Below are positions 1 to 64,000 of a DNA stretch of 64,000 nt, piece after piece. Numbering within the stretch: the stretch's first letter is position 1; every line of letters starts with the position of its first letter. A program made the translations under genes and the position numbers. Origin of the DNA: a virus; IMG/VR virus record IMGVR_UViG_3300045970_000794, positions 126,001 through 190,000 of that record. One strand, written 5' to 3'. The notes below the pieces were generated by a model. It made no database searches, had not been told where the DNA came from, and saw nothing but the letters and a program-made list of their open reading frames with translations.

Positions 1-519
1 TGGATTAATAGGGTTTTGTGGATGTGTAATTCTATTTCGACCATCAACTAAAATCCCCAAATAATTATTATAAACTTCAATATTAACATCAAAATTTTGA
101 ATGTATTTATTAAGCCTATTATATGTATTGTATGCACCTAACTTAGAATCGGTAAATCCAGTTACTCGATACCCATAATTATAATAATGATTTGCTAATC
201 TACCATCAACTCTTAAATCATCGTTAAAATTTGGTACAGTATAGCTAACACTAGTGCCATACATGAATGGAAATGTAAGTCCACTCATAGTTAAATTCTG
301 TACTAAGTTATTATTCAAATTTGGTGAACCACCTATCGAAGCTGGAACAGCCCATGGCTCATCAACATATGGCATATCAGTAAAAATACCTAAATCATCA
401 ATATTTTGAGTTAAAAACACATTTAAATGTATAGTCGAAGCAGTAATAGTCCCATAACTAATGTCTGGACTATGACTTTTAAGTGTTTCTAATAATATTT
501 TTCGTTTAATTACTTCCAT
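1..519 (-). CDS. Virion/baseplate-region protein, C-terminus outside window (partial)
   Basis: The first 173 codons of a gene that runs off the left edge. It starts MEVIKRKILLETLKSHSP, and its ATG overlaps the stop codon of the upstream gene, indicating translational coupling at the end of the baseplate operon. The visible part is rich in Asn, Tyr and Thr with alternating hydrophobic residues, which suggests a beta-rich structural protein. I recognise no family. Position after the gp25/gp6-like genes suggests a baseplate or fibre-attachment role, but that is context only. Confidence 0.7.
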   Translation of the reverse strand, partial: MEVIKRKILLETLKSHSPDISYGTITASTIHLNVFLTQNIDDLGIFTDMPYVDEPWAVPASIGGSPNLNNNLVQNLTMSGLTFPFMYGTSVSYTVPNFNDDLRVDGRLANHYYNYGYRVTGFTDSKLGAYNTYNRLNKYIQNFDVNIEVYNNYLGILVDGRNRITHPQNPINP

Positions 520-1331
520 TAGATTACGTTTGATTCATATAATTTAACTGTTACTTCATCTGGTGTGCTATAATCAACATTAGTTGAATATGTCTCATCA
601 ATTGCATAATAATATCCGTCTGAATCCCTTTTTAGTAAATATTTAGTATGTAGATATTGTACTAAATCACCTAATATTATTGGACCTACCTTAGTAACTA
701 ATTTGGTTGATTTCCCATCCTTTGCATTATTAAATTCAGCCTTCATATATAAAACTTTTGGTAATAATGGGTCTATATCGATATCATCTTTGTAATGATA
801 AAGGTAAAACCCTTCAGCATACCCAGCTGGGTTCTTAATTGGGTTTGAGTATACAAATTTAACTGGTAAATTAAGTAAATTAGCGTAAGGGTCTTTTATA
901 TTAACAAATAAATCCTGTACTGCAATCAAATTTTGGTCAGTTGGTATATCATTATCAAAAAATCTAAGCCTTAAAAAAGTATTTGATAGATTATTATTCC
1001 TAAATTTTAAATCATCATTAATAAATGAGTTATTAGTTGTTATATCACTAAATGTTGATATGTTAGTTGGTGTTGTTGCAGTAAAAACTAAACCATAATT
1101 AACAAATTTTAATAAATTCTGACTAGTTACACCAGAATATATTGGTAAAAACCTAACCCGTTCATTATCTACTGGTACATTTATTACATTTTTAACTTCT
1201 TTTTCAACAAAATTAGTCTTAATTAGCTCAGATTGGTCCACAGGAATGTAATCCATACTAATTGGAATGTTAATTGTTGTTGCAGTAACACCACTGAACT
1301 CAGAAAAATTTATTTTATACCTAGCAACCAT
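519..1331 (-). CDS. Predicted virion structural protein, baseplate operon
   Basis: Encodes 270 residues starting MVARYKINFSEFSG. It overlaps the upstream gene by 11 bases and the downstream gene by one base, so it belongs to a tightly coupled leftward operon that begins with gp25- and gp6-like baseplate wedge genes. The sequence is polar and beta-strand-like with many Asn, Thr and Asp residues, no signal peptide and no membrane segment. No catalytic motif is visible and I do not recognise the family. A baseplate peripheral or fibre-connector role is inferred from gene order alone. Confidence 0.75.
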   Translation of the reverse strand: MVARYKINFSEFSGVTATTINIPISMDYIPVDQSELIKTNFVEKEVKNVINVPVDNERVRFLPIYSGVTSQNLLKFVNYGLVFTATTPTNISTFSDITTNNSFINDDLKFRNNNLSNTFLRLRFFDNDIPTDQNLIAVQDLFVNIKDPYANLLNLPVKFVYSNPIKNPAGYAEGFYLYHYKDDIDIDPLLPKVLYMKAEFNNAKDGKSTKLVTKVGPIILGDLVQYLHTKYLLKRDSDGYYYAIDETYSTNVDYSTPDEVTVKLYESNVI

Positions 1332-3234
1332 TTGTTATTATATTATAGTTATAATTATCATCAAAAAATTTATCACCATATGGGTCTCGAGGAAATGTTG
1401 AATAATATAATCCATATTTACCGTATGGGTCTTGTCTTCTGAGTGATAAAATGTAATTTTTGTATATATAATGTGCACCGTTTAAAAATGGGTAATCAAC
1501 TAATTCACCATTAATTAAATATTGCTGACCAATATCCATGAAATCACGCCATACGAATCTGCCATCAGTAAATTCAGCGTAATCTGGTATATTAAACGTT
1601 CTTGCAACCTTCACAATTTCATTACCAATCATTTGTTCAGTCATACCAGTATTACCATATTCAACATAATTGGACCAACTTCTTAATTGAATCTTATAAT
1701 GTGGTTTATAATAGTAACCCTCTTGTCTTTGACCCATTGATATCGTTGAAGTAGTATAACCAGTCACATTAGTAAATGTAACACTTGAATTCATTGGTAT
1801 TGGTATATCTGAATTATAAGCTGGCTCACCCCATCCATTTAACGTTGAATATGTAATCGATGGTAAATAATCAATAACAGATATTGTAACTTGATTATTT
1901 GTTAAAACTCTATTATAAAGATTAAATCTATGATGAACTTCACCCAATACATTTTCAATGAAAGATTCTCGATTATATTCGACTACATCACCATAAAATA
2001 AAGTATCATTACCCAATATATCATCCTCAATTGGTGTGTGGGTCATAATTGGTGTTAAACCACCATCATGAATCCTATGAATATCAGATAAACCAAGATA
2101 ATCACCATTACCTTGCGCATCCGATTGAACATTGCTATTATATGGCATTTCAAGACCAGACTTAACATTGGTGAATATATTAGTTAATTTTGGGTCGGAT
2201 GATAAATCCGTTTTAACTATTGTTAAAAATAATTCAGTCAATGGCCTATTTCTATTATCTTTATAAGCTGAAACATCAATATCAACCGTTGTTCCAGAAC
2301 CACCATTAAATACAAATTGATATTGAGTATCATTGTATATTGTATTTGAAAATACTAATGGAAATATCTCATAATCATTACTTTCAGTTATTCTCTTTAA
2401 GATTCTAAAATAATATTCAGAATCAGCACCATTATACACTTTTTTCATCCTAGTAGCGATGAAACTAGGCATTATGAATGGTGTTGTTGATAATAATGAT
2501 TTATCTATTATGAATACATAATCAGTCATCGTACCATCTGGTAAACCGTTGTTCTTAACTGTAAAGGTTGTACCAGTTTGGGACCCGATAATACCAAAAT
2601 TAATGATTTTAACTTTATCACCCTCTTGTAACCCATGTTTTATTGGTGTATAGAACGCTAATAATGGTCTACCACCTAAGTTTACTACTTGAACATCAAC
2701 TATTTTTAAACCACCATCAACTAAAAAATGTTTTGTATCAGCTGAATAAGGGTATGTTACCATTAATTCCCAATTAGATTGGTCTCTGGTAATCATTTCA
2801 AATTTATCCTTTTTAGGATTTAATTCAACTCGATTAATCGTATTACTTTGACCAGTTAATATTTTAGGTTCATAACCATACCAACCATCCTTTTCTTTTA
2901 AATAATAATCCAATGATTCATTGTATATTAAAAGCCTTTCACCTACATCTTGCCTATCTCTAAATTCTGAATCTTGGAAGCTAGCTAAACTATCTGGACC
3001 CGTGGTATTATGTAATGTATTGTGAAATAATGTATTCACATTACCAAAAATTCTATATTTAGTTGCTTCTTGACGTTCAGTACTATATAATTCACCTTGA
3101 TTAATAATATAATTAATATCAGTATCTGGTATTAATTTATTACTATTAACCAATAGCACTTTAGTCGAAAAATCAGAATTAATCGATGTTACACTATTTG
3201 TTTTATCTCTTCTTTTGGTAAATCTAGTTTCCAT
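1321..3234 (-). CDS. Large predicted baseplate-region structural protein
   Basis: Encodes 637 residues starting METRFTKRRDKTNS, one base after the stop of the 1378-residue SprB-repeat protein. In T4-like phages, genes for gp7 and gp8 follow gp6. This gene lies two structural genes after the gp6 relative, so a gp8-like or peripheral baseplate role is possible but not shown by sequence. The protein is beta-rich and Asn/Tyr-rich with no membrane segment and no recognisable enzymatic motif. Confidence 0.75.
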   Translation of the reverse strand: METRFTKRRDKTNSVTSINSDFSTKVLLVNSNKLIPDTDINYIINQGELYSTERQEATKYRIFGNVNTLFHNTLHNTTGPDSLASFQDSEFRDRQDVGERLLIYNESLDYYLKEKDGWYGYEPKILTGQSNTINRVELNPKKDKFEMITRDQSNWELMVTYPYSADTKHFLVDGGLKIVDVQVVNLGGRPLLAFYTPIKHGLQEGDKVKIINFGIIGSQTGTTFTVKNNGLPDGTMTDYVFIIDKSLLSTTPFIMPSFIATRMKKVYNGADSEYYFRILKRITESNDYEIFPLVFSNTIYNDTQYQFVFNGGSGTTVDIDVSAYKDNRNRPLTELFLTIVKTDLSSDPKLTNIFTNVKSGLEMPYNSNVQSDAQGNGDYLGLSDIHRIHDGGLTPIMTHTPIEDDILGNDTLFYGDVVEYNRESFIENVLGEVHHRFNLYNRVLTNNQVTISVIDYLPSITYSTLNGWGEPAYNSDIPIPMNSSVTFTNVTGYTTSTISMGQRQEGYYYKPHYKIQLRSWSNYVEYGNTGMTEQMIGNEIVKVARTFNIPDYAEFTDGRFVWRDFMDIGQQYLINGELVDYPFLNGAHYIYKNYILSLRRQDPYGKYGLYYSTFPRDPYGDKFFDDNYNYNIITNGC

Positions 3235-3235
3235 A

Positions 3236-6200
3236 TTAATTTACTAGCACATTATTTATTATTGATGTACAACCATTTCCATCTGTTACTGTAAATGTGT
3301 ATTCAAATACTGATGTTGGTACATGTACCAAGAAATTAGGTACGGATACGTTAAAACTAACATTATCACTACCACCAGTGCTAATATTTGATGCATTCAA
3401 TACTAATGCCCCAGCACCGCCAACAATATCACCAGTTACATGTGCAATACCAAATGAAATTGACCCTACATTTATATTTGAAAGAATCAATTCATTAGGT
3501 CTAGTAAGATTTACTGTTTGGGTTGCTACAGTACAATTATTACCATCTTTTAATCCAATTGTATGTGAACCATACGCTAATCCAGTTTTATGGTATACTG
3601 TTGAATTTTGTGGCACTGAATTGACTCCATCAACAATAAATGTATATGGTGTTGTTCCACCAGCAGCAATCATATTAATAGCACCATCAGTACTAGAATA
3701 ACAGCTAACATTAAATCCATTATAATAACTTAAAGTTTTTGATAAAGTTAATTGTGATGGTTGAGTCATAACTGTTGTTGTTGACCATGTATCTAAATGT
3801 GAATCAGTAATGACTATATTATAAGCTCCAGCTGATAAATTTGTTAAATTAAATGTATTATAGACAGTACCAGTAGGTTGATGAGTCACAGCTATTGTAT
3901 ATGGTGGTGTACCACCATTGGCCATAATAGTCATTGTACCATTACTAGAATTATAGCATGCTAACATACTTTGTTGTGATATAGAACCTACTAATTGTGT
4001 TGGTTCCGAAATATTTAAATTACTTACTTGTGGTAATGAACCACCAGAATCAGTAACAGTTAAAACGTAATCACCAGTTGGTAAATTTGTAAATATATTT
4101 ACACAAGCTTGAAATCCACAATATAGTATATGTGTAATAGGGTTTGTTGATGGGCCAACTAATGTCATTGTATATGTTGGCGTACCACCGACAATATAAT
4201 TTACATTGATTGTACCAGTACCACCAAAAGTATAAGCATTAGTAACACTAGTTCCAAAAGATATTCCAACAGGTTCAATAATGATAACAGTAATTGTAGC
4301 TATTTTATTACTATTATCAACAACTTTAATAATATATGTTCCAGCCGCTAAGTTAGGAATCAATAAAGTGTTTGTAAATTGGACTCCATTAAATCCATAT
4401 ATTACTTGTCCATTTAATGTTACATAAGCAAGATATGGTGTAATGCCACCCTCAGCATCAATTGTGATAGTACCATCAATACCATTAGTAGTTGTAACAT
4501 TGGTTGCACTATAATTAATCATAAAATCATTTTCAACTGGAAAATCACAATCAGTAAAATACTTGTTATTTAACTTATCTAAACTAGTTTTACCAATATG
4601 CAATCCAAAATAGAAATAATATGAATTATTATATGGTAATGAAGAACCACTAGCACTAGGTATAAAAGTACTTACCATACCATTAAAGCCTTGTGCTTGA
4701 TAGCTTTCAGCATCACCAAGTCCAAATTGTAAATGATTTGGTGAAAAATGTCTATAACTATTATGCCATTCATCTTCTGGTGCTGTAGGTAATAAACCAG
4801 TTACATTCATATGTCTTAATGACCTTCTAACAAATTCATTTTCAATTTCCTTATCATCAATAATTCCATCACCTGGCCATGCATCATTTGCAAAATAATC
4901 ATATGGTGCTAAATTATCTTCATCAAGTCCACGACCAATCTCACAAATTAGTCTAATATTTTTACAATGGCGTTTATATAATTTAACACCTTTACAGTTT
5001 AAATAAAATAATACTGGCTCAATACATGACACTGTTTCATCTTTTTGGAAAACAAGATTCCCACTAGTACCACCAATTGGAGGAAATTTATATGTTGTTG
5101 GTGTTAAAAATTGATGAATAACGGGTGTTCCATAAATATTCCATTCTGTTGCACTACCTAGTAATGTAATATCAGTAGCAAATAATTTCATATAACCATC
5201 ATGTGATGAACTAGCATAATATAAATTACCATCTTGTCGTTTAATTAATCCTTCTTTGAAAGTATATTTTGTTGATACCACATTATCACATGAATTTGGC
5301 AATGTTGATAATAAACTAGTTAATGTACTTGGGTCTGGGTCCTCGCATTGAGTAGAATTCATTGCACATGAATCAAATTGAATTGTTTTGTTGCATGAAT
5401 TATCAGCAACACCATCATTATTACCATCAGCTGCGTTTGGGAAGCCTACACCACCACTATACCAATCTTCACAATCATATGCACAATATTTTATTTTACC
5501 ATTATCTTTTTGTTTAAATTTAAATAAAAACGCATATAATGCACCATTCACCCAATCATTATAGAAATCAAACCTATAAATGTTCATTGAATCAGCTAAT
5601 TCAGCCTGTTTACATGCCATATATAATTCAGTAGCATTTTCTATAACATATAAACCACTATTACAGTCATTAATTACATAAGCACCATTACATTCACTAC
5701 CATCATTACTAGTACCACAATATTCATAACCTGGTATATATTGAAGATTATCAAGACCACATTCTAGAATTATTGGCTTAACATAATTTATCATACACGT
5801 ACAACAATCATCACACGTACCTGTACTACAAATACACCAACCAAAAGTACTTAAAGTTGTACAAACCGTTTTCAATATACCATTAATTGAATGTATTACC
5901 CAATTTAACGCATAAATTATCGCACCATTTATTAATGCAATTATCTCAATAACTAATCCCATTATTAAACACATAAGTACGAACATTGGGTCCGTTTTAG
6001 TATCAGACCTATTATATGGGAATTCAGTAAATGTTTCACAATCATCAACATTTTTAATGCCGATGAAATTTCTAGATTCAACTGGTTTAACAAGTGAAAA
6101 CCTTCTTTGTATTCTAGGTATGAAGTTTCTAACTGTATAAATATTATTCCATATTAAATCAGTGAAATTATTATTAATATCTGGTGTTTCTGGACTAAAA

Positions 6201-7372
6201 GAATAATCACCTTCAATATTTGCTGGTGGATTATTTGGGACTAAAAATTTTGCTCTAGTTCTTAATCTACCCTCACCACCAGTATTATCCATACTAATTC
6301 TAAATCTAACTCTAGCTCTAGTAGCAACACCTTTTTTAGGGTTTTCAGATGGAATAATATCACCAAATTCATCAGTGATAATATAATCTATATTCATTGG
6401 TACTGGAACAACCCAAGCACCGTCTTCATCAATGTTTCTACCACCGTCAACAGTAAAATTTTCAACAGGGCTATCAGTTTTAGAATTAACTTTACGAATT
6501 AATTCAATTTTACCTTCACTTGTAGTTGTTTCAGACATTTTACCCATTTTAATTCTAGGTCTACAATGCTTATTAACACTATTTTTTTCTGAATCACTGA
6601 AGATACTACCAATAAAATAAGCTACTGGTTCAATTCTATATGGTAAATCAATATCATATCGGTTAATACCAATATTACACTCATCAGTATCACCCCAGAA
6701 CGATAAAATATCAATAGTATTGTTTTCTGTAATGATTTGTGGTAATCTATTTAAATCAGTATCAGTTTTAAACTTAGTTGGACTGTCAAAATCTTCTGGA
6801 TTTGACCCATTTCTAATCATATCAGAAGGTTTTTGTGATAAAATACCAATATCTGATAAATCAACATCAATGTGAATGTTTTGATTACCTACTGGTACAC
6901 CACAAATCATGTAATCACCAGCTTTATTGGTTGATGTGGTGTATTTATAATATTTTTCAAATATTTCCAACACATCATTATTATCCAAAACTTCTCTTTT
7001 ATTCGGGAAGCTTCCGACTGGAACATGGCATTTGGTTTGTCTGTTTTTTGGTAGTAAATTATATCTTAAACCATCTGAATCTTTATCGGAATACGCTTTA
7101 AATGGATAAACCGAACTAATTAATGGATTTGATTCATCATCATCGGATAATGGAATGAATATTGATACTTTAGCGTTAGGCACGCCAAGGCCACCATTAA
7201 CAGTTACTCGACCAACCACTACACCATAATCAGCGCAATGCTTAGGATATACATCATCTTGAGAAATTTTCAATGATAATATCTTAATAAAGTCGAAGTC
7301 CTGTTGTATTGGAACTTTAATGTATGTATCCCCACCATTAGGCGTAGTTCTAACTCTTATTGTTTCACCCAT
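3236..7372 (-). CDS. Giant virion protein with carboxypeptidase-regulatory-like domain, hydrophobic/Cys-rich segment and SprB-type repeats
   Basis: Encodes 1378 residues at the place where T4-like genomes carry the large wedge protein gp7. Around residues 45-175 there is a transthyretin/carboxypeptidase-regulatory-like fold, from GRVTVNGGLGVPNAKVSIF to NKAGDYMICGVPVGNQNI. Residues about 460-530 form one or two strongly hydrophobic helices followed by a cluster of Cys (WCICSTGTCDDCCTC). From about residue 945 to the end there are five repeats of about 80 residues with the SprB pattern: NGTITI, GG(T)PPYT, L.AGTY.I.V.D and then P. SprB repeats are known from Bacteroidota gliding adhesins. A receptor-contacting role is inferred. 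Membrane-like helices and Cys clusters are odd in a cytoplasmically assembled virion protein. Confidence 0.8.
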   Translation of the reverse strand: MGETIRVRTTPNGGDTYIKVPIQQDFDFIKILSLKISQDDVYPKHCADYGVVVGRVTVNGGLGVPNAKVSIFIPLSDDDESNPLISSVYPFKAYSDKDSDGLRYNLLPKNRQTKCHVPVGSFPNKREVLDNNDVLEIFEKYYKYTTSTNKAGDYMICGVPVGNQNIHIDVDLSDIGILSQKPSDMIRNGSNPEDFDSPTKFKTDTDLNRLPQIITENNTIDILSFWGDTDECNIGINRYDIDLPYRIEPVAYFIGSIFSDSEKNSVNKHCRPRIKMGKMSETTTSEGKIELIRKVNSKTDSPVENFTVDGGRNIDEDGAWVVPVPMNIDYIITDEFGDIIPSENPKKGVATRARVRFRISMDNTGGEGRLRTRAKFLVPNNPPANIEGDYSFSPETPDINNNFTDLIWNNIYTVRNFIPRIQRRFSLVKPVESRNFIGIKNVDDCETFTEFPYNRSDTKTDPMFVLMCLIMGLVIEIIALINGAIIYALNWVIHSINGILKTVCTTLSTFGWCICSTGTCDDCCTCMINYVKPIILECGLDNLQYIPGYEYCGTSNDGSECNGAYVINDCNSGLYVIENATELYMACKQAELADSMNIYRFDFYNDWVNGALYAFLFKFKQKDNGKIKYCAYDCEDWYSGGVGFPNAADGNNDGVADNSCNKTIQFDSCAMNSTQCEDPDPSTLTSLLSTLPNSCDNVVSTKYTFKEGLIKRQDGNLYYASSSHDGYMKLFATDITLLGSATEWNIYGTPVIHQFLTPTTYKFPPIGGTSGNLVFQKDETVSCIEPVLFYLNCKGVKLYKRHCKNIRLICEIGRGLDEDNLAPYDYFANDAWPGDGIIDDKEIENEFVRRSLRHMNVTGLLPTAPEDEWHNSYRHFSPNHLQFGLGDAESYQAQGFNGMVSTFIPSASGSSLPYNNSYYFYFGLHIGKTSLDKLNNKYFTDCDFPVENDFMINYSATNVTTTNGIDGTITIDAEGGITPYLAYVTLNGQVIYGFNGVQFTNTLLIPNLAAGTYIIKVVDNSNKIATITVIIIEPVGISFGTSVTNAYTFGGTGTINVNYIVGGTPTYTMTLVGPSTNPITHILYCGFQACVNIFTNLPTGDYVLTVTDSGGSLPQVSNLNISEPTQLVGSISQQSMLACYNSSNGTMTIMANGGTPPYTIAVTHQPTGTVYNTFNLTNLSAGAYNIVITDSHLDTWSTTTVMTQPSQLTLSKTLSYYNGFNVSCYSSTDGAINMIAAGGTTPYTFIVDGVNSVPQNSTVYHKTGLAYGSHTIGLKDGNNCTVATQTVNLTRPNELILSNINVGSISFGIAHVTGDIVGGAGALVLNASNISTGGSDNVSFNVSVPNFLVHVPTSVFEYTFTVTDGNGCTSIINNVLVN

Positions 7373-7388
7373 ATTCTATAATATATTT

Positions 7389-7658
7389 TTATTCACCTAA
7401 AATTGCTACATTTTTAGATGGTTTGCTTTTAATTTTTTTAAACATTTCACTAATACTAATATTTTTCTTCAATACAAACTTATTAAATAGAATTGCTATC
7501 ATTATTGGTATTGATAAAGGTACGAATATTAATGTCACTAAGAAAATGAAAAATCCTGTGATTCTATTCATTGTCTTATGTTCTGTTTGAGCTATCTCAG
7601 TATCATTAACAATCACTTGCCCAGAACTTTTTTGTTGTTTGCATTTAGTACATCCCAT
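7389..7658 (-). CDS. Small single-pass membrane protein
   Basis: Encodes 89 residues. The N-terminus is MGCTKCKQQ, with a CxxC pair. A long hydrophobic stretch near residues 35-60 (GFFIFLVTLIFVPLSIPIMIAILF) could form one or two membrane passes, and it is followed by a Lys-rich tail. It lies between the gp6-like gene and the SprB-repeat gene in the same leftward operon. The CxxC could bind metal or be redox active. There is no lipobox or clear signal peptide. Function is unknown; a role at the envelope such as lysis timing, exclusion or membrane docking is only conceivable. Confidence 0.7.
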   Translation of the reverse strand: MGCTKCKQQKSSGQVIVNDTEIAQTEHKTMNRITGFFIFLVTLIFVPLSIPIMIAILFNKFVLKKNISISEMFKKIKSKPSKNVAILGE

Positions 7659-7705
7659 AATTAATTTTTATTAAAATATAATCTTTTTAATAGTAAAAGG
7701 AAATA

Positions 7706-9532
7706 TTATGCTGTTTTAACTCTGACAATTATGTCGGAATCTGGATGCGAAACTTCGAACATACTTGTTGGTTCACCAAATAAAGTAAATTGCCCTAATA
7801 AATCAATTTGTCTAGTTGCCTCATCACTGTAAGGTTGTGAAATTTGATTATATGAATAACCACCAGGTTCACCAACTTTATTATAAACTCTCAAGTCAAT
7901 AACATTCAGCACACCAGAAACATTATTAATTTGCTCTAGTAATTGAGAGAAATAAATATTTTCACCCATACCGTGAGAATTAATATCCATAAATGTTGTT
8001 ACTTTATTAATAACTTCAGACATTACTTGACTTCTAGGTATTTGTTTCTCGATAAATAAATCAATCTCAAAACTTAAATTAACAACCCGACCATTATTTA
8101 TTTCAATATAATCATTAAGCATTCGATAATCCGATAAATATTCAGCTAAATTTTGCTTCATAGTAGAAGTAGTTGAATTTGATAATTTACCAGATTCATC
8201 TAAACCAATAACATATATGTTAATTTTATTTTGTTCTTCAAAAACACCACAACGGAATGGTACACCAAATTCACCAGGCATTAATGCAATTCTAGAATGA
8301 TAATCCTTAATAGTTACCGCTCTATTTTGAGCTGAGAAATTATATTTAATCAAATATCTAATTTCTTCAATACTTAATTCATCTTTTCCACCAATTGCTG
8401 GTGTTGGATTATTCACTTTTAATGATGCTTTAACTTGATTAACTATCGTTTGGCTACTACCATTGTTGATTATTTGAACATTACCAAGTTTAGTTAATAC
8501 ATTAGGCCCGATATTAGTATCGGCACCACCACCGACTCTATATTGAACGAACATTGTTTTATTTGGTGATGGAATCTCACCCAATGCAATATTATTGATA
8601 ATATCACCAATTCGCTCAACAAGACTTGCTGATATTTGGAAATCGCATAATGAACTAGTATCAGAAACGCCAGCACCGAAAATTAATTTAAGGAATCCTA
8701 AATTAGTGTATTCAGTTATGAATCTTCTATCAACATGTAAATATTTACCACCCTTAACACCAGAATTATCAGATACAACATTAGGGTCCTCAATAAAAAC
8801 CTTATCTTCAGCCAATGCATCTACTTCGAACCATCTATTATCTAAACTAAAGAATTGGTCCAGTGTTGGTGTAACAGTCCAATTAGTACCTTCTAAAGTT
8901 ATTACAGAATCAATTGATAAAACGTTGCTATCTGGTAATATTATCTCCATAAATGGCTTAACATCACTAGTATTAATTGTTTTAGTATAAATCTTTGTTG
9001 AACCATTAACTACTAATTCTCTTTTGGTTATTTCATAACTAGTAATTGTTTGGTTATTATCAATTATCGGTATTATTATTCTATTTGGTATACCACCAGT
9101 GGTAAAAGGTGACGTAAAATCAATATCATCAACAGCTTCAAATACTTTACCACCACCCATTACTTGAGCACCACGTCTAATTAAAGGGCAATATGATAAA
9201 TCGAATGTATCACCAAATGGTGGAACTGTTACCGTAAAATCACATATTGTAACTGATGGCCTTTTTCCTGGTATTTTCAATCCATATGTTCTAGCCAATG
9301 AAAGCATTGAATTTCTTTCTTGAGCATAATCAATTTGGGTTTCTTGAAACATACGGTCAGTATGGTAACTTAGCATATCAGCAACAGCTGCATTTAATTC
9401 TATTAACATCATACCAACGGATGCATCATTGAAATCGTTGAAGATTTCTGGGTAATATTGCCTTACAAAATTGATTAATTCGGTTCTTGCATCAGCAAAA
9501 TTACGTGCAAAATAATTTATCTTTTTAGCCAT
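7706..9532 (-). CDS. Baseplate wedge protein, gp6-like
   Basis: Encodes 608 residues. The N-terminus (YFARNFADARTELINF, then DFNDASVGMMLIELNAA, then MLSYHTDRMFQET) matches the T4 gp6 / J-like wedge pattern, in which this region packs against gp25. T4 gp6 is about 660 residues, so the length fits. The gene lies 10 bases after the gp25-like gene, the classic order. The product should form the ring of wedge dimers that joins the central hub to the peripheral baseplate and moves during contraction. The start was chosen at MAKKINYFAR because it follows the gp25 stop directly. Confidence 0.88.
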   Translation of the reverse strand: MAKKINYFARNFADARTELINFVRQYYPEIFNDFNDASVGMMLIELNAAVADMLSYHTDRMFQETQIDYAQERNSMLSLARTYGLKIPGKRPSVTICDFTVTVPPFGDTFDLSYCPLIRRGAQVMGGGKVFEAVDDIDFTSPFTTGGIPNRIIIPIIDNNQTITSYEITKRELVVNGSTKIYTKTINTSDVKPFMEIILPDSNVLSIDSVITLEGTNWTVTPTLDQFFSLDNRWFEVDALAEDKVFIEDPNVVSDNSGVKGGKYLHVDRRFITEYTNLGFLKLIFGAGVSDTSSLCDFQISASLVERIGDIINNIALGEIPSPNKTMFVQYRVGGGADTNIGPNVLTKLGNVQIINNGSSQTIVNQVKASLKVNNPTPAIGGKDELSIEEIRYLIKYNFSAQNRAVTIKDYHSRIALMPGEFGVPFRCGVFEEQNKINIYVIGLDESGKLSNSTTSTMKQNLAEYLSDYRMLNDYIEINNGRVVNLSFEIDLFIEKQIPRSQVMSEVINKVTTFMDINSHGMGENIYFSQLLEQINNVSGVLNVIDLRVYNKVGEPGGYSYNQISQPYSDEATRQIDLLGQFTLFGEPTSMFEVSHPDSDIIVRVKTA

Positions 9533-9542
9533 ATATTGTTTA

Positions 9543-9926
9543 TTAAATTTTAATTATTATGAAATCTTCAGCACTGAATACATCGTCAGTTATTGTATAA
9601 TCAATGCGCATTATTACTAAATGGTCATTATCAGTAGATTCATCTAGGTTTATTTTATTAATTGTTAATTTTGGTAAGAATCTACTAACAACTGTATTAA
9701 TTTCTTCTTCAATTTGAGAAAATGTATACCCATCTTGAGGCTCAAAGATGAATTTTAAGAGGTTTGTACCAAATTCTGGGTCATATAGCCTTTCACCCTT
9801 TTGAGTTAAAATTAGATGCATTAAATCGGATTTAACCGCATTATTATCAGTAGTGTTTAACTTAACAAAAAACCCATTATCACTATTTTGAAAGGGAAAC
9901 GCAATATTTATATATCTTTTTGCCAT
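9543..9926 (-). CDS. Baseplate wedge protein, gp25-like
   Basis: Encodes 127 residues with the gp25 family signature, a ...QKGERLYDPEFGTNLLKFIFEP... block around residues 40-60. Family members are 110-140 residues. gp25 forms the core bundle with gp6 and initiates sheath polymerisation. An A/T-rich leader with ATAAATATT (plus-strand reading; ATATTTAT on the coding strand) precedes the ATG, and no Shine-Dalgarno sequence is visible. A terminator separates it from the upstream HNH endonuclease gene, so this gene likely starts the baseplate operon. Confidence 0.9.
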   Translation of the reverse strand: MAKRYINIAFPFQNSDNGFFVKLNTTDNNAVKSDLMHLILTQKGERLYDPEFGTNLLKFIFEPQDGYTFSQIEEEINTVVSRFLPKLTINKINLDESTDNDHLVIMRIDYTITDDVFSAEDFIIIKI

Positions 9927-9984
9927 AATATCTGTTTAATCATAAATATTGTAATAAATAATTTCTAAAACTAAATGGTAATAA

Positions 9985-10020
9985 AAAACAAAAAAAGCGT
10001 CCCCATTGAGAACGCTTCTT
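9985..10020 (-). terminator. Rho-independent terminator
   Basis: The stem AAGCGT (9995-10000) pairs with ACGCTT (10012-10017). On the minus strand it is followed by a run of seven T. It lies just after the stop of the HNH endonuclease gene and before the gp25-like gene, so it ends the replication/reductase/HNH transcript. Confidence 0.85.
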
Positions 10021-10043
10021 TAATTTTAATATTAAAATGCTTA

Positions 10044-10601
10044 TTATAAAACTAAAGCTTTTTTAACTACCAATTCACATAATTGAATAAAATATTTTTC
10101 AGAATAATTTCTCTTCATCATATTAATATCTTTATGAGTCCATTGGATGTTATTTAAAATATAACCTTTTGATGAATCAATCCTGTCTAATGATGCTGTA
10201 ATATTACCACCAAATGTTGTTATATCTAATCCAGTTAAAGCACATTTTCGGTCTTGTTTAATAAATAAATTATGTAATTCTTCTATTGTAATATCAAACT
10301 CAAGTTTTCTTTTAATAGCAGTGCGTTTAATTTTACTATAAATTTTCCCTGGTATTTCACCATACCCTTCCCATGCTGGATTATCCTCTCTTTTCATTGA
10401 ATTACCACACTCTAAACATCGTGTAGATGTTCCTTTAACTAAAGTATAACAAGAAACCAAATTAAACTTACCACACTCACACTTACAATTAACTTTCGCT
10501 TCATGCTCAATTATTATATTTTCAGAAACTATTTCATATTTCCCAAATTTATCACCAATTTTAAAGTAATTTAAATACTTTGATTTACCTAATTTCCCCA
10601 T
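10044..10601 (-). CDS. HNH homing endonuclease, free-standing
   Basis: Encodes 185 residues. The N-terminal half has two CxC/CxxC pairs (CKCECG, CLECG) that look like a zinc ribbon. The C-terminal half is an HNH nuclease of the T4-like phage type: CALTGLDI, then SLDRIDSSKGYILNNIQWTH, then DINMMKRNYSE. The D-R-I-D and N-x-Q-W-T-H residues correspond to the beta-beta-alpha-metal core. It sits between the ribonucleotide reductase and the gp25-like gene with its own leader containing ATATTTAT, and is closed by a terminator. I found no displaced copy of either neighbour here, unlike the elements at 56-63 kb. Confidence 0.88.
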   Translation of the reverse strand: MGKLGKSKYLNYFKIGDKFGKYEIVSENIIIEHEAKVNCKCECGKFNLVSCYTLVKGTSTRCLECGNSMKREDNPAWEGYGEIPGKIYSKIKRTAIKRKLEFDITIEELHNLFIKQDRKCALTGLDITTFGGNITASLDRIDSSKGYILNNIQWTHKDINMMKRNYSEKYFIQLCELVVKKALVL

Positions 10602-10677
10602 GATTTTTATTTATTAATAAATATCATATATTTTCGAAAAGTTAATAACGCATAACCCACCATTTGAAAATTAAATA

Positions 10678-12609
10678 TTATTTTTTAATTAATTTTTTCA
10701 TATCAATATCAATTTCACACGCACCTCCGCTACAAGATAATTCACCAGATAAATTCGTATTATCATCAATTTCAATTACTTTAGTTAAATCAACATCAAA
10801 TAAATTTTCCATAAGTTTATTATATTCATCTTTAGTAGAATTAGTAAAGGGGGCTTGAATATAATTTCCACCATCATATGGTAATACTGAAATACCGTTG
10901 AATGTATCTCTATTTAACCACATCCATTCACCGACTTCTGGCCATTCATTTTTAATAACAGTTTTAACACCACTATCATCACGTTTACTGAATTCTTTTT
11001 TAATTGAAATAGTTACCGATACATTATTTGTATTTTGACCATTTCTATGACCACCTCTAACCCAATCTAGGTTAAACTTTTTAACTCTTTCCAGTAATTT
11101 TAGCGGTTTTTCATAACGATAAATCGCATTTTCTGGTGCTTTTTGAGGTGCAATAATCACAGCAGTATCGTGAGGTCTAAAAAATTCATCTTCAACTAAT
11201 GCTGGGTGATTTTGTAATAAATATTGATAAATTGCTTCATTTTTACCAACTCTAACTCTTCTTATATAGTAATCATTATGCCATCCGTGGATACCAGAAG
11301 AAGTTCCAAGGACCAATGAACTACTACCACTAGGTTTAATGGTGGTTGTTCTAGCCGCATGATTAATTCCAATAATATCAGCAACTCTAGCATTTTCAGT
11401 TTTAACAATATTAGAAGATTCAATAAGGTTCAATTTCAATATAGAACCAGATGCAATACCAGTCATTCCAACACCTATCAAAGCATCTTTTTCGGTATTT
11501 CTTTGCCAAATTTCTCTTAAATAGTGAAATTCAGTATAACCAGCTTGTAATGTTCCGATAAATGCGGCTGCTCTAACACGTTTATTTAATTCTTCTTGTG
11601 AATCAACATCCGATACATTAACTTCAACAAGATTACAGAATGTAAATGGTCTTAAACCAATCTCACAACATGGATTACAACCCCAATCTTTATCATTTGA
11701 GAAATATAAACCTGGTTCACCAGACCCACTTTCCTCAATTTTACGCCATAATCCATCAAAATCTTCCTTAGTTACTTTATGTCTTAATAACACAACTGAA
11801 TTATTAGCTCTACCTCTTTGTGGATTTAATTCCCACCAATTACCAAATTTACATGACATCATTTCTTCATCATCAAAACTAAATAATGAAATTAATGCGG
11901 CTCTTCTTATACCACCAGCTAATACTGAGTCGGCAATGTGGCAAATAATATCATGTGTTTCGATTGGTGATAATTTATCACCATCTTTTTTGGAACCCAA
12001 CATTTTTTCAATGTTATGAACACAGTCTTTTAATGGTTGTGGACCTGGTGCTTTACCTCCAGATGTTACTAATAACGCACCTTTTGGTCTAATATCTGAA
12101 TAATCAAATATTGGTGTTGATGTTGAATATCCGAAATATGATTTCATTAATATTTTAATCGCATCAGCCCACCCTTCAATTGAATCGCCGATTAAATATC
12201 TCCTAGTCCTTTCTGGATTTGGCTTTCTAATCTCGGGTAAACATTCAACATGATGTTTTTGCACTGAAATACCTACACCAGTACCACCTAGTAATAAAAA
12301 CATTATTTCTGAGAATACTCTCCAATCATCTACTGGTGCGTATGCGCAATTATATACTCTATTAGGTGAAATTTCAATCGATTTACCAGCAAATTGCATA
12401 CTTCTCATTGAAGGGAGTATTTTTCGCTCGTATACTAATTTATATGCTTCATTTATTTCATCTTTTAATTGCGGAAACTTTTTAATATGCATTTTTTTAT
12501 TCCTATCAACGAGTTCTTCCCAAGTTTCCCTTCTTTTTAATACTGGTAAGTACTTTGCGTACTTCATGTGAACTGTTATGTCTGACAAAATTTTACTTGC
12601 TATGTCCAT
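10678..12609 (-). CDS. Class II (adenosylcobalamin-dependent) monomeric ribonucleoside-triphosphate reductase
   Basis: Encodes 643 residues. It should reduce ribonucleotides to deoxyribonucleotides for phage DNA synthesis, using B12 rather than a radical-donor subunit. NCAY near residue 86 gives the first active-site cysteine. NPCCEIGLRPFTFC near residue 310 gives the radical cysteine, the catalytic glutamate two residues later and the partner cysteine eleven residues later, the spacing known for the Lactobacillus RTPR. The C-terminus has CSGGAC, the redox-shuttle pair. No NrdB gene is visible. A glutaredoxin-like protein at 59.0 kb could be its reductant (inference). It lies directly downstream of the replicative helicase. 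Monomeric class II enzymes are usually about 740 residues, so this one is compact. Confidence 0.88.
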   Translation of the reverse strand: MDIASKILSDITVHMKYAKYLPVLKRRETWEELVDRNKKMHIKKFPQLKDEINEAYKLVYERKILPSMRSMQFAGKSIEISPNRVYNCAYAPVDDWRVFSEIMFLLLGGTGVGISVQKHHVECLPEIRKPNPERTRRYLIGDSIEGWADAIKILMKSYFGYSTSTPIFDYSDIRPKGALLVTSGGKAPGPQPLKDCVHNIEKMLGSKKDGDKLSPIETHDIICHIADSVLAGGIRRAALISLFSFDDEEMMSCKFGNWWELNPQRGRANNSVVLLRHKVTKEDFDGLWRKIEESGSGEPGLYFSNDKDWGCNPCCEIGLRPFTFCNLVEVNVSDVDSQEELNKRVRAAAFIGTLQAGYTEFHYLREIWQRNTEKDALIGVGMTGIASGSILKLNLIESSNIVKTENARVADIIGINHAARTTTIKPSGSSSLVLGTSSGIHGWHNDYYIRRVRVGKNEAIYQYLLQNHPALVEDEFFRPHDTAVIIAPQKAPENAIYRYEKPLKLLERVKKFNLDWVRGGHRNGQNTNNVSVTISIKKEFSKRDDSGVKTVIKNEWPEVGEWMWLNRDTFNGISVLPYDGGNYIQAPFTNSTKDEYNKLMENLFDVDLTKVIEIDDNTNLSGELSCSGGACEIDIDMKKLIKK

Positions 12610-12660
12610 AAATTCGAACTTATTTTTTTAATTATTATTATTTATTTTAATAAAACACTA

Positions 12661-14082
12661 TTACTCTCTAGGTTTGTTTAAGGTAGAGCCTCGTTTTTTG
12701 TCTAAGGCGAATTTAACAGCTGTTAGATTTTTATCTTCCTTATCTTTTTTAGCCTCTAAAAACGTTTGTCCACCAGCGTTGGTTAAATCGATTACAATTC
12801 TACCGTTATCAAAAATAATATCACTAAATATGATACCATCCTTACCAAATCTGGATTTTAATATGGCCATTGTCGCTGTTCCTAATTCTTTTTGTTCTAA
12901 TGTTTTAGCAACTGATACAACAAAGTGACCAATTTGACCTCTTTTAATAGACCCGCCCATCATCTGTGCTTCAACAACTCCAGCACCTATTGATGACCTA
13001 TTACCTTGTACGGCAGTCCAGCCAGCAATATCAAGCTCTGACAGCATTGTTTCAAATGCTCTCATAACGTTACCTTCACCAGCATTTTGGTCATCAAATT
13101 GTTTTGATGGTTGAACACAATCGATATAATCTAAAAATACAATATCTGGTTTAAATCCTTGAGACGTAAGCTTTCTAATGTATTGTCTAATCATTGGAAT
13201 TGTGGTACCATCGGATGCAAATTTTTTGAGTTTAATAATACCACCCTTGCTTTTTTTATCTTTAACGATTTCTTTTACATCATCTGCATTTTCATTTAAA
13301 TCGTTAATTGTTATTTGGTCAGCTTTAGTACTATTATACCAACATGTGTAATGTTTTCGTTGAATTACTTTAGGGTTATCTTCGAAGAATATTTGAAGTA
13401 CATTATACCCAGCATCTTTAGCGTGATTAGCCATTTTAGTAATCATAGTGGTTTTACCAACACCAAATGGTGCTAAAATAACTCCTAACTCACTTTTTGC
13501 CAATCCACCATCCATGTATTCATCAAGACCACTAATTCCAGTAGGTATTGGCTTACGAAAATCAGCAGCCAATACAGAGTCTGGGTCATCACACACATCA
13601 ATAATATCATCATCACCTTGACCTAATTCTAATGCGCCTTTTATTAACTCTTCACATTCGTAATATCGGTCAACATCACCAGTATTAATGATATCATCAA
13701 TTTTTTTAACTGTTACTTTTAATTGTTGTTGTTTACAAAAATTTAATCCATACTTTTTGATGTATTCACCATCTGGCTTTGATAATATCTCAGGTATATC
13801 AGAATTTAAATATTGATTAATTCGATGTAAACTTGGGCCAGTAACATTGGCCGCAATTCTAATAAGCATTGAATCAACATCTAAAAGTACTTCATCTTTC
13901 TTCCAAGCATCTATAAATTCTTTAACAATTTTTTTTCGCCAAGTCTCTTCAAAATAATCAGTACTTAACAAATCTGAGATTTTATTTGCAAACCTCCTAT
14001 CAGTTAATAAATGTGCTATTAGTTTTTGTTGAAAATCGGTTCCTAAAAACTTGAACGTATCTTTCGTTTCTTTTTTAATCAT
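12661..14082 (-). CDS. Replicative DNA helicase, DnaB/gp41-like
   Basis: Encodes 473 residues. Walker A is APFGVGKTT near residue 206, preceded by GLDEYMDGGL, the usual lead-in for RecA/DnaB-fold ATPases. Walker B is PDIVFLDYID near residue 315. The N-terminal 150 residues are helical, as in gp41/DnaB collar domains. Length matches T4 gp41 (475). It should be the 5'-3' hexameric helicase at the fork. The neighbours are the reductase downstream and, upstream, the exonuclease, recombinase and SSB, so this is one replication operon. Confidence 0.87.
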   Translation of the reverse strand: MIKKETKDTFKFLGTDFQQKLIAHLLTDRRFANKISDLLSTDYFEETWRKKIVKEFIDAWKKDEVLLDVDSMLIRIAANVTGPSLHRINQYLNSDIPEILSKPDGEYIKKYGLNFCKQQQLKVTVKKIDDIINTGDVDRYYECEELIKGALELGQGDDDIIDVCDDPDSVLAADFRKPIPTGISGLDEYMDGGLAKSELGVILAPFGVGKTTMITKMANHAKDAGYNVLQIFFEDNPKVIQRKHYTCWYNSTKADQITINDLNENADDVKEIVKDKKSKGGIIKLKKFASDGTTIPMIRQYIRKLTSQGFKPDIVFLDYIDCVQPSKQFDDQNAGEGNVMRAFETMLSELDIAGWTAVQGNRSSIGAGVVEAQMMGGSIKRGQIGHFVVSVAKTLEQKELGTATMAILKSRFGKDGIIFSDIIFDNGRIVIDLTNAGGQTFLEAKKDKEDKNLTAVKFALDKKRGSTLNKPRE

Positions 14083-14109
14083 ACAACCATAATGTTATTA
14101 TAAATATTA

Positions 14110-14580
14110 TTAGAATTCGAGTTCGCCCCATTGATTAGAATAATTTTTTTGACTTAATCCTTCACGGATTTCACTAATTATTTTAGGGATTATCTCTTTA
14201 ATATCCACTTGATATCTAACTTTTGGTGGATATACATTGCCAGTGAATTTACTTTCAATCACTGATTTTTTATCTACTCGAATTTCGAATCCATAAACGT
14301 CTTCCTTTTCATAAATGTCACCTCTTGGAACTTCTTCTTCGGTTTGTTCTTTATATGGGTTGAAAAATTCCCATAAATAATTAACGGTTTTAGCTTTTAG
14401 GTGTTCCTTAATAATATCCACACAATAGTCGTGAGTATATTTTAAATACAATGATTTAATAGAATTCTCATTGAATCCACGGATGTTGAAATATCTTTGG
14501 CAAATAATGTTACCATTAATGTATAGAAGAAACTCAAATCTTTGTTCTTCAATGCTTTTTTTGAATGTTAAATTTTCCAT
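14110..14580 (-). CDS. Conserved-looking hypothetical protein in replication operon
   Basis: Encodes 156 residues starting MENLTFKKSIEEQRFEF. The protein is charged, mixed alpha/beta and ends in SNQWGELEF. I do not recognise it. It lies between the exonuclease and the helicase with short gaps (27 bases each side), so a replication-accessory role such as a helicase loader is possible from position only. It lacks the visible features of T4 gp59. Confidence 0.7.
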   Translation of the reverse strand: MENLTFKKSIEEQRFEFLLYINGNIICQRYFNIRGFNENSIKSLYLKYTHDYCVDIIKEHLKAKTVNYLWEFFNPYKEQTEEEVPRGDIYEKEDVYGFEIRVDKKSVIESKFTGNVYPPKVRYQVDIKEIIPKIISEIREGLSQKNYSNQWGELEF

Positions 14581-14607
14581 AAAAATTGTTTTTTTTTAGT
14601 TATTATT

Positions 14608-15633
14608 TTAATTTGACTTATTATAAAATTCTTTTTCTCGATTAGTTATTTTTTTAAATGGCAAGAAAAATGATTCCTTATTATATTCACTAATTAAATC
14701 GTTAATCCCATCACGCCTTAAATTAGTGTAAACTCTTATAAACCCATCAACCTTAGGGGTTATCGCATTTTCCATCCAACTATGGAAATCATCTAAAACT
14801 CTCTCATCCATCAGAGGGTTTTTAAGGTCCATTATGATGCGATTGATGTCGTATAGTCTATTGCCTTGACTTCCATCAGTTCGTTGCTCTAAAATGTTTA
14901 AATTGGATTGTAGCGGCTTTTTTCTTTTATCATTATCTTCCCTAGCTTTAATTAATACTTCTTGTAATGTAACTTTTCTATCGGCTATTTCTGGCATTAG
15001 ATTAAGTAATGTTTTTTCACCAACACCTTTAACACCTTTGATTGAATCACTTTTATCACCGCAAATCATTTTAACTAGCAAAGCATTCTCTGAATGATGT
15101 TTGAAATGTTCTCTATAATTTGCTTTTGTTATCATCCGTTTAATATCAATTAAATAAACTCTAACATCATCAGATAATAGTTGACACATATCTCTATCGC
15201 TAGTGAATATAGTTATTTGTTCATCTTCTGGTTTGTTAATGCAATAATATCCTATGAAATCATCACCTTCGATAATATCATCCCAAAATTGTCTAATTGA
15301 TAAGTCGAATAAATATTCTCTAATTAATTCAATTTGTAATAATATATCAGCTTCTGGAATATTACCATTAACATAATCTTTATTTCTATTTGATTTATAC
15401 TCTGGGTATAAAGCATATCTTTTCTGTCCAGATAGTTTACCATCCCAGAAAACATAAACTTTTTTAAATTGACTATTATCAAATAAAAAATTTCTTAAAA
15501 TAAATAGAAATTGATACAATCCACCAACGTGGACTATTTCACCATGCTTTGATTTACTAGTGAAAACATCTTTTGCACCGTGATAGGCTTGCTTAAACAA
15601 AGCATTCCCATCTACGAGCAAAACATTTTTCAT
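14608..15633 (-). CDS. 5'-3' exonuclease / RNase H-like flap nuclease
   Basis: About 341 residues from MKNVLLVDGNALFKQ; an in-frame ATG 13 codons upstream (15672) is possible, but the family normally starts just before the first beta strand. Acidic metal-binding clusters are present in family order: VDGNAL, YVFWDG, IIEGDDFIGYY, FTSDRDMCQ, and the helix-three-turn-helix MICGDKSDSIKGVKGVGEKT. The product should remove Okazaki primers and flaps, as T4 RNase H does. It lies between the UvsX-like recombinase and the helicase. Confidence 0.85.
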   Translation of the reverse strand: MKNVLLVDGNALFKQAYHGAKDVFTSKSKHGEIVHVGGLYQFLFILRNFLFDNSQFKKVYVFWDGKLSGQKRYALYPEYKSNRNKDYVNGNIPEADILLQIELIREYLFDLSIRQFWDDIIEGDDFIGYYCINKPEDEQITIFTSDRDMCQLLSDDVRVYLIDIKRMITKANYREHFKHHSENALLVKMICGDKSDSIKGVKGVGEKTLLNLMPEIADRKVTLQEVLIKAREDNDKRKKPLQSNLNILEQRTDGSQGNRLYDINRIIMDLKNPLMDERVLDDFHSWMENAITPKVDGFIRVYTNLRRDGINDLISEYNKESFFLPFKKITNREKEFYNKSN

Positions 15634-15702
15634 TATTTTAACAGTACCAAATTTTGGTGGAAGTCGGTTCACGACATAATTTTTAAAGGGTTAAACAATA
15701 TA

Positions 15703-16842
15703 TTAACTTACTAAGCTTTCTATGATTTCGTCTTCACTTGGTGCTTCTTCAACTAATACAATCTCAGCATCACCAGATACATTTAATTTCTCTAAGAAAA
15801 ATGCTCTATATTCTTTTAAATAAGCATCTTTTCTTTCTGGGGAAACATAACCATGAACAGTTGAAATCAATTTACCTTCCCAAGTAAGGCCATTAATGTG
15901 GTTTTTCTCTATTTTAACTCTAGATTGAGTACCATAAAAGAATGTATTACCATTACTAGTTGCACTAATATTAGTAGTACCACGAGCTGCAATGCCTCCC
16001 ATATGGAAAACTAAACGAGCTGCATGATAAATAGCATCACCATTTTTATTATCGGTAGATGCTGCACCACCAGATGCGCCTATATTTTTTCTAATTTTTT
16101 GAATTGCTAAGAATGTATTGGTAAATGGTTGACCTTCTTTTTTAGAAGCTGGAATCCTAGAATTCACAATACCCATAAAGCTACGTTCAACAGCTTGTGC
16201 ATCCCATGCGTTGTTATCAGCATCAGACGTAATTCTTTTGTATGATTTAAGGGTTCCAATAGAATCCCACATAAAACATAATTCATAATTTAATTCACCA
16301 TCACGTTGTTTATCTAAACATTCATCAACATAGCGAGCACAATCTTCAATACATGCTTCATAACGCATTTTTTTTGCATCTTTAAACATTTTTCTTTCAA
16401 CGTAATCATACATACCATATAAAGTTGATAATGTATTTGTATTGATATAAATAAAGAATCCTTTATAATCAATAACTTCACCAGTTTCTTCATCAACAAC
16501 ATCTTCGAATACCATACCAATATCTCTAGCATGTTCCCAACTCCAAGCATTTTCAGTGTCAATAATTACTGGTATTATACCAAGTTTTTGACAACCAACG
16601 GCAGCCTCATAAATTGATGTTGATTTACCTGTATCTGAAAAGCCTTTAAATATTGTTACATATCCTTTTGGTATTCCTGGTAATCCAGTTTCTTCTTGGA
16701 AATCTTTACTAAATGGAATCCATTGTAATGGTTTATCTTTAACGCTAATGTTACTTAAACCATTATTCTTTTTAAAATCATCTAAATTAGACTCTGGTAA
16801 AGTAATAGCTTTTTTGGTTGGTGCTTTTCTTTTTATCGGCAT
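15703..16842 (-). CDS. uvsX: RecA/UvsX-like recombinase
   Basis: Encodes 379 residues. Walker A is GFSDTGKST near residue 66, and IPVIIDTENAWSWE corresponds to the next RecA-fold strand. A serine-rich L2-like loop (GASGGAASTDNKNGD) follows the QKIRKNIG segment. Length fits T4 UvsX (391). It should form filaments on single-stranded DNA for recombination-dependent replication and repair. Placed directly after the gp32-like gene, from which it is separated by a hairpin, so the SSB may be expressed more strongly. Confidence 0.87.
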   Translation of the reverse strand: MPIKRKAPTKKAITLPESNLDDFKKNNGLSNISVKDKPLQWIPFSKDFQEETGLPGIPKGYVTIFKGFSDTGKSTSIYEAAVGCQKLGIIPVIIDTENAWSWEHARDIGMVFEDVVDEETGEVIDYKGFFIYINTNTLSTLYGMYDYVERKMFKDAKKMRYEACIEDCARYVDECLDKQRDGELNYELCFMWDSIGTLKSYKRITSDADNNAWDAQAVERSFMGIVNSRIPASKKEGQPFTNTFLAIQKIRKNIGASGGAASTDNKNGDAIYHAARLVFHMGGIAARGTTNISATSNGNTFFYGTQSRVKIEKNHINGLTWEGKLISTVHGYVSPERKDAYLKEYRAFFLEKLNVSGDAEIVLVEEAPSEDEIIESLVS

Positions 16843-16889
16843 AAAAATAAAATATTAATTTTTTGTTATCTTTTGAAAGGCATTAAAAT

Positions 16890-16915
16890 GAAAATGGGCG
16901 TTACCGCCCATTTCA
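16890..16915 (-). terminator. Hairpin terminator/attenuator after the SSB gene
   Basis: A perfect nine-base stem, AAATGGGCG (16892-16900) with CGCCCATTT (16905-16913), closed by a four-base loop that reads GTAA (GNRA type) on the minus strand, then a T-rich stretch. It lies between the gp32-like and UvsX-like genes. It probably terminates much of the SSB transcript and may protect its 3' end. Confidence 0.8.
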
Positions 16916-16929
16916 TTCAATGGTTGTGA

Positions 16930-17892
16930 CTAAAATGGTAAGTCATCAGTTTCTTCTTCAGTTGCATTTACTTCAACAACAGCTGGTTTCTTTTTAGCCG
17001 CTGGTGCTTTAGTAGTTTTAACTGTAGTTTCAGCAACTGTTGTTTCAACAGCTGGTGCTTCAACGTCTTTTTCACCACCAATAGTCAATGTGTTTTCTAA
17101 ATCAGAAGCTTCAGATTCAGCTAATTCTAATTTATCAACCCATTTGTTTTTTGTTTTGTCCCATACAGGTTCTGCACCTCTAACAACAAGTTCAAGATAA
17201 TCATAAGTTCTGATGCTATAAACATCTTCCCATGTACGAGTATCATTCAACCATTCAGCTGATAATTCTTTATCTTCTGAAATTGGAGCTGGGTCAGCAT
17301 CAACAATAGACTTGATAATTGTAGCATTGTTTTGGTTTTTACCCATATCAATGATAAGGTCACGTCCACTTTCAGCGTCAACGATGTTACCCTTTGCGCC
17401 TCTAGTTTTAATAATACCAATGATTTTGTCAAAGATACCTTCACCTCTATAATCATGGTTAAATCTCCAGAATTTTACACCTTCATCTTCCGCATCACGG
17501 TCAATTACTTTTACAACATATGCTTTACGAGCACCATAATCTTTAGCAAGTGTCTTATCTGATTCAACGCCAGTAGCTAATAAAGCTTCTCTTGCTTCAC
17601 AAAATGGACAATCTTTGTCAAAATTATGATTCAAACATACGAATTTTTTCCATTCACCTTTGATTTGTAATTTGTGAATATAAACTTCTTTAAATGGAGT
17701 TCCACCTTGGCTATCTGGTAGAATACGAACGTGTTTACTTCCGTTTTTTTCTTTATCACCAAGTCTTGGTGTAAAATAATTTTTTAAATCGTAAGATTTT
17801 TTTGTAGTACTTTTACTTTGTTGATTGTTGTTGTACTGGTTCAAAATTGCATTTACTGCGTCTAATTCTTGGTTCTGTTTTTCTGTACTCAT
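16930..17892 (-). CDS. Single-stranded DNA-binding protein, gp32-like
   Basis: Encodes 320 residues. Residues 83-97 read FVCLNHNFDKDCPFC, a zinc-binding arrangement like that of T4 gp32. The OB-fold region follows (KAYVVKVIDRD, KFWRFNHDY, GRDLIIDMG). The C-terminus is Ala/Lys-rich and ends in the acidic tip EEETDDLPF, the protein-interaction tail of SSBs. Length is close to T4 gp32 (301). The leader is a pure A-tract before ATG with no Shine-Dalgarno sequence. The product coats lagging-strand DNA and recruits helicase, recombinase and polymerase. Confidence 0.88.
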   Translation of the reverse strand: MSTEKQNQELDAVNAILNQYNNNQQSKSTTKKSYDLKNYFTPRLGDKEKNGSKHVRILPDSQGGTPFKEVYIHKLQIKGEWKKFVCLNHNFDKDCPFCEAREALLATGVESDKTLAKDYGARKAYVVKVIDRDAEDEGVKFWRFNHDYRGEGIFDKIIGIIKTRGAKGNIVDAESGRDLIIDMGKNQNNATIIKSIVDADPAPISEDKELSAEWLNDTRTWEDVYSIRTYDYLELVVRGAEPVWDKTKNKWVDKLELAESEASDLENTLTIGGEKDVEAPAVETTVAETTVKTTKAPAAKKKPAVVEVNATEEETDDLPF

Positions 17893-18096
17893 TTTTTTTT
17901 CGTTTTTTTTAGTTTTTGTTATTAGGTCATTTATTTGTTCAAATAATTATAATTAATATAATAATATTCTGTAAAAAGTAAACAATTATAATTAATTATT
18001 TTCATCCGATTGAAACAAAAATACATCCTTTTTCATCATATGTCCACTAATTTTAAATAAAAATTCAAAATATTTTTTAATCAACTGATTTTAAAT

Positions 18097-18127
18097 AAAA
18101 AAGGGAACTACCATGAATTCCCTTTTT
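18097..18127 (-). terminator. Rho-independent terminator
   Basis: The stem AAAAAGGGAA pairs with TTCCCTTTTT around an 8-10 base loop. It lies immediately after the acidic protein gene and ends that leftward transcript ahead of the gp32-like gene. The remaining 200 bases up to the gp32 start are AT-rich and show no gene, so they probably hold the gp32 promoter. Confidence 0.8.
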
Positions 18128-18149
18128 ATACGTAATTTATTTTTGTGCG

Positions 18150-18938
18150 TTACACATCTTCTTCTTCATATTCATCAAAAGTTTTTTTAACAGTGCCATG
18201 GCTATAATCAGAGCCAACATCGTCTTGTGTTAAAACATATTCCTTTTCTTTTTCTTCATTTGGGTTTATTGCTCCTAATCCCCTACCAGTATCATAATTT
18301 CCATCTTTTTCAGCCCAAAAATCAGTCAATTTTAAGTTATATGGGTATGAATCTAATGAGCGCATTTCTAGTTTCTCAACAGGTGTTGGATTTCTCTTTT
18401 CAATTTCAACTTCTAAATCTTCAATCTTTTTAGTTATAACATCCATTTTACTTAATTGACCTGTTAATTGACTAAATTGATTTAATAATTCTTCCATTTT
18501 TTGTCCATTCATCTGAGCCATTTGTTTAGCTTCTTCAGTTCCTTGAACTAATTGTGTTACATCAACATCAACTTCATCTTCAGCTGGTGCTTCAACTGGG
18601 GGTACATCCATATCAATTTCTTCACCACCATTTTCATCACCAAATCCAGTCATTTCAGTATCATCAGTAGCACCATCAGCACCACTAACATCTACATCAA
18701 TATCTTCAGCGTTAGCATCTTCTGGAGCGTCTTGATTAGCTTCATCACCAATTGGTGGCTCACCATTAACATCGGCTTCTTGGTCAGTCTCTGGGTCAGC
18801 TTGTAGAATTAATCCTTTACCATCATCATTTTGACCTAGAACGTCAATATCATCGTCTTCGTCAACATAAAAAGAGTATTCTAATAACTGTTTATGTCTT
18901 TTTAGCTCTTCAGCTAATAATTTCTTATTAATATCCAT
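18150..18938 (-). CDS. Highly acidic protein, possible scaffold or virion core protein
   Basis: Encodes 262 residues. Residues 25-130 are very rich in Asp, Glu, Gly and Ala (for example DDDIDVLGQNDDGKG, EDIDVDVSGADGATDDTE). A predicted coiled coil follows near 135-180 (QMNGQKMEELLNQFSQL). Acidic low-complexity plus coiled coil recalls phage scaffold or internal-core proteins and tail-assembly adaptors, but no family is recognised. It forms an operon with the 62-residue gene just upstream and ends at a terminator. Confidence 0.75.
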   Translation of the reverse strand: MDINKKLLAEELKRHKQLLEYSFYVDEDDDIDVLGQNDDGKGLILQADPETDQEADVNGEPPIGDEANQDAPEDANAEDIDVDVSGADGATDDTEMTGFGDENGGEEIDMDVPPVEAPAEDEVDVDVTQLVQGTEEAKQMAQMNGQKMEELLNQFSQLTGQLSKMDVITKKIEDLEVEIEKRNPTPVEKLEMRSLDSYPYNLKLTDFWAEKDGNYDTGRGLGAINPNEEKEKEYVLTQDDVGSDYSHGTVKKTFDEYEEEDV

Positions 18939-18951
18939 TTTAAATAATTAT

Positions 18952-19140
18952 TTAAACAAGTAATTGTCTACCATCCTCAACGATGATTTGTTTATTTATA
19001 CGAACTCGTTCAATTAAACCATCTTTTGATTTAACTTTACATTCTGAACCACTACACACTTCTTCTGGGTTAGTTTGTTCAGTTTGACCTAGAAAACTAT
19101 CTAAACCATTTTGCAATTCTTTATCTTCAATATTTTCCAT
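18952..19140 (-). CDS. Small hypothetical protein
   Basis: Encodes 62 residues starting MENIEDKELQNGLDSF. A CSGSEC pair sits mid-protein, and the C-terminal half (LIERVRINKQIIVEDGRQLL) looks like a beta hairpin. It is 13 bases upstream of the acidic protein gene. An ATATTTATAG element lies about 35 bases before its ATG. Function unknown. Confidence 0.65.
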   Translation of the reverse strand: MENIEDKELQNGLDSFLGQTEQTNPEEVCSGSECKVKSKDGLIERVRINKQIIVEDGRQLLV

Positions 19141-19172
19141 AAATTTATTGTTTAATATGTTTATTGTTAACT

Positions 19173-19181
19173 ATAAATATA
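19173..19181 (-). promoter_or_regulatory. Putative phage (late-type) promoter element TATATTTAT
   Basis: Coding-strand TATATTTAT in the gap upstream of the 62-residue gene, with no TTG at the -33 position. The same element recurs upstream of many leftward genes (19606, 37888, 43891, 60664, 62798). Confidence 0.5.
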
Positions 19182-19190
19182 CTGAAAGTA

Positions 19191-19592
19191 CTAAAAAATA
19201 CGCTCAATGTTGTAAATAATGAGTTCTTCTTTGTTATTTAATATAATTTTGTTTTGATAATTATCCCAATTTATTTTATGCTCTTTGTAATTTATATTAC
19301 CAAGTTCACCACCACATTCAGATTCTATAAGCTTATTTAATGCATTAATAGTGTAAATTGCATTCCCTTTTTTGTGGATTGGGATTGTATTTGGGAAGTT
19401 GTTATTTAAATCAATTTTCTTACCATCAAGTAATATTAATTTGAATGTAACAATTAATTTAGATTCGTCATCTAAATTTTTGTACACGAATACTTTTTCT
19501 TTATTTACTTTGAATTTAAGATTTAAATAGTTGTAAAACCAGTCTAATCTCTCTGGGAAAATAAATGAAGCCAATAATAAAGTCTTGTCCAT
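19191..19592 (-). CDS. Hypothetical protein
   Basis: Encodes 133 residues starting MDKTLLLASFIFPERLDWF. The protein is basic, mixed alpha/beta and Asn/Lys/Ile-rich. No motif or family is recognised. It stands as its own short transcription unit with a TATATTTAT element 14 bases before the start and an A-rich leader. Neighbours are unknown small genes. Confidence 0.65.
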   Translation of the reverse strand: MDKTLLLASFIFPERLDWFYNYLNLKFKVNKEKVFVYKNLDDESKLIVTFKLILLDGKKIDLNNNFPNTIPIHKKGNAIYTINALNKLIESECGGELGNINYKEHKINWDNYQNKIILNNKEELIIYNIERIF

Positions 19593-19605
19593 TTTTTATT
19601 TTATT

Positions 19606-19614
19606 ATAAATATA
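19606..19614 (-). promoter_or_regulatory. Putative phage promoter element TATATTTAT
   Basis: Coding-strand TATATTTAT followed by AATAAAATAAAAA and the ATG of the 133-residue gene. The close, gene-proximal placement matches the other copies of the element. Confidence 0.5.
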
Positions 19615-19650
19615 CTATCCAATCGCACAGTACATCAATAAAGTAAAAAA

Positions 19651-20274
19651 TTAAGAATTATTATCTAACTCATCTAAATAACATAAATATGGGGTGTATT
19701 TTAAGCCATTATTAAGGTAAAACATATCATCATTATATTGTTCGGGTAATTCTTTTTGAGTTATTAACCCATTGGCTAATGCGCTGAAGTTTTCCTTAAC
19801 TTTTTCTGGGTCCTTGCCAGTAAACTTAGATAATTCTAGGTCAAATCCGAATATTATCCCATCACCGTATAAATAAATCATTCGATTATCGTGAATATAT
19901 CCAATTAATTTATCAATGCTTTTAAGTTTATCATATGTTTTGACTAGGCTATCATGTGATAGGTGAACTATATCAATGAAAAAATATATTATATCTGATT
20001 GTAGTTTTTCATAGCAAAAATTAACAAATAACTCAATATCAGATTCATATTCTCTAACCGCTTCACTTTTAGTGAATGTCCAATGAGTATTTTCATCAAT
20101 TTTACGGGTCTTAATTATTAATTCAGTATCTGGAAATAACCCACACGCATATTCATAACCAACAATTAGTGTTGGTATACCTTCATAACAATCATCTAGT
20201 GATGTGACCACATTAAAGCGGTCACTCACGTTAACTTTTTGTTTGGTTGAAACAATATTTCCGATTTTTTTCAC
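19651..20274 (-). CDS. Hypothetical protein, GTG start, possibly leaderless
   Basis: Encodes about 207 residues beginning GTG AAA AAA ATC. No family is recognised; the sequence is an alpha/beta mix with repeated aromatic and acidic residues (DIIYFFIDIVHLSHDSL, DGIIFGFDLE). A good Bacteroidota-type promoter (TTG-N20-TATATTTG) ends only four bases before the GTG. The transcript should therefore begin at or next to the start codon, which would make it leaderless unless the true start lies further in. No other in-frame start codon near the N-terminus is evident. Confidence 0.65.
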   Translation of the reverse strand: MKKIGNIVSTKQKVNVSDRFNVVTSLDDCYEGIPTLIVGYEYACGLFPDTELIIKTRKIDENTHWTFTKSEAVREYESDIELFVNFCYEKLQSDIIYFFIDIVHLSHDSLVKTYDKLKSIDKLIGYIHDNRMIYLYGDGIIFGFDLELSKFTGKDPEKVKENFSALANGLITQKELPEQYNDDMFYLNNGLKYTPYLCYLDELDNNS

Positions 20275-20278
20275 AGTA

Positions 20279-20309
20279 CAAATATACTATAAAAAAATTA
20301 AAAATACAA
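20279..20309 (-). promoter_or_regulatory. Bacteroidota-type promoter, TTG-N20-TATATTTG
   Basis: On the minus strand TTG (20307-20309) and TATATTTG (20279-20286) are separated by 20 bases. This matches the known Bacteroidota sigma-A form (-33 TTG, -7 TAnnTTTG). It overlaps the last codons of the hub gene and drives the 207-residue gene. Confidence 0.65.
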
Positions 20310-20310
20310 A

Positions 20311-23300
20311 TTAAACATATTCATCTGTCATATAATCACTATATTTTGGTACATATGCCGTCCATCCATAACGTGATAATGGTCTTGGTGATGGTGTACC
20401 ACTTAATGGTGGTGTTGGTGTGTCAAATGTAGTTTGTTTTTGTATTACTTGTACTGGGTCGTTAACAATCGATGATTTTAATTTATTACCACTACTATCA
20501 AGTTGACGTGAAGTTCCATTTACTAGTGGACTATTATCCCAAAACTGACTCTTATTAGTAGCTGTTCTAATTTCCAAATGTAAATGTGGTCCAGCAGTTA
20601 ATCCACCAAATGAATTACCAGCTGATGTTTTTGGACATGTAGTTGGATTTCCACCAGATTCTGCAATTTTTTGAGATTTTGTTACTTTAAGGTTGGTTGG
20701 GTACTTATAATTCGCACTACCATCTATTTGGTCATAATTACTAATACCAGCGGATGTTAATATTGCACTATCGATAGCATTCAAATGCCCATAAAGACTA
20801 AATACTTTTTCACCATTAACATCATGTTCAATTATCATATGTAAACCAAACCCACTTCCAATTCCAATATAATAAATCGTTCCATCTGAAATTGTATGAA
20901 CATTTGTGTCAACTGGACAATAAATATCAATACCATAATGTGGTGATGTATCACTCGCACCCCTTAATCCAATTGGTGAACCAATTTTATGTTTAACATC
21001 AACTGGATATACAGCATCTAATGCAAGTACAGTATCAGATTTCATTTCACCATCTTTAATCCATTGGTCGTCTTTATTTGTTGCGGTTGATAATGTACCA
21101 CCAAATATACCAGTCAATTGAGATTTAGTATTTACACTATTATTAATATCACCAATAAAATCACTAAAAATAGTGGATGCATCTAATAATTGAGTCTTTT
21201 CTCTTCTAATTCTAACACCTTTAAATTTAGTTGTCATATGATTAGGAGTTATTGAATGACTAGTTTTAATAATCCAATATGCACCTCTAAACATAGGGAT
21301 ATTATTCAATTGGAAATACATCATTGGTTGAATCATAGCATTACCTAAACATTCAACTTCACACGAATATGACCTAACCGAATATAAATTAAATAAATTT
21401 TGACCAATATGTGATTTATTGGTTGGTGAACCATTTTGTGCAATATCATCAATTATTTTTAACCCTTCATCAGTTTCAGTAAATTCTTGTTGGTCTAATA
21501 ACACATCTTTAAAAATGCTTTGGTTTTCATTACCATAATTAACAACAAATACTGGAACAGCTGTTGCATTAGATTCAAAGAAATCATCTGGAACACCAGT
21601 ACCATCTTTAACACCAAAATTAAACCCATCACTTTTAAAATTTGAATCCGAAAAATCTAAATGTTGTGAACGTTGACCTAAATAAACACAAATAAATGAT
21701 GGTCCAACAGTCATATTAGCACCATTAGCAACTTTATTATATGAATATGGGGTGAACATGGCCCTTAACTGTTTTTCTTCCTTAAAATTAACAAATGAAG
21801 GTAATGGAATGAAATCCATATAATTATCACTTAATATTCTACCGAATACATCATAGATGCTTTGATTGTAATTACCAACAATTAAATTAGCAATTGCTGC
21901 TGGGTTAATAAGTAAATCATTAGAAATATCAACATAACTCCTAGTTATAAATTTAAAAGTATCAATTAAGTGAGTATTACTATTATTTGTCCTACCAGCA
22001 CCATTACATGTTTCCCATGGATAATCGCCATTATTACCAGAAATCCATTTATCAAAAATCGCTTTAATATTTCGATAAATGTTTAATTTTAACATATTAT
22101 TATCAATGTTAGCATCAGTAAGCATTGTTGTTTCATTTTCTTCTTTTTTCTCACCAAGCTCATTAAGTTGGGCGAAAAATGCTGATAAATAATTTTCTAA
22201 GTCTTTTAAATCAATACTAATTGGGTATCTATTATGGTAATTTGAATATGTTGCTGGAAACGCATCTTTATTTGGGTCATCATGGGTTTGATTCCATATT
22301 CTCCATGTTGAATTAACAATTAAAATTGGTTTCTCAATGAAATTCATTAGTAAAGTATTGGTATTAGCTGATAATGCTGGATTTTTTATTGTTGGGTTGG
22401 CTAATAAATTAGGTTCAATACTTGAAATAAATTCAGTTGTTGCCCATGAGTTAAATAAATTAATAAACTCTTGTTTAACTTGCCATGGTAAATTAATTAT
22501 AACTCTCTCAATAGGTGATGGTGCTTCATCATGTCTAATAGTTAATGGCGCATACGCACCAGCACCACCTGGTGTTATATAGGTAAATTCATTGTAAATT
22601 AATTTAAAATTGTTTTGTTCAGCAACTGTTAATGTTCTACCATCACTTAATAATTTGTTATTAGCAATAAATATAATAGGGTCTGGTGTTTGGCTATATC
22701 TCCAAAGTATTCCACCTAAAAATAATGCCCAAGCATATGGTGCTCTAATTAATCCAGCCCTCTCTGAAAATAAACCTCTAATATCGTCTGGTCTTAAAAT
22801 ACCAATATAATCACCATTAGTTTCATATTTAAAAAAATCAGTAAAATTTAAATTACTAGTTGTATTTGATATTAATCCTTGAAATGGTAGTGAATGCAAA
22901 AATAAAAAAGCTTTTGCTTGTGGACTAGTTTGATGAGTATAAAAATCACTACCAAATAATGGTTTATAGTCATATCTATTAGTAGATATAATATCATTCC
23001 AAGAACCATATACAATACCATTAAAATATGATGAATTAGTGCCACCAGAAGTTCGATTATAAATAGCATCTCTATATGGCCATATTGGTGCTGCTGACAT
23101 GCCAGCACCGCCAGTACCACCACCAGGATGATAAATATAACTAGCCTCAGCTGGTGTTGTTATAATTTCAAAATATGTTTTTTCAGATGAGAAAAAATTA
23201 TATAACCCATCGTAAGAATCTAATTTACCATTTAATTCATAATCAATATTATAAAAATCCTGTGTTTTAAATGTAAAACCATTTGGCCTCCAATTTGAAT

Positions 23301-25878
23301 TATCTGGGTTTGGATATACTTTTAATTTATTTAATTCATTAGCTTTCATACCAGTATCAAATTTATCACTTTTATACCCATTTTTTGTTAATATTTTTTC
23401 ATAAATCTCTTCATCATAGCCAATAGTACTAGCATATTTTTTATATTCATCCCATGGAAGAATTTTAACATAAGTAGCACCATCTAAATTTAATTCATCA
23501 GCATTGGCTCTAGTGTATTTAGTAATAGTGTTAGTTGGATTAGTACTTGAATAATTTGGTGTTACACAATTACCAAAAATAGTTGATTTTAATTCTAATT
23601 GTTTTAATTCATCTCTAGATTTTAAATTATTAAAACTTTCATAGAAATAATTACCAGTCACTATTTTTTTATCATCACCAACATTATTTATATTTTCACT
23701 TCTTAATGGAATGTAAACTCTATAATGATTAGTTATTGGTATTGTAGCTGCGTCTTTTATGAATGTGTATTCATAATAATTACTAGTGGGTGATTTATAT
23801 ATAACTTTTGGTCTAGAAGTTTGTGTTGGTTTATCAACAAGTGTTTCATTGTTTTGTGCTATAGCATCATTAATTAATAAATTAGCAGCTGCTGATGTAT
23901 TAACTGATTTATAATATCTATCTTTTATAAATGCTAACATTTTTACTGGTGCATATCTATAAAGATTTGTAGCTTCTAATGCGCCCATTGTCTTTATTTC
24001 AAAATCAGTTAAATTACGATTACTATAACCCATAAATATAAATGCTCGCTCTAATATCAACAACATCATATCCCAATATTTTTCACCTCTAATATCAGTA
24101 TTTAACGTTAAATTAAATGGATTATATGATTTAGCTAACATAGTATCCATTGGATTTACAGGGAACCAACCATCTTTTGCATTGGTTTGAGAATTGAGAT
24201 ATTCTTGGTCTTGTCTAGCTGATTTTAATATACCATCCAATAATTCATTAATAAATTGAACCTCAGTTATTTTATCATGATTAGCAATTGTACCTAACCA
24301 TTCTTCATTATTAGTGGCATCACTATATTTTGGAAATGGCAAAATATCTTTATCTTTTGGATTTGTATAATCAAAATATTTAGTGTGATTTTTAAGTGTA
24401 GCTGTTCTATCAGAACTTTTTTTAGCATTGTCAGCAACTTCACTTATTCGCTGTAATAATACCTCACAACTAGTTGTGAATATTTCAAAAATATTTTTAA
24501 TCGATGGAGTAAATGTTAATGCCCGTGTTACTTGGTCTTTAACTGCATCAGATACCTTTTTTTTATTTAATTTTAACGCTTCTAATGAATCGAACTCAGT
24601 TGTAACCACTTCTTTATCCGCTTCTCTTAAATCAAACACTAATAAATTATTAAATGTTTTTAATTCAGTTGATATATTAGCCAAAGCAATTGCATCAATA
24701 CCATTAATAGGACCACCAGATGGTAATAATAAATCATTATATTTAAGTTCGGTCATCCTTCCACCTCTTAATTTAAATAATGATGGTGTAAATTTAGATG
24801 ATGGTAATTGTGAGTTAATAGTAGTAATCGTATTTTCAATATCAGTATCGTATCTATCAACAATTTCATCAATTTCGCTTTGTTTACTACTACTAGGTTT
24901 TTTAATTACAATTAGCCCAGATACTGGTGACGATATTTCACTAGCATTACCAACACTTGTTTGAATATCATCATAAAATGATTTAGTCTCTGTTTTTATA
25001 TCATCAATAAGTGACAAAATTGAATTTAAAACACCATTTTGTGTTATGGATGGGTCAGAATCTGATAATTGTTGTATTGAAATGGTTAATTTATCAACTT
25101 GTCTAATCAATTCATTAATTGATATTATATGGTTTGAATCTCTGGTCGCACCAACATCAGATTTAATACTTTCTAATATTTTTTTACCAGCATCGGTTTC
25201 CTCTACACCTCTTAAATAACCAACTAACATGTCAGTTAAAAATGCATATGTATATCCAATAAAATCACATGATATTTCGAAATTACCAGTTTTTGAATTA
25301 AATTTTGATGTAAATTTAGTTAAATGAAGACAATATTGAACTTGCATTCCATAATAACCCTTTATTTTCAAACTAAATATTGGATATGGTAATTCAAAAA
25401 ATACTCTATATTGTGAATTCATACCAGCGGCAAATATACTACCACCTCTAACATCAATCATTTCAATATGAATCATTGGTGCGTATGATGTATTAAATTC
25501 AATATTAATACTAGTAATACCTAGTGCTTCAGCATTACCCCCACTTTGACTAAGTTTAGCATCAATGTCAGTATAATTAGTTGTTAATGAATTACGAACT
25601 CGACTATTACCATCAGTACCTACAACATTACTTTCAGAACCTTTAATGAAATTAACTGACATGCTTTTGTTATTACTATTATCAACATAACCACCACCAT
25701 TACCAGTTGCTAGAATAATTGTTCTAGCTTTTTTTGCAGTTGTTAATTCAACATTAATACATAATTCTTCCAATGGCATTGAATGTCTATCATATATTTG
25801 CCCTTTTTCATTTTCTAATTGGTTTGGGTCTACAATTAAAACCCTACCATATCCATTTGATAATAATTTATCTTCCAT
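20311..25878 (-). CDS. Giant tail hub protein with C-terminal M23 peptidase (tail lysin)
   Basis: Encodes 1855 residues. The C-terminal domain (about residues 1615-1790) is a complete LytM/M23 zinc endopeptidase: HYGIDIYCPVDTNV (first His and Asp), LYGHL, and GPHLHLEIR (HxH). It should cut peptidoglycan cross-links during tail penetration, the job that lysozyme does in T4 gp5. The N-terminal part is beta-rich with a coiled coil near residues 260-330. The first codons overlap the gp53-like gene, and the gp27-position gene lies upstream, so the hub context is strong. The central 1000 residues are not recognised. Fusing hub and peptidase in one very long chain is unusual. Confidence 0.85.
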   Translation of the reverse strand: MEDKLLSNGYGRVLIVDPNQLENEKGQIYDRHSMPLEELCINVELTTAKKARTIILATGNGGGYVDNSNNKSMSVNFIKGSESNVVGTDGNSRVRNSLTTNYTDIDAKLSQSGGNAEALGITSINIEFNTSYAPMIHIEMIDVRGGSIFAAGMNSQYRVFFELPYPIFSLKIKGYYGMQVQYCLHLTKFTSKFNSKTGNFEISCDFIGYTYAFLTDMLVGYLRGVEETDAGKKILESIKSDVGATRDSNHIISINELIRQVDKLTISIQQLSDSDPSITQNGVLNSILSLIDDIKTETKSFYDDIQTSVGNASEISSPVSGLIVIKKPSSSKQSEIDEIVDRYDTDIENTITTINSQLPSSKFTPSLFKLRGGRMTELKYNDLLLPSGGPINGIDAIALANISTELKTFNNLLVFDLREADKEVVTTEFDSLEALKLNKKKVSDAVKDQVTRALTFTPSIKNIFEIFTTSCEVLLQRISEVADNAKKSSDRTATLKNHTKYFDYTNPKDKDILPFPKYSDATNNEEWLGTIANHDKITEVQFINELLDGILKSARQDQEYLNSQTNAKDGWFPVNPMDTMLAKSYNPFNLTLNTDIRGEKYWDMMLLILERAFIFMGYSNRNLTDFEIKTMGALEATNLYRYAPVKMLAFIKDRYYKSVNTSAAANLLINDAIAQNNETLVDKPTQTSRPKVIYKSPTSNYYEYTFIKDAATIPITNHYRVYIPLRSENINNVGDDKKIVTGNYFYESFNNLKSRDELKQLELKSTIFGNCVTPNYSSTNPTNTITKYTRANADELNLDGATYVKILPWDEYKKYASTIGYDEEIYEKILTKNGYKSDKFDTGMKANELNKLKVYPNPDNSNWRPNGFTFKTQDFYNIDYELNGKLDSYDGLYNFFSSEKTYFEIITTPAEASYIYHPGGGTGGAGMSAAPIWPYRDAIYNRTSGGTNSSYFNGIVYGSWNDIISTNRYDYKPLFGSDFYTHQTSPQAKAFLFLHSLPFQGLISNTTSNLNFTDFFKYETNGDYIGILRPDDIRGLFSERAGLIRAPYAWALFLGGILWRYSQTPDPIIFIANNKLLSDGRTLTVAEQNNFKLIYNEFTYITPGGAGAYAPLTIRHDEAPSPIERVIINLPWQVKQEFINLFNSWATTEFISSIEPNLLANPTIKNPALSANTNTLLMNFIEKPILIVNSTWRIWNQTHDDPNKDAFPATYSNYHNRYPISIDLKDLENYLSAFFAQLNELGEKKEENETTMLTDANIDNNMLKLNIYRNIKAIFDKWISGNNGDYPWETCNGAGRTNNSNTHLIDTFKFITRSYVDISNDLLINPAAIANLIVGNYNQSIYDVFGRILSDNYMDFIPLPSFVNFKEEKQLRAMFTPYSYNKVANGANMTVGPSFICVYLGQRSQHLDFSDSNFKSDGFNFGVKDGTGVPDDFFESNATAVPVFVVNYGNENQSIFKDVLLDQQEFTETDEGLKIIDDIAQNGSPTNKSHIGQNLFNLYSVRSYSCEVECLGNAMIQPMMYFQLNNIPMFRGAYWIIKTSHSITPNHMTTKFKGVRIRREKTQLLDASTIFSDFIGDINNSVNTKSQLTGIFGGTLSTATNKDDQWIKDGEMKSDTVLALDAVYPVDVKHKIGSPIGLRGASDTSPHYGIDIYCPVDTNVHTISDGTIYYIGIGSGFGLHMIIEHDVNGEKVFSLYGHLNAIDSAILTSAGISNYDQIDGSANYKYPTNLKVTKSQKIAESGGNPTTCPKTSAGNSFGGLTAGPHLHLEIRTATNKSQFWDNSPLVNGTSRQLDSSGNKLKSSIVNDPVQVIQKQTTFDTPTPPLSGTPSPRPLSRYGWTAYVPKYSDYMTDEYV

Positions 25879-26191
25879 TTAATTCAATGTGTTTGTTAAC
25901 TTTATTTTCATAGATTTCCAAAGATTTATTAAATGGAAACGGTACTGTTAAAACCGTTCCATCTGGTATATTAAATTCTAAGCCACCATATTGTGGATTT
26001 GCTGCAAGAATTAACCATCCGTGGAAAGGATTATTATAATACGTTTGACTTATTTTGTCAAGTCTAGTAACTCCTAAACGATAAAGAATTTGTTTATCAC
26101 CTTGTTTAGGTTCTAAAAATATACCAGGAACTGGTTTTATATCACCATTGGCTCTAAATGCCTCATATCTATCGAAATATCCTCTTCCCAT
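25868..26191 (-). CDS. Baseplate wedge protein, gp53-like (LysM-like)
   Basis: Encodes 107 residues. YRLGVTRLDKISQTYYNNPFHGWLIL followed by ANPQYGG, IPDGTVLTVPFPF and a final EIYENKVN is the pattern of T4 gp53 / LysM-like baseplate proteins. It overlaps the hub-peptidase start by 11 bases, so the two are probably translated together. In T4, gp53 links neighbouring wedges around the hub. Confidence 0.8.
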   Translation of the reverse strand: MGRGYFDRYEAFRANGDIKPVPGIFLEPKQGDKQILYRLGVTRLDKISQTYYNNPFHGWLILAANPQYGGLEFNIPDGTVLTVPFPFNKSLEIYENKVNKHIELNGR

Positions 26192-26193
26192 AA

Positions 26194-29100
26194 TTAACTT
26201 GTTTTAACAATTGTCATTTTACCACCACATTCGTTAGTTGAACTCAATAATTTTACATTAAGCATCGTAGAAACTTCCGTTTTTTGATACCCAGTACCTT
26301 CTGGTGCAACATATTTAACTTTAATTGCATGATTACCTTTTGATATTGTTTTACCATCTAAATAATATACAATTTTATCTGATTCAGTATGTGGTTCATC
26401 AAAATCACCTTCAAAATATAATACATCAGTTCCTATATCAGTAGTAGTACCATTAAAAATATAAAACTTAAATCTTCCAGGTGGTAATTCAGTATAATTA
26501 TCATCATTAATTTTAAATTCAACCCTAATTTCAGAACTAGAACCAGCCGTTGTATACCAAAAATTAAAGTCAACAGTTATACCACTTGTTGAAGCCATTG
26601 GATTGATTATAATATCTTCATTTTTCTTTCCTTCAATTTGATTAATACTCCTTGGCTTTGCTTTTGTCATATTACCATAAATGTCAGTACGGTCAGTATT
26701 TACATTACTATCCCATTGTCTATTTGTTCCATGTTTATAACCTTCTTTTAATTTACCATTTTCAATATAATCGGGTCTTTCACTATAAACTTCATTATTA
26801 GCAAAGAAATTAAATGATACAGCATTTTGTAATCGATTAATTGGACCTTGTAAACTTGAGCCCCCAACAAATTTAAAATTTAAATCAACTGTTGCTAACA
26901 TTGGTTGAACACCAATACCTTCTGGGTTTAAATCCCAAACTAATGGTTCGTATGTGAAATTAATTGAATCAATAACAATTTTAGTATGGTAAAAATCACC
27001 AATCCTTAAAATACAAACTGGTGGCCTACCAAATGCTAAATTTTCTGGGTTTGATGAATTTTCACCTGTTGAACCTTGTCTACCACATTGTTGTAAGAAA
27101 GTTAGTCTACTATTTAAACCTTCTGGTGTTGTCGAATGAAATGCTGGGTGGAACCATCTTAACTTTTGGCGAATATCATCATAAACATATTTGTTAATAT
27201 CCTGTAATTTAAAGAAATATTCAGCTTCATCAATATACTTAGATTTGCGAAGACTCATATTTAAATCTTCAGTTAAAAATTCGTCATCAATTATGTCTGG
27301 TGTTAATGCCCCATCTAAACTAGGGTCATAATAAAAATATAAATCAACTTTTCTAGCCATAATATCTTCTTTAGTAATAACTTGTGCTATATAATATTGT
27401 TCTTCACTCATACCATTTTTTGGAATAACTGGCACTGTTATAACACCTGTTTTTACAATCTTAACTCTTTTTTCAGCATCTAGTATATTTGCCTTTTTAA
27501 ATTTATCAATTAAAAATGTTCGTAAAGAATTAGCTCTATCTTTAGCTAAATTTTCATTATTAACTTCACCAGAACTACTAGCATAACCCTTAATATTTAC
27601 ACTTAAAGCTCCATTTTTACAAGAATTAAGTATTTTTTTAAATGTTTCATCATTTATTAATAAATTATGCCATGAATATTCACCAGTATCATTTAACATA
27701 TAAGATGTTGGATATGGGATATTATGCTGACCATATGGTGATTCTTCTTTAAATGTTTTAACACCATTTGCAGTTTCATAAATTGATGACCATGTTAAAT
27801 CGCTGACCGAATAAACTGCATTTGGAAAATAAACAGTTATTAATTGATTGTATGATAAATTACTTATTTTATTTTGACCCTCAGTTGCTTGTTTTACCTC
27901 CATAGCTGACAATTCAGCATTAGTCAATCTCATTTTAATGCTTGGTGGTAGTGTTTTACAGCCAGCCATTATATCTTCAATCTGATATTTTTCAGATGTA
28001 AATCTCAAATCATTTAACATTGAAGGGTGGTCGGCAATTACTTTAAATTGTAATGTGCCAGTTCTTTCAGTATTGCTATAAGTATAAATCGGTTCACTTC
28101 TTCCAATGAAAGTTGTTGTTTCCCAATTAACACTAGTACTATCAGTGAAATTAATATCATATGGTGGGAACCACATTATTCTACCCTTCATTGCTGGATT
28201 TAATGGGTCACCTGGTCCTTTTTCTGAATTAGGTAGATTATAATAGTCATCGGCCCACGCTAAATTTTCAATTGAAAGCATAAATCGTTTCATATTTAAA
28301 TTACCATCATTACTATCACCATAATATGGACTAACTCTTGCAAATCCATTATCATCCAATACGGATAAATGTCTATTATTTCTATGTACTGTACCAACAT
28401 CTAATCCTCTATGTTTCTGTAAATCACCAACACGGTTATATTGCTTTAATGTACTCCATGTTCTGCAAAATCTTCCATCTTCACCTTGAATTGCGCTACC
28501 TTTACTTATTGTTAAATCACCACAATTGTTTACCCTACCACCTGTTTGAATTTGGTCATATGCATCATTAGCAATTTTAGAATGTGAATTAACCATAGTA
28601 TCAATTTTTCCACTTTTGAATAATTCATAAGTTTTGTATAGAATACTACTTTTGTTTTTATATGGGTTAGGTGCTTCATATGCCGATACTGGCATTGTTG
28701 TACCGATTGGTGATTTATCACTACCACGTTTATAATCTGGCCAAACTTGATATTCTTGTTGTGATTCAACTACTGGTTGTCCATCAATAGTTTCATTTGT
28801 CATTAAATAAAAACTTCCAAATGGATTATCACTAGCTACGCTGTCTGGATAATTGTAAATATTACCATTGGTTCCATCTTTTTCTAATCTTTTATCACTA
28901 TAAGCTGGACGATACATGTTAATATCTAAGTTAGCAAATAACGCAATCACTTGGCCTTTACCAGTATTCTTAATTAATTCATTTTCACTTCTGATTTGTG
29001 TTTGAGTAGAACCCAATGTTGGTGCATATGTCCATGAATCAGCATCCATACCACTTGCTGGTGCTTGAAAGCCCATAAGTTTTGAAGTGAAATCTAAAGC

Positions 29101-30381
29101 TTTACCTAATGAAGTTTCAGATACAGTAATATCATAATTTGGTATTATTAAATCATGTCCAGTTAATAAACTCAATGGATTTAAATTAACATGTCCTATA
29201 GTTTCTTGTTGTAAATTGAAAGCTGCATTATTAGCTAAAGCAAATGCTAATTGTTGAGCACCAATACGACCTAATTCAGTATCATTGATAATTCCAATAG
29301 TTCCTAATGTTCTACCAGCTAACGTACTCCTTAAATCAAAATTAGTAACTAAACCATTTTGACTAAATCCTAAACTACCTGTTAATAAGCTTCCAATTAT
29401 ATCAGCTGGTTGTGTATCATAACCACCAACATTTAATTTATGTTTATCATCCAGATACTCAGTAGTTTGATTAGCTACATCACCTGGTACTCTACTTCCA
29501 ACGTCAACTGTAGTTTCATTATTGAAAGTATATTTATTCTTACCCATTAATGAATCCCTAAGATAATTACCAGCATTGCTTAAATTTGATACTAAATCAA
29601 CACCAGTTTTAGGATATGTTAAAGGGTGAGTATATTGTGGGAGTGGAACAATATTACCACTTGCATCAATTAAATCTGATTGAGTCATTGGTAATGTAAA
29701 ATTCTCATTAATATCAGTATAGGACCATGGCTGGCCTGATTGATATATGTTTGAATTCATAGCTTCTTCTCTTCTAATATCAGTTGAAGGACTTTCAATA
29801 GCATTTGGATTTTGTCCTACTTGCGCTAGTGTTGGTGATATACCTACTTGTACTTGGCTTCCGATAGCATCCAAACTATTTAATGTTGATAATAAATAAG
29901 GACTATTAGCTACCGTATCCAATATTAAATTTTGAGCTAATAATACAGTTCTTCTTTGAGTAGCAACATTATCAATCTCAATTGATGATTGAGTATGAAT
30001 AGTTCCATTAGTTATAAATTGCTGTGATTCAGTATCAACGAATTGTCCTAATGCATCATTCGCATTTAAAAAAGTATTATAATAACCATTCTGAATAATA
30101 GCATCGGCATATAAATCATTATTAAAGGCTTCAGCTCGTTTTTGATTGGCTACGTTGGTAATCTCAATTGATGATTGAATATGGCCACTAACAGGGTCTG
30201 AAATGAATTCTTGGGCAGTTATATCAACTGGCATACCAATAACGTCATTACTATGTAACATAACGTTATAATAAGCATTTTGAACAACAGCGTCAACTTG
30301 CAAATTTCTTAATAATAAATAATCTCTAATTTGTGGTGAACATGTATTAATATCACCGATACAGCTATAAGGAATTGGCAT
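26194..30381 (-). CDS. Large baseplate hub protein with embedded OmpA-like domain
   Basis: Encodes 1395 residues. The N-terminal 200 residues hold two to three degenerate repeats of about 65 residues, each with (N)YYN..L.(S/A)ND..G..VD, QEFI and QSSIEI.NVA.Q+R. Around residues 905-1020 there is an OmpA-like peptidoglycan-binding fold (LSVNIKGYASSSGEVNNENLAKDRANSLRTFL). The following block (about 1080-1240: WFHPAFHS, RPPVCILRIGDFYHTKIVID, YEPLVWDLNPEG) looks like a conserved baseplate-hub segment. The C-terminus reads as a beta-sandwich. The gene lies between the tape measure and gp53-like genes. A hub role plus cell-wall anchoring is inferred. Confidence 0.8.
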   Translation of the reverse strand: MPIPYSCIGDINTCSPQIRDYLLLRNLQVDAVVQNAYYNVMLHSNDVIGMPVDITAQEFISDPVSGHIQSSIEITNVANQKRAEAFNNDLYADAIIQNGYYNTFLNANDALGQFVDTESQQFITNGTIHTQSSIEIDNVATQRRTVLLAQNLILDTVANSPYLLSTLNSLDAIGSQVQVGISPTLAQVGQNPNAIESPSTDIRREEAMNSNIYQSGQPWSYTDINENFTLPMTQSDLIDASGNIVPLPQYTHPLTYPKTGVDLVSNLSNAGNYLRDSLMGKNKYTFNNETTVDVGSRVPGDVANQTTEYLDDKHKLNVGGYDTQPADIIGSLLTGSLGFSQNGLVTNFDLRSTLAGRTLGTIGIINDTELGRIGAQQLAFALANNAAFNLQQETIGHVNLNPLSLLTGHDLIIPNYDITVSETSLGKALDFTSKLMGFQAPASGMDADSWTYAPTLGSTQTQIRSENELIKNTGKGQVIALFANLDINMYRPAYSDKRLEKDGTNGNIYNYPDSVASDNPFGSFYLMTNETIDGQPVVESQQEYQVWPDYKRGSDKSPIGTTMPVSAYEAPNPYKNKSSILYKTYELFKSGKIDTMVNSHSKIANDAYDQIQTGGRVNNCGDLTISKGSAIQGEDGRFCRTWSTLKQYNRVGDLQKHRGLDVGTVHRNNRHLSVLDDNGFARVSPYYGDSNDGNLNMKRFMLSIENLAWADDYYNLPNSEKGPGDPLNPAMKGRIMWFPPYDINFTDSTSVNWETTTFIGRSEPIYTYSNTERTGTLQFKVIADHPSMLNDLRFTSEKYQIEDIMAGCKTLPPSIKMRLTNAELSAMEVKQATEGQNKISNLSYNQLITVYFPNAVYSVSDLTWSSIYETANGVKTFKEESPYGQHNIPYPTSYMLNDTGEYSWHNLLINDETFKKILNSCKNGALSVNIKGYASSSGEVNNENLAKDRANSLRTFLIDKFKKANILDAEKRVKIVKTGVITVPVIPKNGMSEEQYYIAQVITKEDIMARKVDLYFYYDPSLDGALTPDIIDDEFLTEDLNMSLRKSKYIDEAEYFFKLQDINKYVYDDIRQKLRWFHPAFHSTTPEGLNSRLTFLQQCGRQGSTGENSSNPENLAFGRPPVCILRIGDFYHTKIVIDSINFTYEPLVWDLNPEGIGVQPMLATVDLNFKFVGGSSLQGPINRLQNAVSFNFFANNEVYSERPDYIENGKLKEGYKHGTNRQWDSNVNTDRTDIYGNMTKAKPRSINQIEGKKNEDIIINPMASTSGITVDFNFWYTTAGSSSEIRVEFKINDDNYTELPPGRFKFYIFNGTTTDIGTDVLYFEGDFDEPHTESDKIVYYLDGKTISKGNHAIKVKYVAPEGTGYQKTEVSTMLNVKLLSSTNECGGKMTIVKTS

Positions 30382-30486
30382 AATATTAGTTTTTTATATA
30401 AATACCAACTTAATGAAAATTTTGACAAAATAAATAGTAAAAATATTTAAGAATAAATTGCGATGGGATAATAATATAATAATAAA

Positions 30487-30590
30487 GTAGATATTATAGT
30501 AATATTATAGTATATTTGTATTATTATTATATATTATAGTAATTATTATAGTAATATTTATTGTAATTATTATAGTAGTTTTGTATTATA
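30487..30590. repeat. AT-rich iterated TTATAGTA repeats in non-coding gap
   Basis: The 286-base gap between the tape measure and hub genes contains no gene. Within it the octamer TTATAGTA occurs five times, often as ATTATAGTAATT, with a variant TTATTGTAATT. The stretch is almost pure A/T. It may hold promoters for the hub operon, but the regular repetition also suits a protein-binding or origin region. Confidence 0.55.
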
Positions 30591-30667
30591 TAAAAGAAAG
30601 TAAATTTTTTGGTAAATGTCAAGTAAAATCTTAATTATTTACTAACAAAATTATAATATACTCAATA

Positions 30668-33202
30668 TTACTTACTTACATTATTGTTAACTTTACCACC
30701 ACTTGAACCTTTTTTAACTTCAGTTTGAATCATTCTAGTTAAAGTCCTCATTAATACTGGATTATTCTTTAAAATATCTTCATCAAGTGTTTTACCGTCA
30801 TTACCAACTAATTCAATTCTACCAGTAATTTTAATATCATCAAATGAATGCTTTACATTAGAAGCTCCATTACTAGAATTCATTCTTTGGTCAATTGGTC
30901 CACTTGGCTTATGTCCAATAAGCGTATCTACTTTATCACTACTATCAATTGGTATTGGCATAGCAAAATCATGATACATTGGTCCATTACTACCATATTT
31001 TGTATTACCTAATGTTTGATTACGTAGTGTTTTATCTTTAGTCAATTGTTGATATGCACCAACGCCAGTACCAGCAATGCCACCAGCTAACATACCCCAT
31101 GGACCAAACATAGAAAGTGCGCTAGCACCTTTTAAAGTAGCACTATTAATACCCATTGCTTTACCACCGAAACTATCTGGGTCAAGATTACTACCAATTT
31201 CATCAGATAAAGCAGCACCAGCACCTAATCCAATAGTAGCACCAGCACCACGTAACATTGGATTTTTACCACCCCATGAATTAGCGAAACCACCCTTTGT
31301 TGCACCTTGAAACTTTGAACCAGCTGGTATTTTACCACTAAAATTTTGTTGTGCACCATTTTTATAATAACCAGCGTTAGTACTTTTTCTATACATACTA
31401 GGACCGCTAGTACCACCACCACCACTACTACCACCACCAGGCATACTAGGACCATATCCACCACCTCCACCACCACGAGCAACTGAATTAAATCCTATAC
31501 CCAATGCAACTCCATTTGCAATCCAAGTGGCAGCTTTTAATGCAGCCCATCCACCAAGAATTACACCTATTGATAATAATGGACTTTTAGCTAATTGGTC
31601 GATAGCCCATTTTAAACCATCACCAATTTTTTGAGCAACGCTAAATAGCTTCTCAAAACTGCCTTTTTTACCCCAGTCGGTGAATTTCTTCATCGCACCA
31701 CCTAAACCCTCAAAAATACCTTTTATTGCGGGTAATAATGCTGTTTTAAATGTGTTAACAATATTAGCCCATTGTTCATCAAAATCTTTAGACGATTCAG
31801 CTCTAGATGCTATTGATTCTTTTTCATCCTTATAAGCCTTAATTTGCTCTTTAGTCAACGTATTAATTAATTGTTCTGGTTTACCACCAACCGAAATAAC
31901 GAAACCTTTTTTATCTTTACTCCAAGTAGCGGTACTTTCAATAAACTCTTTAGCACCTTTGTCACCTCTAATTGTTGGATTAATATCCATATCAATTGAT
32001 TTAGTCATAGCCATTCTATGAGCAATCTCACTTAATTCTTCAAAAGGAATATTAGTCGCTTTAGCAACTTCTCTTAATCTACTTAATTCTAATGCTGATT
32101 TATCAACTTCACCAGTTACTCTATTAAATCTAAAGGTACCAGCAGTTGCTTCACCAATTGATTTAGTAAATGATTCCATATCATTTCTAGCTTCATACAT
32201 TAATCTAAATGGGTCAGCCAATTGAGCCCAAGCACCACCTAATGTTTGTAATGTAGCAGCCGCTTCAACAGCACCTTCTGGATTTGAAACTTGTGCAGCA
32301 AACCCAGCAATACTTTGCATATTGATTTTAAGTTTTTCGGAATAAGCAGTCATTTCAATCACACCACTAATTCCTTTCTTGAAATTATATGTTTGAGCTA
32401 ATTTAAGATTTTGTTGAAGGCTTTTCAATACTTTACTAGCATTCATACCCATTTTGTGAGCTAAATCAACGGTTTCTTGTACTTTATCTCTAGCACCTAC
32501 AACACTAATACCGAACATATCCATTGATGATGCCATTTGAGCTGCACCTTCAGCACCAAGAGTAGTACCCTCGGCCATTTCTGACATAGCAATTAAACCT
32601 TGTTGAGATAAAACAACCATTCTACCAATACTTTCACTGTAATTGGCTTGCATTTTAGCTAAATCAGCCGCAGAACTACCTAAAATATTAGTTTGTAAAG
32701 CCGCCTTTGTAATATTATTCCAATAATCCCTTGATGTTGATTTAAGGATACCCATATTAAGGGCCGACATTTTAATCGCTTTATCCTGTTCAACATACCA
32801 TTTCCAATTAGCCTTACCACTTTTAACTAAACTATTACCAGCGGCAACAATTAGATTAGTAGCATTTAATTGTGATGATATTAATTTAGATTTTTCTCGA
32901 TAAGTTGCAATATCTTCTTGTTGGAGCTTAATCTTTCGTTTAAGTAATATTAATTGCTGTTCATCCTGTACACTTAATGTATTATTATTAGCGAGTTTTT
33001 TATTTTCTAATCTAGCCTCTTCTTGTCTTAGTTTTAATATTTGTTTTTCAACAAAAGCAATACTAGCCGACAATTTATGCATATCTTTATAAACTTCCAC
33101 TGAGCCTTGAAGTGAACTTCTAACCTTTTCAGCGGCAGTTTGCATTGCCCGTTGATTTTGTAAATATTCCTCTAATTCTTTCGATAAAGTACGTCTAGCC
33201 AT
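30668..33202 (-). CDS. Tail tape measure protein
   Basis: Encodes 844 residues. The first 130 residues are a heptad-rich coiled coil (LRQEEARLENKKLANNN, LILLKRKIKLQQEDIATYREK). The middle is long amphipathic helix with Ala/Met-rich segments, as in tape measures. A short hydrophobic region near residues 540-565 precedes a glycine-rich linker (RGGGGGGYGPSMPGGG). A Gly/Ala-rich hydrophobic segment follows near 690-720. It sits downstream of the tail-chaperone pair and one unknown gene and upstream of the hub genes, the usual order. It sets tail length and is ejected ahead of the DNA. Confidence 0.85.
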   Translation of the reverse strand: MARRTLSKELEEYLQNQRAMQTAAEKVRSSLQGSVEVYKDMHKLSASIAFVEKQILKLRQEEARLENKKLANNNTLSVQDEQQLILLKRKIKLQQEDIATYREKSKLISSQLNATNLIVAAGNSLVKSGKANWKWYVEQDKAIKMSALNMGILKSTSRDYWNNITKAALQTNILGSSAADLAKMQANYSESIGRMVVLSQQGLIAMSEMAEGTTLGAEGAAQMASSMDMFGISVVGARDKVQETVDLAHKMGMNASKVLKSLQQNLKLAQTYNFKKGISGVIEMTAYSEKLKINMQSIAGFAAQVSNPEGAVEAAATLQTLGGAWAQLADPFRLMYEARNDMESFTKSIGEATAGTFRFNRVTGEVDKSALELSRLREVAKATNIPFEELSEIAHRMAMTKSIDMDINPTIRGDKGAKEFIESTATWSKDKKGFVISVGGKPEQLINTLTKEQIKAYKDEKESIASRAESSKDFDEQWANIVNTFKTALLPAIKGIFEGLGGAMKKFTDWGKKGSFEKLFSVAQKIGDGLKWAIDQLAKSPLLSIGVILGGWAALKAATWIANGVALGIGFNSVARGGGGGGYGPSMPGGGSSGGGGTSGPSMYRKSTNAGYYKNGAQQNFSGKIPAGSKFQGATKGGFANSWGGKNPMLRGAGATIGLGAGAALSDEIGSNLDPDSFGGKAMGINSATLKGASALSMFGPWGMLAGGIAGTGVGAYQQLTKDKTLRNQTLGNTKYGSNGPMYHDFAMPIPIDSSDKVDTLIGHKPSGPIDQRMNSSNGASNVKHSFDDIKITGRIELVGNDGKTLDEDILKNNPVLMRTLTRMIQTEVKKGSSGGKVNNNVSK

Positions 33203-33204
33203 AA

Positions 33205-34356
33205 TTAATTAATATTTAAAATACTGATTTTAACAGCATTGCCGTTATTTAATGATTTTTTATAATTAAGTCTATCTTCACCTTGTGGTAATAGATAAGC
33301 TTTTACTGATAAATCTTCAGTATTTACTCTTGGTTTGAAGTTACTTCCATAAAATAAGGCAATTACTTCATCATTTGCATTATTAGTTACTGCGATGTAA
33401 TTACGTTTAGCATTTATAGTACCAACCAATGTCTTATCCTTAGCCAATAAATCAGTACCATTTTCATCTTTTATTGAATCATCAATTAATTTAAATTTGA
33501 TATTACCACCTGTTAAATATTCATTATGTCCTTCTTTTGATACTCTATCAACATGTGCACCATATTTCGATAAAATATCATCCATAACGGCATATCCTTT
33601 TGGGAAGAAGAAGAAATTATTCATATTAAATAATCCTGGTGTAAATTCAGCACTTTTAAGGATTTGCACTATTCTTTCATCCCATTTAAAAATTAAATTA
33701 CGCCTTTTGTTTCTAAGTTGAGCTTTAACTTCTTCAGATTTATTGAAAACTGCCTTTATTTCTTCATTATTTAAAGGTTCTGTTTTAACTTCTTCATAAT
33801 CGGTATCAATAGTATCATTTGGTTGATTTTCATCACCATTTGATGGTAATCTTCTAACTGATATATCACCATGGATTTCGAATGTTAGGAAATCTGGTAC
33901 TAATTTGTTTCTACCATATTTAATTTCTTTTGATTCTGGATTATAGTTGCTAACACTAAGGCAATTTAACCTACATGATGATGCGGTAACAACTATTGAA
34001 TTTTGAAAAGGAATACCAATTAATGTTTTAGGTTCTAAGATTGGTGAACCAGAGTTTTGTGTATAATCAACCGAAACAATAGCCAAAACTAGCATATTAT
34101 TCAATTCATCAACGTCAACAACAATAGTTCCGTAGGTTACAACGCTTTCTTCAATAATTTTATTTTCATTATCCGTTTTACCGAATAATAAAAGTAAGCC
34201 AGTATTAACCTTAGCATTTTTAAGTGATTTTGAAAATTCTTGTCCTAATTTTTCACTGAAATCCTTAATATTCTTCTTTTTAGCTTCATCAGCCTCAAAT
34301 ATGAAGAAATTTTCCATAATCTCACGCTGATTTTCGGTTATAATTACTCTTTTCAT
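33205..34356 (-). CDS. Hypothetical tail-region protein with ITENQ N-terminal motif
   Basis: Encodes 383 residues, ending one codon before the tape measure start. The N-terminus MKRVIITENQREIMENFF resembles the ITESQ motif in the small protein at 59.3-59.6 kb. The rest is beta-rich with an acidic linker (residues 175-205) and a cluster of Phe (NNFFFFPKGY). Family not recognised. Position between the tail chaperones and tape measure suggests a tail-assembly factor or tail-tip component. Confidence 0.75.
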   Translation of the reverse strand: MKRVIITENQREIMENFFIFEADEAKKKNIKDFSEKLGQEFSKSLKNAKVNTGLLLLFGKTDNENKIIEESVVTYGTIVVDVDELNNMLVLAIVSVDYTQNSGSPILEPKTLIGIPFQNSIVVTASSCRLNCLSVSNYNPESKEIKYGRNKLVPDFLTFEIHGDISVRRLPSNGDENQPNDTIDTDYEEVKTEPLNNEEIKAVFNKSEEVKAQLRNKRRNLIFKWDERIVQILKSAEFTPGLFNMNNFFFFPKGYAVMDDILSKYGAHVDRVSKEGHNEYLTGGNIKFKLIDDSIKDENGTDLLAKDKTLVGTINAKRNYIAVTNNANDEVIALFYGSNFKPRVNTEDLSVKAYLLPQGEDRLNYKKSLNNGNAVKISILNIN

Positions 34357-34390
34357 ATAAATTAATATTTAATAATAAATATTCAGTAAT

Positions 34391-34696
34391 TTATATTTTA
34401 CCAGAATATTCTTTAACTGCATTACCAGATATTTTACGAGTTCTTTTACCTTTACCAGTTTGTGATGACTGTGAATCCCTAGCTTCTTGCATTTTCTCTT
34501 TTTGCATAGTATTTTCACGCCTTAGAGTGTCAATAAAGAACCTACGTTCATATGTTGGTATGTTCATAGCATCATTATAAGTACAATTCATGTGTTTAAT
34601 CATCACATAAACCTCTTCTAATAACGGTATCTTAAAAGCTGAAGTCAGGCCAAAAAAAGTTGATGTTAAGGGGAAGAAAGGACTTAATGGACTCAC
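34391..34696 (-). CDS. Tail assembly chaperone second frame (possible frameshift partner)
   Basis: A GTG-initiated 101-residue frame overlaps the end of the 401-residue gene by 65 bases. The part before the overlap site reads like non-coding sequence. After it comes KIPLLEEVYVMIKHMNCTYNDAMNIPTYERRFFIDTL, matching the IP..ER pattern of small tail-assembly proteins (T4 gp51-like or the T part of G-T chaperones). It may be made as a fusion by frameshifting at the A7/T7 run (34652-34658), or it may start independently at an internal ATG (MIKHMN). The C-terminus is Lys/Arg-rich. Confidence 0.65.
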   Translation of the reverse strand: MSPLSPFFPLTSTFFGLTSAFKIPLLEEVYVMIKHMNCTYNDAMNIPTYERRFFIDTLRRENTMQKEKMQEARDSQSSQTGKGKRTRKISGNAVKEYSGKI

Positions 34697-35837
34697 CCCC
34701 AGGAGTCCTAATATCGATTCTTAAATCAATACCACTTTCAATTTCATCAACATATTTTCTAAACGGTCTGGAATCACCAACTCTCATAGATAATATTTCT
34801 TGGCGTATGAACTCTGGGTCCCTATTACCGTCAATTTCTAATATTTGTCTATCAAGTCTATGAGTTAATGAATTTGCGAACTCTAAATTCAATACATTTA
34901 ATTCATAATCTTCAATAGCAGCCAATTCTTCAATATCTCTAACGGTTAATAATCTAAATTTAATAACTCGGTGAGATTCTTCCAATGTATAAGTAAATAA
35001 TCCATGTGCATCTGGTTCAGCACCTAAATTTTTGATTTTCAATGTTGATAAATCAACTTCATAAACCCAAGGTTCACCAGTTACTTTATCTATTATTATT
35101 TGCCCTGTTGCTGGGTCAATAACATTAATTGGGTACATTACACCATAGCTAGTTGCTCTAAGCCATATCATAATAGCATTTCTGTCACCCATATGAAGGT
35201 CTTTTGGGTCAATATCTTCCAATATTTTTCTACGTAATAATGTTTCGAACCAATCACCACTTTCCAATATGTTTGGTGATGTTAAAAGGTTTTCATCTGA
35301 TGCGTTAAGATATGCAACTTTGAATCTATTTTTTCTAAACGGATATATTTTACCGTCTGATGGTATTGGAATTAAATCATATTGCACGTTTTGTGGTTCA
35401 ACAACTGGTCTATATCCAGCTGGTGCTGGTGTAGTTGCTGGCATTCTAACAGGGCTTGATGGTTGATAACTCTGTGGTGCTTGATATGATTCTTTATTTT
35501 GATATTCGGTTCTATTAGTCATTGTTTCTAGATTTTTACTTTGTTTCAAGTAATATTCACGTTCAGCATCGGCCGCTTTACCTAATTCTTCACGTCTAGC
35601 CATTGCTATTCTTTTTTCTTCAGCGAAGCGTGCTTCACGTTCAGCTAATTGTTGTTCAGTACGTCTACGCATTTCATCAGCAGCAGCTACTTCACCTGGT
35701 GGTGGTGTTACCATATTATCGTGCTTTTTAATCATTGCTTCTGCATTAGCTTTATTCATTGCTTCTGAATATGCATTAGCCGCTTCAATTTGTTCCTTAG
35801 TTGGAAAAACATTCAATTTGTTGGTATTTTCATCCAT
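34632..35837 (-). CDS. Tail assembly/baseplate hub chaperone, gp26-like
   Basis: Encodes 401 residues. Residues 1-110 are charged, Ala/Glu-rich helix. A Pro-rich linker follows near 120-145. The C-terminal 250 residues carry FKVAYLNASDENLLTSPNIL, then MGDRNAIMIWLRATSYG, then IKFRLLTVRDIEEL, the pattern of T4 gp26-type hub-assembly proteins. The last 22 codons overlap the 101-residue frame. Gene order (chaperone pair, unknown gene, tape measure) supports a tail-assembly role. Confidence 0.75.
   Translation of the reverse strand: MDENTNKLNVFPTKEQIEAANAYSEAMNKANAEAMIKKHDNMVTPPPGEVAAADEMRRRTEQQLAEREARFAEEKRIAMARREELGKAADAEREYYLKQSKNLETMTNRTEYQNKESYQAPQSYQPSSPVRMPATTPAPAGYRPVVEPQNVQYDLIPIPSDGKIYPFRKNRFKVAYLNASDENLLTSPNILESGDWFETLLRRKILEDIDPKDLHMGDRNAIMIWLRATSYGVMYPINVIDPATGQIIIDKVTGEPWVYEVDLSTLKIKNLGAEPDAHGLFTYTLEESHRVIKFRLLTVRDIEELAAIEDYELNVLNLEFANSLTHRLDRQILEIDGNRDPEFIRQEILSMRVGDSRPFRKYVDEIESGIDLRIDIRTPGGESIKSFLPLNINFFWPDFSF
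34652..34658 (-). promoter_or_regulatory. Candidate ribosomal/transcriptional slippage site (AAC TTT TTT TGG)
   Basis: On the coding strand a T7 run lies in the overlap of the two chaperone frames. A +1 or -2 shift here moves ribosomes from the 401-residue frame into the 101-residue frame; a -1 shift would hit TGA within a few codons. Phage Mu uses a -2 shift in the equivalent gene pair, so the geometry is plausible. Confidence 0.4.
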
Positions 35838-35906
35838 TTCTATTAATTTTTTAAAAACTTGTTATATTTATAATATTATAACAATAAATATGACAAAGTA
35901 AATTTT

Positions 35907-36344
35907 ATGAAAAAAGTAAATCGGAATTATTGGAATAAAGAAAATTGTACAATTGAAGCTAGAAAATATAAAACTAGATTAGAATTTCAAAAATCATGTA
36001 GTGGTGGTTATAAATATTGTTTGAGGTATGGTATAATTGATGAAGAAAATATTGTTAGTTTTATTAAATTTATGAGTTCTCATAATATAAATGATAGTCG
36101 TGAAATTAATACTGAAATGTGGAATCAATTCATGGAAGAAACAAATCATACAATTGAAGATGTTAGAGAACTTTTAGAAGAGGCTGGTGATTGTATCAAC
36201 ATACCAGATTTAATGGATTTTATTGATGATTTCGATAATATAATATTAACTGGTGGTGGTATTAATGAATGTTTAAAGGAAGTAGAACTAGCTTTATTAG
36301 CTTTAAATAAACCATATTCACTTTTAAAACAATATACGTATTAA
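35907..36344 (+). CDS. Orphan rightward protein with HEG-like DNA-binding N-terminus
   Basis: Encodes 145 residues on the strand opposite to its neighbours. Residues 8-45 (YWNKENCTIEARKYKTRLEF, then GGYKYCLRYGIID) fit the W.KE.C..EA.KY.TR.EF helix-turn-helix module found in phage homing and Vsr-type nucleases. The C-terminal 90 residues are acidic and helical with no nuclease motif. It ends two bases from the convergent Vsr-like HEG. It may be a remnant or an accessory or regulatory partner of that HEG, or an unrelated moron gene. Confidence 0.7.
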   Translation: MKKVNRNYWNKENCTIEARKYKTRLEFQKSCSGGYKYCLRYGIIDEENIVSFIKFMSSHNINDSREINTEMWNQFMEETNHTIEDVRELLEEAGDCINIPDLMDFIDDFDNIILTGGGINECLKEVELALLALNKPYSLLKQYTY

Positions 36345-36346
36345 AA

Positions 36347-37234
36347 TTATAAATTTAATTCCTTTTTTAGCCGTATAATTACGGATTCTGTGTTTTTATT
36401 AATGTCAGACTCCCAGAAACGTAATAATTTATAATTATGTTCTTCAGCTATTCTATTTTTACGAATATCATTACCAACAGTTTTAATTTGAATTGGGTAT
36501 ATTGGTATATTATGAATACTGTTTGGATTACAGTGGTGAAAATCCCCATCAACCTCAATTATAATATTTTTATTAATAATTAAAAAATCAAAAATAGCTG
36601 AACTAACTTGATATTGGTATTTATAGTCAATATTTTCAATTAACCCTAACTCATTTAATATATTTTGAAAATCGGACTCTAATTTAGTTTTTTTATTTCT
36701 ATAATTGTTTTGAATTAATCTAGTGATTAATCTTTTTGATTGTTTCTCACGTTCATCTGGATTAGCCCATCTTAACTCAGCCGCAGCTTGTATATTAATT
36801 TTATGCTCTTCACTTTTAGAAACACCTAATAATTTTTTTGAAATATTATTTCCACGCTCTGGATTAGCCATCACTTTATCAATATTATCTCTAACTCGTG
36901 AATCATCAATTGTAAGTCCCTTATTCCAGATTTGCAATTCACCAGTATCATGCATTTTTTTCTGTGTTTCGTGTGATTTACGATTAGCTTCTGGATTATG
37001 ACCCCAATTATTACTAACTCTAGATGCATGGCCACGAATATATTCAACAAATCCTTTTTCTATCGAGAGGAAATTAGGCTTTTCACCACATCCACATTTA
37101 CATGTTGGTGGAATACCATTTAAATTATAATCAATATATGTTTGCTCAGTATTAATATTGTGCTTTTGTGAACGATGTCTTCTTAATGAATCTAATGTCT
37201 CAAATTCTCTATTACATTCTTTACAATTTATCAT
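36347..37234 (-). CDS. Vsr-like (PD-(D/E)xK) homing endonuclease with zinc finger
   Basis: Encodes 295 residues. A C2H2 zinc finger opens the protein (CKECNREF...LRRHRSQKH), followed by CKCGCGEK. NUMOD3-like basic segments lie in the middle (NPERGNNISKKLLGVSKSEEH). The C-terminal domain (about 195-290) is Vsr-like: FDFLIINKNIIIEVDGDFHHCNP, then NDIRKNRIAEEHNYKLLRFWESDI. This resembles the EDxHD homing family known from phage I-Bth0305I. It follows the tail-tube gene and has its own host-type promoter at 37270-37299. Confidence 0.82.
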   Translation of the reverse strand: MINCKECNREFETLDSLRRHRSQKHNINTEQTYIDYNLNGIPPTCKCGCGEKPNFLSIEKGFVEYIRGHASRVSNNWGHNPEANRKSHETQKKMHDTGELQIWNKGLTIDDSRVRDNIDKVMANPERGNNISKKLLGVSKSEEHKINIQAAAELRWANPDEREKQSKRLITRLIQNNYRNKKTKLESDFQNILNELGLIENIDYKYQYQVSSAIFDFLIINKNIIIEVDGDFHHCNPNSIHNIPIYPIQIKTVGNDIRKNRIAEEHNYKLLRFWESDINKNTESVIIRLKKELNL

Positions 37235-37269
37235 AAAATAAAAATTCTTTTAATATATCCGTTATTATA

Positions 37270-37299
37270 CAAATATACTAAAAGAATTTAATAAGTCAA
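37270..37299 (-). promoter_or_regulatory. Bacteroidota-type promoter, TTG-N19-TATATTTG
   Basis: Minus-strand TTG (37297-37299) and TATATTTG (37270-37277) with a 19-base spacer, 36 bases before the Vsr-like HEG start. Confidence 0.7.
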
Positions 37300-37357
37300 C
37301 CATTTGACCAAGCTATTTTTTATAAAAAATTATAAGTGCTTGATAATCAAATAAAAA

Positions 37358-37846
37358 TCAAAATAAAAGTATTGCTCTATCAAATCTCAAAGTAGCGGTA
37401 ATATCTGCAATTGAATCATCGTCCATCGCTAAATCACCAAAGTTAACGTTTGTTAACATAGTACCATCAAGTAACCATTTTTCAATTACAACACCAGTTG
37501 GGTCAAGCATTTCAACTTCAACTTGTTTTTTGTAACCAGCGGCATAACCTTGACGGCCAGTGATTGATTCTGAATGAAGACGAACCCATTCCATGATTGC
37601 TTGTGATGCAGAAGGTCCAATAGGGTCACGGAAGGTAACATCTATAGTCGACCATCTAAATCTACCAATAACCCATGTTGATGTGTTAAGGAAAGGTATT
37701 TCAACTTCATCTTGTTCGATTGAAGGCCTAGCAGCGTTTTGTAACCACCATTCTTGAATTCCAAGTTCATCAGGAAATCTAATAAGCCATCTATTCTTTT
37801 TCTTAGGCTCATATGGTAGGGGCATTTTCATTAGTAAATCAGCCAT
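37358..37846 (-). CDS. Tail tube protein, gp19-like
   Basis: Encodes 162 residues, the usual size (T4 gp19 is 163). NRWLIRFP near the N-terminus, ARPSIEQDEVEIPFLN, then WSTIDVTFRDPIG and a C-terminal LRFDRAILLF fit the contractile-phage tube/Hcp-like beta barrel. Polymerises into the inner tube on which the sheath assembles. It is separated from the sheath gene by two small genes and a HEG, whereas in T4 the two are adjacent. A TATATTTAT element lies upstream. Confidence 0.87.
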   Translation of the reverse strand: MADLLMKMPLPYEPKKKNRWLIRFPDELGIQEWWLQNAARPSIEQDEVEIPFLNTSTWVIGRFRWSTIDVTFRDPIGPSASQAIMEWVRLHSESITGRQGYAAGYKKQVEVEMLDPTGVVIEKWLLDGTMLTNVNFGDLAMDDDSIADITATLRFDRAILLF

Positions 37847-37887
37847 AATTTTTGTTTTTTTAAATATTAAAATATTATATTATACTA

Positions 37888-37896
37888 ATAAATATA
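37888..37896 (-). promoter_or_regulatory. Putative late promoter element for tail tube gene (TATATTTAT)
   Basis: Coding-strand AGTATATTTATTAG about 40 bases before the tube gene ATG. No TTG is found about 20 bases further upstream, in contrast to the host-type promoters. Confidence 0.5.
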
Positions 37897-37973
37897 CTAT
37901 AATTAAAAAATTTAAATAAATATGTAAATTTTATGTGTGAAAGGTATATTTCAATATATTTATTTACATAAAC

Positions 37974-38004
37974 TTGTATATTTAAAAATTATTTATTATC
38001 TTTG
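37974..38004 (+). promoter_or_regulatory. Bacteroidota-type promoter, TTG-N20-TATCTTTG
   Basis: TTG (37974-37976), a 20-base spacer, then TATCTTTG (37997-38004), 15 bases before the ATG of the rightward HEG. It fits TTG-N19/20-TAnnTTTG exactly. Confidence 0.7.
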
Positions 38005-38019
38005 TAAAAAATTAAATAA

Positions 38020-39651
38020 ATGGAAAAATTCAAATTAAATGATTTTATTCTAAAAGCTAAAACCATTCATGGTGATAAATATGATTACTCTATCACAAAA
38101 TATCGTAATATAACATCAAAAGTTAAAATAATATGTCCGATACATGGTGAGGTTGAATTAGTTGCTAGAGAACATCTTTATAATAAAATTGGATGTCCAA
38201 AATGTTATAGTAAATTCAATGATATTGAATTAGTAATAAATGAAGCTAATTTGATTCATGGTGATAAATATGATTATTCATTAGTTAATTATATTAATAA
38301 AAAAACTAAAGTTAAAATAATTTGCCCAATACATGGTGAATTTGAACAATTATTACATTCACATGTGAACAATAAACAAGGTTGTCCAAAATGTAGTGGT
38401 AATAAACGATTAACAACTAATGATTTTATTGAAAAAGCTAAAACTATTCATGGTACTAAATACGATTATTCATTAGTTGAATATGTTAATAATTTAACTA
38501 AAGTTAAAATTATATGTCCAATCCATGGTGAATTCGAACAATCACCATCAAATCATTTAATTGGTAGGGGTTGCAAAATATGTGGTAATATTAAATTATC
38601 AGAATTTAGAACTAAAACTAGTGATGAATTTATATCTGAGGCTAATAAAATTCATAATAATAAGTACATATATAATTTAACTGAATATATTGATTGTAAA
38701 AATAAAGTTAAAATAATATGCCCAGTACATGGCGAATTTGAACAAACACCAGATGCCCATATAAATGGTAAACAAGGTTGTCCGAAATGTTCAACAACCA
38801 ATAGCCAACCTGAAGAAGAAATTAATGATTTTATATTTTCATTGGGTATTGAAACTGTTAGACATGATAAAAAAATCCTTAATGGTAAAGAGTTAGATAT
38901 CCTAATACCATCACATAATATAGCTATCGAATTTGATGGACTATATTGGCATTCTGAATTATATGTATCATCTGATTATCATTTATCAAAAACAAATTTA
39001 TGTATAAAAAATGGTATTCAATTAATTCATATATTCGAGGATGAATGGATGTATAGAAAAGAAATAGTTAAAAGTAGATTAAAAAATATATTGGGGTTAA
39101 CCGAAAATAAGGTGTTTGCTAGGAAATGTGAGGTTAAAGAGATTCCACCCAAAATTGCAAAATCATTTCTTAACAATAATCATATTCAAGGATATACTAA
39201 TTCTAATATTAAATTAGGATTATACCACAATAATAATTTAGTTTCTGTTATGTTATTTAATAAACCAAGAAAAGGTATTGGAAATACGGTTGATGGTTAT
39301 GAATTAAGTAGGTTTGCTAGTAAATTAGATATTAATGTGCTTGGTGGTGCATCTAAATTATTTAAATACTTCATCAGTAATTATTCAGCTAATAATGTAA
39401 TAAGTTATGCTGATAGAAGATGGTCTAATGGTAATTTATATGATAAATTAGGTTTTACTTTAAAATCTATTAATAGACCAACGTATTGGTATATATTTAA
39501 TAATAAACGTAAACATAGATTATTATTTAGAAAACAATTATTAATTAAAGATGGTTATGATAAGAACTTAACTGAGCATAGTATAATGCTCAATCGTAAA
39601 ATTTTTAGAATATATGATTGTGGTACTAAAACATATATTCTAAAATTGTAA
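38020..39651 (+). CDS. Hef-like homing endonuclease: four zinc-ribbon repeats plus Vsr-like nuclease
   Basis: Encodes 543 residues. Four tandem repeats of about 65 residues (1-265) share F..KA..IHGDKYDYS, KVKIICPIHGEFEQ, H and GCPKC. Each is a small zinc-binding unit expected to read DNA. A PD-(D/E)xK/Vsr-like nuclease follows (LDILIPSHNIAIEFDGLYWHSE, then IQLIHIFEDEW). The C-terminal 190 residues (FLNNNHIQGY, ELSRFASKL, SYADRRWSNGNLYDKLGF) resemble the terminal domain of Hef-type phage nucleases. Encoded opposite to the flanking tail genes under its own host-type promoter. Confidence 0.85.
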   Translation: MEKFKLNDFILKAKTIHGDKYDYSITKYRNITSKVKIICPIHGEVELVAREHLYNKIGCPKCYSKFNDIELVINEANLIHGDKYDYSLVNYINKKTKVKIICPIHGEFEQLLHSHVNNKQGCPKCSGNKRLTTNDFIEKAKTIHGTKYDYSLVEYVNNLTKVKIICPIHGEFEQSPSNHLIGRGCKICGNIKLSEFRTKTSDEFISEANKIHNNKYIYNLTEYIDCKNKVKIICPVHGEFEQTPDAHINGKQGCPKCSTTNSQPEEEINDFIFSLGIETVRHDKKILNGKELDILIPSHNIAIEFDGLYWHSELYVSSDYHLSKTNLCIKNGIQLIHIFEDEWMYRKEIVKSRLKNILGLTENKVFARKCEVKEIPPKIAKSFLNNNHIQGYTNSNIKLGLYHNNNLVSVMLFNKPRKGIGNTVDGYELSRFASKLDINVLGGASKLFKYFISNYSANNVISYADRRWSNGNLYDKLGFTLKSINRPTYWYIFNNKRKHRLLFRKQLLIKDGYDKNLTEHSIMLNRKIFRIYDCGTKTYILKL

Positions 39652-39694
39652 GGCATTTAATTTTTTATTAATAATATTAGCTAATTTATAATTT

Positions 39695-39730
39695 TCATCT
39701 TTTATCCCATTTTTCAATTAAATTTTCCAT
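39695..39730 (-). pseudogene. Displaced 5' stub of the 131-residue gene (MENLIEKWDKR*)
   Basis: ATG followed by ten sense codons and TGA. The first ten residues are identical to the start of the gene at 39753-40148, and the DNA is identical over 40 bases including the A-rich leader. It lies between that gene's stop and the 3' end of the rightward HEG. It is either the end of a deleted tandem copy or a fossil of a HEG insertion. Confidence 0.6.
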
Positions 39731-39739
39731 AATTTTTTT
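39700..39739. repeat. 40-bp perfect direct repeat, copy 1
   Basis: Identical to 40118-40157 over 40 bases. It contains a start codon and nine further codons plus the leader. The two copies bracket the body of the 131-residue gene. Confidence 0.85.
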
Positions 39740-39752
39740 CTAATACACTAAT

Positions 39753-40148
39753 TTAGCTTAATCTTGTTATATGTTTTAGATATAAAGTACATAAAAAAAT
39801 TAACGACTCAGCTTCAATATCAATCTTTTTATAATCAATATGATTACTTAAATTACTTAAATTTAAACAATCATTTAAATAGTTAATTAATTTTAACATA
39901 TTTTCTTCATCAAACATATAACTATCTGGTAATTTCAAAGCAACATCACCCCAAGTAATAATATTACCAACTAAAAGTCTATATATTGCTGGAAATACAA
40001 CTTCAGTTGTTAAATTGTTCGAACAATGTTTATCTAATAATATTTTAGCACACAATTCATAAGCACTAGCAACTTTTAGTTTTAAAACCTCATCTTTAAT
40101 TGTATTTAATACAAAAATTTTATCCCATTTTTCAATTAAATTTTCCAT
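39753..40148 (-). CDS. Hypothetical helical protein
   Basis: 131 residues starting MENLIEKWDKIFVLN. A longer reading from 40235 is possible, but its extra residues (MIHPKKLRKKLLF...) lie in low-complexity leader that overlaps the upstream gene. The repeated A-rich leader before MENLIEKWDK supports the internal start. The protein is alpha-helical with Leu/Asn-rich segments (LINYLNDCLNLSNLSN) and no recognised motif. It sits between the HAD-like gene and the HEG. Confidence 0.65.
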   Translation of the reverse strand: MENLIEKWDKIFVLNTIKDEVLKLKVASAYELCAKILLDKHCSNNLTTEVVFPAIYRLLVGNIITWGDVALKLPDSYMFDEENMLKLINYLNDCLNLSNLSNHIDYKKIDIEAESLIFLCTLYLKHITRLS

Positions 40149-40157
40149 AATTTTTTT
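40118..40157. repeat. 40-bp perfect direct repeat, copy 2
   Basis: The intact copy, covering the leader and first ten codons of the 131-residue gene. See 39700-39739. Confidence 0.85.
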
Positions 40158-40194
40158 TATAAATAATTTAATTAAAAATCTAATAAAATAAAGA

Positions 40195-40914
40195 TTAAAT
40201 AATAATTTTTTTCTTAATTTTTTCGGATGTATCAAATATTTTGAAATCTGCTGCTGGGTAAATAATCTTCAAATACTTAAATAAATCAACGGCTGCGCTT
40301 ACATTATCTAAATCATCATCACTGAAAAAAATATTTATTTTATCATATTTTTTTTCATTTAATTTATTCATTTTACCAGTTACATAGTAATTTATCGCCA
40401 AACATTTTTTATCTTTTGACTTTTCATTACCATTCATACCAAATTTTTTATTGAATTCTGGTGATGATATTGTAAAATAAGCTTGTTTTGATAAATAACT
40501 ACTAATATCACCAACGTTTTCAATCATTTGATTAATTTCATTGATACTAAATGTTCTAAATATTAACATCATAATACCACTAGTAATTATATGTGGAGAA
40601 TGCCCCTGCATTGTTACGATAGCAAAATCATCACCATTAATTAACGTTTCTTTAATAGTAACATATGATGGACCAAATGTTTTTTCTTTAATGGCCTTTG
40701 ATAAATGTTTTAAGAAAAATGAATCCTTATGAAACTCTTCATACGAAACATCCCCTAAATCTCTTATATCTTCGTTGTATTTGATTTTTGCATACATATT
40801 GGAGTTGACATTCACTGGGACCCATCGAGTGCCTAATTTCTTCTCTAAATGAAGAACTGATGGCATGACCATTATATTATCATCCCAATCATAAATAAAA
40901 AAGTTTTTAACCAT
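40195..40914 (-). CDS. HAD-superfamily-like phosphatase/hydrolase
   Basis: Encodes 239 residues. The N-terminal FFIYDWDDNIMVMPS has the DxD of HAD motif I after a hydrophobic strand. Near the C-terminus KINIFFSDDDLDNVSAA fits the acidic motif IV, followed by FKIFDTSE. A cap domain could occupy the middle. HAD enzymes hydrolyse phosphoesters; no substrate is suggested by the sequence. A host-type promoter lies upstream and the sheath terminator beyond it, so this is an independent, probably early transcript among late genes. Confidence 0.65.
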   Translation of the reverse strand: MVKNFFIYDWDDNIMVMPSVLHLEKKLGTRWVPVNVNSNMYAKIKYNEDIRDLGDVSYEEFHKDSFFLKHLSKAIKEKTFGPSYVTIKETLINGDDFAIVTMQGHSPHIITSGIMMLIFRTFSINEINQMIENVGDISSYLSKQAYFTISSPEFNKKFGMNGNEKSKDKKCLAINYYVTGKMNKLNEKKYDKINIFFSDDDLDNVSAAVDLFKYLKIIYPAADFKIFDTSEKIKKKIII

Positions 40915-40940
40915 ATTTGTTTAAAATTTTAATTTAATGA

Positions 40941-40971
40941 CAAATATAACAATAAAAATGTTGATTTGCAA
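40941..40971 (-). promoter_or_regulatory. Bacteroidota-type promoter, TTG-N20-TATATTTG
   Basis: Minus-strand TTG (40969-40971), 20-base spacer and TATATTTG (40941-40948), 27 bases before the HAD-like gene ATG. Confidence 0.7.
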
Positions 40972-40982
40972 GTATTTAAACA

Positions 40983-41010
40983 AAAAAAGCGGACAATCGC
41001 CCGCTTTTCT
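40983..41010 (-). terminator. Rho-independent terminator after the sheath gene
   Basis: Stem AAAAGCGG (40985-40992) with CCGCTTTT (41001-41008), followed on the minus strand by a T run. It lies about 20 bases after the sheath stop codon. Confidence 0.85.
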
Positions 41011-41027
41011 CATAGTTTTATGTTATA

Positions 41028-43853
41028 TTAAATGTTGTCGAAGCTAGCACCAGTAGGTGTTACAACGAATTCAATGTTAATATATTCAAGAGCTCTTGTT
41101 GGTTTGATGAAAATCTTACCATTAAGTTCATTTCTGTCGATTGATTCTGGGTCATTATCTACAGTTACTCTGAAATCTACAAGACCTCTAGCACTTCTAA
41201 TGTTTTCAAGAATTGGATTTACCAAGCTCAAGAATTTATTTCTCACAACTGAGTCATTTTGGTCGAAAAGTAACCTCAATGATACAGCAGAAATAAGTTT
41301 TCTTGTTTGTAATAACAATCTTCTAACATTAATTCTATTAAGAGCTGTTTCGTTAACTTGAAGAGTTTTGTTACCCCAGATTTTAACACCTTCAGTTGCA
41401 AATGTTGCAATTGGGTTAATACGTCCTTCGTACAATGTATCTCTTTCGTCAAGTGTAAGTTTTTTACGTGCTTTAATACAGCTAACATCACCTCTTTCAA
41501 TACCAGCAACTGAGAACCATGGGAAAGCAATATTATCAGTCAATGCAATATTTCTTAATACGTCTCTTGTTGGTGGTAACCAAATGTAAACGTTATTTTC
41601 AGTATCATTAACTTGAACCCATGGCCAGTAAGTACATGAGTAATTACTATCAAAAAAGTCAGTTAAATCAGCTACAATGTCTTCAACAGTATAAAGGCTA
41701 CCATTTGACATATCTGGTGTTGTTACAACATACAATGAGTCACGTCTGTCGTTTTCAACCATGTTGATTGTATCTTCAACTAAGTTTGTGTTGTTAACAG
41801 TATCAATACCTGGTGTTGCAAATACGTTAATATTTACAGCTTCTGGGTTAGAGAATGTTAAAACACCTTCTAAATATGCGTAGTAGTCGGAAGTAATTCC
41901 ATTATCACCATTGCTACTTACATAATCAGCAAAATTATCTAATGTTGTTCCTAAAAGTCCTCTAGTACCATTAATTGTGTAAGTATTAGTATTTGTTCTA
42001 CTTCTTCTGTAAATGTCCCATCCATCATAAGCACCATAAGGAGCCATAGTGAATTTACGAGCATATACTTTTTCATAATCAGTTCCTAAAACACCTAATT
42101 CACTTCTGAATTGAGCACTTCCACATTCAAATGTGTAAGAAATTGAGTTATCATCAACAGTAACACCAGTAGCAGCAATATCCATGTGGAAACCACTAGT
42201 TAATGCAGTCCATGCTGTTCCATTTCCATCTTCAGTACCTTTATAGTTGAATAATGGTTGGTCAATACCTTCAGTATCTGAAAGTCCTAAATAGAATTTA
42301 CGTTTATTTTCGTAGATTCCATATCTTGTTTTGTATAATATTGAAGGGTCAGCAACTGAAGTATTACCATTAGTTTGATAATCTCTTACTGGAACACCAA
42401 TCATACCAGCTGGGAAATACATAGATGTATTAATATCTGGATTCATTTCGATTAAAATATAATCTGATTTTGAAGGATATTCACCATCATAAGTACCAAT
42501 TTTACGTCCAACATAGTTTGTTAACGTTGGGTCCATACTACATTTTGTGAATTTTTCAATGATACTTGGTTTTGCATCAGTATCATAGAAACTTCTAACT
42601 AAAATGTCGAATTCTTTATCATCTGGTTTAATGTTAACGATAGAAATTTTGATTTCTTGGTTAGCATGGTTACCATCAGAAATTGTAATGAATCTAAATA
42701 AACTGAATATTTGATTACCAATTACCTGTGATACGGTCCAAGGTGTTGTTGCATAAGTGTATTGTGATTTGTAGAATTGGAAATCACTACTGTAGTCAAC
42801 TAAAGATAAATTAATACCTCTAACTTTTCCGTCAGCAACAAATTTATCAAGCATTGCATCGTAAACTTCTTCAGCAAAAACAGCTGTTTGTTTATCGAAA
42901 GCTTTTGTACCTAATGCATTTGTAATATAATTTTGATTTGTATTGTCTAATGAAATAGTATATGTGAATGCGCTTTGAACTGTTGATAATCCACTTAATA
43001 CAAATTCACCACTTGGGTCTAATAATGCATTACTTGAATTAGCAGCATCAATACTTACAGTATATGAACCACCACTTAATTCGAATAATAGATTTTCATT
43101 TCCATCATAAGTTGCTCTAGAACGTAATAACGCTACAACAGTATTTTGTACGTCTGCGTATGAAGTACCAGAATATAATACAACAGTACCGCTAACACTA
43201 CCACTGACTGATGATGCATCACCACTAATCTTAACCATGTCAGTAAATAAAATACCAACAAAGGCACTAGTTGATTCATTTGGTTTATAGAAGAATGTAG
43301 TACCAGTATATCCAGAACCTAATGCTAAATTAGCCATATTAGTTATTTCAATAGCAAACTCAGTATAAGTTGATGCACTAGTATTAAATAAACTTTCAAT
43401 ACCACTGAATGTTGGAGTTGTAGTAATACCAGTAACGGTTGAACCACTAACTCTAGTATAATCAATAGTAATACCAGTTGTTGTTGTTATACCAGTTGTT
43501 GAAGTATCTAACGCACCATTTAGTGTGATACCCCATGATTTGCCAGCATCATAACCAGAAAGACCAAGCACTCTAGTTACATATAACTGATTTGTTTGGC
43601 TTAAATATGATTTAGCGATATATGGAAGTTCGTATTGTGGGAAACCAGTGTCAATGAACTTTGAGGCATTTTGCCCGCCAAAGAAAGCTTTGAATTCATC
43701 ATAGTTTGAGATGAAAATTGGTTGGAATGCTGGTCCTTTAGTAGTTTCACCAACTAAGCCCAAGGTTGTTACCCCTACTTGTCTGGTTACGAAGGTTAAG
43801 TCTTTTTCAGATGTGTAAACACCTGGACTAACGAATACTCTATTTGATGCCAT
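41028..43853 (-). CDS. Contractile tail sheath protein
   Basis: Encodes 941 residues. The N-terminus (VFVSPGVYTSEKDLTFVTR, then VGVTTLGLVGETTKGPAF and QPIFISNYDEFKAFFGG) is the standard T4-like sheath start. The C-terminal domain is equally typical (NPIATFATEGVKIWGNKTL, RINVRRLLLQTRKLIS, LNGKIFIKPTRALEYINIEFVV). T4 gp18 has 659 residues. The extra 280 residues lie mainly at about 110-400, a Ser/Thr/Gly-rich beta segment likely to form outward-facing domains. A terminator follows and a TATATTTATA element precedes. Confidence 0.92.
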   Translation of the reverse strand: MASNRVFVSPGVYTSEKDLTFVTRQVGVTTLGLVGETTKGPAFQPIFISNYDEFKAFFGGQNASKFIDTGFPQYELPYIAKSYLSQTNQLYVTRVLGLSGYDAGKSWGITLNGALDTSTTGITTTTGITIDYTRVSGSTVTGITTTPTFSGIESLFNTSASTYTEFAIEITNMANLALGSGYTGTTFFYKPNESTSAFVGILFTDMVKISGDASSVSGSVSGTVVLYSGTSYADVQNTVVALLRSRATYDGNENLLFELSGGSYTVSIDAANSSNALLDPSGEFVLSGLSTVQSAFTYTISLDNTNQNYITNALGTKAFDKQTAVFAEEVYDAMLDKFVADGKVRGINLSLVDYSSDFQFYKSQYTYATTPWTVSQVIGNQIFSLFRFITISDGNHANQEIKISIVNIKPDDKEFDILVRSFYDTDAKPSIIEKFTKCSMDPTLTNYVGRKIGTYDGEYPSKSDYILIEMNPDINTSMYFPAGMIGVPVRDYQTNGNTSVADPSILYKTRYGIYENKRKFYLGLSDTEGIDQPLFNYKGTEDGNGTAWTALTSGFHMDIAATGVTVDDNSISYTFECGSAQFRSELGVLGTDYEKVYARKFTMAPYGAYDGWDIYRRSRTNTNTYTINGTRGLLGTTLDNFADYVSSNGDNGITSDYYAYLEGVLTFSNPEAVNINVFATPGIDTVNNTNLVEDTINMVENDRRDSLYVVTTPDMSNGSLYTVEDIVADLTDFFDSNYSCTYWPWVQVNDTENNVYIWLPPTRDVLRNIALTDNIAFPWFSVAGIERGDVSCIKARKKLTLDERDTLYEGRINPIATFATEGVKIWGNKTLQVNETALNRINVRRLLLQTRKLISAVSLRLLFDQNDSVVRNKFLSLVNPILENIRSARGLVDFRVTVDNDPESIDRNELNGKIFIKPTRALEYINIEFVVTPTGASFDNI

Positions 43854-43890
43854 TCTTTAATTTATTATTTTGAATATTATTGTTTTTATT

Positions 43891-43899
43891 ATAAATATA
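43891..43899 (-). promoter_or_regulatory. Putative late promoter element for sheath gene (TATATTTAT)
   Basis: Coding-strand GGATATATTTATAATAAAAA about 35 bases before the sheath ATG, without a TTG at -33. Consistent with a -10-only late promoter. Confidence 0.55.
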
Positions 43900-43974
43900 T
43901 CCTCAATTAAGAAAGAACATATTTAATCATTCGGATTATTCATTTTTAAATGTATTTTATATCCGCAATATTAA

Positions 43975-44289
43975 TTAGCAATCAATGGCATTACTCCATT
44001 CACTCATTAATTTAATTTGTGAGTATGCATAAGCTCTCAAATCACTAGTTAAATTCATATTCATAGGAACTTCAAATCTAATATTTTCTTGTATAATATT
44101 ATCTTTATTATCATCCCTTTTTAATTTATCAACGTAACCAAGTAAAACAACTTCAAATCCATCCATAAACATAGGTGCCATGAATAAATTACTTGTATAT
44201 ACTCTATTAATGTGTGTACTTATTGATGCAATTTTCCAATAAGTTGCAACAGCTCCTGTTGCCAATTCTTTTGTTAATTCTAATCCCAT
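43975..44289 (-). CDS. Hypothetical small virion-region protein
   Basis: Encodes 104 residues starting MGLELTKELATGAVATYWKI. The protein has a central hydrophobic/aromatic strand region (NLFMAPMFMDGFEVVLLGYVDKLKRDD) and a C-terminal helix. No motif is recognised. It lies between two fibre-like genes and the sheath gene in a leftward order, with 41 bases to the upstream gene. A structural role is inferred from context. Confidence 0.65.
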   Translation of the reverse strand: MGLELTKELATGAVATYWKIASISTHINRVYTSNLFMAPMFMDGFEVVLLGYVDKLKRDDNKDNIIQENIRFEVPMNMNLTSDLRAYAYSQIKLMSEWSNAIDC

Positions 44290-44330
44290 AATTTTAAATA
44301 TTAATTAATATATTATTTTATTTAAAACAT

Positions 44331-44621
44331 TTATACACCAGTAGAATCAACTTCCTTCCAATTACTACCATCCCATCTTTTTAGTTTTTTAGCGACAAAA
44401 CTACCTGTATTCACCATTAATTTCGCTTTAATCCAACCATCACCATTCCATCTTTTTAATATTCCAAAATATACTAATGGTGTTGAACCAAAAAACCAAT
44501 CATTCATCATGGTTCTTCTTTGAGTGTTATTATTAGACCAGAAAAATCCAGTACTCAACACCGTAGTTTTATTTACCCAACTTGATTTAAATGGAAATCT
44601 TCCTCTACCTGTTATCGCCAT
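44331..44621 (-). CDS. Small protein with tandem (K)RW(N/D)G..W repeats
   Basis: Encodes 96 residues. Two repeats, LKRWNGDGWIKAKLM and LKRWDGSNWKEVDS, follow a short region FPFKSSWVNKTTVL. W-(N/D)-G-x-x-W units occur in phage tail-fibre tips and carbohydrate-binding modules. It starts MAITGRGR, echoing MAITTLDG of the gene just upstream. Probably a virion surface or fibre-tip protein. Confidence 0.6.
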   Translation of the reverse strand: MAITGRGRFPFKSSWVNKTTVLSTGFFWSNNNTQRRTMMNDWFFGSTPLVYFGILKRWNGDGWIKAKLMVNTGSFVAKKLKRWDGSNWKEVDSTGV

Positions 44622-44627
44622 AATAAA

Positions 44628-45431
44628 TTAGCCTTGTGTAAATATTATTTCTGAATTTATTGGTGTTGTTGTTGTCGTACTAGGTTGAAAAACCAAAAAT
44701 GGTACTGAATCATCAAATATTTCTGGAAATCCACCAGTTAACGCATCCACAGATGATGATAAATAAGCACCTACAATATCAACTGATGCAATTACTCTAT
44801 AAGCTACTAATGATATTGAACCACTAGTCATTGTTGTATTATGTGTCCATGTTTGTATTGATTGTACCCCAACATCCCCAGCTTGTAAACCCATTTGATA
44901 AAATGTACCTTGAATTGATGACGCAACCACTGTTAATAAACCAGCACCAGTCCTACCACTTACACCTAAACTATTTGTATAAGACATTGATAATGTTGGT
45001 GTACCAGCACCAAGGTTGGCACTTGCTTCCATTGCAATATAAATACCTGTACCACTTATTGAACCATTCATATCTCTAGGTGGTAAAGCAACTGAATTTA
45101 CGTTTTGAGCTGTTGTAGTGGTAACAGCCAAACCCGAATTATGCCATAATCTATCACATAATAATAATTTACCAGCTTGAGCTGCTTGACCTGTCATTCT
45201 AGCTAAGTATGTGTGTCCAGCAACTGGATTTGTGAATGGAATTTGACCAGCATATGTTGTTAATGCAGCACCAGTTACACCTGGAGCTGGTGCAACTGCT
45301 GCACCTGGAGCTCCAACTTGATAAATCGTTGAATGTGGTCTACCAGCAACCAATGTACCAGTAACCCCTTTTGTTATATATCTTGGTGGTTGCATTCCAG
45401 CTATCGCACCATCGAGTGTTGTTATTGCCAT
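44628..45431 (-). CDS. Predicted virion surface protein
   Basis: Encodes 267 residues, Ala/Thr/Gly-rich (for example VGAPGAAVAPAPGVTGAAL and TTTTAQNVNSVALPPRDMNG). It is beta-rich and lacks membrane segments or catalytic motifs. It sits between the beta-helix fibre gene and the WNG-repeat gene. Higher G/C and Ala content than neighbouring genes is notable. A fibre or decoration role is possible; I do not recognise the family. An ATATTTATA-like element lies about 25 bases before the ATG. Confidence 0.7.
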   Translation of the reverse strand: MAITTLDGAIAGMQPPRYITKGVTGTLVAGRPHSTIYQVGAPGAAVAPAPGVTGAALTTYAGQIPFTNPVAGHTYLARMTGQAAQAGKLLLCDRLWHNSGLAVTTTTAQNVNSVALPPRDMNGSISGTGIYIAMEASANLGAGTPTLSMSYTNSLGVSGRTGAGLLTVVASSIQGTFYQMGLQAGDVGVQSIQTWTHNTTMTSGSISLVAYRVIASVDIVGAYLSSSVDALTGGFPEIFDDSVPFLVFQPSTTTTTPINSEIIFTQG

Positions 45432-45471
45432 AATATTAAATTTATTCTTATTATTATAAATATCTTAATTT

Positions 45472-48400
45472 TTAATTAGTATCAACCCATAAATCACCAA
45501 TTATTGGTGAGCTTGGTGCTGTATTACTAACAGTTATTTTTGCCAACCCACTAAATGCTTCAGTCTTTAAAAATAATGAACCAATATTAGTAGTACCAGA
45601 CATAATTGTACTTGCACTTATAGTTGTCGCTGTTATTGTATTAGCTGTTAAACCATTAGTAAATATTGTTGCACCATTAACAGTTCCACCAGTAAATGTA
45701 GCGGGTGTTATTGGTATGTTTAAATAAGTAGTTGCACTTATCGTATTAGCTGTTAAACCATTAGTAAATATAGTTGCACCAGTTACGGTACCACCTGTAA
45801 ATGCCGAGCCAGTACTAGTATTAAAACCAGTTACTGTAAATGTGCCTCCTGTATTATTAGTAAAAGTAGCTGTTCCACTAGAGTATGTACCTCCTGTTAC
45901 CCTAACATCAGTAGGTAAATTACTGTAAGTAGTTGCACTTATCGTATTTGTACTTAATCCATTAGTAAATATAGTTGCACCTGTTACAGTACCTCCCGTA
46001 AATGCTGAACCAGTACTAGTATTAAAACCAGTCACAGTGAACGTACCTCCTGTATTATTAGTAAAAGTGGCTGTTCCAGTGCTATATGTACCACCAGTTA
46101 CCCTAATATCAATAGGTAAATTACTGTAAGTAGTTGCACTTATCGTATTAGTCGTTAAGCCATTAGTTAGTATTGTTGCACCAGTTACTGTACCTCCTGT
46201 AAATGGTGTACTCAAACCAGTTACAGTAAACGTACCACCTGTATTATTGGTGAATGTAATAATTCCAAAATTATATGTACCACCAGTTACTCTAATATCG
46301 GTAGGTAAATTACTATAAGTAGTTGCACTAATAGTTGGTGCTGTAATATTACCTGTAAAAGTTTGTCCAGATACATTAGCTTTATTACTTAATAAACTAG
46401 GTACTGAATCAATATATGTTTTATCAGCCGCTGACATAAAACCAGCGATTGATGTAGTTACAGTACTATGTGTTGAACCACCACTAATTGAACCGTGGAA
46501 GTGTCTGTGGTCACTTCTAGCAATAGAATTTGCAATACCATCAGCATTAGAACTATTACTAATATCAACAGGAATACCCATTGTTAATGCATCACTACCA
46601 CTATTTGGTAAATGTCGACTAGCATGAGTTTCGATTGTAACACTATTTATGGTTCCAGCACTGATTATATTATGAGTACCTAAATTTAAATTACCTTCCA
46701 TTACTCTAGTACCACTTGCAAGTAAATATTGTTGATGGTCATCAGCTATTAATCCTTGTAAATTACCATGAATCAATGTTGATGATAAATTGGATGCATT
46801 AAATGAAGCCATTGGCCTTTCATCAGTTATTTGAACAATATTAGTAGCACCTTCTTTTGTAATAATACTAGCAATAATACATGTTGAATCAACAAATTCG
46901 GTTGGTGGTATTGGTAAATTTGAAGCAACAACCTCAGTTAACCCACTATATTGTGCTTGAGCGTAAACTAATAAATATTGTTCATAATCACCTTCACCAG
47001 TAACATATAATGAATGTTTAGCATAATATCCAGCAGTCATAGCAGTTAATCCAGAACTAGGATTATAAACATTGTTTTGAACTGTTGTTGCTGTAGTCGC
47101 ACCATGTCTAAATGTTCCATCACCATTTCTCCAATGTTCTTCAAAAAATACTGGAGTACCACCAGTAGAAATGAATTCATTTAAATTATAATATCTTTCA
47201 CCACTAGTAATATTTAATTGTCTAGTTCCATTTTCAGTTACTCGTGAACCAGTAGTATACATCACACCAAATGCTTCATTTATAAAATTTGTTGTCCTAT
47301 TACCAAGCAAATTAATACTTAATGGTGTATTTTCAATATAATGAATGCGTGCTGTAGAAGCATATACACTACCTAATAAAATGTTATGAACTCCATCACC
47401 TTTACTAGCATTTGCTGATACAACAGCATTTTCATCAACACTAATATATTTTGTTGTTCCAGATGGAATTGTCAATGTTGTTGCTGACCAAATTACTTCT
47501 TTAATGAAATCACCAGTTGCATATAAATAACCATCACCAGCTGATACCCCAATCGTCAATCCACTAACTTCGGTTAATAAACCACCAGTACTTACACCCA
47601 TAGCAGCCTCAGCTTTTACCATTTTAGATAAATTAACTAATTCAGCCTTATTAGCACCTTGATAAAGGTCACCAATTACAATTGCACCACCTGTTGTAGT
47701 CCTATTAGTGAAAAATGGTGTAAATGTACTTAATGAATTAATATTAAGTTTATCCAAATCCATCGAACCAATCATACCACCAGTCGTAAATGGACTTAAT
47801 ATATCAATATCATATATTGCATTATTAGCGAAAATAGTTCCAGCAATAGAAATTGTACAACCACTACCAGTATTATTATTTAATAAACCAATATTAAAAC
47901 CAGTAACTTCATTAGCAACCATAACAATATTAGCACCATTCTGACATTCAATACCTGTATTTCCGTATGAAATAGTATTTGGGCTTTCACTACCATAAAT
48001 ACCAGCTGAATTTATAATTAATTGTGAACCAATACCAGTAACATATGCTGAAGTAAAACCACTAACAGTTGGGAATGTATAAAAATTCTCAGCATTAACG
48101 GTTGTATTAAATCCATTAGTCGCTTCAATATAAAGACCATATGACATTACACCATTAAAATCAACGTATTCTAAATATGTAACAGTATCTTGACTTACTG
48201 ATGTAATTTTAACGCAAGTATCACAATCGATAAATGTAACTTTATGTACTTGAGAAAAATCACCACCATCTATTGCTGCTATACCAACATAACCAGTACC
48301 AGCACTCATAATTGTTAAAAATGAAATTTCATTATTAGTACCTACGTTGAAAATATTATGAACATTACTATCTGGTATTACTATTGTAGTTTGAATTGAA

Positions 48401-49683
48401 GCTCCAACTATTGAAACATATGGTTTAGCACTTAAATCAATCAACGGTTCAATAAAAATACCAGCACCAACTCTAATTTGATAAATATTAGTTTCACTAG
48501 CACCAGTAATGTAATCAACAGCTGTTGAAATTGATGAGAAATCACCCCCTTTATTAGCTACAGTAATAACCTTTAAATCTTTGTTTACAATATAGAATGA
48601 ACTTAATGGGTTAATATATGTTTTCACATAATCATTCGTTCCGAAATAATTACCAGTTGAATCAGAACTTTTAATATCCAAATCCATTGTTGTATTAATG
48701 AGATTTACATCATTAAGTTTTAAACTACACCCAGAACCTAAATCTTCATTATTAATACCTGTACCACAACCATCAACAGCAACTGATACTACCTCAATAG
48801 TTGCTCCACTATAACATCTTATGAAGTTAGTTAGAGCACCACCAAATACTGATTGTACTAAAACACCAAAATTAGTTAAAATAACTTTATTATTAGCACC
48901 ACTAATGTGAATATAATCATCCATAACATTAGAAACCGAATTTTTTGAATCGGCCATCGATACTATCATAAATCCATCACCATGTATATCAAATCCAGTA
49001 GTGAATCCATTACCATATGAACCTGTAATACCTTCAAAAGCAACAATACCAAATGTACCAGCAGTTAATGATGAATTTAAAATGCTATATGTGTTACCAG
49101 CAGTACATCTTATGATTGTACATACTTTACCCATACCCATATCAGTTGATATATTGAATATTGTCTTACCAGAATCGGTTGAACCTCTAAAAATTAAACC
49201 ATTTAATGTGACATTACCAACAACATTAACACAATTTTTACTGGTTGCATTAACTTCAATAATAACAGAATTAGACGTATAAGCTTCAATATCAACGAAT
49301 TCTTTAAGTGTGATGGTATCTTCAACGTAAATACCAGGGTGTACTAAAATACCATATCTATTTGAAATTGATGCGTCTGTGATAGAATCTATTGCTGCTT
49401 TTACTGATGTAAAATTTGTAGCACCAGATTTACCAACAATAATAGTATTTTGAATATAGCCGCCAGTATATGCTGATAATGGTAAACTACCAGTCGTATT
49501 ATTTAAATCAATATTAGTTATACCAGCACCATCACCATGGATAGTATTACCAGTTAATGAATCAGCTGTAACACCACTAAAATTAGCAGTAATTGCTGAA
49601 GTACTGATTAAATCAGAACTTGTTTCTACAATTGAACCATCAGTTGTAGTTACTTGATTAATTATTTTATATTCTTGTCCCAT
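45472..49683 (-). CDS. Tail fibre/spike with tandem pectate-lyase-like beta-helix and C-terminal repeats
   Basis: Encodes 1403 residues. Two beta-helix units are visible. The first begins near residue 80 (IIVGKSGATNFTSVKAAID, then YGILVHPGIYVEDTITLKE). The second begins near residue 365 (VITVANKGGDFSSISTAVDY, then YQIRVGAGIFIEPLIDL). Each is followed by repeated short strands, as in pectate-lyase-fold phage spikes that bind or degrade glycans. Residues about 1110-1340 contain three to four repeats of about 65 residues (SNLP.D.RVTGGTY, NNTGGTFTVTGF, FTGGTVTGATIFTNGL). The C-terminus ITVSNTAPSSPIIGDLWVDTN is a conserved-looking fibre end. Active-site residues cannot be assigned. Confidence 0.8.
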   Translation of the reverse strand: MGQEYKIINQVTTTDGSIVETSSDLISTSAITANFSGVTADSLTGNTIHGDGAGITNIDLNNTTGSLPLSAYTGGYIQNTIIVGKSGATNFTSVKAAIDSITDASISNRYGILVHPGIYVEDTITLKEFVDIEAYTSNSVIIEVNATSKNCVNVVGNVTLNGLIFRGSTDSGKTIFNISTDMGMGKVCTIIRCTAGNTYSILNSSLTAGTFGIVAFEGITGSYGNGFTTGFDIHGDGFMIVSMADSKNSVSNVMDDYIHISGANNKVILTNFGVLVQSVFGGALTNFIRCYSGATIEVVSVAVDGCGTGINNEDLGSGCSLKLNDVNLINTTMDLDIKSSDSTGNYFGTNDYVKTYINPLSSFYIVNKDLKVITVANKGGDFSSISTAVDYITGASETNIYQIRVGAGIFIEPLIDLSAKPYVSIVGASIQTTIVIPDSNVHNIFNVGTNNEISFLTIMSAGTGYVGIAAIDGGDFSQVHKVTFIDCDTCVKITSVSQDTVTYLEYVDFNGVMSYGLYIEATNGFNTTVNAENFYTFPTVSGFTSAYVTGIGSQLIINSAGIYGSESPNTISYGNTGIECQNGANIVMVANEVTGFNIGLLNNNTGSGCTISIAGTIFANNAIYDIDILSPFTTGGMIGSMDLDKLNINSLSTFTPFFTNRTTTGGAIVIGDLYQGANKAELVNLSKMVKAEAAMGVSTGGLLTEVSGLTIGVSAGDGYLYATGDFIKEVIWSATTLTIPSGTTKYISVDENAVVSANASKGDGVHNILLGSVYASTARIHYIENTPLSINLLGNRTTNFINEAFGVMYTTGSRVTENGTRQLNITSGERYYNLNEFISTGGTPVFFEEHWRNGDGTFRHGATTATTVQNNVYNPSSGLTAMTAGYYAKHSLYVTGEGDYEQYLLVYAQAQYSGLTEVVASNLPIPPTEFVDSTCIIASIITKEGATNIVQITDERPMASFNASNLSSTLIHGNLQGLIADDHQQYLLASGTRVMEGNLNLGTHNIISAGTINSVTIETHASRHLPNSGSDALTMGIPVDISNSSNADGIANSIARSDHRHFHGSISGGSTHSTVTTSIAGFMSAADKTYIDSVPSLLSNKANVSGQTFTGNITAPTISATTYSNLPTDIRVTGGTYNFGIITFTNNTGGTFTVTGLSTPFTGGTVTGATILTNGLTTNTISATTYSNLPIDIRVTGGTYSTGTATFTNNTGGTFTVTGFNTSTGSAFTGGTVTGATIFTNGLSTNTISATTYSNLPTDVRVTGGTYSSGTATFTNNTGGTFTVTGFNTSTGSAFTGGTVTGATIFTNGLTANTISATTYLNIPITPATFTGGTVNGATIFTNGLTANTITATTISASTIMSGTTNIGSLFLKTEAFSGLAKITVSNTAPSSPIIGDLWVDTN
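45640..46345 (-). repeat. Tandem in-frame fibre repeats (about 190 bp each)
   Basis: Three to four copies of a unit encoding TTYSNLPTD, VTGGTY, ATFTNNTGGTFTVTGF, FTGGTVTGATIFTNGL and NTISA. DNA identity between copies is high by eye. Shorter versions recur in the adjacent gene at about 50250-50450 and 51180-51420. Confidence 0.75.
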
Positions 49684-49687
49684 ATTT

Positions 49688-51640
49688 TTAACTTATTGAT
49701 TTGTATTTAAATACAAAATTTATCATATCTAATGAACCTGTAAATGTATCACCCACATCCGCTGGATTCCTATATATTCTAATATGCATAGCAGTGTCAG
49801 CTGATAATGTCATTGCACTTCTAACTGTTGGTGAAAATAAGAATGTATTCGCACGATTTGGAACGTCAACCAATGATAATGTTTCGGCTGGTGTAACTAA
49901 ACTTCCAAGTTCACTAGTACTACCAGTATATATCTCTAAATATGTTTTAGCTGATGTTGTACCAGTACTAGTTGTTCTCCATGTAAAATAAAAATCTGGT
50001 TCGCTATGATAATCATCTGGTGTGATAAATGAAATACCAGCATCACTAGTCGCACCACTTCCATTAAATCTAGTTACCACCATAACTAATGGTGTTAATG
50101 TAACTCTAGTCGCAGTATTCAATGTAATATCATTTGAATTGAAAATTAATTCTCTAGTTACTTTAGTGTCAGCAGTTATATTAGCAATTCCATTATTTTG
50201 CTTGATTGTTAAGGTGCCCGCTGAATTTGTAACACCAGTTACGTATGTATCACCACTTACAAAACCAGTTACTGTAAACGTACCTCCTGTATTATTTCTG
50301 TAAGTTGCTGTACCATTTGAATAAGTACCTCCTGTTACATATGTATCACCAGTCACAAAACCAGTTACAGTAAATGTGCCACCTGTATTATTTCTATAAG
50401 TTGCTGTACCATTTGAATATGTACCTCCAGTAGTATAAACATCAGTAGGTAAATTAAGGTAAGTCGTTGCACTTAATTGACCCGCAACTGTCAAACCAGT
50501 AAATGTGTTAATTGTAACTGAATAATTATTTCCTAGTGAATTATTTATTGTTAATGTATTTGCACTATACGCAAATCCAGTTACTTTAGATTCATTAGTG
50601 GTTTGAAGGAAAATTCCGTAAATATCTACTCCACCAAGATATAAATAATTTAATACATCTAACGAATCAATAACACCACTTTTGTTAATAATCGATACGG
50701 AAACTCGTCCACTAACTGCGTCATTTATCAATAACCTACCAACTCTAATTGCATAGCTAGGACTTATTGGTTTTGTGGTTGTTAATCCACCTAATACACC
50801 GTCACTTAAATATAATTCATCACCAGCAACACCACCATATAATGTTGTATTTAATTCATTTACATTACCCCTTACGGTTACATAACCATATCCATCATTT
50901 TCAATTGTTTCGGTTGTAATACCTAATACAATGGTTGATGCACTTGATGTAGCAATCGTCATTGCGATTGTTTGTGTTGTGGTGGTAGTACCACCAGCAC
51001 CAGTTACGTATACAACACTACCATTAGGTATTTGAACACCGCTATTATTATAAACATAAACTAATTCTTCTTGTCCTATTTGTAATGTAACACTATCATC
51101 AATTTCAGCGGCCATAGTTTTCCATTCTGAATCATAATAGATTCTACCAGCTGAAAATCCAGTAACAGTTGGATTACTATTAAATTGTAAAGTATTTGCA
51201 CTTAATCCATCTGTAAATATTGTAGGACCAGTTACGGTACCACCTGTGAATGTAGAAGATGGTATATTAAGGTAAGTTGTTGCACTAATCGTATTGGCCG
51301 TTAAACCATTGGTAAACGTAGTAGGGCCAGTTACGGTACCCCCTGTGAATGCGTTAGCAATACCAGTTAAATTAGAACCATTACCATAATATGTGGTTGC
51401 ACTAATAGTTGTGGCTGAAATCAACCCATTAATATAGAAATTTCCCGTAACAGTATCACCAGTTCTAGATATTCGGTCCCATCCAATTGGAATAATCGAA
51501 TTTGCTGTTGTGCCAGACGCATATAATTTAACATCAGCAACATTTATCGCCAATTCACCAAGTAATAAGTCACCATTTGATGGTACTTTCCCAACTACAT
51601 TGCTTCTTTTAAGAACAACGGTATTCTTACGTATTGCCAT
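49688..51640 (-). CDS. Tail fibre protein with shared repeat modules
   Basis: Encodes 650 residues. The start MAIRKNTVVLKRSNVVGKVP, then LLLGELAINVADVKLYASG, is a typical fibre attachment domain. Residues about 75-155 and 395-480 carry the same FTGGTVTG.T.FTNGL.ANTISATTY and TGGTYSNGTATYRNNTGGTFTVTGF units as the neighbouring fibre. The C-terminal 150 residues look like a beta-sandwich (LVMVVTRFNGSGATSDAGIS). A distal fibre or receptor-binding role is inferred. Confidence 0.75.
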   Translation of the reverse strand: MAIRKNTVVLKRSNVVGKVPSNGDLLLGELAINVADVKLYASGTTANSIIPIGWDRISRTGDTVTGNFYINGLISATTISATTYYGNGSNLTGIANAFTGGTVTGPTTFTNGLTANTISATTYLNIPSSTFTGGTVTGPTIFTDGLSANTLQFNSNPTVTGFSAGRIYYDSEWKTMAAEIDDSVTLQIGQEELVYVYNNSGVQIPNGSVVYVTGAGGTTTTTQTIAMTIATSSASTIVLGITTETIENDGYGYVTVRGNVNELNTTLYGGVAGDELYLSDGVLGGLTTTKPISPSYAIRVGRLLINDAVSGRVSVSIINKSGVIDSLDVLNYLYLGGVDIYGIFLQTTNESKVTGFAYSANTLTINNSLGNNYSVTINTFTGLTVAGQLSATTYLNLPTDVYTTGGTYSNGTATYRNNTGGTFTVTGFVTGDTYVTGGTYSNGTATYRNNTGGTFTVTGFVSGDTYVTGVTNSAGTLTIKQNNGIANITADTKVTRELIFNSNDITLNTATRVTLTPLVMVVTRFNGSGATSDAGISFITPDDYHSEPDFYFTWRTTSTGTTSAKTYLEIYTGSTSELGSLVTPAETLSLVDVPNRANTFLFSPTVRSAMTLSADTAMHIRIYRNPADVGDTFTGSLDMINFVFKYKSIS

Positions 51641-51659
51641 ATTAATAGCTATTTTGTGG

Positions 51660-51671
51660 CCCTATATAGGG
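51660..51671. promoter_or_regulatory. 12-bp perfect palindrome CCCTATATAGGG
   Basis: Lies about 20 bases upstream of the 650-residue fibre gene. C/G triplets are rare in these leaders, so it stands out. It could be an operator half-site pair or a short leader hairpin; nothing else supports either. Confidence 0.35.
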
Positions 51672-51710
51672 TTTATTAGATTTGAAGATTATATAACCTA
51701 CTTAAAATAA

Positions 51711-51738
51711 ATATCCCCAAACTTGCATTTGAGGATAT
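51711..51738 (-). terminator. Hairpin, probable terminator
   Basis: ATATCC-C-CAAA pairs with TTTG-A-GGATAT with one mismatch and a six-base loop. T-rich sequence follows on the minus strand. It lies 45 bases after the stop of the 533-residue fibre gene. Confidence 0.6.
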
Positions 51739-51784
51739 AAACATTGAAATATAATTAATTTGGAAAAGTAATATATTACTCAGT

Positions 51785-53386
51785 CTAAAATGACCCACCA
51801 TCGAGCACATCCCATTCAGCAATTACTCTTACACCATTAGGTGTTGTAACATCACTACTTCGAATCACAATATCATTTAATTGAGTTACAAAGCCTCTGT
51901 TAGCGTACCCATTTAGTGCTGTATATTCACTAATATCTGGAACATTACTTGCAGTAAGTCCAGTTAATGTCTGCATTGTTCTAATATCAAGATTAACTGA
52001 CGAACCAGACGTTCCACTACCATCTTGAATGGTCCAACCAGCACCAATTGACGCTGAGGTAGTACTACCAGTAGGATTATAATTAATATAAACATTATTA
52101 TCTTCAATATATAATTCAGATGTAAATGCTGAAATTGCTTGACCAAATAATGTTAAATTACCATAAACTAATAAATCACCAGAACCAATTGTTTGACCAA
52201 CTGTTAATCCAGATACTACTGTTAAACCACCTGTTATAATATCACCAGTAACATTAACATAGCGACTATCTAAATCAATTAGTGTATGATGTACACTAGT
52301 ATCAGCAGTATGTGCAGTAAAATTAATATTATCAGTCTTAGAATCTAATGATGTTTGTAAATTAATTACAGCACTAATAGGATGAGTATGAGCACTATCA
52401 CCAATAATACTTAAAGTAATACTAGATAATGGATAATGAATAGTTGTATCACCAGTATGACTAACAAAATCAATTATTGTAACAGCAGATATTTGAGTAG
52501 TAGTTACATAATGAGGATTATTTGTATCACCAGTATGATTCGCAAAATCAGTTTGGTATGTCAACGCACTTAAACTAACACTATAAGCACTTAAACTATC
52601 ATTTCTATCAAAATAAATTGTTTTATTATCAAAAGTACTAGCTGTTGTGAATGTATTTGTATCACTACCAGTTAAAGCAAATATATTAAGTAAATTAGTA
52701 CCACCTGACAATATTGTATCACCACTTATTGTTATTGCACTAATTGATGGTGTAATTAAACCACCACTCATTGTACCACCTGTTATATTTACATATAAAC
52801 CATCTAATTCAGTAATTGTATGATGAACACTAGTGTCGGCAGTATGAGTAGTTAAATCAGATTGATAAGCTAATGTATTTAAATTAGCTGTATATGCAGA
52901 TAATTGGTCATTCCTATCAAAATAAACCGTTTTATCAATTAATGTTGCACCAGTAGTAAAAGTATCGGCACTTAATAGATTGGCAAATGACGTTAAATCA
53001 ACATCAATATCAACACCATCACTTCTATAATATCTTAAAAGATAGCCAGTATTACTTCCACTAACAACATATTTATCCAATCCATTGATAACGTCAATTA
53101 ATGGTGTACCACCGCTATAATATGTGTCAGCACTAACGGTAAGTGTACTTATTGGCATGGTGAATACCGTAACACCACTCAATAGATGAATTTCACTATC
53201 ACCGCTACATGAGTAAATATGGTTAGTAACTACACCAGTGCATGCGGTAATGCTAATGAAATCAGTTCCATTAGGTTCGATTATAACATTTTCAATAATA
53301 TTTGGTTGTGTAGGACACGTATTTTGTGATTCATACCCACCGTTTGTTATATAAATGTTCTCGTTTATTTCATTGCAATTACCCAT
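51785..53386 (-). CDS. Tail fibre protein with histidine-rich repeats
   Basis: Encodes 533 residues. Several copies of a short unit, HTADTSVHHTI, HTGDTNNPHYVTT, HTGDTTIHYPL and HTADTSVHHTL, resemble HxH-type metal-coordinating or trimeric-needle segments of phage fibres. Two copies of a longer block (DKTVYFDRNDQLSAYTANLNTLAYQSD, with a near repeat later) are present. The C-terminal 100 residues contain a likely knob. It starts one base upstream of the tail-completion gene's 3' end, in the same operon. Confidence 0.75.
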   Translation of the reverse strand: MGNCNEINENIYITNGGYESQNTCPTQPNIIENVIIEPNGTDFISITACTGVVTNHIYSCSGDSEIHLLSGVTVFTMPISTLTVSADTYYSGGTPLIDVINGLDKYVVSGSNTGYLLRYYRSDGVDIDVDLTSFANLLSADTFTTGATLIDKTVYFDRNDQLSAYTANLNTLAYQSDLTTHTADTSVHHTITELDGLYVNITGGTMSGGLITPSISAITISGDTILSGGTNLLNIFALTGSDTNTFTTASTFDNKTIYFDRNDSLSAYSVSLSALTYQTDFANHTGDTNNPHYVTTTQISAVTIIDFVSHTGDTTIHYPLSSITLSIIGDSAHTHPISAVINLQTSLDSKTDNINFTAHTADTSVHHTLIDLDSRYVNVTGDIITGGLTVVSGLTVGQTIGSGDLLVYGNLTLFGQAISAFTSELYIEDNNVYINYNPTGSTTSASIGAGWTIQDGSGTSGSSVNLDIRTMQTLTGLTASNVPDISEYTALNGYANRGFVTQLNDIVIRSSDVTTPNGVRVIAEWDVLDGGSF

Positions 53387-53387
53387 A

Positions 53388-54434
53388 TTATAATATTATT
53401 CCTGTTAATCTAAATTTTCCTGTTATTTGTTGATTTTTAGTAAAATCAATTCTTAATGTCTGACCAGCATTAATTTCAAAAGGAAATGCTGTTACAACAT
53501 TGTCAATTCTATATATTGGGTTCGTAATTCCTTGTATTGGTACGAATGTATTAAATAATGCATGATAATTATGAATCATTTCAAAATAATTTTGAGCAAA
53601 TGGTTTACAAACAATATTCAAGTTAATTGTAGCTTGAGCTTCACATACAGTTGTTTTAACAATTGGTTTAGTTGGTTCACATAATTCGACCATTACCATT
53701 GTTCTATCAATTGATGGAACTACTTTAAAATCTTCTTCATTAATTATGTAGCCCAAAAGTTTCATTTCAAACATTTGAACATAAAATCTTCTATTTTCAA
53801 AATCATCAATTGGACTTTCATCACCAATACTTTCTAAATGAACTGGCATTGGATGACCATTAGGTGAAATATAAAATTGTCTTGATTGAAAAGTTTCTTG
53901 TATTTTAACGTTAAATTTATTCAATTCACGCATTCTATTGCAAAATAACCTTACTTCATATGTCATATCAACGGATGTTGGCTGTGGCACTCTATAAGTA
54001 TCCACACCAGCTCGTCCACCGTTCCATGTCGGAACTTTCATGTATGCATATGTGTGATGACCTGGTATATTCCATAAACTTTTTTGATTTGTACCCACTT
54101 GAACATCTGGTTTTCTAACTACTGTAATAAAAGGCATTTGCATATCCTTAAATTCATCAGTAAATTTCCAAGTTCTAGCAAATTCAGCCCATCTTTGAAT
54201 GGTTAAGAATATTACTGGGACTTTTTCACCATCAATTACTATTTGTAAATCTTCATTAACGAATTCAATAAATGTTTTATCCAAATCTTCATACATAACA
54301 CCTCTAGGAAGATAAGTACCACCTTTGGCAATATCTTCAGTAACCATTTCTTCCCTTCTTCTTGGTCCGAAATGTTCTGGATATAATTTCAAATCCTTAC
54401 GAAAACCCTTAGAAAATCCTTTTGGTAATCCCAT
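53388..54434 (-). CDS. Probable tail completion / sheath-stabiliser protein (gp15-like)
   Basis: Encodes 348 residues starting MGLPKGFSKGFRKDLKL. FLTIQRWAEFARTWKFTDEFKDM, and then SVDMTYEVRLFCNRMRELNKFNVKIQETFQSRQFYIS, recall T4 gp15-type tail-terminator proteins, in which a similar MTYEL.LF.R stretch precedes a helix. The assignment is tentative. It follows the neck-type gene in transcription order, which suits a head-tail junction role. The start is separated by a single base from the stop of an HNH HEG. Confidence 0.6.
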   Translation of the reverse strand: MGLPKGFSKGFRKDLKLYPEHFGPRRREEMVTEDIAKGGTYLPRGVMYEDLDKTFIEFVNEDLQIVIDGEKVPVIFLTIQRWAEFARTWKFTDEFKDMQMPFITVVRKPDVQVGTNQKSLWNIPGHHTYAYMKVPTWNGGRAGVDTYRVPQPTSVDMTYEVRLFCNRMRELNKFNVKIQETFQSRQFYISPNGHPMPVHLESIGDESPIDDFENRRFYVQMFEMKLLGYIINEEDFKVVPSIDRTMVMVELCEPTKPIVKTTVCEAQATINLNIVCKPFAQNYFEMIHNYHALFNTFVPIQGITNPIYRIDNVVTAFPFEINAGQTLRIDFTKNQQITGKFRLTGIIL

Positions 54435-54435
54435 A

Positions 54436-55056
54436 TCACATTATTTTTTTACCTTTAACCATATTATCTTTAGCCCATAATGGTTGTAAATTACTTAATG
54501 CATTTACAACACTAGGTGGTGTATCGGCTGAAAAGCTACAAACTGGTATTTTATGGTCAATATGCCATTCACCATAATTATTCCATGACATACCCTCAAC
54601 AAATAAAGATTCTAAATGCTCTTTTAATTGGTGTGGTGAATATCCTAGTAAATCAATGGTATGACCACTTTTTTTCTGACCTAACCGCCTCAATGATAAA
54701 TATAATAAACCTCTCCATTTATCACCTATTGTTTGTTTTCGACCTTTTTTTCGTTCTTTATCATATTGTTTAAGCTTAGCATCATTTTTAATCCTATATT
54801 CCTTTTGCCATTTAGAAATTATTTCAGCATTTTCAATTGTATATGTTTTTTTCTTAATCGATATTATTTCTTTATTAGATTCACGATATATTTTAACCAC
54901 TGAACAAATTTTGTCTTTATTAATAATATAACGCTGCCCATCAATTTCTTTTTTACATGTTTTACAATATGTTGAATATCCATCTTTAGATGCTGAACAT
55001 TTATTAAAATCTTCAATTGGTTTATCAATACTACACTTATAACATATTTTAACCAT
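54436..55056 (-). CDS. HNH homing endonuclease with zinc-ribbon N-terminus
   Basis: About 206 residues from MVKICYKCSIDKPIEDF; a start four codons earlier (55068-55071) would overlap the preceding pseudogene. The N-terminus has CYKCS and CKTCKK pairs. The C-terminal HNH core is WNNYGEWHIDHKIPVCSF followed by VVNALSNLQPLWAKDN. It lies directly after a decayed GIY-YIG element and one base before the tail-completion gene, so two HEGs occupy the same intergenic slot. Confidence 0.82.
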   Translation of the reverse strand: MVKICYKCSIDKPIEDFNKCSASKDGYSTYCKTCKKEIDGQRYIINKDKICSVVKIYRESNKEIISIKKKTYTIENAEIISKWQKEYRIKNDAKLKQYDKERKKGRKQTIGDKWRGLLYLSLRRLGQKKSGHTIDLLGYSPHQLKEHLESLFVEGMSWNNYGEWHIDHKIPVCSFSADTPPSVVNALSNLQPLWAKDNMVKGKKIM

Positions 55057-55057
55057 T

Positions 55058-55836
55058 TTATAATCCCTCAAATTCTATTTTATATTTCCATAAATATCCA
55101 CCAGCTGTATTACGTTTTCCAGATAATACCGAATTTATATGTTTATGTATTTTTTTAATTTCACAAACCGATTTCCATTCTTTAATTATTTCACCATCTA
55201 ATGATAATTGAAGAACTGATTTTGGCCTTTGTTTTTCGTGTTTATTTTTAACTAAATAAACATCACGCTTTAATAATTCATCAGATTTATAACGCCAAAT
55301 AAACCCACCAGCACTACTTCTTTTTTTATTAACGACTAAATTTATATTTTTAATATTAAAATTAATTTTAACATCATTAACCGATTCCCATTCTTTAATA
55401 AAATTACCATTCAAATCATATTGGATTACTGAGTCAATTATTTTTGATTTTTTAAAATAGTCAATATTTTTTGGTGTTTTACCTTTTTTTGTTTTTGACA
55501 TTTTATTTTTAGTTTAATCACTTAATTTAACACCTAATGACCCACCATCACCACCATTTGTTAAATTTTTTAATTCAAAACCCCATGTTTTGAATTGATT
55601 TATCCAGTATATCTCCCAAAATCCCCATTCCAAATTTGGTACAATATCAATTATTTCAATTATTGGTGTTTCGTTTCGATTTATTAACGATTTAATCCAA
55701 GCATCTCGTTTAGTTAGTTTTTTTTTGTTTTAGCGTCAAAAATATGACGATATAATCTCTGTTTTAAATTATTTGTTTTACCAATATATTTAACACCAAA
55801 ACTATCACTTAAACTATATATAAATACTGTATCCAT
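55058..55836 (-). pseudogene. Decayed GIY-YIG homing endonuclease (frameshift plus nonsense)
   Basis: The reading starts MDTVFIYSLSDSFGVKYIGKTNNL, a clear GIY-YIG motif. It is broken at a run of nine A (55718-55726 on the plus strand as T9), with a stop at 55714-55716. Reading on with one extra A gives DAWIKSLINRNETP... up to NLTNGGDGGSLG VKLSD. There TAA (55514-55516) interrupts what would be a NUMOD3 segment, SD(E)TKNKMSKTKKGKTP. The remaining part (from 55501, 147 residues) carries two NUMOD1-like units (QYDLNGNFIKEWESVNDV; QLSLDGEIIKEWKSV). Two lesions argue for real decay. The A9 run could also allow slippage. Confidence 0.8.
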
Positions 55837-55839
55837 ATT

Positions 55840-56364
55840 TTATTCAGCTGAAAATTCTATTTTATCAACAGGAGCGCAGATTACAGTTCTAAATGCACCT
55901 TCAAACCCCATTATTGTATGTTTATTATCAAAATGTTTTATACCATCATTAACAACACTGAAAAATCTAAGTTCAGTTTCGGTTATTGGGTATCCAATGT
56001 AATCACCATAAGATAAATCAACTTCTAATTCAGTTAATTGTTCTTCATAGATTCCAAATGTTAATTGTCCATCTTGAATGTATCTTAAACTACCAGAATC
56101 TTTACCATATACAGCATTTTCTGGTTCCGCTATGATTGGTACTACTTTTAATTCAACAGGTGTTTTAAATCTGATATCTTTTTTACCAGCTTCACCATAT
56201 AATGAATCAGTTTCACTCAAACCCCTATCAACTTGATAAAGTACCACAACAAAATTACCATCACCTTCAATTGCTTCCCTACCTAAAGATACCTCAAGTT
56301 CAAAATCCTCCCTAGAATACCATTTATTTATCCTAGTTATAGGCATTTTTCTACTATTTCCCAT
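55840..56364 (-). CDS. Neck/head-closure-type virion protein (gp14-like?) with replaced 5' end
   Basis: Encodes 174 residues. The start is M-GNSRKMP then ITRINKWYSREDFELE; the remainder includes RFKTPVELKVVP, GQLTFGIYEEQLTELEVDL and DYIGYPITETELRFFSVV, which suits the small beta proteins of the phage neck. Its first 24 codons also exist, with different codons, at the start of the upstream GIY-YIG gene. The gene overlaps that HEG by 11 bases and lacks its own ATATTTAT element, so it depends on read-through from the HEG transcript. The gp14-like label is tentative. Confidence 0.7.
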   Translation of the reverse strand: MGNSRKMPITRINKWYSREDFELEVSLGREAIEGDGNFVVVLYQVDRGLSETDSLYGEAGKKDIRFKTPVELKVVPIIAEPENAVYGKDSGSLRYIQDGQLTFGIYEEQLTELEVDLSYGDYIGYPITETELRFFSVVNDGIKHFDNKHTIMGFEGAFRTVICAPVDKIEFSAE

Positions 56365-57130
56365 GATTTTTAACGTATTTATGTATTATTTTATTTGAGC
56401 AACCATATATCTCCCCAATTTGAACTAAATTTAATCCATTTTGTTTATATTCAGTTATTTGATTAACATCTAAATTATATTTATTAGACTTAGGTTTATA
56501 TATCTCAAAACGCCTAAGATTATTATTTATAACATCCTTTGAACAATTAAAATGTTTTGCTATCTCAGTTATTTTAAAGTTTTTATTTAAAAATAAATCT
56601 CTTAATTCATCCCCATTTATTTTATATTTAAAATTACCATTATTTTCATATTTATGAATTCCAAGTAATTTAACTTTTTCACTTCGTTGTTTTAACACTT
56701 TTTTCGATAATGATTTACCGTGCATCGGGTTGTTTTTACCAATATTAATTTTCTTCATATATTCTTTGGTTTCTTCGCTATGTTTTAAACCTAAACACCC
56801 TTCACCACCTTTGGTTATATTATAACCAATAGATTTTTCAGTTGAATTATATTTTTGAATCCAATATTTTTCTTTATTATCTAATATTTCTTTAGTATTA
56901 CAATGTTCAAGAATTTCCTTAATAAAATTATTTTTACCGTATTTTTTAATAGCTAATTTTATTATTTTACCAGAACCAATATAATTAGGATTATTTTTAG
57001 AATCTTGACCAATATAAATTTTACCATTGATTAGGTTAGTTGTTTTATAAACAACCATATCAAGTTCAAAATCTTCACGAGAATAGAACTTATTAATTCG
57101 AGTAATTGGTATCTTTCTATTTGCTGCCAT
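56354..57130 (-). CDS. GIY-YIG homing endonuclease fused to a displaced neck-gene 5' end
   Basis: Encodes 258 residues. Residues 1-24 (M-AANRKIP then ITRINKFYSREDFELD) duplicate the N-terminus of the downstream neck-type protein. The nuclease begins at its own Met 25 (MVVYKTTNLINGKIYIG, with Y/GIY..YIG-type residues), followed by YNITKGGEGCLGLKHSEETK and GKNNPMHGKSLSKK (NUMOD3 type). The C-terminal half has two helix-turn-helix-like segments (FKITEIAKHFNCSKDVINNNL; LNLVQIGEIYGCSNKIIHKYV). An ATATTTAT leader precedes it, so the HEG has captured the target gene's expression signals. Confidence 0.85.
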   Translation of the reverse strand: MAANRKIPITRINKFYSREDFELDMVVYKTTNLINGKIYIGQDSKNNPNYIGSGKIIKLAIKKYGKNNFIKEILEHCNTKEILDNKEKYWIQKYNSTEKSIGYNITKGGEGCLGLKHSEETKEYMKKINIGKNNPMHGKSLSKKVLKQRSEKVKLLGIHKYENNGNFKYKINGDELRDLFLNKNFKITEIAKHFNCSKDVINNNLRRFEIYKPKSNKYNLDVNQITEYKQNGLNLVQIGEIYGCSNKIIHKYVKNHGK

Positions 57131-57219
57131 AATTTTTCTTTTTAGATAAATATTTATGTATTCATAAATAAGCCAGTAAGTATTGATTTTTTATTAATAT
57201 TTAGTAAATTTAGTTCACT

Positions 57220-59076
57220 ATGATAAATATAGATGATATAAAAAATCGGTCATCATTGACATTATTAGAAGGTTATAGTGGTAATAACCCATATATTCGT
57301 AAATTGAAATGGGATTATGTACAGCGTAAAACTAAATTAACTGATAATCAAATGAAATATGTAATTGATAATCACGACAAAGAGCCAATTAAAATGGATA
57401 AAGTCGTGAGGATATCACTATTACTAGGTGAAGAGTTACAAAAACAAACAAATGTTTCATTCGTACCAGAGAAAATATTAATTGAATATTTATTGGCTGA
57501 TACTGAAAAAGCTTTCCACATAATTGGTAAATTAAAGAAAAATCAAAAGGAATCCAGAATGTACTGGATACCTAAAACTCAAATATTTGATGACATATAT
57601 TTTGATGAAATTGACATTGAAGTTGATTTTGACAAATATAAAGCTCTTGATTCACTACATAGAGAACCATTCGAACATCAAAAAACGGGTGTTAAATTTC
57701 TATTAAGTCGAAATGGGTGTATTTTAGCTGATGATATGGGTCTTGCCAAAACATGGCAAGCAATTGTTGCGGCTTTGGAGTCTAATTGTATGAAAATATT
57801 AGTAGTTTGTCCATCTTCAGTTAAAATTAATTGGCAACGTGAAATTAACTGTTTTTGTGATGATACTGTAATTGTTAGTGGTAAAAAATGGAAATCATCT
57901 AGATTCACAATTATTAACTATGATATTCTTAAAAATTTCCATACAATTAAAGAACCTAAAAAATCAGAAGAAGAAGTTACTGTTGAGGTTAAGACTCAAT
58001 TAATTAAAGGTGATTTTGATTTAGTTATTATCGATGAAGCCCATTACCTTAAAAACCCAAAAAGTATTAGAGGTAAGATTATGACTGATTTATGTATTAA
58101 ACATAATATTGAAAAAGTGTGGTTATTATCTGGTACTCCAATTACAAATCGACCTATGGATTATTATAACCTTTTAAAGCTAATTAAGAGCCCTATAACA
58201 GACAATTGGGTCTTTTATGCAAAAAGGTATTGCGATGGGAAAAAGTTCTTTAAAACGCTTAAAACTGGTCAAAGAAAGCAAATATGGCTTACAAATGGTT
58301 CTTCTAACTTAGATGAGTTGGCTCAGAAAACTAGAAACATTATGTTAAGGCGTAAAAAGGAAGAAGTATTGGATATGCCAGAAAAGACTAGAATTCCAGT
58401 CTTCCATGAGTTAGATAAAGCTGGATGGGCTGAATATGATAATCTTTGGGATGAATATTTAGAACAAAGGAAACTTGACGGTAAAACAGTTAATCTACAA
58501 CGAGATTTAACTGAAACTATTTTATTGAGACGATTCATTGCTAAACAATCAATACAACATACTATTGATTTAGCTAATAGTGCGATTGAGCAAGAACAAA
58601 AAGTAATTATATTCACAACATTTACTGATGAATTATTGGAATTGCAAGAATATTTTGGAAAAGAATGTGTTGTTCACTACGGTAAAATAAATGACCGACA
58701 AAAGCAATATGCTGTTGATAAATTTCAAACTGACCCTAATATTAAAGTGTTTATTGGTAACGTAATATCGGCTGGTGTTGGTATTACCTTGACAGCTGCT
58801 AATATAGTTATATTTAATTCATATGATTGGACACCTGGTAATAATGACCAATGTGAAGACCGTGCTTATCGTATTGGTCAAAATAATAATGTTACAGTAT
58901 ATTATCATTTATTTATGAGAACCATATCAACAGTGATGTGGAAAATATTATATGAGAAAAGAAACATAATCTCAATCATCATGAGTGAACAGAATTGTCC
59001 AGAAGATATTGCGATTGATATTATATTAAAAGATGAATTAACTAATGGAACAGAAAGTAATTGTATATCTGATTAA
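57220..59076 (+). CDS. SNF2-family DNA helicase/translocase
   Basis: Encodes 618 residues. Motif I is ADDMGLAKTWQA near residue 172, with Ala where most relatives have Gly. Motif II is VIIDEAHYLKN near 270, and motif III is LLSGTPITNRP. The second RecA-like domain carries VIIFTTF, SAGVGITLTAANIVIF and motif VI QCEDRAYRIGQ. The N-terminal 145 residues are not recognised. It resembles the SNF2-type helicases of T4-like phages that remodel forks or recombination intermediates. Transcribed rightwards with the glutaredoxin gene, which overlaps its end. Confidence 0.87.
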   Translation: MINIDDIKNRSSLTLLEGYSGNNPYIRKLKWDYVQRKTKLTDNQMKYVIDNHDKEPIKMDKVVRISLLLGEELQKQTNVSFVPEKILIEYLLADTEKAFHIIGKLKKNQKESRMYWIPKTQIFDDIYFDEIDIEVDFDKYKALDSLHREPFEHQKTGVKFLLSRNGCILADDMGLAKTWQAIVAALESNCMKILVVCPSSVKINWQREINCFCDDTVIVSGKKWKSSRFTIINYDILKNFHTIKEPKKSEEEVTVEVKTQLIKGDFDLVIIDEAHYLKNPKSIRGKIMTDLCIKHNIEKVWLLSGTPITNRPMDYYNLLKLIKSPITDNWVFYAKRYCDGKKFFKTLKTGQRKQIWLTNGSSNLDELAQKTRNIMLRRKKEEVLDMPEKTRIPVFHELDKAGWAEYDNLWDEYLEQRKLDGKTVNLQRDLTETILLRRFIAKQSIQHTIDLANSAIEQEQKVIIFTTFTDELLELQEYFGKECVVHYGKINDRQKQYAVDKFQTDPNIKVFIGNVISAGVGITLTAANIVIFNSYDWTPGNNDQCEDRAYRIGQNNNVTVYYHLFMRTISTVMWKILYEKRNIISIIMSEQNCPEDIAIDIILKDELTNGTESNCISD

Positions 59077-59317
59077 TGAGTGCCCTTATTGTGAAAAGCT
59101 TGAAAAATTACTTAATGAAGCTAATATTGAACATACAGCTATCAATATTGACACTAAAGAAGGTGATGAATTGTTTAAGCCAGTGTATGACTTAACTAAA
59201 TCTGAAATGGTTCCAACAATTGTGATTGGGGAACGAATATTAGTACCAGAAATTAGTTTTATGACAATAGATATGGCATTTAAATTAATAAAAATGACAT
59301 TAAGTGGTGAAGTTTAA
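59045..59317 (+). CDS. Glutaredoxin-like thiol-redox protein
   Basis: Encodes 90 residues, the normal size. MEQKVIVYLINECPYCEKLEKLL contains the CPYC active site after the first strand. The MVPTIVIGERILVPE segment provides the cis-proline (VPT) that contacts the substrate thiol. It overlaps the SNF2 gene by 32 bases and is probably co-transcribed. A reductant role for the class II ribonucleotide reductase of this phage is plausible, though the genes are 46 kb apart. Confidence 0.85.
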   Translation: MEQKVIVYLINECPYCEKLEKLLNEANIEHTAINIDTKEGDELFKPVYDLTKSEMVPTIVIGERILVPEISFMTIDMAFKLIKMTLSGEV

Positions 59318-59608
59318 TTATTCTTCGCCTTTTTTGTTCATTAATTTAGTTATTCTTAAATTTAATATTTTTTTACCATTAATTGTTGGGTGACCGAACT
59401 CATCGGTATCAATATCTTTAACTTTAACCTTTTTATTTCTAAATTTACCCATTAAAACTTCATCACCAACCTCAATTGGTAATTCAATCACTTCATTCAA
59501 CTCATTAATTCTATCAATTTGAGATTCAGTTACAATAATTCTTCTAGGATTACCATTTCTGATTTTATCGTACTGTGATTCAGTAATTTTTATAGTTCGT
59601 TTAGCCAT
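59318..59608 (-). CDS. Small protein with twin ITESQ motifs
   Basis: About 96 residues from MAKRTIKITESQYDKIRNG; an upstream in-frame ATG (59692) adds low-complexity leader residues only. The motif recurs inside as RRIIVTESQIDRINEL. The C-terminal half (LPIEVGDEVLMGKFRNKKVKVKDID) reads as an SH3-like beta barrel. An AATATTTAT element precedes the start. It is convergent with the glutaredoxin gene with no gap. Function unknown. Confidence 0.7.
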   Translation of the reverse strand: MAKRTIKITESQYDKIRNGNPRRIIVTESQIDRINELNEVIELPIEVGDEVLMGKFRNKKVKVKDIDTDEFGHPTINGKKILNLRITKLMNKKGEE

Positions 59609-59677
59609 TGGATATGTTTTTATATAAATATTGTGCTGATATTGAAAGTTATTGATATTTATATGTAAAAGATTATT

Positions 59678-59737
59678 ATGGCAGCAACACAAGCAGAAAA
59701 AGATAGATTATTCAGTATATCAAATCCAATTTTTTAA
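59678..59737 (+). pseudogene. Displaced 5' stub of the neck-protein gene (MAATQAEKDRLF...)
   Basis: The leader ATATTTATA (59655-59663), ATG and codons for MAATQAEKDRLF match the promoter element and start of the intact gene at 60725 (MAASEIEKTRLF), with seven to eight of twelve residues identical but most codons different. Homology stops after codon 12, exactly where the 3' end of the leftward HEG begins. The frame then runs seven codons into antisense HEG sequence and stops at TAA. Confidence 0.75.
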
Positions 59738-60482
59738 CAATATTTTCATTGTATTTTATTTCGACTAGTGTAATATTATTTTTATTACAATATTTTCGTT
59801 TAATTTCATCACTCTCAGTTGTTAACTTAAATGCATTCTCACCAAAAAGTTTGCATGGTCTATAATGTTGTTCGCCTTGATATTCAATACATGTATTATA
59901 TTCTGGAATATAAAAGTCAAATGGTAATAGATTAATTCGCTTGCAATCATCAAATTTATGTTGTGGAATGAAATTAATATTGTGTTTATTCAAATAATCT
60001 CTAATTGTTTTTTCACCATTAGATTCAGAACACATTGGGCATCCACGACCTTTTTTATGGTGATGTGGTATCTGTGTAAAATCACCATGTATTGGACATG
60101 TGATGATTATTTTAGTCGTAGAATTAACATATATAACTTTTGAATAGTTATAAAAACCATTATGTATTTTTGATAATTCATTAATATATGATTCGGTCGT
60201 TATTCTTGGTATTTTTAATTTGTATGCCTTTTCTTTAATGTCTTTAGCATCTCTTCTTAATTTTTCCCCACAATATTTACTACCAAAATTACTATAGTTT
60301 TCTTTTAAAAATAAAATTTCATCAGTACCCCAAACATTTAAAATATTTAATCCTAATTTATTTGCTTTAACACGTATTGCATTTTTATTTCTATCTAAAA
60401 ACGATGTACATCCAGCTACACCGTTAATCGGGTAGTTTTTGATTAATATATCAATTTCTTCATTAGTCCAATATGTGTTCAT
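59712..60482 (-). CDS. Homing endonuclease: SANT/HTH-like repeats, one zinc ribbon, PD-(D/E)xK nuclease
   Basis: Encodes 256 residues. Residues 1-90 contain two Myb/SANT-like helical units (WTNEEIDILIKNYPING; WGTDEILFLKENYSNFG). One zinc-ribbon unit follows (YSKVIYVNSTTKIIITCPIHGDFTQ to GCPMC), as in the 543-residue HEG. The nuclease is LLPFDFYIPEYNTCIEYQGEQHYRPC, with D, E and Q-x-H residues, nearly the same as in the HEG at 61874-62791. Its stop codon lies within the displaced codon 12 of the neck gene. The gene runs opposite to its target. Confidence 0.83.
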   Translation of the reverse strand: MNTYWTNEEIDILIKNYPINGVAGCTSFLDRNKNAIRVKANKLGLNILNVWGTDEILFLKENYSNFGSKYCGEKLRRDAKDIKEKAYKLKIPRITTESYINELSKIHNGFYNYSKVIYVNSTTKIIITCPIHGDFTQIPHHHKKGRGCPMCSESNGEKTIRDYLNKHNINFIPQHKFDDCKRINLLPFDFYIPEYNTCIEYQGEQHYRPCKLFGENAFKLTTESDEIKRKYCNKNNITLVEIKYNENIVKKLDLIY

Positions 60483-60642
60483 GTTTTATACCTATATTAA
60501 TTTTTTCCCTTATTATTTCAGATAATTTAACTATTCTATTTTCTTCATTACTACGCTTAATCGTTAAATTAACCAATTGATTATAGATATTTTCATCTAT
60601 TTTAATTGATATGTGTTTCAAATTCATTTTATTTCGTCCCAT
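60463..60642 (-). CDS. Ribbon-helix-helix (Arc/CopG-type) small DNA-binding protein
   Basis: Encodes 59 residues, MGRNKMNLKHISIKIDEN then IYNQLVNLTIKRSNEENRIV and KLSEIIREKINIG. KHISIKID is a typical RHH beta strand, and the two following helices with a turn match the Arc/MetJ/CopG fold. The stop overlaps the start of the HEG by 20 bases, so the pair is translationally coupled. A TATATTTAT element lies 22 bases upstream. It may repress the HEG promoter and the divergent neck gene promoter 60 bases away (inference). Confidence 0.7.
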   Translation of the reverse strand: MGRNKMNLKHISIKIDENIYNQLVNLTIKRSNEENRIVKLSEIIREKINIGIKHEHILD

Positions 60643-60663
60643 AATATATTGTATTACTTTATA

Positions 60664-60672
60664 ATAAATATA
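60664..60672 (-). promoter_or_regulatory. Putative promoter element TATATTTAT for RHH-HEG operon
   Basis: Coding-strand CGTATATTTATTATAAAG. It is divergent from the ATATTTAT element (60702-60709) that precedes the rightward neck gene, so the two promoters share about 100 bases. Confidence 0.5.
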
Positions 60673-60724
60673 CGAATATTTAAAAAATTAGTTGCATTCA
60701 GATATTTATTTAAAAAATAAAATT

Positions 60725-61894
60725 ATGGCTGCAAGTGAAATTGAGAAAACACGCTTATTTAGACAAGTTAGACATCAACTAGGTGCTCCAATGCGTAAAA
60801 TTGAGTTACCAGACGAAAATTTAGTAACTTTATTGGAATTATCTATTGAAGATTACGCTGAATATGTACATAATTGGCTAATAGATAGTCAATGGTCATC
60901 ATTTATAGGTCAACCTATTGATACTTTAGATATGGCATTCGCATTAACAACTAGAACATTAGATTTTGAGACACAATTTACTTATGCTTACTCAAAACAA
61001 GTTGGTTTACAAGCTAGAGGTCCATGGGAACTCAAAAAAGATTATGTTGAGATAGAAGCTGGTAGACAAGTTTATGAAATTCCAGCTGGTCGTGAGGTAA
61101 ATCAAGTATTATGGTTAACCCCATCGGTAACTAATCGTGCATTATTTGCTAATTTTGGTGGTTTTGATAACGGTATTGGTGGTGGTTACGCTCAAACTGG
61201 TTTTGGAGTCGGTGGTGGTGGTACTGGTGCTGGTTCTGGTGGTATGGGTGGAAGAGGTGGATATTATATCGCACCAGCATTTGATGTTTTATTGACTGCG
61301 GCCGATATGAATCTTAAACATAGATTATTAAGAAGTGATTTAGTATATAAAATAACCGCTGGGCCTAATGGTACTAAGTTATTACATTTAATTAGCACAC
61401 CAGGTTCTAAAATGACATTCGGTATGGGTGGTCAAGGTGGAAGTATGGCTGGTTCTAGTTCTTTAGGTATTGCTGGATGTCACGTATGGTATCATTATTA
61501 CGATACTAATGGTGATGTTGATGCATGTAGAGCGGCTAATTTAGATATTATTACGATGCCGAATGAAGTACCATTAACTAGATTAGATTTTGATGTGTTA
61601 AATGAACCTACAAAAATATTAATTCGTCAAATATTAACAGCTAGAGCTAAAATAACCTTAGGAAGAACTAGGGGTAAGTTTGGTGGTGTTGTTGGTCCAC
61701 CAGAAGCTGAAAGAACTATGGATTGGGAAAGTTTATTAACTGAAGGTAATGAAGAATATGGTAAAATATTTGAAAGATTAGCTGCTAGGTTAGAGCAAAT
61801 GACTAATACTAAAATGTTAGAGCGAAAAGCTAATGAAGCTGAAAACTTAAATAAAACATTAGCTTATAGACCCTTAGGATTTTACGTTATTTAG
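60725..61894 (+). CDS. Neck protein, gp13-like (probable), intact copy between two HEGs
   Basis: 389 residues from MAASEIEKTRLFRQVRHQLG; the start is placed at 60725 because the displaced stub begins at the same codon. APMRKIELPDENLVTLLELSIEDYAEYV near the N-terminus fits the helical gp13-type neck start. A Gly-rich segment (residues 165-190) and a C-terminal helix (FERLAARLEQMTNT, ...LNKTLAYRPLGFYVI) follow. Both ends are duplicated outside the flanking HEGs in codon-diverged form. The last 21 bases overlap the downstream HEG. Head-completion or neck role is inferred. Confidence 0.72.
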   Translation: MAASEIEKTRLFRQVRHQLGAPMRKIELPDENLVTLLELSIEDYAEYVHNWLIDSQWSSFIGQPIDTLDMAFALTTRTLDFETQFTYAYSKQVGLQARGPWELKKDYVEIEAGRQVYEIPAGREVNQVLWLTPSVTNRALFANFGGFDNGIGGGYAQTGFGVGGGGTGAGSGGMGGRGGYYIAPAFDVLLTAADMNLKHRLLRSDLVYKITAGPNGTKLLHLISTPGSKMTFGMGGQGGSMAGSSSLGIAGCHVWYHYYDTNGDVDACRAANLDIITMPNEVPLTRLDFDVLNEPTKILIRQILTARAKITLGRTRGKFGGVVGPPEAERTMDWESLLTEGNEEYGKIFERLAARLEQMTNTKMLERKANEAENLNKTLAYRPLGFYVI

Positions 61895-62791
61895 TAATTT
61901 TTTTTCTAATTTTTTAATTATATCTTCATTATACCTAATAATAATTAAAGGGATGCTATTAATATAACAGTATCTCTTTTTTATTTTATCTCTTTTTCTA
62001 ATTGATTTTAGATTATCTAATCCACCCCAATATTTAATTGACCTATAATGTTGTTCACCATTATATTCGATACAAACATTATAATCTGGTAAATAAAAAT
62101 CAAATGGTAACATTATTTTATCTTTACAACCATTAAATCTATGCTGTGGTAAATATTTAATATTATTTATTAATAAAAATTCTCTAATAATTTTTTCACC
62201 CTTTGATGATTTACACTTAGAACACCCTTGACCTTTTAAATGATTACTAGGGGTTTGCTCAAATTCACCATGAATTGAACATATAATTTTAACTTTATTA
62301 TGTGCATTAATATAAATTACATTAGAATAATCATATTTATTTGTGTGAATTTCTAAAGATTTAGTTATGAATTTATCATTTTTAAACCTTTTACTATCAC
62401 CAACTGCTTTCCAACCACATTTTTGACAACCATAACTCTCCAAATGCCATTTAGCTTTTTGTTTAAATTCACCATGTATTGGGCATATTATATCTAAAAC
62501 ACTATGTTTATTTATATAATTAATGTTAGTATAATCGTATTTATTACCATGTTTTTGTTTTGCTTTAATTATAAATTCTTCATTAGTTAATTTTGAGTTT
62601 ATTTTACATTTTGGACATCCACTATTACTTCTTAGATGATTTCTTGGTTCCATTAAAAACTCACCATGTATTGGACATATTATGATTATGTTTTCGTATT
62701 GTGTTATATAATTAGCTTTTGAATAATCATATTTATCACCATGTTTTTGTACTGCTCGTTTAATAAAAATTTCTGTAGTTATCATATTCAT
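61874..62791 (-). CDS. Homing endonuclease: three zinc-ribbon repeats plus PD-(D/E)xK nuclease
   Basis: Encodes 305 residues. Three units of about 65 residues with F(I/F)KRAVQKHGDKYDYS or similar, IICPIHGEF and GCPKC cover 1-200. The nuclease (GEKIIREFL, MLPFDFYLPDYNVCIEYNGEQHYRS, RDKIKKRYCYINSIPLIIIRYNEDI) closely matches that of the HEG at 59712-60482. Its last seven codons are antisense to the neck gene's final codons. A TATATTTAT element lies directly upstream of the ATG. Confidence 0.85.
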   Translation of the reverse strand: MNMITTEIFIKRAVQKHGDKYDYSKANYITQYENIIIICPIHGEFLMEPRNHLRSNSGCPKCKINSKLTNEEFIIKAKQKHGNKYDYTNINYINKHSVLDIICPIHGEFKQKAKWHLESYGCQKCGWKAVGDSKRFKNDKFITKSLEIHTNKYDYSNVIYINAHNKVKIICSIHGEFEQTPSNHLKGQGCSKCKSSKGEKIIREFLLINNIKYLPQHRFNGCKDKIMLPFDFYLPDYNVCIEYNGEQHYRSIKYWGGLDNLKSIRKRDKIKKRYCYINSIPLIIIRYNEDIIKKLEKKLLNNVKS

Positions 62792-62797
62792 TTTATT

Positions 62798-62806
62798 ATA
62801 AATATA
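62798..62806 (-). promoter_or_regulatory. Putative promoter element TATATTTAT for HEG
   Basis: Coding-strand AATATATTTATAATAAA followed at once by ATG, leaving a very short leader. Confidence 0.45.
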
Positions 62807-62834
62807 TTGAAATTAATAAAAGAAATTTTAAACT

Positions 62835-62870
62835 ATGAAATATCGTCCTATGGGATTCTATGTAATATAA
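62835..62870 (+). pseudogene. Displaced 3' stub of the neck-protein gene (MKYRPMGFYVI*)
   Basis: Codons for KYRPMGFYVI and TAA match the end of the intact neck gene (AYRPLGFYVI), eight of ten residues identical, with most synonymous positions changed. It is followed by a strong terminator that suits the original gene end. Upstream homology is lost at the Met codon, where HEG leader sequence starts. Confidence 0.78.
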
Positions 62871-62872
62871 AA

Positions 62873-62897
62873 AAAGCGGGCTAATACCCGCTTTATT
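62873..62897. terminator. Bidirectional rho-independent terminator
   Basis: Stem AAAGCGGG (62873-62880) with CCCGCTTT (62887-62894), a six-base loop, A-rich before and T-rich after. It serves the rightward neck gene stub and the convergent polymerase-like gene. Confidence 0.88.
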
Positions 62898-62902
62898 TTT
62901 TA

Positions 62903-64000
62903 CTAGAAATTCCATTCATCATCGTCTTCGTTAAGAGTTATCTCAGCAACTTCTTGTATTGCTTCGACAATGACCTTTTCCTCTTCGTTAATGGACTGAT
63001 TTGGTTCTACTGATAGTACTGATTCATTTAATACTTTTTGTTGTTCTAAATGTTTTAACCAAAAGTCATAAGGTTTTTTAAGTTCATCATCATTAAGAGT
63101 CTCGTAAAATTCAGCTCTAGTTATGGCTTCATCCTCGTATTTAAATATATCATCTAGCTTACCGATTTCCTCATCGTATTTTTTAGATAGGAATATTAAT
63201 TCACCTTCTTCGTTAACACTTAAATACGCTATATTTACGTAGTTATTAATAACATCTATCGCAACATCATAATCAGAAGCTAATAATTCATTAATATTTT
63301 CTAATTGGTTAGCTTCAAGTCGTTTAATTAAATCATCAATTTTTTTACGTTCGAAAATAAGGTCACCTTCTTTCATTTTAGCTACTCTATCTAAATAGTC
63401 AGCTTTAATTCCTTCCCAATCTTCTAGCGAAACACCAATATCTTCTAGGTTATTTGGTGTTTTATTTACTTTAAGCCAAAATTTAATTTCTTTATCTTCG
63501 AAATTCATTAAATCTTTTTCGTAGTCATCTTGGTCGATTGGTTCATCTGGAATACCAGATACAAGTATACATTCTTCTTCGGTGAATATTTGAGGCTCCG
63601 CTAATGTCATTTTTTTAGTCTTCCTATCGGTTTTAGTTTCAACAAAAATCTTATCACGAATTTCTTTTTTGAATACAACCAATAATGGGGTTATTCGATT
63701 ATTAAATGCTGTTAAATACTTAGCCACATTATATTCTTCTGTGGTTAAATTGGAATCACTTTCAATATCCTCAGTTGGAATCAATTTACAATTTAATTTA
63801 ACGACACCTTTTTCAGTTTTAATATCACCATGTGATTTTTTTTCACCAGTATTAACATAGTAGATTACATCACCTAATTCAACTTTTAAATTATGTAAAA
63901 TTGCTAATTCCATATGTGCTTGCTTAGGCATTGGTTTACCAGCTTTATTAGTTTTTTTACATTTTTTCTTGTATTCATCAATACTAATCTTAACTTTAGA
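62903..64000 (-). CDS. Probable family B DNA polymerase, C-terminal part (partial)
   Basis: An open frame of 365 codons that continues in frame past the right edge. The segment MPKQAHMELAILHNLKVE followed by LGDVIYYVNTGEKKSHGDI looks like the thumb region of phage family B polymerases. YLTAFNNRITPLLVVFKKEIRDKI also fits that family's C-terminus. The last 200 residues are acidic and helical and end in EDDDEWNF, which could be a clamp or SSB contact. Polymerase motifs A-C would lie outside the window, so the call is tentative. Confidence 0.55.
   Translation of the reverse strand, partial: SKVKISIDEYKKKCKKTNKAGKPMPKQAHMELAILHNLKVELGDVIYYVNTGEKKSHGDIKTEKGVVKLNCKLIPTEDIESDSNLTTEEYNVAKYLTAFNNRITPLLVVFKKEIRDKIFVETKTDRKTKKMTLAEPQIFTEEECILVSGIPDEPIDQDDYEKDLMNFEDKEIKFWLKVNKTPNNLEDIGVSLEDWEGIKADYLDRVAKMKEGDLIFERKKIDDLIKRLEANQLENINELLASDYDVAIDVINNYVNIAYLSVNEEGELIFLSKKYDEEIGKLDDIFKYEDEAITRAEFYETLNDDELKKPYDFWLKHLEQQKVLNESVLSVEPNQSINEEEKVIVEAIQEVAEITLNEDDDEWNF

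Follow-up and report, generated by a model that had tools for sequence, protein, structure and literature searches.

Gene X and its flanking elements

The window analysed here is a stretch of 64,000 bases, corresponding to bases 126001–190000 of a 362,102-base virus record from a giant phage. Near its end an intact gene, here termed X, is flanked on both sides by a leftward homing endonuclease gene (HEG; HEG1 and HEG2), and beyond each HEG lies a short stub of the nearest end of X. The features are:

59655–59662, strand +, promoter box of the original X, late-promoter-like ATATTTAT, upstream of the 5' stub
59678–59715, strand +, old 5' stub of X, ATGGCAGCAACACAAGCAGAAAAAGATAGATTATTCAG (= MAATQAEKDRLF), ATG plus 12 codons, then the junction with the 3' end of HEG1
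59712–60482, strand −, HEG1, 256 aa, EDxHD-like/phrog_559 nuclease with one DUF723-like zinc ribbon
60463–60642, strand −, 59-aa ORF overlapping the start of HEG1, ribbon-helix-helix-like by eye
60702–60709, strand +, second ATATTTAT box, which came with the replacement 5' end of X
60725–61894, strand +, gene X, intact, 389 aa, beginning MAASEIEKTRLFRQ and ending LAYRPLGFYVI before the stop, head-tail adaptor/connector-like (phrog_211)
61874–62791, strand −, HEG2, 305 aa, three DUF723-type ribbons plus nuclease
62832–62870, strand +, old 3' stub of X, TMKYRPMGFYVI followed by a stop
62873–62902, strand +, native terminator-like hairpin, agcgggctaatacccgct plus a T run, retained past the 3' stub

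The 5' stub begins 23 nt past the first base of its ATATTTAT box (59655). This box is likewise found upstream of X homologues, which also carry the terminator hairpin at the same position as in the window. X and 27 homologues have phrog_211, 'head-tail adaptor Ad2', as their sole match, and the product of X is probably a virion connector protein. The AlphaFold model of X is poor (pLDDT 47), and named phage records contain no match to X or the surrounding 25 kb.

The stubs were sought with PSSMs built from 80 X homologues, scanning all six frames of the 64 kb. The N-end matrix gave 24.8 bits for intact X, 21.8 for the 5' stub, and 9.4 for the next best place in the whole 64 kb. With the C-end matrix the 3' stub scored 32.8 bits, intact X 26.7, and the next best place 8.4 over the same range, the top two places for either end being intact X and its stub. 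The order given in the preliminary description (5' stub, HEG, intact X, HEG, 3' stub, terminator) is exact, with both stubs supported by the PSSMs. The closest relative of the window X has 69% amino acid identity and is therefore too distant for native and foreign ends to be compared directly at the window. Interpretation as a group I/II intron or an intein was rejected, as the ORFs of X and of a second gene, Y, each run unbroken from a start to a stop of their own and the stubs lie outside them.

The N-terminal part of HEG1 reads, by sequence inspection, as two SANT-like modules. A ATATTTAT box at 60671 (−), next to the 59-aa ORF, serves as the box of the HEG1 operon, and HEG2 has one at 62805 (−). 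The overlapping 59-aa ORF ahead of HEG1 was absent from the preliminary description. The last 21 nt of HEG2 are antisense to the new 3' end of X. The two nuclease domains had been called near-identical, which is too strong for 44% identity over 195 aa. Matches of the window HEGs were to phrog_559/9084 (E 1e-53 to 6e-71), DUF723, and GIY-YIG with NUMOD3, and the D/E/QH residues are invariant in four members. No convincing match to the HEG1/HEG2 profile was obtained among PDB chains and the EDxHD name is provisional. By family and DNA-reading modules the window HEGs fit free-standing phage HEGs, and the neighbouring X is uninterrupted.

Gene Y and its GIY-YIG nuclease

A second case in the window, involving a GIY-YIG nuclease, had been pointed out in the preliminary description and is borne out:

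57059–57130, strand −, old 5' stub of Y, MAANRKIPITRINKFYSREDFELD, which forms one reading frame with the GIY-YIG HEG by fusion
56354–57058, strand −, GIY-YIG HEG, between the Y stub and intact Y
55840–56364, strand −, gene Y, intact, 174 aa, with a new 5' end that overlaps the end of the HEG and has no promoter box

A promoter box stands directly ahead of the Y start in 69 of 80 loci, none of which (0/69) has a HEG. All Y loci with an upstream GIY-YIG gene (6/6) lack the box at intact Y, and in most of the listed gene Y swaps it lies 19–20 nt ahead of the stub instead. In L127 the Y stub is fused to a C-terminal remnant of a GIY-YIG HEG ahead of intact Y, which suggests a decay intermediate where the element was lost and the new end left in place.

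Origin of the stubs and the new ends

Differences between stub and intact end are mostly synonymous in the 14 pairs compared, and pS exceeds pN in every pair. The L227 pair, for instance, has a pS of 0.90 and a pN of 0.09 over 51 codons. In a pool of 12 pairs that excludes the two youngest-looking (L203 and L085), 108 of the 205 codons for the same residue were identical; independent draws under the codon usage of each locus would give 106.8. Synonymous sites are thus saturated, which rules out a recent duplication at insertion. Judged from their codons, the stubs are once functional coding sequence of another lineage. Deliberate recoding beyond drift was also considered and finds no support in the same codon counts.

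The 3' swap of X recurs in L055 and L064, where a relative of HEG2 occupies the same site and is followed by the 3' stub and the native terminator, with the same 21 nt antisense overlap as in the window. For L064 the nearest relatives are L031/L033/L060/L061 for upstream, gene body, and downstream sequence alike. The L064 stub is 88–91% identical to the X ends of these relatives and the intact X end 63–76%, in a clade whose X tails are 84–92% identical even at 80% body identity. The stub is closer to the X end of another phage (91%) than to the intact copy adjoining it (67%). The L055 stub ends in AKEATDLNT, as do its nearest relatives, and is 91–92% identical to L049/L032. Its intact X tail is 75–76% identical to relatives, and HEG-less pairs at equal body distance are no better. 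As this tail is within the HEG-less range, L055 identifies the native copy but not an unusual divergence of the new end, and after this control tail divergence alone was dropped as proof of foreignness there.

The strongest sequence test that the foreign end arrived with the HEG is provided by the glutaredoxin gene that precedes X, after which L049, L054, and L060 have an antisense HEG. Compared with HEG-less counterparts, glutaredoxin body and tail identities are 93% and 67% for L049 vs. L040, 91% and 62% for L054 vs. L043, and 88% and 60% for L060 vs. L033. In HEG-less control pairs (n=11) with bodies 85–97% identical, the tails are 84–98% identical. The foreign tract is limited to approximately the last 20 codons, and the three new tails are alike in having a common seven-residue extension (LSxSxTSxK type) on bodies from three lineages. 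The final 7–8 native codons (LTKKFLG, LTKKFIG, or ITKKFLG, then stop) are kept just ahead of X, with the L060 stub ending natively in LTKKFLG. The combination of native body, foreign common tail, and native stub ending argues that the new end travelled with the HEG. Most clearly in the glutaredoxin trios and at L064, the stubs belong with the native lineage and the new ends fall outside it, in keeping with the earlier proposal that stubs and intact genes come from different lineages.

Distribution among phages

In the 362 kb source genome end swaps are present at 8 of 27 HEGs. Three lie in the window (X 5', X 3', and Y 5'). The remainder involve a dNMP-kinase-like gene (GIY-YIG), PTH2 (GIY-YIG, stub start lost), a metallophosphoesterase gene (EDxHD-like, junction the same as in L085), a phrog_12204 gene (HNH, same strand, 3'), and the 3' end of the major capsid protein gene, where two HEGs lie between and 22/22 residues are kept.

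Screening covered 209 distinct HEG loci, and every match was read individually. The resulting frequencies are rough because of homologue sampling and manual reading: approximately 17 swaps at 64 GIY-YIG loci, 7 at 72 EDxHD-like loci, and no clear swap at 73 HNH loci. The GIY-YIG swaps concern six thyA genes, eight copies of gene Y, IF3, a HAD-like gene, and the window's own case, and the EDxHD-like swaps GNAT, NAPRTase-like, PTH2, flap exonuclease, metallophosphoesterase, X, and one unknown gene. The counts leave out L089, L107, and similar matches, which lie in AT-rich, non-coding, or unclear sequence. A longer 3' copy of >54 codons is present at L220. In L324/L308 thyA is split around a GIY-YIG gene; these loci look like the known gene-splitting kind. 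Twelve loci from a phage record collection had no clear swaps and five T4 HEGs had no flanking end duplicates.

An initial control with mispaired flanks was inflated by shared homologous genes and was replaced by 549 ORFs intended as non-HEG. Twelve of these scored at least 60, and on manual reading two proved to be HNH swaps at the 3' end of a SNF2 helicase gene (L128, L230). The other high scorers were HEG paralogues flanking a gene, fibre repeats, tandem paralogues, and AT-rich repeats, and manual reading of the 549 found no gene-end/stub pair at a truly non-HEG gene.

Flanking end duplications of the kind predicted in the preliminary description therefore recur around two unrelated nuclease families, GIY-YIG and EDxHD-like, with HNH as a third family in isolated cases. 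This recurrence across phages supports the general class of HEGs carrying replacement ends that was proposed there. The further characterisation of the targets as essential structural genes holds as far as gene identity goes (major capsid protein, connector-like X, thyA, PTH2, IF3).

Proposed mechanism and alternative explanations

A free-standing HEG together with the divergent gene end adjoining it is very probably a homing cassette that invades genes close to their start or stop. Where a co-infecting phage has an allele free of the HEG, the nuclease would cut it at a conserved coding site close to that end. With the HEG-bearing genome as template, repair would then copy the HEG and the foreign end in frame onto the resident body, by a presumed route to the outcome seen at these loci, and the in-frame joining keeps the gene intact. 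The resident's own end would be stranded beyond the HEG, where it is found as an untranslated or short-ORF stub that retains its native promoter in 5' swaps and its native terminator in 3' swaps. As the new end is heavily diverged at synonymous sites, it has probably lost its match to the nuclease target. The first insertion would probably rely on homology on the gene-body side with none on the far side, and later homing could be two-sided.

Three layouts may be distinguished. In a same-strand 5' swap the stub promoter would drive stub, HEG, and gene, with the new start overlapping the HEG stop, by 3–19 nt in most same-strand cases. In an antisense 5' swap the cassette carries its own promoter box, as with HEG1, and in an antisense 3' swap the last codons of the HEG overlap the new gene end, as with HEG2. 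X in the window combines one antisense 5' swap with one antisense 3' swap.

The boundaries of genetic exchange are known sites of HEGs (PMC10448857), and flanking sequence is known to be co-converted (PMC2988022), which could place these loci within ordinary phage mosaicism, with a HEG at a recombination boundary, the flank replaced by long co-conversion, the stubs incidental, and no functional part for the gene end. The L055 intact tail, whose divergence lies inside the range of HEG-less pairs, is compatible with this. Mosaicism is nonetheless improbable, given that the foreign glutaredoxin tract spans only about the last 20 codons of genes whose bodies are 88–93% native, that HEG ORFs overlap the new end by 3–21 nt in most cases, and that the 549 control ORFs yielded no such pair at non-HEG genes.

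Target-site duplication or slippage at insertion, with one copy then drifting, would account for duplicated sequence directly adjoining the insertion, but is ruled out by saturated synonymous sites in a conserved protein sequence, and the L064 stub resembles another phage's end rather than its neighbour. It is equally hard to credit a tandem gene duplication in which one paralogue decayed and a HEG later inserted between the copies. Stubs comprise only the terminal 8–56 codons, always of the HEG-adjoining end, and retain native promoter or terminator context, even though L027/L030 do have a truncated X paralogue upstream of X. The source sequences are all metagenomic contigs, yet an assembly chimera of two related phages is barely conceivable when the same architecture is found across many independent contigs and samples and the gene Y arrangement occurs again at 100% on a separate contig (L090/L111).

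Relation to known systems and implications

The fungal mitochondrial precedent named in the preliminary description is a match. There, mobile ORFs (mORFs) make hybrid atp6, atp9, cox2, and nad3 genes (Glomus; earlier Allomyces atp6), with native remnants 91–98% and inserted ends 64–81% identical to a relative and mostly synonymous differences (PMC3630166). The phage elements are alike in having an endonuclease ORF in a gene end, a foreign end on a native body, and the native end as a downstream remnant. This pattern is present in the window, L055, L064, L049, L054, and L060, and the identities of native remnant vs. inserted end to a relative are 91 vs. 63% for L064 and 92 vs. 75% for L055. The mORFs differ in being LAGLIDADG or GIY-YIG, organellar, and C-terminal in the cited cases (PMC3630166), whereas here EDxHD-like, GIY-YIG, and HNH genes of phages occur at 5' and 3' ends and at both ends of one gene.

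Free-standing T4 HEGs (SegA-G, MobA-E; intronless homing) similarly lie between phage genes, overlap their neighbours, and are of GIY-YIG or HNH type, but are described as intergenic or gene-splitting (PMC2988022), and the five checked here lack end duplicates. Gene-splitting HEGs (mobE in Aeh1 nrdA; mobA in T4 gene 60) also sit inside the coding sequence of an important gene, although two complementing pieces result there and one intact ORF here (PMC2988022). Phage reviews cover intergenic homing, co-conversion, split genes, and HEG islands and do not include replacement ends (PMC2988022, PMC10448857). No phage description of replacement gene ends was found in full-text searches of open-access papers. 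Free-standing phage HEGs that act like mORFs, at both gene ends and with several nuclease families, would extend to phages a kind of element known from fungal mitochondria.

Synthetic home-and-rescue (HomeR) gene drives employ a recoded gene end. Their logic is similar, in that an essential gene is cut, the drive is inserted, and function is kept (PMC7968924). They are an engineered Cas9 system in Drosophila (PMC7968924), in contrast to the natural phage elements, where synonymous divergence reflects independent drift only. On balance we favour, with some reserve, a broader reading in which these elements are a widespread selfish class in phages, natural home-and-rescue drives whose mobile unit is a nuclease gene plus an immune replacement end. 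They would have evolved separately with EDxHD-like and GIY-YIG nucleases, and probably HNH, would use three transcription-aware layouts and convert both sides of a gene in succession, and could make up as much as a third of the HEGs of one genome.

As the HEG lies exactly between a gene with a replacement end and the scrap of the old end, coding genes appear to be invaded without breakage. This may answer how HEGs free of introns and inteins can have the most conserved coding sequence as their target while the host gene survives. The signature, in which a HEG separates an intact gene from a diverged fragment of that gene's near end, is cheap to search for and could help to locate native target sites, trace donor lineages, and recognise decaying elements. 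Gene ends exchanged between phage lineages are a hazard for phylogenies and start-codon annotation. As a natural counterpart of engineered home-and-rescue drives, such cassettes would make homing-site immunity directly testable.

Split genes, repeats and possible remnants

Alongside the end swaps, in which a homing endonuclease gene (HEG) lies between an intact gene with a replacement end and a stub of its old end, thyA at two compared loci (L324:1762-4013 and L308:1668-3952) is a split-gene case. There it consists of two ORFs with a GIY-YIG HEG in between, and ~30 residues at the junction resemble each other. In Erwinia phage Hallingskeid (L452), an endonuclease gene sits between 60-nt repeats (2419-2478 and 3476-3535) with identical translations, a duplication-like arrangement that is different from end swaps. 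The start of window gene 39753-40148 is repeated as a 34-nt near-identical direct repeat (40115-40148 and 39702-39735, both -), the latter copy lying just past the end of the gene and adjoining HEG 38020-39651. A diverged, internally deleted paralogue of the connector-like gene X occurs shortly upstream of intact X in locus L027 (5983-6399) and also in L030.

A 75-aa 3' copy of an SNF2 helicase end lies directly behind the helicase gene without an intervening HEG (L055:5478-5705), and is possibly a scar left by a lost element. Two SNF2 helicase ORFs (L152:459-3311 and L189:449-3328) appear to contain inteins, in two different positions. Behind a GIY-YIG swap, a dNMP-kinase-like gene carries a frameshift beside a 7-nt repeat, gatttgt (L274:18450-18680, -), reflecting either error or decay.

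Neighbouring ORFs and elements

Gene Y in the window adjoins a HEG-rich patch, comprising a degenerate GIY-YIG fragment containing a stop (55713-55823, -) and, close to it, HNH and other HEG-like ORFs (54436-55501). Small ribbon-helix-helix-like ORFs directly precede EDxHD-like HEGs both in the window (60463-60642, -) and in locus L220 (2629-2989, +); their products may repress the adjoining nuclease or act as its DNA-binding partner. In the source genome G000, the PTH2 swap adjoins a reverse transcriptase between diverged VR/TR-like repeats (L287:828-1793 and L286:18332-18847; G000 ~350.3-351.8 kb), which together look like a diversity-generating retroelement.
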